Source of the DNA: Sphingomonas parva (ex Maeng et al. 2020)
Lineage (GTDB): Bacteria > Pseudomonadota > Alphaproteobacteria > Sphingomonadales > Sphingomonadaceae
Length of the DNA stretch: 41,888 nt
Reading direction: 5' to 3'
Assembly (NCBI RefSeq): GCF_004564275.1
Contig: NZ_SPDV01000055.1
Span: 1 to 41,888 of the forward strand
The position numbers were made by a program, and so were the translations under genes. The notes beneath the pieces were generated by a model. It searched no databases. It worked only from the letters and a program-made list of their open reading frames with translations, and was not told the DNA's origin. Shown here in pieces: positions 1-41,888 of this stretch (the stretch's first letter is position 1; the number at the start of each line of letters is the position of its first letter).

Positions 1-2
1 GC

Positions 3-59
3 GGCCGGCGCCGGGCGCGGCCCGGCGCCGATCCTTCCCCGGCGGAGCACCTGCCGTGA
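3..59 (+). CDS. 3' end of an upstream gene (possibly trpE), partial
   Basis: The frame beginning at base 3 is open to a TGA at 57-59 and ends in ...GADPSPAEHLP. Its stop overlaps the GTG start of trpG in the four-base string GTGA, the usual sign of translational coupling. In sphingomonads the gene before trpG is normally trpE, so this is probably its C-terminal tail. Eighteen codons carry no domain, so the identity is an inference from position only. Confidence 0.3.
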   Translation, partial: GRRRARPGADPSPAEHLP

Positions 60-655
60 TCCTGGTCATCGACAATCACGACAGCTTCACCTGGAACATC
101 GTCGACTATCTGCGCGCGCTCGGCGCCACGGTCCGGGTCGAGCGCAGCGACGAGATCTCGGTGGCCGAGGCGGTGGCCTCCGGCGCCGAGGGCCTGCTGA
201 TCTCGCCGGGCCCGGGCCGCCCGGAAGAGGCCGGCATCTCGATGCCGCTCGTCCAGGCCTGCGCCGCGGCCGGCCGCCCTTTGCTCGGCATCTGCCTCGG
301 CCATCAGGCGATTGCCACCGGCTTCGGCGGCAGCATCGGCCGGGCGCCGGCGCCGATGCACGGCAAGACCTCGGAGGTCCGGCACGACGGCACCGGCGTG
401 TTCGCCGGCCTCCCTTCGCCTCTCACCGCGGCGCGATACCATTCGCTGGTCGCCTCGGGCGCGCTCCCCGAATGCCTGGCCGTCAACGCCAGAGCCGAGG
501 ACGGCAGCGTCCAGGGCCTGCGCCACCGCACGCTGCCGATCCACGGCGTCCAGTTCCATCCGGAGAGCATCGCCAGCGAGGGCGGCCACGCCCTGCTCGC
601 CAATTTCCTCGCCCTCGCAAACTCCGCGACGAGGAGCCGTTCGGCCCGCGCCTGA
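56..655 (+). CDS. trpG: Anthranilate synthase glutamine amidotransferase subunit
   Basis: Class I glutamine amidotransferase, 199 residues, the usual full length. It releases ammonia from glutamine for the TrpE subunit, which makes anthranilate from chorismate; in many bacteria the same subunit also serves 4-amino-4-deoxychorismate synthesis. Visible motifs are the oxyanion region PGPGRP near residue 51, the nucleophile Cys80 in GICLGHQ, and His168/Glu170 in HGVQFHPES, so the triad is complete. The GTG start at 56 has a GGAG eight bases upstream and overlaps the stop of the preceding frame. Oddly, trpD and trpC do not follow: the next gene, 64 bases on, is lexA. PabA rather than TrpG cannot be excluded from sequence alone. 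Confidence 0.9.
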   Translation: MILVIDNHDSFTWNIVDYLRALGATVRVERSDEISVAEAVASGAEGLLISPGPGRPEEAGISMPLVQACAAAGRPLLGICLGHQAIATGFGGSIGRAPAPMHGKTSEVRHDGTGVFAGLPSPLTAARYHSLVASGALPECLAVNARAEDGSVQGLRHRTLPIHGVQFHPESIASEGGHALLANFLALANSATRSRSARA

Positions 656-661
656 AACGAG

Positions 662-690
662 TTGACAGGCCCGGACATGTTTCCTAAACG
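662..690 (+). promoter_or_regulatory. Predicted housekeeping promoter of lexA
   Basis: A consensus -35 hexamer TTGACA (662-667) is followed after exactly 17 bases by TAAACG (685-690). It lies between the trpG stop and the lexA start, so lexA has its own promoter rather than depending on trp read-through. The -10 overlaps the LexA operator. The transcription start is inferred, not seen. Confidence 0.7.
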
Positions 691-704
691 TTCCATGTCC
701 GTTC
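690..704 (+). promoter_or_regulatory. LexA operator (SOS box) of lexA
   Basis: GTTC-CATGTCC-GTTC is a perfect match to the alphaproteobacterial SOS box GTTC-N7-GTTC. It begins at the last base of the -10 element and ends 15 bases before the lexA start codon, the position expected for autorepression. Confidence 0.85.
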
Positions 705-719
705 CACGAGGGCCAGGCG

Positions 720-1373
720 ATGCTGACGCGCAAGCAACACGAGCTGCTCACCTACATTCACGACAAATTGGCCGAGACCGGCGTCTCTCCCTCCTTCGAG
801 GAGATGAAGGACGCGCTCGACCTCAAGTCGAAGTCCGGTGTCCACCGGCTGATCTCCGCGCTCGAGGAGCGCGGCTTCCTCCGCCGCCTGCCCAATCGGG
901 CGCGCGCGCTGGAGGTCGTCCGCATGCCCGACGTCAAGGCCGGCATCGCCAGCCAGCCGACGCCGCCGGTCAGCGTTCCTTCCGCCGCCAACGATGTGAT
1001 CGAACTGCCGCTCCACGGCCGCATCGCCGCCGGAATGCCGATCGAGGCGCTGGAGGGCCAGAGCAGCCTGCCCGTCCCCGCCGCCCTGCTCGGCCCGGGT
1101 GAGCATTACGCGCTCGAGGTGGCCGGCGATTCGATGGTCGAGGAAGGCATTCTCGACGGCGATTACGCGCTGATCCGCAAGACCGACATGGCGCGCGACG
1201 GCGAGATCGTGGTCGCCCTGATCAACGACGAGGAAGCGACCCTCAAGACCTTCCGCCGCGAAGGCACGATGGTCCGCCTCGATCCGGCCAATCGCAATTA
1301 CGACCCCCAGCGCTACCGCCCCGACCAGGTCCGCATCCAGGGCAGACTCGCCGGCCTGCTGCGGCGGTATTGA
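720..1373 (+). CDS. lexA: SOS repressor LexA
   Basis: Repressor of the DNA-damage response with self-cleaving protease activity, 217 residues. The N-terminal winged helix (residues 1-65, beginning [10 protein letters not shown]) is joined to an S24 peptidase domain. The self-cleavage bond is Ala104-Gly105 in RIAAGMP; the catalytic dyad is Ser138 in GDSM and Lys176 in EATLKTF. All are intact, so a RecA-stimulated autocleavable LexA is expected. The start has a G-rich Shine-Dalgarno (GAGGG, 709-713) and sits just downstream of its own operator. In related genomes lexA precedes comEC-gltX-gltA, as it does here apart from the small inserted genes. Confidence 0.97.
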
Positions 1374-1396
1374 TTTTGCGACCTGCGATCTAGAAG

Positions 1397-1424
1397 CCCT
1401 CCCCCTCGATGGGGGAGGGTTTGG
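1397..1424. repeat. GC-rich palindromic repeat (CCCTCCCCC family), copy 1
   Basis: Nine-base arms CCCTCCCCC (1397-1405) and GGGGGAGGG (1411-1419) flank a five-base loop and are followed by TTTGGG. It is a shortened copy of the repeat at 1473-1509, in the same orientation, and lies just after the lexA stop, where it could also act as a hairpin at the end of that transcript. Confidence 0.75.
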
Positions 1425-1472
1425 GAAAAGCTGCTCATAGGGCGTTCCAGCACCTCCGCCGGCACAGACTGG

Positions 1473-1509
1473 CTCCTCCCCCTTGAGGGGGGAGGCTGGG
1501 TGGGGGTGG
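1473..1509 (+). repeat. GC-rich palindromic repeat, left inverted copy flanking DUF559 gene
   Basis: A palindromic core (CTCCCCC / GGGGGAG arms) followed by a G-rich tail GGGTGGGGGTGG. The copy at 1869-1908 is the same unit in the opposite orientation, so the two form imperfect terminal inverted repeats of 37 and 40 bases around the DUF559 gene. Confidence 0.8.
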
Positions 1510-1527
1510 AGTTCGAGGAGGCACCGC

Positions 1528-1911
1528 ATGCGTCGTCGTCCCGCCACTGACTTAATCTCACCCGCTCGGCGCCTACGAAAGCATTCAACAGACGCCGAAC
1601 GGCGCATCTGGCGGCTGCTTAGAGAGAACTTCCGGGAGTGGCGGTTTCGAAGGCAGGTGCCATTGCGGACCTTTATAGTCGACTTCGCAAGTCACCCGGC
1701 AAAACTCGTCATCGAGGCCGATGGCGGTCATCATGGAGGCGATGCCGACATCCAGCGCGATCGCCTCCTCGCCGATGAAGGCTATGGCGTTCTGCGCTTC
1801 TGGAATCACGATGTGCTCGGCAACAGCGAAGGCGTGTCCCTGAAGATCGCCGCAGCGCTGCACGAGCGCCACCCCCACCCCAACCCTCCCCCCTCGAGGG
1901 GGAGGGAGTGA
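1528..1911 (+). CDS. DUF559 domain protein, Vsr-like endonuclease fold
   Basis: A 127-residue protein of the DUF559 family, which has the very-short-patch-repair-like PD-(D/E)xK nuclease fold; its biological role is unknown. The family signature is clear: TDAERRIWRLLR (21-32), the putative metal-binding Asp52 in FIVDFAS, Glu63 and Asp65 in VIEADGGHH, and the end strand GVLRFWNHDV. I chose the ATG at 1528 because GGAGG lies seven bases upstream; a longer frame from 1483 would translate the repeat. The last 13 residues (HPHPNPPPSRGRE) are encoded by the right-hand repeat and are probably not functional. The gene is the only cargo between two inverted repeats, which suggests a repeat-associated or repeat-mobilised gene. 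Confidence 0.85.
   Translation: MRRRPATDLISPARRLRKHSTDAERRIWRLLRENFREWRFRRQVPLRTFIVDFASHPAKLVIEADGGHHGGDADIQRDRLLADEGYGVLRFWNHDVLGNSEGVSLKIAAALHERHPHPNPPPSRGRE
1869..1908 (-). repeat. GC-rich palindromic repeat, right inverted copy flanking DUF559 gene
   Basis: Forty bases, reading on the minus strand as the same unit as 1473-1509 (palindromic core, then the G-rich tail). It overlaps the 3' end of the DUF559 reading frame and ends 20 bases before the VOC gene start. Confidence 0.8.
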
Positions 1912-1928
1912 CTTCGAGGAGAGTTGAC

Positions 1929-2279
1929 ATGGCCCGCCTGAACTATGTCGAGCTGCCGGTCCGCGACGTCGGTGCCGCCACGGCGTTCTACGAGGCGGCG
2001 TTCGGCTGGTCGATGACCGCGTTCGGCCCGACCTATGCCGCGACGCTGACCGGCGACACCGATGTCGGCCTGCAGGGCGATCCGGCCGAGGCGACGCGGG
2101 CGCCGCTGCCGGTGATCGAGGTCGAGGATCTCGAGGCGGCGCTCGCCGCGGTGCAAGGCGCGGGAGGCACGATCGTCCGGCCGATCTTCGCTTTCCCGGG
2201 CGGGCGGCGCTTCCAGTTCCTCGATCCGAGCGGCAACGAGGTCGCGGCGGTCAAATCGGATTCGCATCCGGCCGGCTGA
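1929..2279 (+). CDS. VOC superfamily (glyoxalase/bleomycin-resistance-like) protein
   Basis: A 116-residue single-domain protein of the vicinal oxygen chelate fold. The N-terminus MARLNYVELPVRDVGAATAF with the following FYEAAFGW is the first beta-alpha-beta motif; the second half ends in FQFLDPSGNEVAA, typical of the family. These proteins usually dimerise around a divalent metal and act as dioxygenases, lyases or binding proteins; the substrate cannot be told here. The ATG at 1929 is preferred over a GTG at 1908 because GAGGAG precedes it at a good distance. It follows the DUF559 repeat element directly, so it may be co-transcribed with it. Confidence 0.85.
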   Translation: MARLNYVELPVRDVGAATAFYEAAFGWSMTAFGPTYAATLTGDTDVGLQGDPAEATRAPLPVIEVEDLEAALAAVQGAGGTIVRPIFAFPGGRRFQFLDPSGNEVAAVKSDSHPAG

Positions 2280-2368
2280 TCGCCGGTGCCCAGGCCCCCG
2301 CAGCGGCGCCGCACGCCCCTCCCCTCGCCGCCAGACCCGAGGGCATTCGATCCGGTGAGACCAGTCTC

Positions 2369-2393
2369 GATGCTCCCTGTGAGGCGGAGCATC
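2369..2393. terminator. Hairpin between convergent VOC and HAD genes
   Basis: Perfect eight-base arms GATGCTCC and GGAGCATC around a nine-base loop, in the 214-base gap between two convergent genes. There is no strong T-tract on either side, so a role as terminator is plausible but not proven. Confidence 0.45.
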
Positions 2394-2493
2394 ACGGGGA
2401 GGATTGCGGCCCGCGCGCCTTGGAGATGAAGGTCTCGGTTGCAATTCCGCCCCCCGCCGCGGACCCCAGGCCCTCGCCTCGCGGCGATGCCGC

Positions 2494-3189
2494 CTATTCG
2501 ATCGTGTCGATCCAGGCGGGCAGCTCGGCGAGGCTCGCCAGCTCGCGGAAGCGGCGATGGTCGGTCGGCGGCGCCGCCGCCTCGTGCGCCCAAACCAGCT
2601 CGAACGGCACGAAAGCGGCATAGCCGCCCGCCTCGAGCACCGGCAGGATGTCGGACTTCATCGAATTGCCGGCCATCACCGCCTGCTCGGGAAAGACGCG
2701 GTAGCGCGCGAAGATCCGCCGATAGGTGTCGGGGTGCTTCTCGCTGACGATCTCCACCCCCTCGAACAGGTCGCCGATGCCCGAGGCGGCGAGCTTCGCT
2801 TCCTGGTGGTGGAGATCGCCCTTGGTGACGAGGATAAGCCGGCCGCGCTCGGCGAGGGCCGGCAGCGCCTCCTCGACGCCGGGCAGCATCTCGATCGGGT
2901 GCACGAGCATGTCGCGGCCCAGCGCCAGGATCTCGCGCACCGTTCGCGCCGGCAGCGCGTCTCCGGCAAGCTCCGAGGCCGCCTCAAGCATGGAGAGGAT
3001 GAAGCCTTTCACGCCATAGCCGTAGACCGACAGGTTGCGGTGCTCGATCTCGTCGACCCTCGTCTGGATCTCTTCCGCCGGCGCGAATGGAGCGAGCAGG
3101 GCCGCGAAGTCGCCGAAGGTCCGGCGAAAGAAGGTTTCATTGTGCCAGAGCGTGTCGTCGGCATCGAGGCAGATGAGGGTGATCGGCAT
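2494..3189 (-). CDS. HAD family hydrolase
   Basis: A 231-residue haloacid-dehalogenase-type phosphohydrolase. Motif I is DADDTL with nucleophile Asp9 and acid/base Asp11; motif II is Thr122 in VTKGD; motif III is Lys151; motif IV is GNSMKSD (174-180) with Asp180. A helical cap lies between residues about 15 and 95. This C1-type layout fits phosphoglycolate phosphatase-like or nucleotidase enzymes, but the substrate cannot be assigned. It stands alone, convergent to the VOC gene and divergent from the small peptide gene at 3406. Confidence 0.88.
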   Translation of the reverse strand: MPITLICLDADDTLWHNETFFRRTFGDFAALLAPFAPAEEIQTRVDEIEHRNLSVYGYGVKGFILSMLEAASELAGDALPARTVREILALGRDMLVHPIEMLPGVEEALPALAERGRLILVTKGDLHHQEAKLAASGIGDLFEGVEIVSEKHPDTYRRIFARYRVFPEQAVMAGNSMKSDILPVLEAGGYAAFVPFELVWAHEAAAPPTDHRRFRELASLAELPAWIDTIE

Positions 3190-3405
3190 AGGCTGCGCGA
3201 TCTAGACCGCGACTGCGGCGCGGGAAAGGCCGTGCTTCCCGGCCGGTCGCGACGGAGCGGCAGGAGGCCGTGGCGACGATCGCGATGGTGCCGGCACAAG
3301 AGCGTACATCATCCCTTAACCTAGTATAAGTCACACGTTTACAGCGACATAGAATTCGGCAGAGACAATCTGATCGGCAACGATCCTCAACGCCCTGGAG
3401 CAACG

Positions 3406-3534
3406 ATGCAGTCCCGCCTTCCGCCAGAGCTTGAACGCTACACCCTCTCGCCGCCCTGGCAGCAGGAGCAGCAGGACGAGGCGCGGCGGCGCAAGGCGAT
3501 CCAGGAGCTGCAGAGGCGCGCCGCGCGCGCCTGA
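3406..3534 (+). CDS. Possible small protein, 42 residues, unknown function
   Basis: A short frame, ATG at 3406 to TGA at 3532, encoding MQSRLPPELERYTLSPPWQQ followed by a charged, Gln- and Arg-rich helix. A GGAG lies five bases before the start. Upstream is the most AT-rich patch of the area (3313-3360), as expected of a promoter region. The composition suggests a soluble amphipathic or coiled helix. It is convergent to comEC. No family is recognised; conservation would decide whether it is real. Confidence 0.4.
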   Translation: MQSRLPPELERYTLSPPWQQEQQDEARRRKAIQELQRRAARA

Positions 3535-3566
3535 CCTTCGCCCCCTCCGACCGGGCCGAAACCTCT

Positions 3567-5726
3567 CTAGCGCACCGCCCAGGGGTGCTCCCCGGCGAAG
3601 GACGCGACCGTCGTCACCTCCGGCACCTTCCCCAGCACGATCGACAGGCCGCCCGTCCGGGCGAGCAACGCCCGGTCCGCCTTCAGCCAGCGCGGGCGGC
3701 AGGTGACCGGCAGCCGCCGGTCCGAGACGACGATGTCGGCCTCCGCGCAGGCGCGCCGCAGCGGATCGAAATCGACGAGATAGGGCGAGCGGGTGGCGAG
3801 CACCCGCCAGCGCGTGCCGTGGCGAATCACCTCGGCAGCGCACAGGTCCGGGCTGCACGATGCGCCGGCCAGGCTCTCGAGCTCGCGCGGCTCGCCTCCG
3901 ATCCCGGCATTTTCCGACAAAGTGTCGCGCACGTAATCGCCGGCGCGCGGCCGCAGGATGGCGAGGCCGTCGCCGGTCCGCACCGCGAGATGGGCGCCGT
4001 CGCCGGTGACGAGCAGGTCCGGCGCCGGGGTGGCGAGCGCCCAGGCCGCGCCGGCCAGGATCGGCAGCAGACCGGCGATCCGCCAGCGGGTCCGCCACAG
4101 GGCCAGCCACAGCCCTCCTGCGACCAGGCAGGCGAACGCGCCGCGCGGAAGCGCGGGCAGCATCGCGACCGCGCCCGGCGCCGCGGCGACGGCGTGCGCA
4201 AGCCAGAGCAGGAAGGCGAGCGCGCGACCGGCCAGCCACCAGAAAGGCGCCGACAGGCCGAGCGGATCGGCGGCGAGCGCGAGAGCCTCCAGCGGCATGA
4301 TCACGAAGGTGGTGAGCGGGATGGCGACGATGTTGGCGAGCGCGCCGTAGAGCCCCGCCTGGTGGAAATGGAACAGGGCGATCGGGATCAGCGCCAGCTC
4401 GACGGCGAGTCCGGTGAGCACCAGACCGGCGATCAGCCGCAGCAGCTTCAGCGGCAGCGCCTCGTCGCGCCGTGCCACGAAGGCACGCACCCGCGGATGG
4501 TCGTGCAGCACGACGATCGCCACGATCGCCGCGAAGCTCATCTGGAAGGATGGGCCGACGAGGCTCTCCGGCCAGACCAGCAGGACGATCAGCGCGCCGA
4601 CCGCGACCAGGCGAAGCGTCAGCGCGTCTCGCCCCAACGCGATGCCGGCGAGCACGAGGATCGCGGCGATGCAGGAGCGGATCGTCGGCACCTCGGCGCC
4701 GGTGAACAGCGTATAGGCGATGCCGGCCGCCGCGCCGACGCCGGCGGCGATCACCACCAGGCGGAAGCGCAGCGCCAAGGCCGGGCTCAGCGCCAGCAGC
4801 TTCAGCGTCAGCAGCATCACCGCGCCGACCACTGCGGTGAGGTGCAGGCCGCTGACCGAGAGCAGGTGCGCGAGGCCCGAGCGGCGCATCGCCTCCGCAT
4901 CCGCTTCGGGAATGCCGCCCTGGTCGCCGGTGGCGAGCGCCGCGGCGATGCCCCCTTCCCCGCCCGGCAGGCGCCTGCGCACATGATCGGCAAGGCTCTG
5001 TCGCGCGGACGCGAGGCGCGCCCGCCACCCGCGTCGCCGCGGCGGATCGGTGACCGTAACCTCGAGCGCGCGTGCGGTCGCCCCCAGCCGCTGGAACCAG
5101 GCGGCACGCGCGAAATCATAGGCACCCGGCACCGCCGGCGGCGGCGGCGGCATCAGCCAGGCGCGGACCGCCACGATCGCCTCCGCCTCGAGGTCGGGAG
5201 GCGCCTTCTCCTCGTCGAGGTTCAAGCGGATGCGCTCGGGCAGCCGCGCCGCCGCGCCGCGGCGATCGACCTTCACCACCAGGCGGACGATCTCCTCGGC
5301 AGGCAGGCGCTGCAGCGATTCGACCGTCGCGTCGAAGGTGGCGACGCCCTCGCGCCGCAGCACCGGCGCCGCGACACGCTCGGCCTTCCACCAGATGTTG
5401 GCGCAGCCGATCAGGGCGGCGAGCCAGAAGAGGGCGAGCGCCCGCGCCCAGCGCGTCTCGGCGGCGGCCGCGAAGCACGCCGCCGCCGTACCGCCGGCGA
5501 ACAGCAGGAAGGCGGTCCAGGCGGGCGCGCTCGGCAGGACGAACCAGGCGGCGGTGCCGAGGCCGAGACCGACCGGCAGCCAGAGCGGAAGCTGGTCGCG
5601 CTCGGCATCGGCCAGCGCATCGAGCCGCGCCGAGCGCCGGGAGAGCGCGGCGCGAAGCCCGGCCGCCAAGCCCCTTGGTGGCGGCTCGTCCGCTATGCTA
5701 GGGGCGCATCCGTCACTGGCGGCCAT
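3567..5726 (-). CDS. comEC: ComEC/Rec2 family DNA-uptake channel protein
   Basis: Polytopic inner-membrane protein of 719 residues, the predicted channel that carries single-stranded DNA across the membrane in natural transformation. N-terminal helices (about 45-110) precede a DUF4131-like periplasmic region with PPPPPAVPGAYDFARAAWFQ (193-212), then the competence domain with the signature HLLSVSGLHL (287-296) and many membrane helices. The C-terminus lacks a recognisable metallo-beta-lactamase motif and ends in a short soluble tail, which is common in this group. The ATG at 5726 has AAGGA seven bases upstream; a frame extending to 5849 would overlap gltX. Start codons of comEC and gltX lie 26 bases apart head-to-head. 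No other competence genes are in the window. Confidence 0.92.
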   Translation of the reverse strand: MAASDGCAPSIADEPPPRGLAAGLRAALSRRSARLDALADAERDQLPLWLPVGLGLGTAAWFVLPSAPAWTAFLLFAGGTAAACFAAAAETRWARALALFWLAALIGCANIWWKAERVAAPVLRREGVATFDATVESLQRLPAEEIVRLVVKVDRRGAAARLPERIRLNLDEEKAPPDLEAEAIVAVRAWLMPPPPPAVPGAYDFARAAWFQRLGATARALEVTVTDPPRRRGWRARLASARQSLADHVRRRLPGGEGGIAAALATGDQGGIPEADAEAMRRSGLAHLLSVSGLHLTAVVGAVMLLTLKLLALSPALALRFRLVVIAAGVGAAAGIAYTLFTGAEVPTIRSCIAAILVLAGIALGRDALTLRLVAVGALIVLLVWPESLVGPSFQMSFAAIVAIVVLHDHPRVRAFVARRDEALPLKLLRLIAGLVLTGLAVELALIPIALFHFHQAGLYGALANIVAIPLTTFVIMPLEALALAADPLGLSAPFWWLAGRALAFLLWLAHAVAAAPGAVAMLPALPRGAFACLVAGGLWLALWRTRWRIAGLLPILAGAAWALATPAPDLLVTGDGAHLAVRTGDGLAILRPRAGDYVRDTLSENAGIGGEPRELESLAGASCSPDLCAAEVIRHGTRWRVLATRSPYLVDFDPLRRACAEADIVVSDRRLPVTCRPRWLKADRALLARTGGLSIVLGKVPEVTTVASFAGEHPWAVR

Positions 5727-5751
5727 GGCCGCATCCTTGGAGAATCGGCGC

Positions 5752-7185
5752 TTGAGCGCAACCGAAACCCAGCGCGAGGTCGTCACCCGCTTCGCGCCGT
5801 CCCCGACCGGCTTCCTGCACATCGGCGGCGCCCGCACGGCCCTGTTCAACTGGCTGTTCGCCCGCCATCACAAGGGCCGCTTCCTGCTGCGCATCGAGGA
5901 CACCGACAAGGCGCGCTCGACCAAGCCGGCGATCGACGCGATCCTCGAGGGGATGCGCTGGCTCGATCTCGATTGGGACGGGCACGAATATTACCAGTCG
6001 CAATTCTGGGCCCGCCACGCCGAGGTGGCGAACGAGCTCCTCGCCCGCGGCCACGCCTATCGCTGCTACATGACCCAGGACGAGCTCGCCGCCGCCCGGG
6101 CCGAGGCCGAGCGCGAGCGGCGGCCGTTCCGCATCGTCAGCCCCTGGCGCGACTGCGCCGCGGACGCCGCGACGCCCGACCTCCCCTTCGTCGTCCGCCT
6201 CAAGGCGCCGCGCGAGGGCGAGACGGTGATCGAGGACCAGGTCCAGGGCACGGTCCGCGTCCAGAACAGCGAGATCGACGATTTCGTGCTGCTGCGCTCG
6301 GACGGGTCGCCGACCTACATGCTCGCGGTGGTCGTCGACGATCACGACATGGGCGTCACCCATGTGATCCGTGGCGACGACCATCTCAACAACGCCTTCC
6401 GCCAGCTCGCCATCATCCGCGGCATGGGCTGGCCGGAGCCGGTCTACGCCCATGTGCCGCTGATCCACGGACAGGACGGCGCCAAGATGTCGAAGCGGCA
6501 CGGCGCGACCGGGGTGATGGACTATCACGAGATGGGCATCCTGCCCGAGGCGATGGCCAATTACCTGCTGCGGCTCGGCTGGGGCCATGGCGACGACGAG
6601 ATCATCGCGCGCGAGGACGCGGTCCGCTGGTTCGATCTCGACCACGTCGGGCGCTCGCCGTCGCGGTTCGACACCAAGAAGCTCGAGAACCTCAACGCGC
6701 ATTATATCCGCGAGGCGTCGGACGGACGGCTGGCCGGCCTCGTGACCCCGCGCGTCGAGGCGCTGATCGACGCGCGCCTCGACAGCGCGGAGATCGCTTT
6801 GCTGACCCGCGCGATGCCGGAGCTGAAGCCGCGCGCCAAGAACCTCAACGAGCTCGCCGAGGGCGCGACCTTCCTGTTCCGCGAGCGGCCGCTCGATCTG
6901 GACGACAAAGCCGCACAGCTCCTCTCAGGGGAGGGACCTCGGCTGCTCGCCCGCGTTTATGCGGGACTCTCCGCGCTTGACGAATGGAACGCCGAGACGA
7001 CAGAGGCGGTCGTGCGCTACGTGGCGGAGACGACGGGAACGAAGCTCGGCCAGGTTGCGCAGCCGCTCAGGGCGGCCTTGACCGGGCGGGCGACGTCCCC
7101 CGGTATTTTCGATGTGCTGGTGCTGCTCGGGCGCGAGGAAAGCCTCGCCCGGATCGCGGACCGGATGATGACGGACGGAGAATAA
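5752..7185 (+). CDS. gltX: Glutamyl-tRNA synthetase
   Basis: Class I aminoacyl-tRNA synthetase charging tRNA-Glu (and in some alphaproteobacteria tRNA-Gln, later amidated), 477 residues, normal length. The ATP-binding HIGH element appears as HIGG in [20 protein letters not shown] (residues 14-33) and the second signature as KMSKR (245-249). The C-terminal anticodon-binding region is complete. I prefer the TTG at 5752, which has GGAGAA seven bases upstream, over the in-frame ATG at 5725, which would overlap the comEC start. gltA follows after one base, so the two are almost certainly one transcript. Many alphaproteobacteria have two gltX copies; this could be either. Confidence 0.95.
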
Positions 7186-7186
7186 C

Positions 7187-8473
7187 ATGGCGGACAATCA
7201 GGCCACTCTCGATTTCGGCGGCAAGACGAGCGCCATGCCCGTGCGGCAAGGCACGGTCGGCCCCGACGTGATCGACATCCGCAAGCTTTATGGCCAGACC
7301 GGCGCCTTCACTTACGATCCCGGCTTCACCTCGACGGCGGCGTGCGAGAGCGCGATCACCTATATCGACGGCGATCAGGGCATCCTGCTCCACCGCGGCT
7401 ATCCGATCGACCAGCTCGCCGAGCATTCGACCTTCATGGAGGTCGCCTATCTGCTCCTCAACGGCGAGCTTCCGACCGCGGACGAGCACCAGAAGTTCGT
7501 CTACACGATCTCGCGCCACACCATGCTGCACGAGCAGCTGGCGACCTTCTACCGCGGCTTCCGCCGTGACGCGCACCCGATGGCGATCATGTGCGGCGTG
7601 GTCGGCGCGCTCTCCGCTTTCTACCACGATTCGACCGACATCACCGATCCCAAGCAGCGGATGATCGCCAGCCACCGGCTGATCGCGAAGATGCCGACGA
7701 TCGCGGCGATGGCCTATAAATATTCGATCGGCCAGCCGTTCATGTACCCGCAGAACGACCTCAGCTACACGGGGAACTTCCTGCGCATGACCTTCGGCGT
7801 CCCGGCCGAGAATTACGAGGTCAATCCGGTCGTCGAGCAGGCGATGCGGCGGATCTTCATCCTCCACGCCGATCACGAGCAGAACGCCTCGACCTCGACC
7901 GTGCGCCTCGCCGGTTCGTCGGGCGCGAACCCTTTCGCCTGCATCGCGGCCGGCATCGCCTGCCTGTGGGGCCCGGCGCACGGCGGCGCCAACGAGGCGG
8001 CGCTCAACATGCTGCGCGAGATCGGCCGTCCGGAGCGGATCCCCGAGTTCATCGGCCGCGCCAAGGACAAGGACGATCCGTTCCGCCTGATGGGCTTCGG
8101 CCACCGGGTCTACAAGAATTTCGATCCGCGCGCGAAGGTGATGAAGGCGACCGCCGAGGCCGTGCTCAACGAGCTCGGCGTCACCGATCCGATCTTCGAC
8201 GTCGCCCGGGAGCTCGAGCAGATCGCGCTCAAGGACGATTATTTCGTCGAGAAGAAGCTCTACCCGAACGTCGATTTCTATTCGGGCGTAATCCTCTCGG
8301 CGATCGGCTTCCCGACCTCGATGTTCACGGCGCTCTTCGCCCTCGCCCGCACCGTCGGCTGGGTCGCGCAGTGGAACGAGATGATCTCCGATCCCGAGCA
8401 GAAGATCGGCCGGCCGCGCCAGCTCTACACCGGCTCGGCGCAGCGCGACTACGTGCCCGTCGACCAGCGCTGA
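7187..8473 (+). CDS. gltA: Citrate synthase (type II)
   Basis: Condenses acetyl-CoA and oxaloacetate in the first step of the citric acid cycle; 428 residues, matching the hexameric Gram-negative type. Active-site residues are His265 in [12 protein letters not shown], His306 in [14 protein letters not shown] and Asp363 in NVDFYSG. His230 in [14 protein letters not shown] is also conserved. The ATG lies one base after the gltX stop with a GGAG overlapping the gltX end. The gltX-gltA adjacency is typical of sphingomonads. Confidence 0.97.
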
Positions 8474-8499
8474 TCGCCCTGCAGGGCAAGAAAGAGGGA

Positions 8500-8523
8500 G
8501 GCGGGTGCGGCGGCGCGCCCGCC
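8500..8523. terminator. Terminator-like hairpin after gltA
   Basis: GGCGGG (8500-8505) and CCCGCC (8518-8523), with additional inner pairing, lie in the 57-base gap between convergent gltA and the DUF3137-like gene. The downstream pyrimidine run CCCCTTCGC is weak. Confidence 0.45.
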
Positions 8524-8530
8524 CCTTCGC

Positions 8531-9439
8531 TCATCGGGCCATGCACTCGCGAAGCCGCACGAGCTTCTCCAAGACCGACCGGAACACCTCCGCCGTCTCG
8601 CGCGCATAGTCTTCGACCGGCCTGACATCGGGAGAAGCCACGCTCCGTAAGGGATCCGGCGCGAGGACGAAGGCCTCTCCGCCACGGAAATAGGCTCGGA
8701 CGGCGCCGCCTTCGGCGATCTCGGTGAGCAGCGCCCGCAGGTCCGCACCCAGCATCGCGCATGCCGCCGCCGGATCGGTCGAGAAGACCTCCAAAGCGGC
8801 GTCGAAACAGGGATCGCCTTCGATGTCCACGGGCCGGAGTTGCACCCCGTCGCTCGGCACCGCTGCCTTACCGCCCTTCGGCAGGACAAGTGTGATCGGC
8901 TCCTTCACGGATTGGAGCGGCACCTGCCGCTCACGCCTTCCCGGAATGACCCGGTAGACGCGGCCGGTCAGTCCGCGCTCGAGACTGTAGGTCGCGGCGA
9001 CCGCGATCTCGTCGACGCTGATCGCTGCCAAATTCTCGGCTCGCGCATTGCTCGGAACGCGTTCGAGCAGGAATGCGCCCGCACCCGCGAGCCCGTAGGG
9101 TTCGAACCAGTCTCGAACGAAGAGCAGTCCGGCGCGCTCGGCGACGGCCGGCAGCAACCACGGATCGATGCTGTCCGCGCCGACGCCGACGACGCCGCGC
9201 TGGACCTGGGTCGCGGCAGCCGCGACGATGCCAAGGGCGGCCAGGGTGCCGGCAACAGGAAAACCGTCCTCCGGAAAGAGCAGAAAAAAGGCCAGCAGGG
9301 CAGCGATGATCGCGACAGCGAGGCAGCCCCAGTGGCGCGGACGCGGCTCGCCGCGCTCCGCCTCCGCCTTCGCAATGCGGTGCTGGATCGCCTGGTCGGC
9401 GCTGAGGACGCTCCAGCCGCAGGCGGCGAGATCGACCAT
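8531..9439 (-). CDS. DUF3137-like membrane protein, unknown function
   Basis: A 302-residue protein with two adjacent hydrophobic helices (about 38-56 and 60-78) and a long soluble C-terminal domain. The pattern FDAALEVFSTDPAAACAMLGADLRALL (split here: FDAALEVFSTDP, then AAACAMLGADLRALL) and the following YFRGGEAFVL resemble DUF3137 proteins, in which an F-x-V-x(2)-D-P-x-E-A motif precedes a helix. The assignment is by pattern memory only. No enzyme motif is visible. Its start is overlapped by a perfect LexA-box sequence (9443-9457), and a second lies inside the gene (9104-9118), which suggests DNA-damage control. It is convergent to gltA and divergent from the secreted protein at 9619. Confidence 0.75.
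   Translation of the reverse strand: MVDLAACGWSVLSADQAIQHRIAKAEAERGEPRPRHWGCLAVAIIAALLAFFLLFPEDGFPVAGTLAALGIVAAAATQVQRGVVGVGADSIDPWLLPAVAERAGLLFVRDWFEPYGLAGAGAFLLERVPSNARAENLAAISVDEIAVAATYSLERGLTGRVYRVIPGRRERQVPLQSVKEPITLVLPKGGKAAVPSDGVQLRPVDIEGDPCFDAALEVFSTDPAAACAMLGADLRALLTEIAEGGAVRAYFRGGEAFVLAPDPLRSVASPDVRPVEDYARETAEVFRSVLEKLVRLRECMAR
9104..9118 (-). promoter_or_regulatory. LexA-box-like sequence inside the DUF3137-like gene
   Basis: GAAC-CAGTCTC-GAAC on the plus strand (GTTC-N7-GTTC on the minus strand), an exact match to the SOS consensus, 321 bases into the coding region. Intragenic matches can be chance; it is listed because the same gene has another exact box at its start. Confidence 0.3.
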
Positions 9440-9442
9440 CTC

Positions 9443-9457
9443 GTTCCCCGTATGTTC
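9443..9457 (+). promoter_or_regulatory. Predicted LexA operator at the DUF3137-like gene start
   Basis: GTTC-CCCGTAT-GTTC, an exact alphaproteobacterial SOS box, three bases upstream of the minus-strand ATG at 9439 and overlapping its Shine-Dalgarno region. It could repress this gene, or less likely the divergent gene at 9619. Confidence 0.5.
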
Positions 9458-9618
9458 CAGCGCGACATTGCCTCAGACGAAGAGCGATGTCCAGCCGGCG
9501 TCTGAAACAATTGATACCGCTTCACGCGCGCCGCGGCATCGGCGCGACACGCGCGGCAGCGATTGAACGATGCGTCGCCCGGCCCGCGAGCCGGGCCCAA
9601 CAGACCAGGATAACGCGC

Positions 9619-10278
9619 ATGAAGAGCCTCATCCTTGCCCTGCTGTTTGCGTCCGCGGCACCGGCCGCCGCCGCACCGGCCTCGGAGCCGAGCCTCGACG
9701 ATGTCCGCGCCGCCACCGAGCGCTTCAAGGACGTCAAGGTCGCGCTCGCCGAGGGCTATCTCGCCGATCCCGAGAACATCTGCCACACTGCCGCGCACAT
9801 GGGCCGCGACGCCAAGCTCGGCGGCATGGGCATCCATTATTTCCGCCCGGACCTGCTCGGCATCACGGCGCCGCCGAACCCGCGGATCGGCGGCGAAGGC
9901 GTGCACACCGATTTCCGCAAGCCGGCGATCCTGATCTACGAGCCCAATGCCAAGGGCGAGCTCGAGCTGATCGCGGTCGAGAACCTCGTCTTCGAGAAAG
10001 CGTGGCGCGCCTCAGGCAAGACCCAGCCGCCGACCTTCCAGGGCCAGACCTTCGACCACATGGTCGACGATCCGGCGACCGCGGAGGACGAGGCGCACAA
10101 TTTTGAGCCGCATTACGATCTGCACGTCTGGCTCTACCGGCCGAACCCGGCGGGCATGTTCAAGCCGTTCAACCCGAATGTCACCTGCCAGTACAGCAAG
10201 CCGGCGCAAATGGCGCATGCCGGCCATGCCGGCCATGCCGGCGGCCAGGAGAGCCATACCGCGCACTCGGGCCACTAG
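9619..10278 (+). CDS. Secreted protein with histidine-rich tail, unknown function
   Basis: A 219-residue protein with a clear signal peptide (MKSLILALLFASAAPAAAA, cleavage about residue 19). The mature part has ENICHTAAHMGRDAKLGGMGIHYFRPDLL, here seen as ICHTAAHMG and GIHYFRPDLL, rich in His and Met, and ends in a Gly-Ala-His repeat tail (AGHAGHAGGQESHTAHSGH). This suggests a periplasmic or exported metal-binding protein, but no family is named with confidence. The ATG at 9619 begins the signal peptide; an upstream frame from 9487 adds only an implausible basic leader. A seven-base hairpin (9577-9596) lies in its leader. The tail is encoded by tandem copies of a nine-base unit around 10211-10240. 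Confidence 0.7.
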   Translation: MKSLILALLFASAAPAAAAPASEPSLDDVRAATERFKDVKVALAEGYLADPENICHTAAHMGRDAKLGGMGIHYFRPDLLGITAPPNPRIGGEGVHTDFRKPAILIYEPNAKGELELIAVENLVFEKAWRASGKTQPPTFQGQTFDHMVDDPATAEDEAHNFEPHYDLHVWLYRPNPAGMFKPFNPNVTCQYSKPAQMAHAGHAGHAGGQESHTAHSGH

Positions 10279-10344
10279 CACAGGGCGTGATCGACGCTCC
10301 GGCGGCCCTGCCAACAGTGCCATGCCGGACGATCGCGCTCTCGC

Positions 10345-10384
10345 ACGCGTCCCCCCGCCCCGCCCCTCCCGCGGGGGGACGCGT
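10345..10384 (+). terminator. Long perfect hairpin with C-rich loop after the secreted protein gene
   Basis: Arms ACGCGTCCCCCCGC (10345-10358) and GCGGGGGGACGCGT (10371-10384) are perfectly complementary over 14 bases; the 12-base loop is CCCGCCCCTCCC. There is no T-tract on the plus strand, so it may stabilise the mRNA 3' end rather than terminate on its own. Confidence 0.5.
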
Positions 10385-10403
10385 CACAACCGAGGCGACC
10401 GAT

Positions 10404-10486
10404 AAAGTAAAAGCCCCAGCCGTTTCCGGCCGGGGCTTGGTTGGTAGTCACGGGGGGGGGGAGGTGACTACCAGCGGGGGGGTACT
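10404..10486 (-). ncRNA. Predicted C-rich-loop small RNA under an EcfG-type promoter
   Basis: About 83 nucleotides. From its 5' end: a single-stranded C7 run (10482-10476); a perfect ten-base stem UGGUAGUCAC/GUGACUACCA (10473-10464 with 10451-10442) whose 12-base loop is CUCC followed by eight Cs; three linking bases; and an intrinsic terminator with an 11-base stem (10438-10411) and a U-rich tail. The loop can pair with G-rich Shine-Dalgarno sequences, so a role in post-transcriptional repression or mRNA protection is inferred. A GGAAC-N16-CGTT promoter is placed so that the transcript starts near 10486. Similar logic is known for GsrN of Caulobacter (sigma-T-dependent, cytosine-rich loop); sequence homology is not claimed. 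Confidence 0.65.
10411..10438 (-). terminator. Intrinsic terminator of the small RNA
   Basis: On the minus strand the stem AAGCCCCGGCC/GGCTGGGGCTT (one G-T pair) has a six-base loop GGAAAC and runs into TTTTACTTTA, a convincing T-tract for so GC-rich a genome. Confidence 0.8.
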
Positions 10487-10491
10487 GGCAG

Positions 10492-10516
10492 AACGAGCAC
10501 CCCTCGATGGGGTTCC
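10492..10516 (-). promoter_or_regulatory. EcfG (general stress response) type promoter
   Basis: On the minus strand GGAAC (10516-10512), 16 bases, CGTT (10495-10492), matching the alphaproteobacterial EcfG consensus GGAAC-N16/17-CGTT exactly. It directs transcription into the small RNA. No other match with this spacing was noticed upstream of a gene in the window. Confidence 0.6.
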
Positions 10517-10640
10517 CGGCAATTGACGATCGAGATGACGATCAAGGCGAATTTCCCGCGAGGCGTGCGCGAGGCGCGATGAGCCGCAGCAATCGGGCGG
10601 GCGAGGCAGACAAAAGGCGGCCAGGCCGCGCCGATCAGGC

Positions 10641-10676
10641 AAAACGAAGCGCCCCGGAATGGCTCCGGAGCGCTTC
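10641..10676 (-). terminator. Second minus-strand intrinsic terminator
   Basis: Thirteen-base arms with one mismatch (10646-10658 and 10664-10676) around a five-base loop, followed on the minus strand by GTTTTGCC. It lies 245 bases beyond the histidine kinase stop and would end either that mRNA or a separate transcript beginning in the gap. Confidence 0.65.
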
Positions 10677-10882
10677 GCCGACAGTCCGCCATCCCGGCGA
10701 CTATCTCCCGTCCCCGTGACCGGTTCTACACGATTCGAGCCGGATTTGGGAGTGCCGGGGCGCGCCCGCGGTTCAGGACGGCGCGCCAGACAGTCGCTCC
10801 GGCGCAACCGGCCTGACTCGTGCGAACGTCTGCGCGCGACCCTTGAATCACCAAAATCGTGCAAGCTCAATGACTTGGCAAC

Positions 10883-10896
10883 TTGATCAAGATCAA
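10883..10896. promoter_or_regulatory. FNR/CRP-family binding site, perfect palindrome
   Basis: TTGAT-CAAG-ATCAA equals the FNR consensus TTGAT-N4-ATCAA at all ten fixed positions. It lies 25 bases beyond the kinase gene end, so it does not precede that gene; a minus-strand transcript beginning near 10848 and ending at the 10641 terminator would place it near -41. Confidence 0.5.
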
Positions 10897-10920
10897 GAAA
10901 CGCCTACGGGCGAGTCGCGC

Positions 10921-12285
10921 CTAGCTGCGGCGGAGCGGCAGCGTGAAGGTGAACCGGGCCCCCTGCCCCGGCGCGCTGTCGACGCCGAGATCGCCGCCCA
11001 TCGCCCGCGCCAGGCGCCGCGCGATGTACAGGCCGAGCCCGGTGCCTCCCGGCTCCGACGGATCGACCCGCTCGAACTTCTCGAACACGCGCGCCTGATC
11101 CTCGGCGGCGATGCCCTTGCCCTGGTCGGCGACGATCAGCACGGCGAGATCGCCCTCGCGGTCGGTCCGCACCCAGACGCTGCCGCCCTGCGGGGAATAG
11201 CGTATCGCATTGGTCAGCAGGTTCATCACGATCTGCAGCGCCCGCTTGAACTCGCCATAGGCAGGCACGGTGTCGTATTCAGCCGGGACGTCGATCCGCA
11301 CCGCGCGCTCGGCGGCGCGGACGGAGAGCAGGCCGGCGGCCCGCCGCGCGACGTCGGCGAGGTCGATCTCCTCCCGCTCGGGCGCGAAGTCGGGCCGCTC
11401 AATCGCCTGGAGGTCCACCAGATCGTCGACCAGAGCGAGCAGGTGGCGCCCGGCCGCGGCGATGTCGCCCGCATAGCCGGCATAATCGGTGCGCAGCGGC
11501 CCTTCCGGCTGTGCGCCGATCGTCTCGGCGTTGCGGATGATATGGGCGAGCGGCGCGCGCAGGGCGCGGTCGAGCCGCTCCGAAAAGGCGCCATTGTCCT
11601 TCTGCGGCTCGGGCGGCTGCACCGGCGCCGGTTCCGAGACGAGGCTCGTCGCCGAGCCGCGGAAGCCGGAGAAACGGCCGTCGCCGTCGATCAACGGCAC
11701 GCCGGCAAGGCGGTAGCGTTGGCTGCGGCCGCCGCGCAGCTGGGCGATCTGGCCGTCGAATCGCCGCTGCTCGGCGAGAGCGGAGAGCAAGGGGAGCACC
11801 CCCTCCTTCTCCTCCTCGAGCCGGAACAATTGGGTGAGCGGCTGGCCGATCAATGCGGCCGGGGCCTGGCCGGCCGCCGCTGCGGCGGCCGGGGAGAGGA
11901 CGGTGAAGCGCAGCGCCTGGTCGGTTTCCCACATCCAGTCCGCGCCGGCGCGCAGGAAGTCCGCCTGCCGCTCCGCCTCGGCCGCCGGCGCCGGGCCGCG
12001 CGCCGGACGGATCGTCCAGCCGGAAATGGCGAGATCGACGGCGCCGCTCTCGGCCGGCACCGCCCGCACCCAGAGGTCGAGATCGGCGTCGCCGTCGGCG
12101 GCGACCGCGGCGCGCGAGATGGTGAGGCCAAGACGCCGCGCCAGCCGGGCCAGCGACGCGATCTGCGGAACGGCGAGCGGTCCCCCGCTGTCTCCGCCGG
12201 CAGCCTGCTGGAGCGCGAGCAGGCGCGCGTCGGCCGAGATCAGCCGCCCGTCCGGATCGAGCCGGCCGTGGACGACGTCGTTCAC
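10921..12285 (-). CDS. PAS-containing histidine kinase-like protein lacking the phosphoacceptor His
   Basis: A 454-residue soluble kinase-like protein. An N-terminal region of unknown type (1-105) precedes a PAS domain (about 108-215, beginning FLRAGADWMWETD) and a DHp/HATPase module. The DHp sequence is LDRALRAPLAHIIRNAE: where the H-box has S-H-E-L-R-x-P-L, this has D-R-A-L-R-A-P-L, so the phosphoacceptor is Arg240. The ATPase parts look intact: N box Asn355/Asn359, G1 Asp387 in DQGKGI, G2 GGTGLGL (413-419). DivL-type pseudo-kinases are a precedent. The GTG start at 12285 overlaps the stop of the DUF2336 gene as GTGA, so the two are coupled. A longer frame upstream is a shadow of that gene. 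Confidence 0.88.
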   Translation of the reverse strand: MNDVVHGRLDPDGRLISADARLLALQQAAGGDSGGPLAVPQIASLARLARRLGLTISRAAVAADGDADLDLWVRAVPAESGAVDLAISGWTIRPARGPAPAAEAERQADFLRAGADWMWETDQALRFTVLSPAAAAAAGQAPAALIGQPLTQLFRLEEEKEGVLPLLSALAEQRRFDGQIAQLRGGRSQRYRLAGVPLIDGDGRFSGFRGSATSLVSEPAPVQPPEPQKDNGAFSERLDRALRAPLAHIIRNAETIGAQPEGPLRTDYAGYAGDIAAAGRHLLALVDDLVDLQAIERPDFAPEREEIDLADVARRAAGLLSVRAAERAVRIDVPAEYDTVPAYGEFKRALQIVMNLLTNAIRYSPQGGSVWVRTDREGDLAVLIVADQGKGIAAEDQARVFEKFERVDPSEPGGTGLGLYIARRLARAMGGDLGVDSAPGQGARFTFTLPLRRS

Positions 12286-13319
12286 GAGGCGAGCCTCGCG
12301 ACGGCCGCGCGATAGGCCGGATCGGCACGCCAGAGGGTGAGCAGAGCCTCGGCGTCGGCGGCGGAGAGGCCGTCGAAGAAATCGAGCAGCGGGACGAGCG
12401 CCGCCTCGTCCGCGGCGAGCGCGAGCAGGATCGCGCCGGCCTGCTCGCGGGCAATTCCGGCCGCGCGGAGGAGGAGCGCGGCGCCGCGGCCGCCGCGCGC
12501 CGAGAGGATCTCCCAGACGGCGCTCGGCGCGAGCCGGGTGCGCACCGCCAGCACCGCGAGGAACAGCGGCAGGCCCGCCTCGGTCAGCGCCCGCAGCGCG
12601 AGAGGATCGTCGAGTCTTCCGGAACGGTCGAGGGCGCCGGCGAGGCGGAGGCAATGCGCCTCGAGCGTCGCACCCTCGTCATAGCCGGCGAGCAGGCGTG
12701 CGGCGGCGGCCGCGATCTTGCCGTCGGTTTCGCTGGCGGGCATCTGGTGGCGCATCACGACATAGTGCCGGAGCGCAGCGGCCACCGTCCAGACGAGATG
12801 GTGCTCGAGCTCCGCCGGAAGATCGGAGCGGATCAGCAGCGGCTCCTGGAACGGATCGAAGCGGGCGCTCTGGGCGATCAGCAAGCCCATCGCCTCGGCG
12901 GCGATCCCGGCGTCGTGATCGCCGGCCAGGTCGATGAGCAGGGTCTTTTCGGCCGGGACACCGCTCCTGTGGAGACGATGCTCGTCGCTCCGGCGCAGCA
13001 GCGCGGCGACGAGCGGCAGGTCGGTCGATGCCCTGGCGCGCGCAAGGATCGGGCCGGCGATCTCGAGATGCGCGGAGGAGAGCGCCGCGCGCAGGGCTTC
13101 GTCCCCGAACGCCGTCGCCAGCTCGGCGCGCAGCTCGTCCTCGATCGCGCGCAGGAGCTTGGGGAGCAGGGTTCCCAGCGTCGCGCGCTGGCGCTCGCTC
13201 AGCCGCAGCTCGGATACGATCGCCAGATCGGCGGCCGCGGCGGCGACGCGCGCGTGCGCCGACGCGAGCAGCTGTGCCGCGCCGTCCAGCTCACTCGCGT
13301 TCGGCCGCAAATCGGACAT
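12282..13319 (-). CDS. DUF2336 domain protein
   Basis: A 345-residue, Ala/Leu-rich, all-helical protein. The block EPLLIRSDLPAELEHHLVW (about 177-195) is characteristic of DUF2336, a HEAT-repeat-like family of unknown role common in alphaproteobacteria. No signal peptide or membrane helix is seen. It is the first gene of a two-gene unit with the degenerate histidine kinase, and its stop overlaps the kinase start. This suggests the two proteins act together, perhaps with DUF2336 as a scaffold or sensor partner. A CtrA-like half-site pair lies 25-39 bases upstream of the start. Confidence 0.85.
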   Translation of the reverse strand: MSDLRPNASELDGAAQLLASAHARVAAAAADLAIVSELRLSERQRATLGTLLPKLLRAIEDELRAELATAFGDEALRAALSSAHLEIAGPILARARASTDLPLVAALLRRSDEHRLHRSGVPAEKTLLIDLAGDHDAGIAAEAMGLLIAQSARFDPFQEPLLIRSDLPAELEHHLVWTVAAALRHYVVMRHQMPASETDGKIAAAAARLLAGYDEGATLEAHCLRLAGALDRSGRLDDPLALRALTEAGLPLFLAVLAVRTRLAPSAVWEILSARGGRGAALLLRAAGIAREQAGAILLALAADEAALVPLLDFFDGLSAADAEALLTLWRADPAYRAAVARLAS

Positions 13320-13343
13320 CAGCCGCGTGTAAGGCCGTCAGAG

Positions 13344-13358
13344 TTAAGGGGCCGCTAA
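13344..13358. promoter_or_regulatory. CtrA-like site upstream of the DUF2336-kinase operon
   Basis: TTAA-GGGGCCG-CTAA matches the CtrA consensus TTAA-N7-TTAA at seven of eight positions, in the 35-base gap upstream of the DUF2336 gene. The last bases overlap the stop codon of the next gene upstream. Confidence 0.3.
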
Positions 13359-14563
13359 TCAGCGCGTGGCGCGGAATCCGGTCGGTGCACATGGCGCTGC
13401 GCCCAGAAGAAGCTGCCGGCGGCATAGAGCAGGAGGATGGTGAGCCCGCTGCCCCACAGTCCGGTCGCGGCGAACGGGAGCAGCAGCCAGCTCATCCCCT
13501 TGCGCTCGGCCAGCCACAATCGGCCCGGAACGGAACGGCCGCGGGTCTCGGTCCGCAGCGCGAGCACGAAGGCGATGGTGGTGGCGGCGAGCACGATGCA
13601 GCCCCAGCCGAGCGTGCCGCTCAGCGACACCGCCAGCGCGACCAGCCCGGCGGCGGCCAGCGTCGGCAGCAGATGCGACCACCAGCTGTCGGTGACGGCG
13701 TCCTGCATGCGCAGCATCGCCAGACGCTCGCCGATTCCGTCGAGCGGGGTGGCGAGCAGGATCAAGGCCATGCCGAGCACGAGCCAGCCGGAGGCGAAGG
13801 AGAGCGCGCCGAGCGCCGTCAGCAGCGCAGCGCCGAGGCCGAGCATCGCCGGCGTCGTCGCCGTCGGCATCAGCCGCCGCGTCGCCTCCTGCTCCACCGG
13901 CCCGAGCAGATAGCGCGAGATCCAGTCGCCGCGCTGCGCGCCCGCGCCCTCGAAGAGCCGCTGCTGGAGCTCGGCAAGATCCTCCCCCCGCTCGGCGACG
14001 GTCAGCAGATCGTCGGCAGGCTCGCCGCGCACGGAGAATTGGCGCACGCCGTTCTGGATCGCGCGCCGGAGCAGGGTCGATTGCAGGTCCCACTCGCCGA
14101 GCATCGCGGCGGTGCGCTTCAGCGTCTCCCCGTCGAGCAGGGCGAGGCCGGCCCAGCGGCTGTGCGCGTCGATCCGCTCGTAGCGATCGTCGACCCGCAC
14201 GTCGGGCACGGTCAGGATCGCCGGACCGCCCGCCGCGATCAGCCGCTCGAGATGCGTCTCGGTGGCGATCAGCCCATCGGCCATGATCAGCAGGCGGTCA
14301 CTGGGGTGGACCGCCTCGGCAGCCTCCTCGGCGCTGCGGGCGACCGCGACGCGCAGCCCCTGCCCGCGCAGCCGGTCGAGCGCGGCAAGCAGATCGGACG
14401 GGACCCGTTCGACGGCGACGACGATCAGATCGGCTCCGACGGCGACGGCGAGGCGCGCCTGGCGCTCGAGGACGGTGCGCCCGGCGAGCGGCAGCGTCGC
14501 GCGCAGGCCGCCGCCGGGCTCGTCGGCTTCATGATAGGCGGCGATCAGCGCGGCGAGGGTCAA
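13355..14563 (-). CDS. Nucleotidyltransferase-like domain fused to a CDP-alcohol phosphatidyltransferase-like membrane domain
   Basis: A 402-residue protein. Residues 1-200 look like a nucleotidyltransferase Rossmann-type fold (LPLAGRTVLERQARLAVAVGA near 24-44 and the LLIMADG strand at 91-97). Residues 235-390 contain about five membrane helices; within them TPLDGIGERLAMLRMQDAVTDS (272 onward, DG at 275-276) resembles a degenerate D-G-x2-A-R-x8-G-x3-D-x3-D motif of CDP-alcohol phosphatidyltransferases. The two-domain plan recalls the inositol-phosphate cytidylyltransferase/di-myo-inositol phosphate synthases, but key residues are not clearly kept, so activity is uncertain. It lies between the HPt-like gene and the DUF2336-kinase pair, all on the minus strand. 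Confidence 0.6.
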   Translation of the reverse strand: MTLAALIAAYHEADEPGGGLRATLPLAGRTVLERQARLAVAVGADLIVVAVERVPSDLLAALDRLRGQGLRVAVARSAEEAAEAVHPSDRLLIMADGLIATETHLERLIAAGGPAILTVPDVRVDDRYERIDAHSRWAGLALLDGETLKRTAAMLGEWDLQSTLLRRAIQNGVRQFSVRGEPADDLLTVAERGEDLAELQQRLFEGAGAQRGDWISRYLLGPVEQEATRRLMPTATTPAMLGLGAALLTALGALSFASGWLVLGMALILLATPLDGIGERLAMLRMQDAVTDSWWSHLLPTLAAAGLVALAVSLSGTLGWGCIVLAATTIAFVLALRTETRGRSVPGRLWLAERKGMSWLLLPFAATGLWGSGLTILLLYAAGSFFWAQRHVHRPDSAPRAD

Positions 14564-14648
14564 GGACGTCGGGCTCCCATCCCCGACCGATAGAGAATGG
14601 GCGCGCGCTTCGTAAAGGCCATCCCTCCGGCTGCGGCCGCGCCGGCCC

Positions 14649-14951
14649 TCAGGAGGCGGCGAATTCCTCGATCGCGGCGCGCAGCTTGCGCATCACCACC
14701 GGATCGCCGGGCGCGCCTTCCAGCGCCTCGTCGGCGAGCGCCAGCAGCTGCAGCGCGCCGAAGCTCGCCGCCAGTCCCTTGAGGCGCGACGCGGCGAACG
14801 CCCAATTGGCATCGCAGCGCGCCCGCCCCATCAGGTCCGCCTGGCGCGCCGCGCTCTCGACGAAGGCGAGGCGAAGCTCGCCCATCAGGCCGGGGTCAGC
14901 GCCGACCGCGGCGGCGAGGGAGGCGTTGATAGCGCCGGAATCATAAGCCAT
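14649..14951 (-). CDS. HPt-domain-like protein lacking the phosphoacceptor His
   Basis: A 100-residue all-helical protein. The stretch WAFAASRLKGLAASFGALQL (50-69) aligns with the HPt signature A-A-H-x-L-K-G-x-A-x-x-x-G; the phosphorylated His position is Ser55, encoded by TCG, three changes away from a His codon. The rest of the four-helix bundle appears complete. It may therefore bind receiver domains without carrying phosphate. It is divergent from the coiled-coil gene at 15034, and upstream of the fusion protein and the pseudo-kinase operon on the same strand. Confidence 0.7.
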   Translation of the reverse strand: MAYDSGAINASLAAAVGADPGLMGELRLAFVESAARQADLMGRARCDANWAFAASRLKGLAASFGALQLLALADEALEGAPGDPVVMRKLRAAIEEFAAS

Positions 14952-15033
14952 CCGGACGGTTTAGCCGCTCGGCGTTAACGGCTAGTAACCTTCCGAGCTT
15001 TCCAGCGCCGCGAATGATGGTAAACAAGGGCCT

Positions 15034-17319
15034 ATGACGGGGGCAGAACGAGCGGAAGCGCAGCCGGACGCCGGCACGGGCGAAACCTCCCAGACGGCGA
15101 ATGCCGACTGGATCGGCACGGCCGCCGATCCCGCCGCGTCCGCGCCCGCGGAGAAACGGGGCGGCAGCGCGGGCGTGCGGCTCTTCGGCGTCTTTCTCGT
15201 CCTGCTGGCGCTCGCCTGGACCGGCGCGATGGCCTGGACGGCCTGGACGCAGCGCCCCGCCGATCTGCACGGCATCGTCACCACCATCGCGGTGCTGAGC
15301 GGACCGCTCGTCCTCATCGTCCTGCTCTGGGTCTGGCTCGGGCGCACGCCGCGCCGCGAGGCCGAGCGCTTCACCCGCGCCGTCGCCGACATGAGGGCCG
15401 AGAGCAATGCGCTGGAAAGCGTGCTGTCGATCGTCTCGACCCGCATCGAGGAGAATCACGCGCGGCTTCGCGGCGAGGCCGAAAGGCTGATGTCGCTGGG
15501 CGACGAAGCTTCGGACCGGCTCGGCCGCGTCACCCATTATCTTTCCAAGGAGACCGCCTCGCTCGACCGCAAGGCCGCCGCGCTGGATGCGGCCGCCGCC
15601 GCCGCCAAGGTCGACATCGGCGTGCTGCTCCACGATCTGCCGCGGGCCGAGGAGCAGGCGCGCGGCGTCGCCGAGGCGATGAAGGAAGCGGGGCTGACCG
15701 CCCACACCCAGGCCGGCGCGCTCGAGGCGCAGCTGGCGGCGCTCTCCGCCCGGGCCCGCGAGGCGGACGAGCAGCTCGGCGGCGCCGCCCAGCGCCTCTC
15801 GGCGCACGTCGCCAGGGTCGAAACCGGCAGCGCCGCGGCGACGGCGAGCATGGAGGAAGCCTCCGCCGCCATGACCGGCGCGGTCGACGGCGCGATGGCG
15901 CGCGCCACCGATGCGCTGGAAGCGGCCCGCACCGGCCTCGACGCGCAGGGCGCCGCCTTGCTCGCCGCGATCGAGCAGAGCCAGGCCGCGCTCGACCGGG
16001 CCGGCGAGGATTCGGCGCGCAACCTTTCCAAGCGGCTCGATCTGATCGCCCAGAAGGTCGAGGGGCTGGCCGGCCACCTCGCCGCGCAGGACGCCGCCAG
16101 CCACGCGCTCGTCACCGGCCTCTCCAAGGAGCTTTCCGAGCTCGACGAATGGTTCGCGCGGCTCGGCCGCACCGGCGGCGAGCAGAGCGAGAAGCTCGGC
16201 GCCGCGGTCCAGGCGGTGCGCGACAGCACCAGCGCCCTCATCGCCGAGATCGACGGCGGCAAGGCCGGCAGCGAGGCGCTGATCGGCAGCGCCCGCGAGA
16301 TGACCGAAGGCCTGACTGCGGTCGCCGCGCAGCTCAACCAGGAGCTGCCGGCCGCGCTCGCCCGGGTCGAGGCCCAGGCCGGCGCGACCCGCGAAGCGGC
16401 GGGCAAGCTCACGCCGGTGGTGTTCGAGATCGAGGCTTCGACCGGTACGGTCGTCAGCCGCATCGCCGAGGCCGAGGCGACGATCGTCCGCCAGCGCCGG
16501 GCGATCGAGGATCTGCTCGCCCGCATCGAAGAGGGGTCGACCGGCGCCGAGCAGAAACTGTCGGCGCTCGGCGAAGCCGCGAACGCGGCCCGCGACGCCG
16601 CCGGGCGCATCGCCGCCGAGACGGGTCCGGAGCTGGTCGAGGCCCTGGTCCGGGTCCGCGAGACCGCCAATCAGGCGGCCGAGCGCGCCCGCGATGCGAT
16701 CGCCGGCGTCATTCCGTCGAGCGCCGCGGCGCTCGGCGAGGCCGGCCGCGAGGCCCTGACCAACGCCATCGCCGGTACGGTCGAGCGCCAGATGGCCGAG
16801 CTCGCCCAGGTCTCGGAGCGCGCGGTCGGCACCGCCCGCGCCGCTTCCGAGCGGCTGACCCGCCAGCTGGTCGTGCTCGGCGAGACCGCGGCCGCGATCG
16901 AGGACAAGATCGAGGAGGGCCGCAAGGAGCGCGAGGAGAAGGACAGCGAGAATTTCTCGCGGCGCGTCGCCCTGCTCATCGAGTCGCTCAACTCGACGGC
17001 GATCGACGTCACCAAGATCCTGTCGAACGACGTCACCGACAGCGCCTGGGCAGCCTATCTCAAGGGCGATCGCGGCGTCTTCACCCGCCGCGCCGTCCGG
17101 CTGCTCGACGCGACCGAGGCCCGCGAGATCGCCCGTCACTACGACGAGGAAGCCGAGTTCCGCGATCAGGTGAACCGCTACATCCACGATTTCGAGGCGA
17201 TGCTGCGCCGCATCCTCGCCGACCGGGACGGCTCGCCGCTCGGCGTCACCATCCTCTCCAGCGACATGGGCAAGCTCTACGTCGCCCTCGCCCAGGCGAT
17301 CGACCGCATCCGAAAGTAG
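15034..17319 (+). CDS. Membrane-anchored coiled-coil protein of 761 residues, unknown function
   Basis: A short acidic cytoplasmic N-terminus (1-46), two membrane helices (about 48-68 and 80-102), and then some 530 residues of Ala/Glu-rich helix with heptad character, like the signalling shaft of chemoreceptors or apolipoprotein-like proteins. The last 130 residues are different in character and probably a folded domain (from NFSRRVALLIESLNSTAIDV to the end, with SDMGKLYVALAQAI). No HAMP, receptor-methylation or ATPase motif is visible. The start has AAGGG eight bases upstream. I know of no assigned function; a structural or polar role is only a guess from shape. Confidence 0.75.
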   Translation: MTGAERAEAQPDAGTGETSQTANADWIGTAADPAASAPAEKRGGSAGVRLFGVFLVLLALAWTGAMAWTAWTQRPADLHGIVTTIAVLSGPLVLIVLLWVWLGRTPRREAERFTRAVADMRAESNALESVLSIVSTRIEENHARLRGEAERLMSLGDEASDRLGRVTHYLSKETASLDRKAAALDAAAAAAKVDIGVLLHDLPRAEEQARGVAEAMKEAGLTAHTQAGALEAQLAALSARAREADEQLGGAAQRLSAHVARVETGSAAATASMEEASAAMTGAVDGAMARATDALEAARTGLDAQGAALLAAIEQSQAALDRAGEDSARNLSKRLDLIAQKVEGLAGHLAAQDAASHALVTGLSKELSELDEWFARLGRTGGEQSEKLGAAVQAVRDSTSALIAEIDGGKAGSEALIGSAREMTEGLTAVAAQLNQELPAALARVEAQAGATREAAGKLTPVVFEIEASTGTVVSRIAEAEATIVRQRRAIEDLLARIEEGSTGAEQKLSALGEAANAARDAAGRIAAETGPELVEALVRVRETANQAAERARDAIAGVIPSSAAALGEAGREALTNAIAGTVERQMAELAQVSERAVGTARAASERLTRQLVVLGETAAAIEDKIEEGRKEREEKDSENFSRRVALLIESLNSTAIDVTKILSNDVTDSAWAAYLKGDRGVFTRRAVRLLDATEAREIARHYDEEAEFRDQVNRYIHDFEAMLRRILADRDGSPLGVTILSSDMGKLYVALAQAIDRIRK

Positions 17320-17330
17320 CCTCCCGACAC

Positions 17331-17433
17331 GTCATCCCGGCGGAGGCCGGGATCTCGGGTCGGAAAAGCACCTCGGTGTATGGAAGACGGTAGCGCGAAC
17401 TCACGCCGGGACCTGGCGTTCGCCGGGGTGATC
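17331..17433. repeat. GTCATCCCGGC-type palindromic repeat, copy 1
   Basis: The left end GTCATCCCGGCGGAGGCCGG and the right end ending in CGCCGGGGTGATC are inverted copies of one hairpin unit, separated by about 50 bases. The same unit occurs at 28710-28788. It lies just after the coiled-coil gene. Confidence 0.75.
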
Positions 17434-17457
17434 AGACGCGCGAAGCGCGCCTGATCA
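17429..17457. terminator. Hairpin between convergent genes
   Basis: Thirteen-base arms (TGATCAGACGCGC and GCGCGCCTGATCA) with one mismatch and a three-base GAA loop. The right arm includes the stop codon of the DUF1467 gene. It could serve as a bidirectional transcription end. Confidence 0.5.
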
Positions 17458-17715
17458 GTTCAGCCAGTCGAGGTCCTCGGCGGAGATCCAGCCGAAGACG
17501 TAATTGGCGAAGAACAGGCCGAACAGGATCGCCGAGAGGATTGTCGCGCGCAGCGCCACCATGCCGATCTCGAAGCGGTGCGGCGCACTCTCGGCATGGC
17601 CGGGCGCGCTCCTCTCCCCCTCCTCCTCGGCGGTGCGGACGCCGAACGGCAGCACCAGGAACAGGCTCATCGTCCAGAACAGGACGTAGATGGCGAGGAT
17701 TGAGCTCCAGCGCAT
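17455..17715 (-). CDS. DUF1467 family membrane protein
   Basis: An 86-residue protein with two membrane helices (about 5-25 and 54-76) and the connecting stretch PFGVRTAEEEGERSAPGHAE followed by SAPHRFEIGMVALRATI, typical of DUF1467. The family is small, alphaproteobacterial and of unknown function. It starts four bases after the RNase J stop, an adjacency seen in many sphingomonads, so it is the last gene of that transcript. Confidence 0.88.
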   Translation of the reverse strand: MRWSSILAIYVLFWTMSLFLVLPFGVRTAEEEGERSAPGHAESAPHRFEIGMVALRATILSAILFGLFFANYVFGWISAEDLDWLN

Positions 17716-17719
17716 CGCG

Positions 17720-19357
17720 TCAGATCCGCACGATCAGGACGTCGACGACCGGCTTCTTGCCAGTCCATTCGGTGGCGCAGCGGCGCACCGCGAGGCGGAT
17801 CTGCTCGCGAAGCTTGTCCTCGCTCTGCGCGCCCTTGCCGGCCGCCGAGGAGGCTGCCGCACAGGCTTCCTCGAGGAACGCCTCGCGATCCTCCTCCACC
17901 GGTATGCCCTCCAGCGCGATCTCGACGTCGCCGCGGACGCGATCGTCGTCATCCATCGCCAGGGCCACCGAGATCACGCCCTGGAAGCTGATCTTGCGCC
18001 GCTCGTTCATCGTGCTGCCGTCGGCGGTGAGGATGACGTCGCCGTCGAGGACGAGCCGCCCGACCCTCTCCTCGCCGAGCTTGCGCGGGCCGTCGGGCGC
18101 GAGGCGCACGAGATCGCCATTGGTCTGGACGATGCCGCGCGGCACGCCCTGCGACCGGGCGAAGCGGTCCTGCTCGACCATGTGCCGCATCTCGCCGTGC
18201 ACCGGCACGATGATCTCCGGCCGGATCCATTTGTACATGGCGGCGAGCTCGGGACGGCCCGGGTGGCCGGAGACGTGGACGTTGGCCTGGCGGTCGGTGA
18301 TCATGCGGATGCCGCGGCCGGCCAGCTCGTTCTGGATGCGGCCGATCTGGATCTCGTTGCCGGGGATCTGCTTGGACGAGAAGACGACGAGATCTCCTTC
18401 GGTCAGCTTCAGCTTGTGCTGGTCGAAGGCGATGCGGGCGAGCGCCGCGCGCGCCTCGCCCTGGCCGCCGGTGGCGATGATCATCACGTCGCGGCGGGGA
18501 AGCTGCATCGCCTCGTCGAAGTCGATCGTCTCGGGGAAATCGGTGAGATAGCCGACGCTGCGCGCGACGCGCAGGATGCGGTCGAGCGAGCGGCCGGCGA
18601 CGCACACCTTGCGGCCGGTGTCCTGCGCGACCTTGCCGAGCGTGCTGAGCCGCGCCGCATTGGAGGCGAAGGTGGTGACCAGCACCCGGCCCTCGGCCGC
18701 GGCGATGACCTCGTCGAGGCCCTTGCGCACTTCCTCTTCCGACCCCGACGCTTCCTCCTGGAAGACGTTGGTCGAATCGCAGACCAAAGCGAGGATGCCC
18801 TCGTCGCCGACCTTGATCAGCTGCTCGGCGTCGGCCGGGTCGCCGATCTGCGGGAATTCGTCGAGCTTCCAGTCGCCGGTATGGAAGATCTTGCCGTAAG
18901 GCGTGTCGATCAGCAGCGCATTGCCTTCGGGAATCGAATGGGCGAGCGGCACGAAGCGGAAGCCGAACGGCCCCAATTGCATCGTCCCGCCGATGTCGAT
19001 CACCTCGACCTTCACCTCCTTGGTAAGCCCCTCCTCCTGGAGCTTCTCGGCGATCAGCCCGGCGGTGAACGGCGTCGCGTAGAGCGGCACGCCGAGATCG
19101 GCCGCCATATAGGGAATGGCGCCGATATGATCCTCGTGGCCGTGGGTCAGCACGACGCCGAGCAGGTCCTTGCGCCGGTCCTCGATGAACGAGAGATCGG
19201 GCAGCACGAGGTCGATGCCGGGATAAAAGGGATCGCCGAAGGTCATCCCGAGATCGACCATGATCCACTTGCCGTCGCAGCCGTAGAGATTGACGTTCAT
19301 GCCGATCTCGCCGGAGCCGCCGAGGGCGAGGAAGAGGAGTTCTTTACCGGGTTTCAT
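17720..19357 (-). CDS. rnj: Ribonuclease J
   Basis: Metallo-beta-lactamase/beta-CASP RNase with endonuclease and 5'-3' exonuclease activity, 545 residues. It starts MKPGKELLFLALGGSGEIGM; the zinc-binding motif HGHEDH is at 72-77. The beta-CASP and C-terminal domains are complete in length. The ATG at 19357 starts the conserved N-terminus; a frame to 19405 adds 16 unconserved residues. In alphaproteobacteria RNase J takes part in rRNA 5' maturation and mRNA decay. It follows coaX by 105 bases and precedes the DUF1467 gene by four. Confidence 0.95.
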   Translation of the reverse strand: MKPGKELLFLALGGSGEIGMNVNLYGCDGKWIMVDLGMTFGDPFYPGIDLVLPDLSFIEDRRKDLLGVVLTHGHEDHIGAIPYMAADLGVPLYATPFTAGLIAEKLQEEGLTKEVKVEVIDIGGTMQLGPFGFRFVPLAHSIPEGNALLIDTPYGKIFHTGDWKLDEFPQIGDPADAEQLIKVGDEGILALVCDSTNVFQEEASGSEEEVRKGLDEVIAAAEGRVLVTTFASNAARLSTLGKVAQDTGRKVCVAGRSLDRILRVARSVGYLTDFPETIDFDEAMQLPRRDVMIIATGGQGEARAALARIAFDQHKLKLTEGDLVVFSSKQIPGNEIQIGRIQNELAGRGIRMITDRQANVHVSGHPGRPELAAMYKWIRPEIIVPVHGEMRHMVEQDRFARSQGVPRGIVQTNGDLVRLAPDGPRKLGEERVGRLVLDGDVILTADGSTMNERRKISFQGVISVALAMDDDDRVRGDVEIALEGIPVEEDREAFLEEACAAASSAAGKGAQSEDKLREQIRLAVRRCATEWTGKKPVVDVLIVRI

Positions 19358-19462
19358 CTGTCTGGCTTTCGGGTGCGATGCAGGGCGAAAGCGGCACGGC
19401 CGCATTCGTTCCGGCAGAGAGGATAAGAGCGTAAGCGAGCGCCCCCGCCCGGTCGCGGATCG

Positions 19463-20248
19463 TCACGAAGCGCCGACGCTCCGCTTCCACAGCAGGGAGA
19501 GGCCCTGGATGGTGAGGTCAGGCTCGATCTCGTCGAAGACCTGGGTATGGCGGTCGAACAAGCTGGCGAGACCGCCGGTCGAGATCACCTTCACCGGGCG
19601 GCCGATCTCGGCCTTCATCCGGGCGACCAGACCTTCGATCATCGAGACATAGCCCCAGTATATGCCGATGTGCATCTGGTCCTCGGTCGTGCGGCCGATC
19701 ACCGAGAGGTTGTCGCGCGGCGCCTCGATCGCGATGCGCGGCAGCTTGGCGGCGGCCGTGACCAGCGCGTCGAGCGACAGGTTGATCCCGGGCGCGATGA
19801 TCCCGCCCTTGTAGGCGCCGGTATAATCGACGACGTCGAAGGTCGCGGCGGTGCCGAAATCGATGACGATCAGATCGCCCTCGTGCAGCGCGTGCGCCGC
19901 GATCGCGTCGAGTACCCGGTCCGCCCCGACGCTCGCCGGCTCGGCGACGTCGAGCTCGATCCCCCAATCGGCCGGCGACACGCCGGCGACCAGCGGCTCG
20001 ACGCCGAAATATTTGGTGGCGAGCACCTCCAGATTGTGCAGCGCGCGCGGAACGACGGTTCCGATGATCACCGCGTCGACGACGTCGCGCGGCAGATCCT
20101 GCAGGGCGATCAATTGATGGAGCCAGACTGCATATTCGTCCGCTGTCCGGCGGGGATCGGTCGCGATCCGCCAGCGGGCGCGGACCACCCCGTCCTCGAG
20201 CAAGGCGAAGACGATATTGGTGTTCCCGGCATCGATGGCGAGCAGCAT
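19463..20248 (-). CDS. coaX: Type III pantothenate kinase
   Basis: Phosphorylates pantothenate in the first step of coenzyme A synthesis; 261 residues. ASKHA-fold motifs are [11 protein letters not shown] (residues 1-11, phosphate-binding Asp6), GADR (about 107-110) with catalytic Asp, and [11 protein letters not shown] (about 127-137). The family works with a monovalent cation and is insensitive to CoA feedback. It lies 46 bases after birA in the tail of the nuo unit, the arrangement usual in the order. Confidence 0.95.
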
Positions 20249-20294
20249 GGCCGGGCTTTAGCGGCCACCGTAACGAATGGCGAGAAGAACCGCC

Positions 20295-20996
20295 TCAGAG
20301 CAGGAACACGTCGCCCGCGTGGATCAGCCGCACCGCCCCGTCGGCCGTGCGCAGGCGCAGCGCGCCGCTCTCGTCGAGGCCGTCGAACAGGCCGTTGCCC
20401 TCGCTGGTCGACAGAGCGGTGCCGCGGGGATGGGCGGCGGCGAGCCAGGCCTCGCGCACCGGCCCCAGGCCGTGGCTCCGCCACGTCGCCAGCCGGCGCG
20501 CGAACGCCTCGGCGAGCGCCTCGCAGAAGACCGCCGGCTCGGGCGCCTGTCCGCCGACGGCGGCGAGGCTGGTCGCCGGCCGCTCGATATCGTCGGGATG
20601 GTGCGCGAGATTGACGCCGAAGCCGATCACCACCGCGTCCCCCGCCCGCTCGAGCAGGATTCCGGCGAGCTTGGCCGGTCCGGCGAGCAGGTCGTTCGGC
20701 CATTTGATCCGGATCGCCGCGCCGGGCGCGAACAAGGACGTCGTTTCGTGCAGCGCAACCGCGGCCACCAGGGCGAGGGACGGCGCCGCCGGATCGCCGG
20801 GACGGACCCGCACGAGGGTGCTGGCGTAGAGATTGCCCTCGGGCGAGCGCCACGCCCTGCCCTGCCGCCCCTTGCCGCCGCTCTGCCGCTCGGCGCGCAG
20901 CCAGAAGCCCTCGGCCGCGCCCGCCGCCGCGAGCGCCGCCAAATCGTCGTTGGTCGAGCCGGTCTCCCGGACCGTGCGGATGTCGACGTTCGCCAT
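20295..20996 (-). CDS. birA: Biotin--[acetyl-CoA-carboxylase] ligase, without DNA-binding domain
   Basis: Attaches biotin to the carrier protein of acetyl-CoA carboxylase through biotinyl-AMP; 233 residues. GSTNDD (13-18), the biotinyl-AMP loop GRQGRAW (43-49) and KWPNDLL (98-104) are all present, and a C-terminal SH3-like domain follows. The N-terminal helix-turn-helix of E. coli BirA is absent, so it is a monofunctional group I ligase with no repressor role. It follows nuoN by 57 bases on the same strand. Confidence 0.95.
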   Translation of the reverse strand: MANVDIRTVRETGSTNDDLAALAAAGAAEGFWLRAERQSGGKGRQGRAWRSPEGNLYASTLVRVRPGDPAAPSLALVAAVALHETTSLFAPGAAIRIKWPNDLLAGPAKLAGILLERAGDAVVIGFGVNLAHHPDDIERPATSLAAVGGQAPEPAVFCEALAEAFARRLATWRSHGLGPVREAWLAAAHPRGTALSTSEGNGLFDGLDESGALRLRTADGAVRLIHAGDVFLL

Positions 20997-21053
20997 CGGC
21001 TCGCCCTCAGCAGCGCCGGCGGCGCGGGGATGGCGCGAAAGCCACCCCCGGGC

Positions 21054-22490
21054 TCAGAACAAGGCGCTGGCTGCGTTCGCCGCGAGCGGCTGGATCAGCG
21101 GAATGGCGAGATAGCCGAGCGGCGAGACGAACAGCGCCGCGGCTGCGATCAGCACCGTCTGCGGCACGTCGTGCGAACGGGCGTAAGCCGGCGCCGGCTC
21201 GTCGAAGTACATCGTCTTGATGATCTTTAGATAATAATAAGCGCTGATCGCCGAGGTCGCGATGCCGACCGCCGCCAGCCAGGTGAGATCGGCCCGCACC
21301 GCGGCATCGAACACCAGGAACTTCGGCCAGAAGCCGAACAGCGGCGGAATGCCGGCGAGGCTGAACATGAACATCGCCATCGCCGCCGCGAGGCCGGGCC
21401 GGGTCCGCGACAGGCCGGAGAGCGAGGCGATCGTCTCGACCGGTCGGTCCGCCTCGTCGCGCATGCGCAGCACGACCAGGAACGAGCCCAGGGTCATCAC
21501 CACATAGACGGCCATGTAGAAGAGGATCGCGGCGACGCCTTCGCGATTGGCGGCGGCGAGGCCGATCAGGATGAAGCCGACATTGTTGATCGACGAATAC
21601 GCGAGCAGCCGCTTGATGTTGGGCTGGCCGATCGCCGCGACGCCGCCGAGAATGGTCGAGGCGAGCGCCATGAAGATCACGATCTGGCGCCACTCGAACG
21701 TCGCCGGGCCCATGCCCTCGATCGCCAGGCGGGTCAGCAGGGCAATGGCCGCGACCTTCGGGGCCGAGGCGAAGAAGGCCGTGACCGGCGTCGGCGCGCC
21801 CTCGTAGACGTCGGGAGTCCACATGTGGAACGGCACGGCCGAGACCTTGAAGGCGATGCCGGCGAGGACGAAGACCAGGCCGAACAGCTCGCCGGCCGAG
21901 ACGCCGTCGGTGCCCAGCGCCACGGCGATGTCGCCGAACAGGGTCGATCCGGTGAAGCCGTAGAGCAGCGACACGCCGTAGAGCAGGATGCCCGAGGCGA
22001 GCGCGCCGAGGACGAAATATTTGAGGCCCGCTTCGGCCGAGCGGTTGTCGGTCCGCTGGAACGAGGCGAGGACATAGGCCGAGAGGCTCTGCAGCTCGAG
22101 GCCGACGTAGAGGGTGAGCAGGTCTCCGGCGGAGACCATCATCCCCATGCCGACGCTGGAGAGCAGGATCAGCACCGGATATTCGGCGCGATAATCGCCG
22201 TCGCGGCTGAACCAGCCGGTCGCGGCGACCAGCCCGATGGCGGCGGCGATGTAGACCAGGATCTTCGAGAAGGCCGCGAAGCTGTCGGCGACGAACAGGC
22301 CGTCGAAAGCGACGCCGCCGGCATCGCGGATCCCGGGCACGAACACGGCGGCCGCGATCAGCACCGCGATCGCGATCCAGGTGATCGCCCGGGCACTCCG
22401 GTCGCCGCCGTAAGCGGCGACCATCATCAGCGCGATCGCGCCGACGGTGAGAATGATCTCAGGCAGAGTGAGCGCAAGCGACTCGCCCAT
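21054..22490 (-). CDS. nuoN: NADH-quinone oxidoreductase subunit N
   Basis: Antiporter-like proton-pumping subunit of complex I in the inner membrane; 478 residues with about 14 helices. Recognisable are the helix block with LASFQRTDNRSAEAGLKYFV around residues 138-157 (the conserved Glu of helix 5 region and the following Lys) and KVSAVPFHMWTPDVYEGAPT (about 214-233). Its ATG overlaps the nuoM stop in TGATG. It is the last nuo gene; birA follows. Confidence 0.96.
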   Translation of the reverse strand: MGESLALTLPEIILTVGAIALMMVAAYGGDRSARAITWIAIAVLIAAAVFVPGIRDAGGVAFDGLFVADSFAAFSKILVYIAAAIGLVAATGWFSRDGDYRAEYPVLILLSSVGMGMMVSAGDLLTLYVGLELQSLSAYVLASFQRTDNRSAEAGLKYFVLGALASGILLYGVSLLYGFTGSTLFGDIAVALGTDGVSAGELFGLVFVLAGIAFKVSAVPFHMWTPDVYEGAPTPVTAFFASAPKVAAIALLTRLAIEGMGPATFEWRQIVIFMALASTILGGVAAIGQPNIKRLLAYSSINNVGFILIGLAAANREGVAAILFYMAVYVVMTLGSFLVVLRMRDEADRPVETIASLSGLSRTRPGLAAAMAMFMFSLAGIPPLFGFWPKFLVFDAAVRADLTWLAAVGIATSAISAYYYLKIIKTMYFDEPAPAYARSHDVPQTVLIAAAALFVSPLGYLAIPLIQPLAANAASALF

Positions 22491-24028
22491 CAGTGATGCG
22501 CTCCTTCAGCGGCAGTGACGTGGGCCGCCGCGGCGGCCGGTGCATGTGCGGACTTGGCGAGGCGGGAATCGCTCGCCGGGGCGGCGCGCTCGATTCGCGC
22601 CATCAGGACGTCGACGTCCTTGCGCATCGGCGCGAGGAAGCTCTCCGGATAGATGCCCATCCACAGGACGACGAGCGCGATCGTGCCGAGGCTGACCAGC
22701 TCGCGGCCGTTCAGGTCGGGCATCGCCGCCGCGTCCGCGTTCCGGCTCGTGCCGTAGGCGACGCGCCAGTAGAGATAGAGCATGTAGGCGGCGCCGAGAA
22801 TGATGCCGGTGGTGGCGATCGCGCCGACCAGGCTGTGCGCCTTGTAGGCGCCGATCAGGCTCAGGAACTCGCCGACGAAGCCGCCGGTACCGGGCAGGCC
22901 GACCGAGGCCATGGTGAACAGCAGGAACAGCACCGCATAGGCCGGCATGTTGTTCGAAAGGCCGCCGTAGCGCTCGATCTCGCGGGTGTGCAGGCGATCG
23001 TAGATCACGCCGACGCAGAGGAAGAGCGCGCCCGAGACGAGGCCGTGGCTGAGCATGACGACCAGCGCCCCTTCGATGCCCTGGCGGTTGAACGCGAAGA
23101 TGCCGATCGTCACGAACGCCATGTGGGCGACGGACGAATAAGCGATCAGCTTCTTCATGTCCTTCTGCACCAAAGCGACCAGCGACGTGTAGACGATCGC
23201 GACGAGGCTGAGCCCCATCACCAGCCAGAACAGCTGGGCCGAGGCGTCCGGGAACATCGGCAGCGAGAAGCGGACGAAACCGTAGCCGCCGAGCTTCAGC
23301 AGCACGCCGGCGAGGATCACCGAGCCGGCGGTCGGCGCCTGGACGTGCGCGTCCGGAAGCCAGGTGTGGACCGGCCACATCGGCATCTTCACCGCGAACG
23401 AGGCGAAGAAGGCGAGCCACAGCCAGAATTGCGCCTGGCGCGGGAAATCGGTGGTCAGCAGCTTCGGAATCTCGGTGGTGCCGGCGTAGTTCACCATCCA
23501 CAGCATCGCGACCAGCATCAGCAGCGAGCCGACCAGGGTGTAGAGGAAGAACTTGTACGACGCGTAGATCCGGTTCGCGCCGCCCCAGATGCCGATGATC
23601 AGGAACATCGGGATCAGGCCAGCCTCGAAGAAGATGTAGAAGAGGAAGATGTCCTGCGCCATGAAGACGCCGATCATCATCGTCTCCATCACCAGGAACG
23701 CGGCCATATATTCCTGGACGCGCTTCTCGATCGAGCTCCAGCTGGCGAGGATGCAGATCGGCATCAGGAACACCGAGAGCAGCGTCAGCATCAGGGCGAT
23801 GCCGTCGATGCCCAGCGCCCAGGCGAAGCGCGAGAACAGGGGCTGATATTCGACGAACTGCCATTGCGGCCCGCCGATATCGTAATTGAGCCACAGGATT
23901 ATGCCGAGCACGAGATCGGCCAGCGTGGCCGCCAGCGCGATCCACCGCGCCCCGTTCGCCGAGACGAACAGGCAGAGGATGGCGGCGACGACGGGCACCG
24001 CCAGCATCAGCGAAAGGATGCCGGTCAT
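22490..24028 (-). CDS. nuoM: NADH-quinone oxidoreductase subunit M
   Basis: Second antiporter-like proton-pumping subunit of complex I, 512 residues, about 14 membrane helices. Landmarks are [11 protein letters not shown]-type helix 5 with its conserved Glu (seen as [20 protein letters not shown]), [20 protein letters not shown] with the conserved Lys of helix 7, and [15 protein letters not shown]. The C-terminal tail is Ala- and His-rich and probably unstructured. The start overlaps the nuoL stop by four bases. Confidence 0.96.
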
Positions 24029-26109
24029 CGAGTCATCGCCCAGGTCGCGGCGGCGGCGATGCCGAGCAGCATCACCAGCGCATAGGTGTAGAGATAGCCG
24101 GTCTGGAGACGGGCGGTGAGCACATTGCCCCCGCGCACCAGAGCGGCGGCGCCGTTGGGACCGAAGCGGTCGATCGTGGCCTCGTCGCCCTTCTTCCAGA
24201 AGATGCGGCCGAGCACGACGGCGGGCCTCACGAACAGCACGTCATAAGCCTCGTCGAAGAACCATTTGTTGTAGAGGAAGCGATAGAGCACGCCCCATTG
24301 GGCGGTGAACCGGCCCGGGATCGAGGTGTCGCGGATATAGGCGAACCAGGCGATCACGAAGCCGAGGATCATTACCGCGGCCGGGGAGAGTTTCACCCAC
24401 AGCGGCACGACGTCCGGCTCATGGAGCGAATGCATGAAGTGGGCGTCGAACGCGATGCTGCCGCCCCAGAAGTGCGCCCCTTCCTCGGCGCCGATGAACG
24501 CCTCGTGGAAGACGAAACCGGCGAAGACCGCGCCGAGCGACAGCACGCCCAACGGAACCAGCATGGTCCACGGGCTCTCGTGCGGGTGATAGCCGCCGGT
24601 GCCTTCCTTGACCTCGTGCGCCGAGGCCTCGTGCGGACGGGTGTCGTGGCCGGCGCTCTCCGCCGCGGGATCGTCATGGTGCGGATCGGGATCGTGGAGC
24701 GCGTGCTGGATGTGCTCGGACTGGATCCACCGCGGCTTGCCGAAGAAGGTCAGGAAGACCAGGCGCCAGCTGTAGAAGCTGGTCAGAAGCGCGGCGACGA
24801 TGCCGACGACGAACGCGATGCCGCCGGCCGTGGTGCCGCTGGCGAAGGCGCTCTCGATGATCGCGTCCTTCGAGAAGAAGCCGGCGAAGCCGAAGCTCGG
24901 CAGGCCCGCGACCTGGATGATGCCGACGCCGGTGATCGCCAGCGTGCCGAGCGTCATCGCGGTGAAGGTCAGCGGGATGTGCTTCCTGAGGCCGCCGTAG
25001 AAGCGCATGTCCTGCTCGTGGTGCATGGCATGGATCACCGAGCCGGCGCCGAGGAACAGCAGGGCCTTGAAGAAGGCGTGGGTGAACAGGTGGAACATCG
25101 CCGCGCCATAGGCGCCGACGCCGGCCGCGAAGAACATGTAGCCCAGTTGCGAGCAGGTCGAATACGCGATCACCCGCTTGATGTCGTTCTGCACCGTGCC
25201 GACCGTCGCCGCGAAGATCGCGGTGGCCGCGCCGACGAAGGTGACGACGGCGAGCGCGGTGTCGCTCTGCTCGAACAAAGGCGAGAGGCGGCAGACCATG
25301 AACACGCCGGCGGTGACCATGGTCGCGGCGTGGATCAGCGCCGAGACCGGGGTCGGGCCCTCCATCGCGTCCGGCAGCCAGGTGTGGAGGCCGAGCTGCG
25401 CCGATTTGCCCATCGCGCCGATGAACAGCAGGATGCAGATCAGCGTCAGAGTGTCGACGCGCATGCCGAGGAAGCCGATCGTCGATCCGCCCATGCCCGG
25501 CGCCGCGGCCAGGATCTCGGGGATCGAGACGGTGCCGAACACCAGGAACGCGGCGAAGATGCCGAGGCTGAAGCCGAAATCGCCGACGCGGTTGACGATG
25601 AACGCCTTCATCGCCGCGGCGTTGGCCGAAGGCTTGTGGTACCAGAAACCGATCAGCAGGTAGGAGGCGAGGCCCACGCCTTCCCAGCCGAAGAACATCT
25701 GGACGAGGTTGTCTGCCGTCACCAGCATCAGCATCGCGAAGGTGAACAGCGAGAGATAGGCGAAGAAGCGGGGCTGCGACGGGTCCTCCGCCATATAGCC
25801 CCAGCTGTAGAGGTGGACGAGCGCCGAGACGGTCGTCACCACCACCAACATCACCGAGGTCAGCGCGTCGACGCGCAGCGCCCAGTCGACCTGGAGGTCG
25901 CCCGAGTGGATCCAGGCGAGCACCGGGTGCACGCCGGCCTGGGCGGTGCCGGCCATGAAGTCGAGGAAGATCGGCCAGGCGAGCGCGCAGGACGCGAACA
26001 GCGCGGCCGTGGTGACGAGCTTCGCGGCGAAATTGCCGATCATGCGGTTGCCGAGGCCCGCCACGATCGCGGCGAGCAAAGGCAGGAAGACGAGGAGCTG
26101 GACGGTCAA
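24025..26109 (-). CDS. nuoL: NADH-quinone oxidoreductase subunit L
   Basis: Distal antiporter-like subunit of complex I, 694 residues, about 16 helices including the long lateral helix at the C-terminus that braces the membrane arm. Landmarks are [19 protein letters not shown] near residue 140, [20 protein letters not shown] near 230 (conserved Lys), and [16 protein letters not shown]. Residues about 463-513 form a hydrophilic loop rich in His and Asp (HDPDPHHDD), often seen in this group. It begins four bases after the nuoK stop. Confidence 0.96.
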
Positions 26110-26113
26110 GGGA

Positions 26114-26419
26114 TCAGCCCTTCATCTGGTTGATGTCGTCGACCGCGATCGTGCCGCGGCCGCGGAAATAGATGACGAGGATGGCCAGGCCGATCGCCGC
26201 CTCGCCCGCGGCGACGGTGAGCACGAACATCGCGAACACCTGGCCGACCATGTCGCCGAGGAAGGCGGAGAAGGCGACGAGGTTGATGTTCACCGACAGC
26301 AGGATCAGCTCGATCGCCATCAGGATGACGATCACGTTCTTGCGGTTGATGAAGATGCCGAACACGCCGAGCACGAACAGGATCGCGCCGACGGCGAGAT
26401 AATGCCCCAAACCGATCAC
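26114..26419 (-). CDS. nuoK: NADH-quinone oxidoreductase subunit K
   Basis: Small membrane subunit of complex I with three helices, 101 residues, exactly the family length. The two conserved membrane glutamates of the proton path are visible in [17 protein letters not shown] (Glu37) and [15 protein letters not shown] (Glu73 region). The start overlaps the nuoJ stop by four bases. Confidence 0.96.
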
Positions 26420-27024
26420 AGCTCGACTCCCTGCCCGACGCCCGGGTTCATGTTGACGACGGCGTCCTCCGGCCGGCGGCGCACCTGGTGCGAGACGTTC
26501 TGCGGGCGAAGGTCGCTGCGGCGGCGGTGGGTGAGCACGATTGCGCCGATCATCGCGACGAGCAGGACAAGCCCGGCCGCCTCAAAGATGTAGAGGTAGC
26601 GGCCGTAGAGCGCGCGGCCGAGCAACTCGATGTTCGGCACGCCCTGCGCGGCCGGCGAGGCCTTGGCGGCGACCACCGTGCCGGCGTTCCAGGCCATCAC
26701 CGCGAAGACGATCTCGGCGAGCAGGATCAGCGCCAGGATCGAGGCGAACGGCCAGTAGCGCGCGATGCCGGAGCGCAGCTCGGCGAAATCGATGTCGAGC
26801 ATCATCACGACGAACAGGAACAGCACCGCGACGGCACCGACGTAGACGATCACGAGCAGCATCGCGATGAACTCGGCCCCGAGGATGAGGAAGAGCCCGG
26901 CGGCGTTGAAGAAGGCGAGGATGAGCCAGAGCACGCTGTGCACCGGGTTCCTGGCGCCGATCGTCATCACCCCGCTGGCGATCACGATCGCCGCGAACAG
27001 GTAAAAGGCGAAGGCTTGGATCAC
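26416..27024 (-). CDS. nuoJ: NADH-quinone oxidoreductase subunit J
   Basis: Membrane subunit of complex I, 202 residues, five helices. The third helix, [20 protein letters not shown], contains the conserved Tyr and pi-bulge motif of the quinone-coupled machinery. The GTG at 27024 begins the conserved N-terminus ([14 protein letters not shown]); there is no ATG in a suitable place, and a longer frame upstream overlaps nuoI. The soluble C-terminal tail (about 165-202) is rich in Arg. Confidence 0.93.
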
Positions 27025-27056
27025 GTTTCTGTCGGCCTTTCGGATTCGGCGGCGGA

Positions 27057-27539
27057 TTAGCGGTAGGGGGCGTCGGCGGCAAGGTTCGCGGCCAAGGCCC
27101 GCTCCCACTTGTCGCCGTTCTCGAGAAGCTTCGCCTTGTCGTAGAGAAGCTCCGCGCGATCCTCGACCGCGAACTCGAAATTCGGCCCTTCGACGATCGC
27201 GTCGACCGGGCAGGCTTCCTGGCAAAGGCCGCAATAGATGCACTTCACCATGTCGATGTCGTAGCGCGTCGTACGGCGGCTGCCGTCCTCGCGCGGCTCG
27301 GCCTCGATCGTGATCGCCAGCGCCGGGCAGACCGCCTCGCAGAGCTTGCACGCGATGCAGCGTTCCTCGCCGTTCGGATAGCGGCGGAGGGCGTGCTCGC
27401 CGCGGAAGCGCGGGCTGATCGGGTTCTTCTCGAACGGGTAGTTGATCGTCGCCTTGGGCTTGAAGAAATACTTCAAGGTCAGCCAGTGCGCCTTCACGAA
27501 CTCCCAGAGCGTGAACGACTTGATGTAGTGGGCGATCAT
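27057..27539 (-). CDS. nuoI: NADH-quinone oxidoreductase subunit I (two 4Fe-4S clusters)
   Basis: Ferredoxin-like subunit that passes electrons through clusters N6a and N6b towards NuoB; 160 residues. Two CxxCxxCxxxCP motifs are complete: Cys61, 64, 67, 71 and Cys100, 103, 106, 110. The amphipathic N-terminal helix precedes [18 protein letters not shown]. The ATG at 27539 overlaps the nuoH stop by four bases. Confidence 0.97.
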
Positions 27540-28699
27540 TGGTGGGCTCCAGCCGCGCGGTCGCGGCCCGTGAGGTTGGGCATCTGGCTCCGGCAGGACG
27601 GCATGAAGCGGTCGGCCTCGTCGTCGGTGCGGACCGAGGCGAGCTCGGTCGTGCCCACCGGGCATTGCTCCTTGGTGACCAAAAGATAGCCGGAGACCAG
27701 GAACACCCAGAGCAGCGACACCGGCAGGAAGATCTTCCAGCCGAGGCGCATCAGCTGATCGTAGCGGAAGCGCGGGACGGTCGCCTTCACCCAGCTGAAC
27801 ACGAAGAAGAACAGGAAGATCTTGGCGAAGAACCAGATGATGCCGGGGACGAGGTAGAGCGGCGCCCAGTCGATCGGCGGCAGCCAGCCGCCCCAGAACA
27901 GCACCGCCGTCATGCCGCACATCAGCAGCACGTTGCCATATTCGCCGAGCCAGAAAAGCGCGAAGCTCATCGAGCTGTATTCGGTCTGGTAGCCGGCGAC
28001 GAGCTCCGATTCCGCCTCGGTGAGGTCGAACGGCGCGCGCGCCGTCTCCGCCATCGCCGAGATCAGGAAGATGATCGACATCGGGAAGAGCAGCGGATTG
28101 AAGGCGAAGCCGTTCAGGAAGAAGACGTGGCTGCGCTGGGCCTCGATGATGCCGGACAGGTTGAACGTGCCCGACCACAGGATCACCGAGATCAGCACGA
28201 AGCCGACCGAGACCTCGTAGCTCACCATCTGCGCCGCGGCGCGAAGGGCCGAGTAGAACGGGTATTTGGAGTTGGACGCCCAGCCGGCGATGATCACGCC
28301 GTAGACGCCCAGCGACGAGACCGCGAGCAGGTAGAGCAGGCCGACGTTGATGTCGGCCAGCACCATGCCGTCGCCGAACGGCACCACCGCCCAGCCGATC
28401 AACGCCACCGTGAAGGTGAGGATCGGCGCGATGATGAACAGGCCCCGGTTGGCGCCCGACGGGATGATCGTCTCCTTGAGGAAGACCTTGAGACCGTCGG
28501 CGAAGCTCTGCAGCAGGCCGAACGGTCCGACGACGTTCGGGCCGCGGCGCAGCGCCATCGCCGCCCAGATCTTGCGATCGGCGTAGATGATCATCGCCAC
28601 CGCCAGCATCAGCGGCAGCGCGATCATCAGGATCAGGATCAGGGTCGCGACGAACCAGCCGAAGCCGTAGCCGAGAGTCCCCTGGAACCATTCAGTCAT
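27536..28699 (-). CDS. nuoH: NADH-quinone oxidoreductase subunit H
   Basis: Membrane subunit at the quinone-binding junction of complex I, 387 residues, eight or nine helices. Landmarks are [20 protein letters not shown] (about 52-71), [20 protein letters not shown] with the charged loop, and the C-terminal [13 protein letters not shown]. The usual protein stops about residue 345; here some 40 hydrophilic residues (from [20 protein letters not shown] on, two or more Cys) follow. The overlap with nuoI is kept despite the extension. A palindromic repeat separates it from nuoG. Confidence 0.95.
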
Positions 28700-28709
28700 G
28701 TCTTACTCC

Positions 28710-28788
28710 GTCATCCCGGCGAAGGCCGGGATCTCAGGACGAGAAGTCTCGGCGGGCTCCACGAGACCCCGGCTTTCGCCGGGGTGAC
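28710..28788. repeat. GTCATCCCGGC-type palindromic repeat, copy 2, inside the nuo operon
   Basis: The ends GTCATCCCGGCGAAGGCCGG and CCCCGGCTTTCGCCGGGGTG are inverted copies, each itself a hairpin, giving a two-hairpin element of 79 bases. It fills most of the 104-base gap between nuoG and nuoH and is related to 17331-17433. Confidence 0.85.
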
Positions 28789-28803
28789 GCGATTTCGATT
28801 CGA

Positions 28804-30813
28804 TCATTCCGCGGCCTCCTCGAAGACCTGGCCGTGGAGGATCTCGGCCGAGCAGCGCTGCAGCGTCGGAGACGCGCGAGCGATCGGGTTGGTGAGGTAG
28901 AAGTCCTCGATCGGATAGACGATCGCGCCGGAGACCTGCGGCGTTCCGCCGGCCGGCGCCGCAGGCGCCGGGAAGACGGTGAGGCCGGCCTCGCCAAGGT
29001 GCGGGAAGTCGGCCCGGATCGCGGCGCGCAGCTGCGAGAGATCGTCGAACGGCAGCGTCTTGCCGAGCGCGTCGGACAGCGCCCGGAGGATCGTCCAGTC
29101 CTCGCGCGCTTCCCCCGGCGGGTGGACGGCGAATTCGGAGAATTGCACCCGGCCTTCGAGGTTCACGTAGGTGCCGTGCTTCTCGGTGTAGGCGGCGCCC
29201 GGCAGGATCACGTCGGCATGGGCGACGCCGCGGTCGCCGTGCGTGCCGATGTAGACCGTGAACGTGTCGGCGAAGGCGGAGGTGTCCATCTCGTCGACGC
29301 CGAGCAGGAACAGCGCCTTCAGCTCCCCTGCCCGCCTCGCGATCGCCTCGACGCCGCCGTCGGTGGCGAAGCCGATGTCGAGCGCGCCGACGCGCGAGGC
29401 GGCGGTGTGGAGCAGGCTGAAGCTGGCGCCGAGCGAGGCGGCCGCGGCGCGCGCGGCCTCGTAGGCGCCGTCATGGACGAGCGCGCCCATGCCGACGATC
29501 ACCGCGGCATTCTCCTTGTCGGCGAAGGCGTCGCGAAGGGCCTCCGGCAGATTGCCGAGCGCGGCGAGATCGGCGCCGAGATCGGTGACCGGATAGGTGA
29601 GATCGACCGGCGGGCCGATCCGGAAGACCTTTGCGCCGCGCTTCACCGCCTTGCGGATCCGCGTGTTGACCAGCGGCGCTTCCCAGCGCGGGTTGCTGCC
29701 GATCAGCAGGATCGCCGGTGCCGTCTCCAGCCCCGCGATCGTCGCGTTGAAGCGGTAGGCGGCGGGGCTCGACACGTCGAACTTCGCATTGTCCTGGCGG
29801 CTCTCGTGCAGGCTCGAGCCATAAGCGCGGAGCAGCGCCTTCAGCGCATAGATCGATTCCAGATCCTGAAGATCGCCGGCGATGCCCGCGACCTGGTCGC
29901 CGCTCGCGCCCTGCAGCCGGGCGGCGATCGCCTCGAACGCCTCCGCCCAGGTCGCCGGCTGGAGCTTGCCCTCGCGGCGGACCCACGGCCGGTCGAGCCG
30001 GCGGCGGACCAGGCCGTCGACGGCGTGGCGGGTCTTGTCGTGCGCCCACTCCTCGTTGACGTCCTCGTTGATGCGCGGAAGGGCGCGCATCACCTCGCGG
30101 AAGCGATGGTCGATGCGGATGTTGGTGCCGACCGCGTCCATCACGTCGATGCCCGGGATCTTGCGCAGCTCCCAGGGACGCGCCTCGAAGCTGTACGGCT
30201 TGGAGACGAGCGCGCCGACCGGGCAGAGATCGACGACGTTGCCGGACAGCTCGGACGTGACCGCGCCTTCCAGATAGGACGTGATCTGCATGTTCTCGCC
30301 GCGTCCGATCGCGCCGATCTCCTCGGTGCCGGCGACTTCCTCGGCGAAACGGATGCAGCGCGTGCACTGGATGCAGCGGGTCATGATCGTCTTCACGACC
30401 GGACCCATGTACTTCTCGGTGACCGCGCGCTTGTTCTCGTGGAAGCGCGAATGGCCGCGGCCGTAGGCGATCGACTGGTCCTGCAGGTCGCACTCGCCGC
30501 CCTGGTCGCAGATCGGGCAGTCGAGCGGATGGTTGATCAGCAGGAACTCCATCACGCCTTCGCGCGCCTTCTTCACGGCGGGCGTCATCGTCGAGATTTC
30601 CTGGCCGTCGGCGGCCGGCAGCGCGCACGACGCCTGCGGCTTGGGCGGCCCGGGCTTCACCTCGACGAGGCACATCCGGCAATTGCCCGCGATGGTCAGG
30701 CGCTCGTGATAGCAGAAGCGCGGGATTTCCTTCCCGGCGAGCTCGCACGCCTGCAGGACGGTCGCGCCCTGCGGAACCTCGATCTCGACACCGTCTACCT
30801 TGACTGTGGGCAT
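28804..30813 (-). CDS. nuoG: NADH-quinone oxidoreductase subunit G
   Basis: Large iron-sulfur subunit of the complex I peripheral arm, 669 residues. The N-terminal 2Fe-2S site is Cys34, 45, 48, 63; the second cluster is bound by His95, Cys99, Cys102, Cys108 (HPLDCPICDQGGEC); the third by Cys147, 150, 153 and 197. A molybdopterin-oxidoreductase-like domain without cofactor follows. The extra N7 cluster cysteines seen in some bacteria are not apparent, as usual for mitochondrial-type enzymes. It begins two bases after the nuoF stop. Confidence 0.96.
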   Translation of the reverse strand: MPTVKVDGVEIEVPQGATVLQACELAGKEIPRFCYHERLTIAGNCRMCLVEVKPGPPKPQASCALPAADGQEISTMTPAVKKAREGVMEFLLINHPLDCPICDQGGECDLQDQSIAYGRGHSRFHENKRAVTEKYMGPVVKTIMTRCIQCTRCIRFAEEVAGTEEIGAIGRGENMQITSYLEGAVTSELSGNVVDLCPVGALVSKPYSFEARPWELRKIPGIDVMDAVGTNIRIDHRFREVMRALPRINEDVNEEWAHDKTRHAVDGLVRRRLDRPWVRREGKLQPATWAEAFEAIAARLQGASGDQVAGIAGDLQDLESIYALKALLRAYGSSLHESRQDNAKFDVSSPAAYRFNATIAGLETAPAILLIGSNPRWEAPLVNTRIRKAVKRGAKVFRIGPPVDLTYPVTDLGADLAALGNLPEALRDAFADKENAAVIVGMGALVHDGAYEAARAAAASLGASFSLLHTAASRVGALDIGFATDGGVEAIARRAGELKALFLLGVDEMDTSAFADTFTVYIGTHGDRGVAHADVILPGAAYTEKHGTYVNLEGRVQFSEFAVHPPGEAREDWTILRALSDALGKTLPFDDLSQLRAAIRADFPHLGEAGLTVFPAPAAPAGGTPQVSGAIVYPIEDFYLTNPIARASPTLQRCSAEILHGQVFEEAAE

Positions 30814-30815
30814 GA

Positions 30816-32116
<1,301 letters not shown>

Positions 32117-32120
<4 letters not shown>

Positions 32121-32791
32121 TCCGCTTTCTCCCGGTAATCGTGGTTCTCGTGGACCATTTCCTTGAGCGTCGTCGGCCCGCCCAGCGGCTCGCTGGTGCG
32201 GCGGTCGACGCCCTGCGGACCCGGCTTCGGAGTCTCGCCGCGGGCGAGCGCCTCCAGCAGGGCGGTGGTCGTCTCGAAGGTCAGGTCCTCGTAATTGTCG
32301 TCGTTGATCTGGACCATCGGCGCATTGGCGCAGGCGCCCATGCACTCGACCTCGTTGAGGGTGAACAGCCCGTCCTCGGTGGTGTGGCCCTTCTGCAGCC
32401 CCTTCGCCTTGCAGGCGGCGAAGACGTCGTCCGACCCGCGCAGCATGCACGGCGTCGTGCCGCACACCTGGACGTGGTAGCGGCCGACCGGGCGCAGGTT
32501 GAACATCGTGTAGAAGGTCGCGACCTCGTAGGCCCGGATGTAGGGCATATCGAGATATTTGGCGACGAACTCGATCACCGGCACCGGCAGCCAGCCCTGC
32601 GTGTTCGTCTCGGCGCCGACCTGGCGCTGGGCAAGATCGAGCAACGGGATGATCGCGCTGTACTGGCGCCCCGGCGGGTAGCGGCCGACGACCGTCTTCG
32701 CCTTGTCCGCATTTTCCGCGGTCCAGGCGAATCCGCCCCAGCGGGCACGAAGCGCGTCGATGTCGATCGCGGTGGGAAGGATGTCGGCCAT
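32117..32791 (-). CDS. nuoE: NADH-quinone oxidoreductase subunit E
   Basis: Thioredoxin-like 2Fe-2S subunit of complex I (cluster N1a), 224 residues. Cluster ligands are Cys110, Cys115, Cys150 and Cys154 in VCGTTPC and ECMGAC. The last 40 residues (after [10 protein letters not shown]) are a low-complexity tail common to alphaproteobacterial NuoE. The ATG at 32791 overlaps the nuoD stop by one base (TGATG). Confidence 0.96.
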
Positions 32792-34026
32792 CAGCGGTCG
32801 ATCTCCCCGAACACGATGTCGAGCGAGCCGAGGATGGCGGTGACGTCGGCGAGCATGTGGCCCTTGGTCATGAAATCCATTGCTTGGAGGTGGCTGAAGC
32901 CGGTCGGGCGGATCTTGACCCGGTACGGCTTGTTGGTGCCGTCGGCGACGAGATAGATGCCGAACTCGCCCTTGGGGCTCTCGGTGGCGACATAGACCTC
33001 GCCCGCCGGCACGTGGAAGCCCTCGGTGTAGAGCTTGAAGTGATGGATCAGCGCTTCCATCGACTGCTTCATCTCGGCGCGCTTCGGCGGCACGACCTTG
33101 CGGTCGAGCGAGGCGATCGGGCCTTCCGGGATGTCGCGGATGCACTGCTTCATGATCCGCACCGACTGGCGGACCTCCTCGACCCGGACCATCATCCGGT
33201 CGTAGCAATCGCCCCGGGTCCCGACCGGAACGTCGAACTCGACGCGGTCATAGGCGTCGTAGGGCTGCGCCTTGCGGATGTCCCAGGGAATGCCGGCGGC
33301 GCGGATCATCGGCCCGGAGAAGCCCCAGGCCAGCGCATCCTCCTTCGAGACGATCGAGATGTCGACGTTGCGCTGCTTGAAGATGCGGTTGTCGGCGACG
33401 AGGCTGATCGCGTCCTCGAAGATCGGCATCAGGCTCTTGTCGAGCCAGGCGTCGACCTCTTCCAGGAAGCCGGCCGGCACGTCCTGGTGGACGCCGCCGG
33501 GGCGGAAGTAATTGGCGTGCATCCGCGCGCCGGACGCCCGCTCGTAGAAGTTCATGATGTCTTCGCGCGGCTCGAACAGCCACAGGTTCGGCGTCATCGC
33601 GCCGACGTCCATGATGTGGCTGCCGATGTTGAGCAGGTGGTTGGACACCCGGGTCAGCTCGGCGAAGAAGGTCCTGAGATACTGGGCGCGGAGCGGCACC
33701 TCGAGCCCGAGCAGTTTCTCGATGGCGAGGACGTAGCTGTGCTCCATGCACATCGGCGAGACGTAATCGAGCCGGTCCATGTAGGGGATCGACTGGATGT
33801 AGGTCTTGTACTCGCAGAACTTCTCGGTGCCGCGGTGCAGCAGGCCGACGTGCGGATCGACGCGCTCGACGATCTCGCCGTCGAGCTCGAGCACCAGGCG
33901 GAGCACGCCGTGCGCCGCCGGGTGCTGCGGGCCGAAATTGATCGTGTAGTTCGCGATCTTGCTCTCGGTCGCGCCGGAACGGGCGACCTGCGTCTCGGAG
34001 CTCATGTCCGGGGAGGCGATGGTCAT
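32791..34026 (-). CDS. nuoD: NADH-quinone oxidoreductase subunit D
   Basis: 49-kDa-type subunit of complex I that forms the quinone pocket with NuoB; 411 residues. Landmarks are [15 protein letters not shown] (29-43, with the pocket His), [20 protein letters not shown] (59-78) and [20 protein letters not shown] near 352. It is descended from NiFe-hydrogenase large subunits but lacks the NiFe ligands. The ATG at 34026 overlaps the nuoC stop by four bases; an ATG seven codons later is an alternative. Confidence 0.96.
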
Positions 34027-34688
34027 TTCTTGATCTCGTCGGCCTTGAGCGGTGTCGGAGCGCCGGGCGCCTCGGGCGCGGCGGCCTTCTCGTCACCGGG
34101 CAGGATGTAGGCGGCGCCTTCCCACGGGCTCAGGAAATCGAAGGCGCGGAAGTCCTGCGGCAGGCGCACCGGCTCGTAGACGACCCTTTTCTGCTCCTCG
34201 GAATAGCGCAGCTCGACATAGCCGGAGAGCGGGAAATCCTTGCGGAACGGGTGGCCGCGGAAGCCATAGTCGGTCAGGATCCGGCGCAGGTCCTCATTGC
34301 CGTCGAAGATCACGCCGTAGAGATCGAACACCTCGCGCTCGAGCCAGCCGGCGACCGGCCAGACCGAGGTGACCGACGGCACCGGCGCCTCCTCGTCGGT
34401 GGTGACGCGCAGCCGGATGCGGTGGTTCCGCGTCACCGAGAGGAGGTGGTAGACGACGTCGAACCTCTCCTCGCGGCTCGGATAATCGCAGCCGGCGATC
34501 TCCATCAGCTGCTGGTATTCGAAGCGGTCGCGCAGCGTCTCGCACGCCTCGACGATGCGCTGGCGCGCGATCGTGAGGTTCACTTCCTGCACGGCTTCCT
34601 CGGCGTGGAGGAGGGCATCGCCGAGCGCAGCCTTCACTTCTTCGATGAGGCCTTCGCGCGGGGCGATCCTGGGAGCGGAGTTGTTCAT
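34023..34688 (-). CDS. nuoC: NADH-quinone oxidoreductase subunit C
   Basis: 30-kDa-type peripheral-arm subunit of complex I, 221 residues, not fused to NuoD. The signature [20 protein letters not shown] followed by [20 protein letters not shown] is complete. The C-terminal 25 residues are Ala/Pro-rich. It begins six bases after the nuoB stop. Confidence 0.95.
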
Positions 34689-34694
34689 GGCTTC

Positions 34695-35249
34695 TCAGCG
34701 CTCGATCGTGCCGACGCGGCGGATCTTCCGCTGCAGCTGCATGACGCCGTAGAGCAAGGCCTCGGCGGTGGGCGGGCAGCCCGGGACGTAGATGTCGACC
34801 GGCACGATGCGGTCGCAGCCGCGCACCACCGAATAGCCGTAATGGTAATAGCCGCCGCCGTTGGCGCAGCTGCCCATCGAGATGACGTAGCGAGGCTCCG
34901 ACATCTGGTCGTAGACCCGGCGCAGAGCCGGCGCCATCTTGTTGCAGAGCGTGCCGGCGACGATCATCACGTCGGACTGGCGCGGGGACGCGCGCGGCGC
35001 GACGCCGAAGCGCTCGAGATCGTAGCGCGGCATGTTGGCGTGGATCATCTCCACGGCGCAGCAGGCCAGGCCGAAGGTCATCCACCACAGGGACCCTGTG
35101 CGGGCCCATTGGAACAGATCCTCGGTCGAGGTGACGAGGAAACCCTTGTCGGAGACTTCCGACTGCAGGTCGTTGAAGAACTTCGGGTCCGGCTGCTGGA
35201 GATCGGCCGGGCGGACGTTCTCGTGGCGCGGGTCGAGGATCACTCCCAT
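34695..35249 (-). CDS. nuoB: NADH-quinone oxidoreductase subunit B
   Basis: Subunit bearing the terminal cluster N2 of complex I, 184 residues. The unusual tandem ligands Cys63-Cys64 ([10 protein letters not shown]) with Cys128 (GSCAN) and Cys158 (VPGCPP) are present. The ATG at 35249 lies ten bases inside the end of nuoA; the longer frame upstream of it is a shadow of nuoA. Confidence 0.96.
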
Positions 35250-35617
35250 TCGAGCGCTCCCTTCTTCCAGGCGTAGACGAAGCCGAGGGTGAGCTCGGCG
35301 AGGAAGATCATCATCGCGACCCAGCCGGCGACGCCGATCGCCCCGAGCGACACCGCCCAGGGGAAGAGGAACGCGGCTTCGAGATCGAAGATGATGAACA
35401 GGATGGCGACCAGGTAGAAGCGGACGTCGAACTGGGCGCGGCTGTCCTCGAAGGCGGGGAAGCCGCACTCATATTCGGCGAGCTTGTCCGCATAGGGGTT
35501 GCTCGCGCCGGTCAGCTTGGCGACCATCATCGGCAGCACGACGAAGCTGAGCGACAGCGCCAGGGCGACGCCGAGGAACAGCAGGATGGGCAGATAATCG
35601 GCGGCGGTGGACGCCAT
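35240..35617 (-). CDS. nuoA: NADH-quinone oxidoreductase subunit A
   Basis: First gene of the complex I operon; membrane subunit of 125 residues with three helices. The conserved loop [20 protein letters not shown] (about 49-68) with its Cys, and [13 protein letters not shown] (about 78-90) with the membrane acidic residues, are typical. It overlaps nuoB by ten bases. Confidence 0.96.
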
Positions 35618-35648
35618 CGAGACTCTCCAGGGGGCTAGGTTGTGGCGG

Positions 35649-35677
35649 CTTCTAGGACAGGGAAACCGTCACCGCAA
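35649..35677 (-). promoter_or_regulatory. Predicted promoter of the nuo operon
   Basis: On the minus strand TTGCGG (35677-35672), 17 bases, TAGAAG (35654-35649), 32 bases before the nuoA start. It is the best sigma-70-like pair in the gap; the match is moderate. Confidence 0.4.
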
Positions 35678-35855
35678 CTGCTGAGCACGGCCCCTCGAAA
35701 ACGTACGGCAAGGACGAAGGATGCCGTTGATTTCACGGGCGGTTTTCAGGCGCGGCGAGGCGCCGGCGGCGGCCCACGGCGCCCGTGCGAGGCGCCGGCG
35801 TTGACAGGGCCGCTCCAGGGAAGCAGCTTCGCGGCTTTGGGGGAGGAGACACTTC

Positions 35856-36329
35856 ATGGGCGCCAGACTTGCAGGGTTGATGCTTTTGGGGCTGGCGATG
35901 GCCGCGCCCGCCGGGGCGCAGATGGTGAAAGCGCAGGATCCTGCAGGGGTCGCCGCCGCGATGAAGGCCGCCGGCTTCACCGCCGAGCTGGGCGAGGACG
36001 CTCAGGGCGAGCCGATGATCAGCAGCGAGCACAAGGGCACCGCGTTCAAGGTGCTGTTCTACAATTGCACCAACAAGCGCAATTGCGCGACGATCCAGTT
36101 CCACTCCGGCTACGACGTCGCGTCGGCCGTGTCGCTCGAGACGATCAACAACTGGAACAGGACGCAACGCTTCGGCCGCGCCTTCATCGACAACGTCGGC
36201 GATCCGATCCTGCAGATGGACCTCGACCTCGACGACGGCGGCGTCTCGCCCGCATTGTTCGCCGACAATCTCGAATTCTGGACCAGCGTCATCGGCCAGT
36301 TCGAGAAGCACATCGGCTTCACCAAATGA
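35856..36329 (+). CDS. Exported YbjN-domain protein
   Basis: A 157-residue protein with signal peptide (about residues 1-21, ending PAGAQ). The mature part has the YbjN pattern: a short helix, then strands including KVLFYNCTNKRNCATIQFHS (two Cys), INNWNRTQRFGRAF and a final helix with EFWTSVIGQFEKHIG. YbjN proteins are small sensory or chaperone-like domains of unclear role. The start is preceded by GGGGAGGAGAC. It is divergent from nuoA and convergent with the phosphatase gene. Confidence 0.8.
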   Translation: MGARLAGLMLLGLAMAAPAGAQMVKAQDPAGVAAAMKAAGFTAELGEDAQGEPMISSEHKGTAFKVLFYNCTNKRNCATIQFHSGYDVASAVSLETINNWNRTQRFGRAFIDNVGDPILQMDLDLDDGGVSPALFADNLEFWTSVIGQFEKHIGFTK

Positions 36330-36357
36330 GCGCGGCACGGCCCGCCGCCTGAGGCGC

Positions 36358-36382
36358 GGGGCGGAAGCAGCGCTCCCGCCCC
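36358..36382. terminator. Hairpin between convergent YbjN and inositol monophosphatase genes
   Basis: GGGGCGG (36358-36364) and CCGCCCC (36376-36382) around an 11-base loop, followed by TTCC on the plus strand. A bidirectional terminator is plausible. Confidence 0.45.
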
Positions 36383-36389
36383 TTCCGGG

Positions 36390-37208
36390 TCAGGCCCTCA
36401 GCGCACCGCCGACCAGGCGGTGCAGCTTGGAATGAAGCTGGTCGTTGGCGGCGAGGATCTGCCCCTTGGCGATGCCCGCCTCGCTGCCGCGGAAATCGGT
36501 GACGAAGCCGCCCGCCTCGCGGACGAGCAGCAGCCCGGCGGCGAGGTCCCAATATTGCAGGTCCTCTTCCCAGAAGCCGTCGAACCGCCCGGCGGCGACC
36601 CAGGCGAGATCGAGCGCGGCCGAGCCGTTGCGGCGGATGCCGGCGACGCTCGGCGCCACCGCCTCGAGGATGCGCTGGAAGCGCGGCAGCTGGCCGTGGC
36701 CGAAGTAGGGAATGCCGGTGGCGATCAGCGAGTCCGCCAGGTCGCGCCGCGACGAGACGCGCAGGCGGCGCTCGTTCAGCCAGCTGCCCCTGCCCTTCTC
36801 GGCCCAGAAGCTCTCGTCGGTGAGCGGCTGGTAGACCAGCGCCTGGGTGATCTCCGGGCGCCCGCCCGCGCCGCGCGGGTCCTCGACTGCGATCGAGATC
36901 GCGAAATGCGGGATGCCGTGCAGGAAGTTCGAGGTGCCGTCGATCGGGTCGACGATGAAACGCGGCTTGTCGGGATCCCCCTCGACCGATCCGCCCTCCT
37001 CGAGCAGCAGCCCCCAGTCGGGGCGGGCATGGCGAAGCTCCTCGACGATCGTCTGCTCGGCGCGCTTGTCGGCCATCGAGACGAAGTCGGCCGGCCCCTT
37101 GCGGCTGACCTGGAGCTGCTCGACCTCGCCGAAATCGCGCCGCAGCCGCGGCGCGGCCTTGCGGGCTGCGCGCTGCATGACGGTGATGAGGCCGGAATGG
37201 GAAACCAT
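36390..37208 (-). CDS. Inositol monophosphatase family protein (SuhB-like)
   Basis: Lithium-sensitive-type metal-dependent phosphatase, 272 residues. Metal ligands are Glu70/Glu71 in LLEEGG, Asp87 and Asp90 in DPIDGTSNF, and Asp221 in YWDLAAG. Substrates of the family include inositol phosphates, and SuhB has a role in ribosome biogenesis; which applies here is not visible. The same-strand efp gene lies upstream, separated by a 120-base inverted repeat element. Confidence 0.92.
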   Translation of the reverse strand: MVSHSGLITVMQRAARKAAPRLRRDFGEVEQLQVSRKGPADFVSMADKRAEQTIVEELRHARPDWGLLLEEGGSVEGDPDKPRFIVDPIDGTSNFLHGIPHFAISIAVEDPRGAGGRPEITQALVYQPLTDESFWAEKGRGSWLNERRLRVSSRRDLADSLIATGIPYFGHGQLPRFQRILEAVAPSVAGIRRNGSAALDLAWVAAGRFDGFWEEDLQYWDLAAGLLLVREAGGFVTDFRGSEAGIAKGQILAANDQLHSKLHRLVGGALRA

Positions 37209-37229
37209 GGATTGTGCCTTTTGGTAAAT

Positions 37230-37351
37230 CTCCTCTCCCCTTCAGGGGGAGAGGCCGGGAGAGGGGGAGTCTGAGAAACGCTCGGCGACCGAGATCGACT
37301 CCCCTCTCCTTGCTCGCTGCGCCCGCCTTCCTCTCCCCTGAAAGCGAGAGG
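37230..37351. repeat. Paired inverted CTCTCCCC-type repeats
   Basis: The left half (37230-37271, core CTCTCCCCTTCAGGGG) and the right half (37297-37351, core CTCTCCCCTGAAAGCGAGAG) are diverged inverted copies and could fold into one long stem. It fills nearly the whole gap between efp and the phosphatase gene. The same unit occurs at 41823-41866. Confidence 0.75.
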
Positions 37352-37353
37352 AT

Positions 37354-37917
37354 TTAGTCCGCGCGGCGGATGTAGGTCTGCTCGTAGACGTCGACGACGA
37401 TGCGCGTGCCGGAGCTGATGTGCGGCGGCACCATCACGCGGACGCCGTTGTCGAGGATTGCCGGCTTGTAGGAGGAGGAGGCGGTCTGCCCCTTCACCAC
37501 GGCATCGGCCTCGACGATCGTCGCCTCGATCTGGTCGGGCAGCTGCACGCTGATCGGCCGCTCGTTGTAGAGCTCCATGACGACGTCCATGCCGTCCTGC
37601 AGGAAGGCGGCCGGCTCGCCGATCAGGTCGCGCGGCAGCTGCACCTGCTCGTAATTTTCCTTGTCCATGAACACCAGGTCGTCGCCCTCGGCATAGAGGA
37701 ACTGGAAATCCTTGGTGTCGAGGCGGACGCGCTCCACCGTCTCGGCCGAGCGGAAGCGGACGTTGTTCTTGCGGCCGTCGATGAGGTTCTTCATCTCGAC
37801 CTGCATGTAGGCGCCGCCCTTGCCCGGCTGGGTGTGCTGAATCTTCACGGCGCGCCAGATGCCGCCTTCATATTCGATGATGTTGCCGGGACGAATGTCC
37901 ACGCCGCTGATCTTCAT
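37354..37917 (-). CDS. efp: Elongation factor P
   Basis: Ribosome-associated factor that relieves stalling at consecutive prolines; 187 residues, three beta-barrel domains. The loop tip [10 protein letters not shown] carries Lys33, the residue lysylated by EpmA in organisms that modify it this way. The C-terminal signature [18 protein letters not shown]-type block is present near the end. No epm genes are in the window. Confidence 0.96.
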
Positions 37918-37953
37918 GCTTGTCTCACAGGTTGGAAAAGAGCCGCGGCGGCT

Positions 37954-38574
37954 TTAGCGGCGGGCCCCGCTTCCCGCAAGCAGCGGGTAGGGGTTGATCG
38001 GGGTGCCTTCGTGCCAGTCCTCGCCCTCCGCCATGCGGTTGATCGCGAAATGGAGATGTGGCCCGGCGGGATTGGCGTTGCCCGTCGATCCGACCGTGCC
38101 GATCGCGTCACCCTGCTTCACTGCCTGGCCTTCGTGGAGGCCAGGGGCATAGGCCTGGAGATGGGCGTAATAGAAGGTCCATTTCCTGTCCGGCGAGCGG
38201 ACGTAGGCGGTGATCCCGCCGCCGCCCTGACTGAAGAACAGTTTCTCGACCGTGCCGGGGGCGGAGGCGACCACCGGCGTGCCGTGCGGCGCCATGATGT
38301 CGATCGCATTGTGGACGCGGGCGCCGCCGGCGCGGGACTGGGTGTAGGTGTCGGAGAGCTGCGACGCCTTGACGCCGGCGACCGGGATGGCGAGCCCGGT
38401 GGGTCCGAGCTCCAGCTCGGGCCGCGGCGGCACGTTGGGCGGCGGCGGCGCCGCGACCGGCGCGCCGCTCCCGATCGGCCCACGGTTGAACGCGATCAGC
38501 CAGAAGGCGCTGGTGATCGCGGAGCTCAGCAAGGCGGTCACGAACACGACCGCAATCAAGGCGGAACGCTTCAT
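37954..38574 (-). CDS. M23 family (LytM) metallopeptidase
   Basis: A 206-residue envelope protein: an N-terminal membrane anchor or uncleaved signal (about 5-28), a Pro-rich linker (41-52) and a LytM domain. Zinc and catalytic residues are His88 and Asp92 in HNAID, His138 in YAHLQ, and His173/His175 in GPHLHF, so it should be an active endopeptidase on peptidoglycan cross-links. It is divergent from the DUF72 gene and followed by efp. Confidence 0.92.
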   Translation of the reverse strand: MKRSALIAVVFVTALLSSAITSAFWLIAFNRGPIGSGAPVAAPPPPNVPPRPELELGPTGLAIPVAGVKASQLSDTYTQSRAGGARVHNAIDIMAPHGTPVVASAPGTVEKLFFSQGGGGITAYVRSPDRKWTFYYAHLQAYAPGLHEGQAVKQGDAIGTVGSTGNANPAGPHLHFAINRMAEGEDWHEGTPINPYPLLAGSGARR

Positions 38575-38630
38575 CCTCTCTCCCTCTCGACGACGAAACG
38601 ATTCCGCGGCCGTTCCGTTTCGAGAGGCTA

Positions 38631-39383
38631 ATGACTCCCGATTCCACCACCGGCGAGATCCGTATCGGCTGCTCGGGCTGGATCTACCGGCACTGGCGGG
38701 AGCGCTTCTATCCGCCGAAGCTCGCCCAGCGCCTATGGTTCGATTTCTACGCCGACACGTTCGACACGGTCGAGCTCAACACCAGCTTCTACCATCTGCC
38801 CAAGGCCGACACGTTCACCAAGTGGAAGGACCAGGCGCCCGCCGGCTTTCGCTATGCGGTCAAGGCGCCGCGCTTCATAACCCATATGAAGAAGCTGAAG
38901 GACTGCGCAGAACCGGTACAGGAATTCCTCGGCCGCGCCCGCAATCTAGGAGACGCGATCGGGCCGATCCTCTATCAGCTCCCGCCGCGCTGGGCGCTCA
39001 ACCGCGAACGGCTTGAAACGTTCATCGACCTGCTCCCTGGCGATCTCGACCACGTCTTCGAGTTCCGGGAGACGAGCTGGCTGACCGAGGAGGTGCTCGC
39101 CTTGCTCGACGCGCGCGGCGTCTCCTTCTGCGCCCACGACATGCCGGGCTCGGCGACCCGGCGCTGGGCGGCGGGCCCGATCGCCTATGTCCGCTTCCAC
39201 GGCGGCCAGGGCAAATATTGGGGCCGCTATTCGGACGAGGGCCTGCTCGCCTGGACCGACTGGATCGTCGCGCAGGCGAAAGGCGGGCGGGACGTGTGGT
39301 GCTATTTCAACAACGATATCGACGCCCACGCCATCCACGATGCGCTGACGCTGCGCGCCATGGTCGGCCAGGCGCTGCGCTAG
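38631..39383 (+). CDS. DUF72 domain protein (YecE-like)
   Basis: A 250-residue TIM-barrel protein; the signature IGCSGWIYRHWRERFYP (12-28) and FYADTFDTVELNTSFYHLP are typical of DUF72, followed by the conserved LYQLPPRW. The family is widespread and its reaction unknown. Starts of this gene and the LytM gene lie 56 bases apart on opposite strands. It is convergent with the secreted protein at 39410. Confidence 0.92.
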   Translation: MTPDSTTGEIRIGCSGWIYRHWRERFYPPKLAQRLWFDFYADTFDTVELNTSFYHLPKADTFTKWKDQAPAGFRYAVKAPRFITHMKKLKDCAEPVQEFLGRARNLGDAIGPILYQLPPRWALNRERLETFIDLLPGDLDHVFEFRETSWLTEEVLALLDARGVSFCAHDMPGSATRRWAAGPIAYVRFHGGQGKYWGRYSDEGLLAWTDWIVAQAKGGRDVWCYFNNDIDAHAIHDALTLRAMVGQALR

Positions 39384-39409
39384 CGATTCGGCTCCGCCCG
39401 GCCTTGCGG

Positions 39410-40426
39410 TTACCGCGCGATCCCGGCCGCGATCGTCGTCTGGGCCGTGGTGATGGCGTGGAAGCGCAGCTCCAGCTCCGACAGCTTGGCGAGCAGCTCC
39501 GGCGACGCCTGCCTGGTCAGCGCCGCTGCCGTCGTCGCGGATTCGCGCTCCGCCAGGGCGGCGATGTCGTCGGCGAGCGCGAAGACCTTGGCTTCCTCGT
39601 CGAGCATGCGTCCCATGGCGGCGAGGTCGGCGCTCTCGCTCGCCGACAGGCCGCCCGCCCGGGCGCCCGCCTCCACCTCGCCCCGCTCGCGCGCGAGGTT
39701 CTTCCGGCCGGCCGCCGCCACCAGCCGGACGTCCCGCGCCAGCGCGCCGAGCTCGGTCCTGAACGAGGCCGCCACGGCCTCTTGCGGGCCGCCGCGCGAA
39801 CGCAGCCATGCCGAGGCCGACGCCTTCATGCCGCGATAGATCTGGAGCAGGACGCCGAGCGCCTGGTGCGAGGACTCGCTGGTCGGGATCATCGCCTGGC
39901 GGTTGCGCATCAGCAGCCGGTTCGAATCGATCAGCAGGAAGGCGCCCTCGAGCACCTTGGGCGCCAGCCGGTCGCCGGTGGTGCGGTCCCCGATCTCCAT
40001 CGCCACCATCAACCCGTCGACGTTGCCGAGGAGCTCCAGCACCTTGGCGTTCTGGTCACGCGCCTCGGAGACGATCTGCTTCGGCGTCAGGCCGGCGCCG
40101 AGATCGAGATCCGGAACCGACATGGCTGCGAGCATCGCATTGGCCTGCTCGGTCTTCCTGCGGGCGCCGGCGACGATCGCCCGGATCCTCGGACCGACTG
40201 CCTTGGCCTCGGCTGGGCTGCGAACCGCCGCGAACAGCGGCCGGATCTCGCCTAGCGCCTGCACGCCGTCGCTGGCGACGGTCATCGCCTCCGACACGGC
40301 CTCCAGCCAGGACGCGAAGGCATTCCTCTGCGCCTCGCTCAGTTCTGCCGCTTGTGTCTGCGCCGTTGCCGGTACCGCCGCCACAAGCGCCGCAGCGGCG
40401 ATGGACGCCGCAATCACCCTGATCAT
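39410..40426 (-). CDS. Exported helical protein, unknown function
   Basis: A 338-residue protein with a signal peptide (about 1-22, ending VPATAQ) and a mature part that is Ala-rich and predicted mostly helical, without Cys, repeats or catalytic motifs that I recognise. The ATG at 40426 starts the signal peptide and has a G-rich stretch just upstream; the frame upstream to 40492 adds a basic leader that would spoil it. It lies between thiE and the convergent DUF72 gene. Confidence 0.7.
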   Translation of the reverse strand: MIRVIAASIAAAALVAAVPATAQTQAAELSEAQRNAFASWLEAVSEAMTVASDGVQALGEIRPLFAAVRSPAEAKAVGPRIRAIVAGARRKTEQANAMLAAMSVPDLDLGAGLTPKQIVSEARDQNAKVLELLGNVDGLMVAMEIGDRTTGDRLAPKVLEGAFLLIDSNRLLMRNRQAMIPTSESSHQALGVLLQIYRGMKASASAWLRSRGGPQEAVAASFRTELGALARDVRLVAAAGRKNLARERGEVEAGARAGGLSASESADLAAMGRMLDEEAKVFALADDIAALAERESATTAAALTRQASPELLAKLSELELRFHAITTAQTTIAAGIAR

Positions 40427-40507
40427 CCTGCCCCCCGAAATCCAATGTCTCCATGGGCTTAGCCGAGAGCAAGTGGGTTTGCGAGCCCTCATCGGGCCGA
40501 ACCAGCA

Positions 40508-41191
40508 TCAGGGGGCGAGCACGTCCTCGAAAGCGGCGATCGCGGCGGCCGGGCCGCCGTCATGGCCCCAGACAGCGTTGCACACGGCCAGGAAATCGGC
40601 GCCGGCCTCGACCAGCACGCGGGCATTGGCCGGCGTGATGCCGCCGATCGCGACGCACGGTATCTCGAACAGGCGCGACCACCAGGAGAGGATCGACGGC
40701 TCCGGCCGGTGGTGCGTCTCCTTGGTCGACGTCGGAAAGAAGGCGCCGAACGCGACATAATCGGCCCCCGCTTCCCCGGCTTCCATGGCGAGATGGCGGC
40801 TGTCGTGGCAGGTGACGCCGATCTGCGCCGCCGGGCCGAGCACCGCGCGGGCGTCGCGCGGATCGCCGTCCGCCTGGCCGAGATGGACTCCGTCGGCGCC
40901 GAGCCGCTTGGCGAGGCCGACGCTGTCGTTGACGATGAAGGCGACCTCGCGGTCGCTGCAGATCCGCATCAGCGGCTCGGCGGCGCGCGCGATGGCATGC
41001 TCGTCCATGCCCTTCAGCCGGAGCTGGAAGGCCGCGACGCTGCCGCCGTCGAGCGCGGCCTTCAGCCGGTCGGCGAAGTCGCCGCCGACGTCGAGCGGCG
41101 AGATCAGATAGAGCTGGCAGGGCGCGCGCTCCTCCGGCTCGAACAGGTCGGCGAATTCGGACAGGTCGGCGTCGAGATCGTCTTCGGTCAT
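40508..41191 (-). CDS. thiE: Thiamine phosphate synthase
   Basis: Joins the pyrimidine and thiazole phosphates to thiamine monophosphate; 227 residues, TIM barrel, with about 25 extra acidic residues at the N-terminus. Recognised motifs are FQLRLKG (pyrophosphate-side lysine), NDSVGLAKRLGADGVHLGQ (about 88-106) and DYVAFGAFFPTSTK (about 144-157), then IGGI. No TPP riboswitch is seen, and no other thi genes are near. The start overlaps the methyltransferase stop by four bases, so the two are co-translated. Confidence 0.88.
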   Translation of the reverse strand: MTEDDLDADLSEFADLFEPEERAPCQLYLISPLDVGGDFADRLKAALDGGSVAAFQLRLKGMDEHAIARAAEPLMRICSDREVAFIVNDSVGLAKRLGADGVHLGQADGDPRDARAVLGPAAQIGVTCHDSRHLAMEAGEAGADYVAFGAFFPTSTKETHHRPEPSILSWWSRLFEIPCVAIGGITPANARVLVEAGADFLAVCNAVWGHDGGPAAAIAAFEDVLAP

Positions 41192-41820
41192 TCGCCACCT
41201 CTGTCAGCGACGCGCGTAAGGCTCAAGCAGAGAAAGCGGTCGGGCTTGCGGCCCCTGCCCTCGCGCACCCGCGGCGCCTCGAAGCCGGCGGCGAGGGCGA
41301 GCCCGATCAGCGCGTCCGCGGCGACGCCGCGGAAGCCGTGGACGTGCCCGGGCCATTTGCGCAGCTCCTCGGGCGGCTCGAAGGCGAGCACGAGGCGCCC
41401 GCCGGGCCGGATCACCCGCGCGAGCTCTGCAAACGCGGCGGCGAGGTCGGGCCAGAAATAGAGGCTGTTGACGCTCACAGCGGCGTCGACCAAGGCGTCG
41501 GGAAGCGGCAGGCGCTCGACCGAGGCCTGGGACAGGTGGAGGCGAGCCTCACGCCGGAACCGCCGCTCTGCCCTTGCCACCGCGACGGCGGAGACGTCGA
41601 CGCCGAAGACCGCTGCGTCGGTTCTCGACAGGATGTCGCGCAACAGGGCCCCGCCGCCGAAGCCGATCTCGACGATGCGCTCGCCCGTTGCGGGCGCCAG
41701 CTCGGCCAGCGCCAGCGCGTTCATGTTCCGGCTGATCCGGTCGAGCCACGGCGCGATCCACAGGCGCCCGAGGACACCCGTTGGGCGGGCGAATTGCGCT
41801 GCGAGGAAGCGGCGGAGCAC
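41188..41820 (-). CDS. Class I SAM-dependent methyltransferase
   Basis: A 210-residue methyltransferase of the UbiE/type 11 sort. Motif I is VEIGFGGGALL (about 50-60), the acidic end of strand 2 is VFGVDVS, and motif III is RVIRPGGRLVLAF. The substrate cannot be told. The GTG at 41820 is supported by an in-frame stop just upstream inside the repeat, and by a GGGAG in the repeat itself that serves as Shine-Dalgarno. It is translationally coupled to thiE. Confidence 0.88.
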   Translation of the reverse strand: MLRRFLAAQFARPTGVLGRLWIAPWLDRISRNMNALALAELAPATGERIVEIGFGGGALLRDILSRTDAAVFGVDVSAVAVARAERRFRREARLHLSQASVERLPLPDALVDAAVSVNSLYFWPDLAAAFAELARVIRPGGRLVLAFEPPEELRKWPGHVHGFRGVAADALIGLALAAGFEAPRVREGRGRKPDRFLCLSLTRVADRGGE

Positions 41821-41822
41821 TA

Positions 41823-41866
41823 CTCCCTCTCCCCTTCAGGGGAGAGGGTCGGGGAGAGGGGGAGTC
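41823..41866. repeat. CTCTCCCC-type repeat upstream of the methyltransferase gene
   Basis: A palindromic core (CCCTCTCCCC / GGGGAGAGGG around TTCA) followed by TCGGGGAGAGGGGGAGTC. It matches the half-units at 37230-37351 and abuts the start codon of the methyltransferase gene. Confidence 0.8.
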
Positions 41867-41888
41867 GATGAAGGACTCGGCGCCTGGA

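Follow-up and report, generated by a model that had tools for sequence, protein, structure and literature searches.

Does a short gap between two genes of Sphingomonas parva hold a small RNA (sRNA) gene of the general stress response (GSR), and is that RNA a homologue of GsrN? The gap lies in contig NZ_SPDV01000055.1, which is 41,888 nucleotides long and was analysed whole (the window), and is bounded on the side of lower coordinates by a 263-aa ORF on the plus strand, which ends at 10278 and matches no Pfam or NCBIfam family, and on the other side by a sensor histidine-kinase gene on the minus strand, which ends at 10921; a mechanical TTG ORF at 10448-10870 (-) overlaps the predicted RNA. The sequence-only reading had described, in order on the minus strand, a promoter, a C7 run, a ten-base hairpin with a loop of CUCC plus C8 and a terminator, and re-reading confirms all of them in that order (Table 1). 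In the hairpin, 10473-10464 pairs with 10451-10442 around the loop CUCCCCCCCCCC at 10463-10452, and the terminator, which a terminator scan also detects, runs into the tail UUUUACUUU. RNAfold gives 10486-10404 an energy of -40.7 kcal/mol, a stability equalled by 0 of 200 shuffles; the transcript would have its ends near these two positions. No tRNAs were found in the window, its Rfam scan returned 0 families at the gathering threshold, and a promoter scan of 10250-10950 gave no sigma-70-like promoter. Just downstream of the sRNA, at 10345-10384, there is also a perfect 14-bp hairpin, whose loop reads as C-rich on the plus strand (CCCGCCCCTCCC) and as G-rich on the minus; by eye, it is not evident in the corresponding flank of the same-genus genome G001.

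Table 1. Coordinates of the features discussed, in the window unless a contig or locus is named (G000, the window's own genome).
Feature	Position	Strand	Basis
EcfG-type promoter, GGAAC-N16-CGTT	10492..10516	-	Exact match to the EcfG consensus
Predicted C-loop small RNA, window copy, ~83 nt	10404..10486	-	RNAfold z -6.5 and covariance-model family of 21; ends inferred
Unpaired 5' C7 run	10476..10482	-	Direct reading
C-rich hairpin, 10-bp stem, 12-nt loop CUCC+C8	10442..10473	-	Reading, fold, compensatory changes
Intrinsic terminator and U-rich tail	10404..10438 (stem 10438-10411, 12 bp)	-	Fold, terminator scan, compensatory changes
Candidate partner RNA: G-rich 5' tail GGGGACGGGAG, small hairpin, strong terminator	10642..10715	-	Fold and recurrence
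G-rich tail, predicted pairing with the C-loop	10705..10715	-	Duplex prediction
GSR-locus RNA	G000:C20 ~9546-9414 (= L130:5414-5548)	-	EcfG-type promoter and C-rich hairpin loops

Taken by itself, the promoter motif is no better than chance. With GGAAC-N16-CGTT as the consensus, the exact motif (spacer 15-18) has one match in the window against 0.66 expected, and at least one in 46 of 100 shuffles; across the own genome (spacer 16-17) it occurs 53 times against 47 for a reversed-pattern control. The motif was therefore not used as evidence, and conservation was used instead. A covariance model, R1, was made from the transcribed part alone, with nine copies that carry the exact promoter as its training set; because the promoter was excluded from the model, it provides an independent test of the copies. 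The comparison set comprised 26 same-genus genomes, in seven of which a DNA search gives matches. An R1 search of these genomes, with laxer scoring and up to 150 candidates per genome, is bimodal: 11 genomes together hold 21 places that score 40-97 bits, and the next best scores 35.2 bits; a copy at 40 bits or more is absent from 15 of the 26 in this covariance-model search. G013 carries four copies, G020 and G023 three each, G000, G001 and G007 two each, and G005, G014, G015, G018 and G019 one each, the second copy of the own genome (G000:C5:5268-5362, minus strand) scoring 80 bits and having an exact promoter. In all 21 copies GGAAC-N16-NGTT is in register, its offset from the model start ranging from -3 to +4 nt, and the variants affect the first base of CGTT only (16 exact, four TGTT, one AGTT). 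Among the 12 copies outside the R1 training set the promoter is likewise in register in every case (seven exact, five with one change). As a control, 12 of the 14 listed model matches below 36 bits were inspected, and none of the 12 has at least eight of the nine promoter bases in register: a match in G006 has seven in register, and one in G020 has eight but 42 nt off. As judged by conservation, that is, by 21 copies of at least 40 bits with the promoter in register, the arrangement as a whole exceeds chance.

Searches beyond the genus were read together with the promoter. R1 was run on 397 genomes of the family with strict filters and 10 candidates scored per genome, and 172 genomes match at E 0.01; in the 30 loci read from this search, the promoter is present in the window copy and in G005 only, and 172/397 is not taken as the distribution. 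The three out-of-genus matches above 40 bits (G355, G302 and G101) lack such a promoter and were read as 3'-UTR terminators. A pattern of promoter plus C5 matches in 84 of the 397 family genomes, and its reversed control also matches in many; among 30 such places folded with their loci, the own second copy alone fits. A stricter pattern of promoter, C5 and stem, run on a broader contig collection from which the own genome or near records were possibly left out, returned 27 stretches, of which six, from G001, G020 and G013, are real by model R2, the remaining 21 being read as chance.

The stems of the 21 copies change by compensation. In an unfitted MAFFT alignment of nine copies, the share of paired cells is 96.9% and covariation scores 0.240, compared with 0.122 after shuffling, both values being reached by 0 of 500 shuffles, and both-side changes occur in 5 of 22 pairs, a number reached by 24 of 500 shuffles. 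When all 21 copies are aligned to the model, an alignment that is fitted and so leans toward structure, both-side changes occur in 18 of 22 pairs, 96.5% of cells pair and the score is 0.377 against 0.165, each again reached by 0 of 500 shuffles. In this set, compensatory changes are found in nine of the ten modelled pairs of the C-rich hairpin and in nine of the 12 pairs of the terminator stem, while the hairpin loop stays 67-100% C. The sequence-only reading had staked its case on a covariance search of the transcribed part and on compensatory stem changes in relatives, both of which speak for it; its general-stress sRNA gene, with a C-rich loop left exposed, draws strong support from conservation, from which expression and use of EcfG are predicted, and what falls away is the promoter motif as evidence in its own right. 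Sequence conservation thus points to a new family of putatively EcfG-promoted C-loop RNA genes that is real and conserved, and that is a variation on a known type of RNA.

We consider it probable that these are multicopy, EcfG-driven, trans-acting C-loop sRNAs that are GsrN-like in action. The own genome contains the GSR regulators: PhyR and NepR score above curated cut-offs, the GSR kinase matches PhyK weakly, below the cut-off, and an ECF sigma factor is assigned as EcfG by position and domain content. Under stress, NepR would be displaced and EcfG would fire the GGAAC-N16-CGTT promoter, giving an RNA of about 83 nt that would be ended by its own terminator. The stem would serve as a scaffold that presents the C-rich loop, with the unpaired 5' C-run as an aid (ahead of the stem, the longest run measures 3 to 9 in 21/21 copies), and the loop would base-pair with G-rich sites in Shine-Dalgarno and leader regions, so altering translation or stability of the mRNAs that bear them, in the manner of GsrN. 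The window RNA would act beside a separate, more conserved C-loop RNA of the GSR locus. A search of the own genome for G7-N3-20-ATG gives 21 matches (18 distinct sites) against nine for the control and yields no convincing target list, many matches having no convincing gene downstream. It counts against this reading that the C-tracts are low-complexity and that their length varies between copies at the same genomic place, the loop measuring 12 nt in G000, 19 nt in G001 and 23 nt in G007.

GsrN is described as a sigma-T/EcfG-dependent sRNA whose exposed C-tract loop acts on G-rich targets (PMC5869019). The window RNA resembles it in its EcfG-type promoter (in register in 21/21 copies), in the exposed C-tract of its 5' hairpin loop (67-100% C in the family, on a covarying stem) and, by analogy with the pairing of GsrN with the katG leader and other G-rich RNAs, in the G-rich targets expected of it. 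It differs in lying away from the GSR locus, with no adjacency to ecfG, nepR or phyR, and in being multicopy with one C-loop hairpin and a terminator, a comparison made by position and description rather than by sequence alignment. In the own draft assembly the GSR locus is on contig C20 and the window-type copies are on C55 and C5; in G007 both copies lie at least 0.94 Mb from the GSR-locus RNA on a 5.72-Mb contig. As to whether the RNA is a GsrN homologue, a question that the sequence-only reading had raised, no positional link between the window RNA and GsrN was found, and the GSR locus holds a different C-loop RNA with a predicted EcfG promoter. GsrN homologues are reported in Caulobacteraceae, where gsrN is typically near the GSR locus, C. 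crescentus excepted, and GsrN-like RNAs are predicted in Rhizobiaceae (PMC5869019). Because the GSR-locus RNA sits where gsrN typically sits in Caulobacteraceae, it, rather than the window RNA, is by genomic position the better counterpart of GsrN.

In the own genome, the GSR-locus RNA sits between the PhyK-like kinase gene and tatC, with an EcfG-type promoter at G000:C20 minus 9546-9522. Its first hairpin is GGAUAGUGA[CCUUUUGCCCCCCCGCUC]UCGCUAUCC, its second is long with the loop CCUCCCCCCCCCC, and a possible third C7 loop precedes a terminator; Rfam gives nothing relevant at this RNA. A DNA search finds it in 25 of the 26 same-genus genomes at E 2.2e-28 or better, the 26th, G018 (87% complete), giving a chance-level match, and in at least 110 of the 397 family genomes, spread over 26 of 91 genera (13 of the 110 in the own genus), at E 1e-6, where the weakest of the 110 matches cover fewer than 50 bases. 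A model search beyond the family, with strict filters, gave matches in two of 387 genomes of the class, both in the window's family, to which six of the 22 genomes listed in that search belong. Forty-two copies were read, 25 from the genus and, from elsewhere, the 17 best of those with loci: 39 have exact promoters with N16 or N17 and three have eight of the nine bases, and from the promoter end to GGAUAG there are 9 nt in 41 copies and 8 nt in one. Over 32 copies, the first hairpin is near-invariant, seven of its nine pairs never varying, and the second has both-side changes in nine of 18 pairs. In a set of 21 loci, the own one and 20 fetched regions, homologues of PhyR, EcfG, the kinase and TatC are all present in 21/21 and NepR is detected in 6/21; the RNA was located by motif in 20/21, always between kinase and TatC. 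Erythrobacter litoralis is, like S. parva, a member of the Sphingomonadales. It is reported to have no apparent gsrN-like gene (PMC5869019), and in this same order our sequence comparison places a predicted EcfG-promoted C-loop RNA at the GSR locus of at least 110 of 397 sampled family genomes, to which a variable set of smaller C-loop RNAs appears to have been added in one genus. Among the matches listed in a search of the open-access literature, read as titles and abstract starts, no EcfG-dependent sRNA of sphingomonads was found, a result that is not proof of absence from print. Two further elements of the GSR locus were seen. Downstream of the GSR-locus RNA, at L130 ~5092-5230 (-), lies a small, entericidin-like lipoprotein ORF. 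Upstream of ecfG, at L130:8830-8970 (+), there is a match to the EcfG-type promoter; its predicted transcript contains CAGGGGGCG a short way 5' of an ATG, a possible C-loop target in the locus itself.

Several other RNAs offer points of comparison. RepG of Helicobacter pylori reads a homopolymeric G-repeat with a C/U-rich loop, whereas in the window family the length-variable tract is the sRNA loop, and no relation between the two is known. The CcsR RNAs carry C-rich hairpin loops. In Rhodobacter sphaeroides, CcsR1-4 arise by processing of a precursor that also carries ccaF1 and are under RpoE/RpoHI/RpoHII (PMC8307010); they share with the window family the existence of homologous stress sRNAs in several copies, but window-type copies are single, each with its own promoter and terminator. 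The nearest Rfam family is alpha-r14 / NfeR1 (RF02344), with which the window RNA shares a C-rich loop with CUCC (anti-Shine-Dalgarno-like) and a terminator; however, the score of the window copy in a search of 751 bases is 38.1 bits (E 1.9e-5), below the gathering score of 58.8. In a joint scan of 18 copies under stricter filters, two copies reached E 0.5 or better against RF02344, with 31.9 and 27.8 bits, and neither was the window copy. Alpha-r14 is described with three hairpins that each carry CCUCCUCCC and with a sigma-70 promoter under LsrB/NtrC (PMC10746234), whereas the window RNA has one C-loop hairpin, a terminator hairpin and an EcfG-type promoter. SisA-D (alpha-r8) of Caulobacter are described as sibling sRNAs with a C-rich, single-stranded seed, UUUCCUCCCU, countered by the G/A-rich sponge RNA CrfA, which is induced by carbon starvation (PMC12559287). 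Sibling C-rich RNAs and a candidate G-rich antagonist are found in the window family as well, which makes SisA-D with CrfA the closest precedent for such an arrangement, although here the seed lies in a hairpin loop, and the sRNA gene and candidate sponge are linked.

That candidate antagonist is a putative RNA upstream of the sRNA on the same strand; 10720-10640 folds with a z of -4.4. Of the 21 window-type copies, 12 have a similar same-strand element in the 400 nt before them, as judged by a mechanical motif search; nine of the 12 tails read GGGG-N1-3-GGGAG, and TATA-like bases precede the tail in most, as read by eye. Between the end of the motif and the sRNA model start there are 29-35 nt in seven of the 12, where the motif abuts the EcfG promoter, and 49, 75, 113, 150 and 150 nt in the others. 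RNAalifold finds both-side changes in eight of 20 pairs of the partner structure. The duplex of GGGG..GGGAG with CUCCC..CCCC is predicted at -17.5 kcal/mol; predicted binding of partners to their cognate C-loop RNAs is -6.0 to -16.0 kcal/mol and falls to -0.8 to -8.1 kcal/mol when the tail is replaced. Among 327 family genomes, with two candidates scored per genome, the own genome gives the sole full-length match and three others match over 28-40 query bases; among fetched loci, partner matches fall at C-loop RNA loci, these loci having mostly been fetched for C-loop RNAs.

These observations raise the possibility that the linked G-rich RNA is the main partner of the C-loop RNA: a constitutive GGGGACGGGAG-tailed RNA would sequester the C-loop RNAs, until the output of EcfG exceeds the partner, and the pair would so set a threshold for the stress response. 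We hold this to be a tentative explanation, one that may well be wrong. The recurrence of the partner in several genomic contexts, its abutment on the promoter in 7/12 copies, its covarying structure, the loss of predicted binding on tail replacement, the full-length match confined to the own genome among the 327, and the precedent of CrfA as sponge of SisA-D (PMC12559287) all favour sequestration. However, any prediction pairs G-rich with C-rich RNAs, nine of the 21 copies have no partner element by the motif search, and the window partner lies 150 nt from the sRNA model start with a weak -10-like site, the promoter scan finding none. In the own genome, moreover, the partner's predicted binding is -12.4 kcal/mol to the window RNA and -15.1 to the second copy, but weaker, -4.2, to the GSR-locus RNA. 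An association between tail type and CUCC in the loop was dropped as support, since it is post hoc, drawn from 12 related sequences and dependent on the definition of the loop (p 0.018 or 0.20). If the partner were a sponge, sRNA and antagonist would have been duplicated together, and control of the stress-response threshold could be tested by deleting one short element.

A wider arrangement of the general stress response in this clade, which we put forward with considerable doubt, would have two layers of C-loop RNAs: a core RNA fixed by phyR-nepR-ecfG, and expandable satellites, many with a cognate G-rich sponge that sets a threshold, the pair being duplicated as a unit under the stress sigma factor. 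It would fit with this conjecture that the first hairpin of the core RNA is nearly invariant and that the satellites share its type of C-loop seed.

Other explanations bear on the trans-acting sRNA reading itself. The C-loop hairpin might mainly titrate an RNA-binding protein (Hfq, a cold-shock or another C-binding protein) instead of pairing with mRNAs, as the loop varies in length and exact C/U pattern and keeps its C-richness, the way a loose protein site might; we find this improbable, the alphaproteobacterial C-rich-seed sRNAs that are described (GsrN, alpha-r14 and SisA-D) being reported to pair with RNAs (PMC5869019, PMC10746234, PMC12559287). It is similarly improbable that the copies are a spreading selfish or passenger RNA-encoding repeat without host function. 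Such a repeat might leave what is seen here, up to four copies in a genome, located at different loci and often preceded by a similar G-rich RNA, but in G000, G001 and G007 both copies keep their places and have an intact promoter and structure: the neighbours of the first are the kinase gene and gltA/gltX, and those of the second are two hybrid-kinase genes. G001 and G007 thereby retain promoter and terminator along with the neighbours, as the sequence-only reading had expected of close relatives. A DNA or terminator element only, whether a poly-C/poly-G i-motif or G-quadruplex or the terminator of the kinase gene with a chance promoter, is very improbable: long C/G tracts, a position 3' of the kinase gene on the same strand and a promoter motif common by chance would suit it, but the promoter is in register in 21/21 copies in differing contexts and the C-loop stem has compensatory changes.

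Two other kinds of RNA-like element were seen along the way. Near position 1500 in each of the loci L024, L027, L032, L036, L039, L042 and L043, from other genera, there is another conserved RNA-like element, in which a strong terminator follows GCCTTTCAGGCATCCTCTCCCAAAACTTC or a near variant, and TTTTCGCACTTGCGA precedes it in most. C-rich-loop hairpins stand just before terminators near position 1500 in each of L016, L017, L018, L034, L037 and L040; they seemingly lie in the 3' UTRs of genes and are possible UTR-derived C-loop RNAs.
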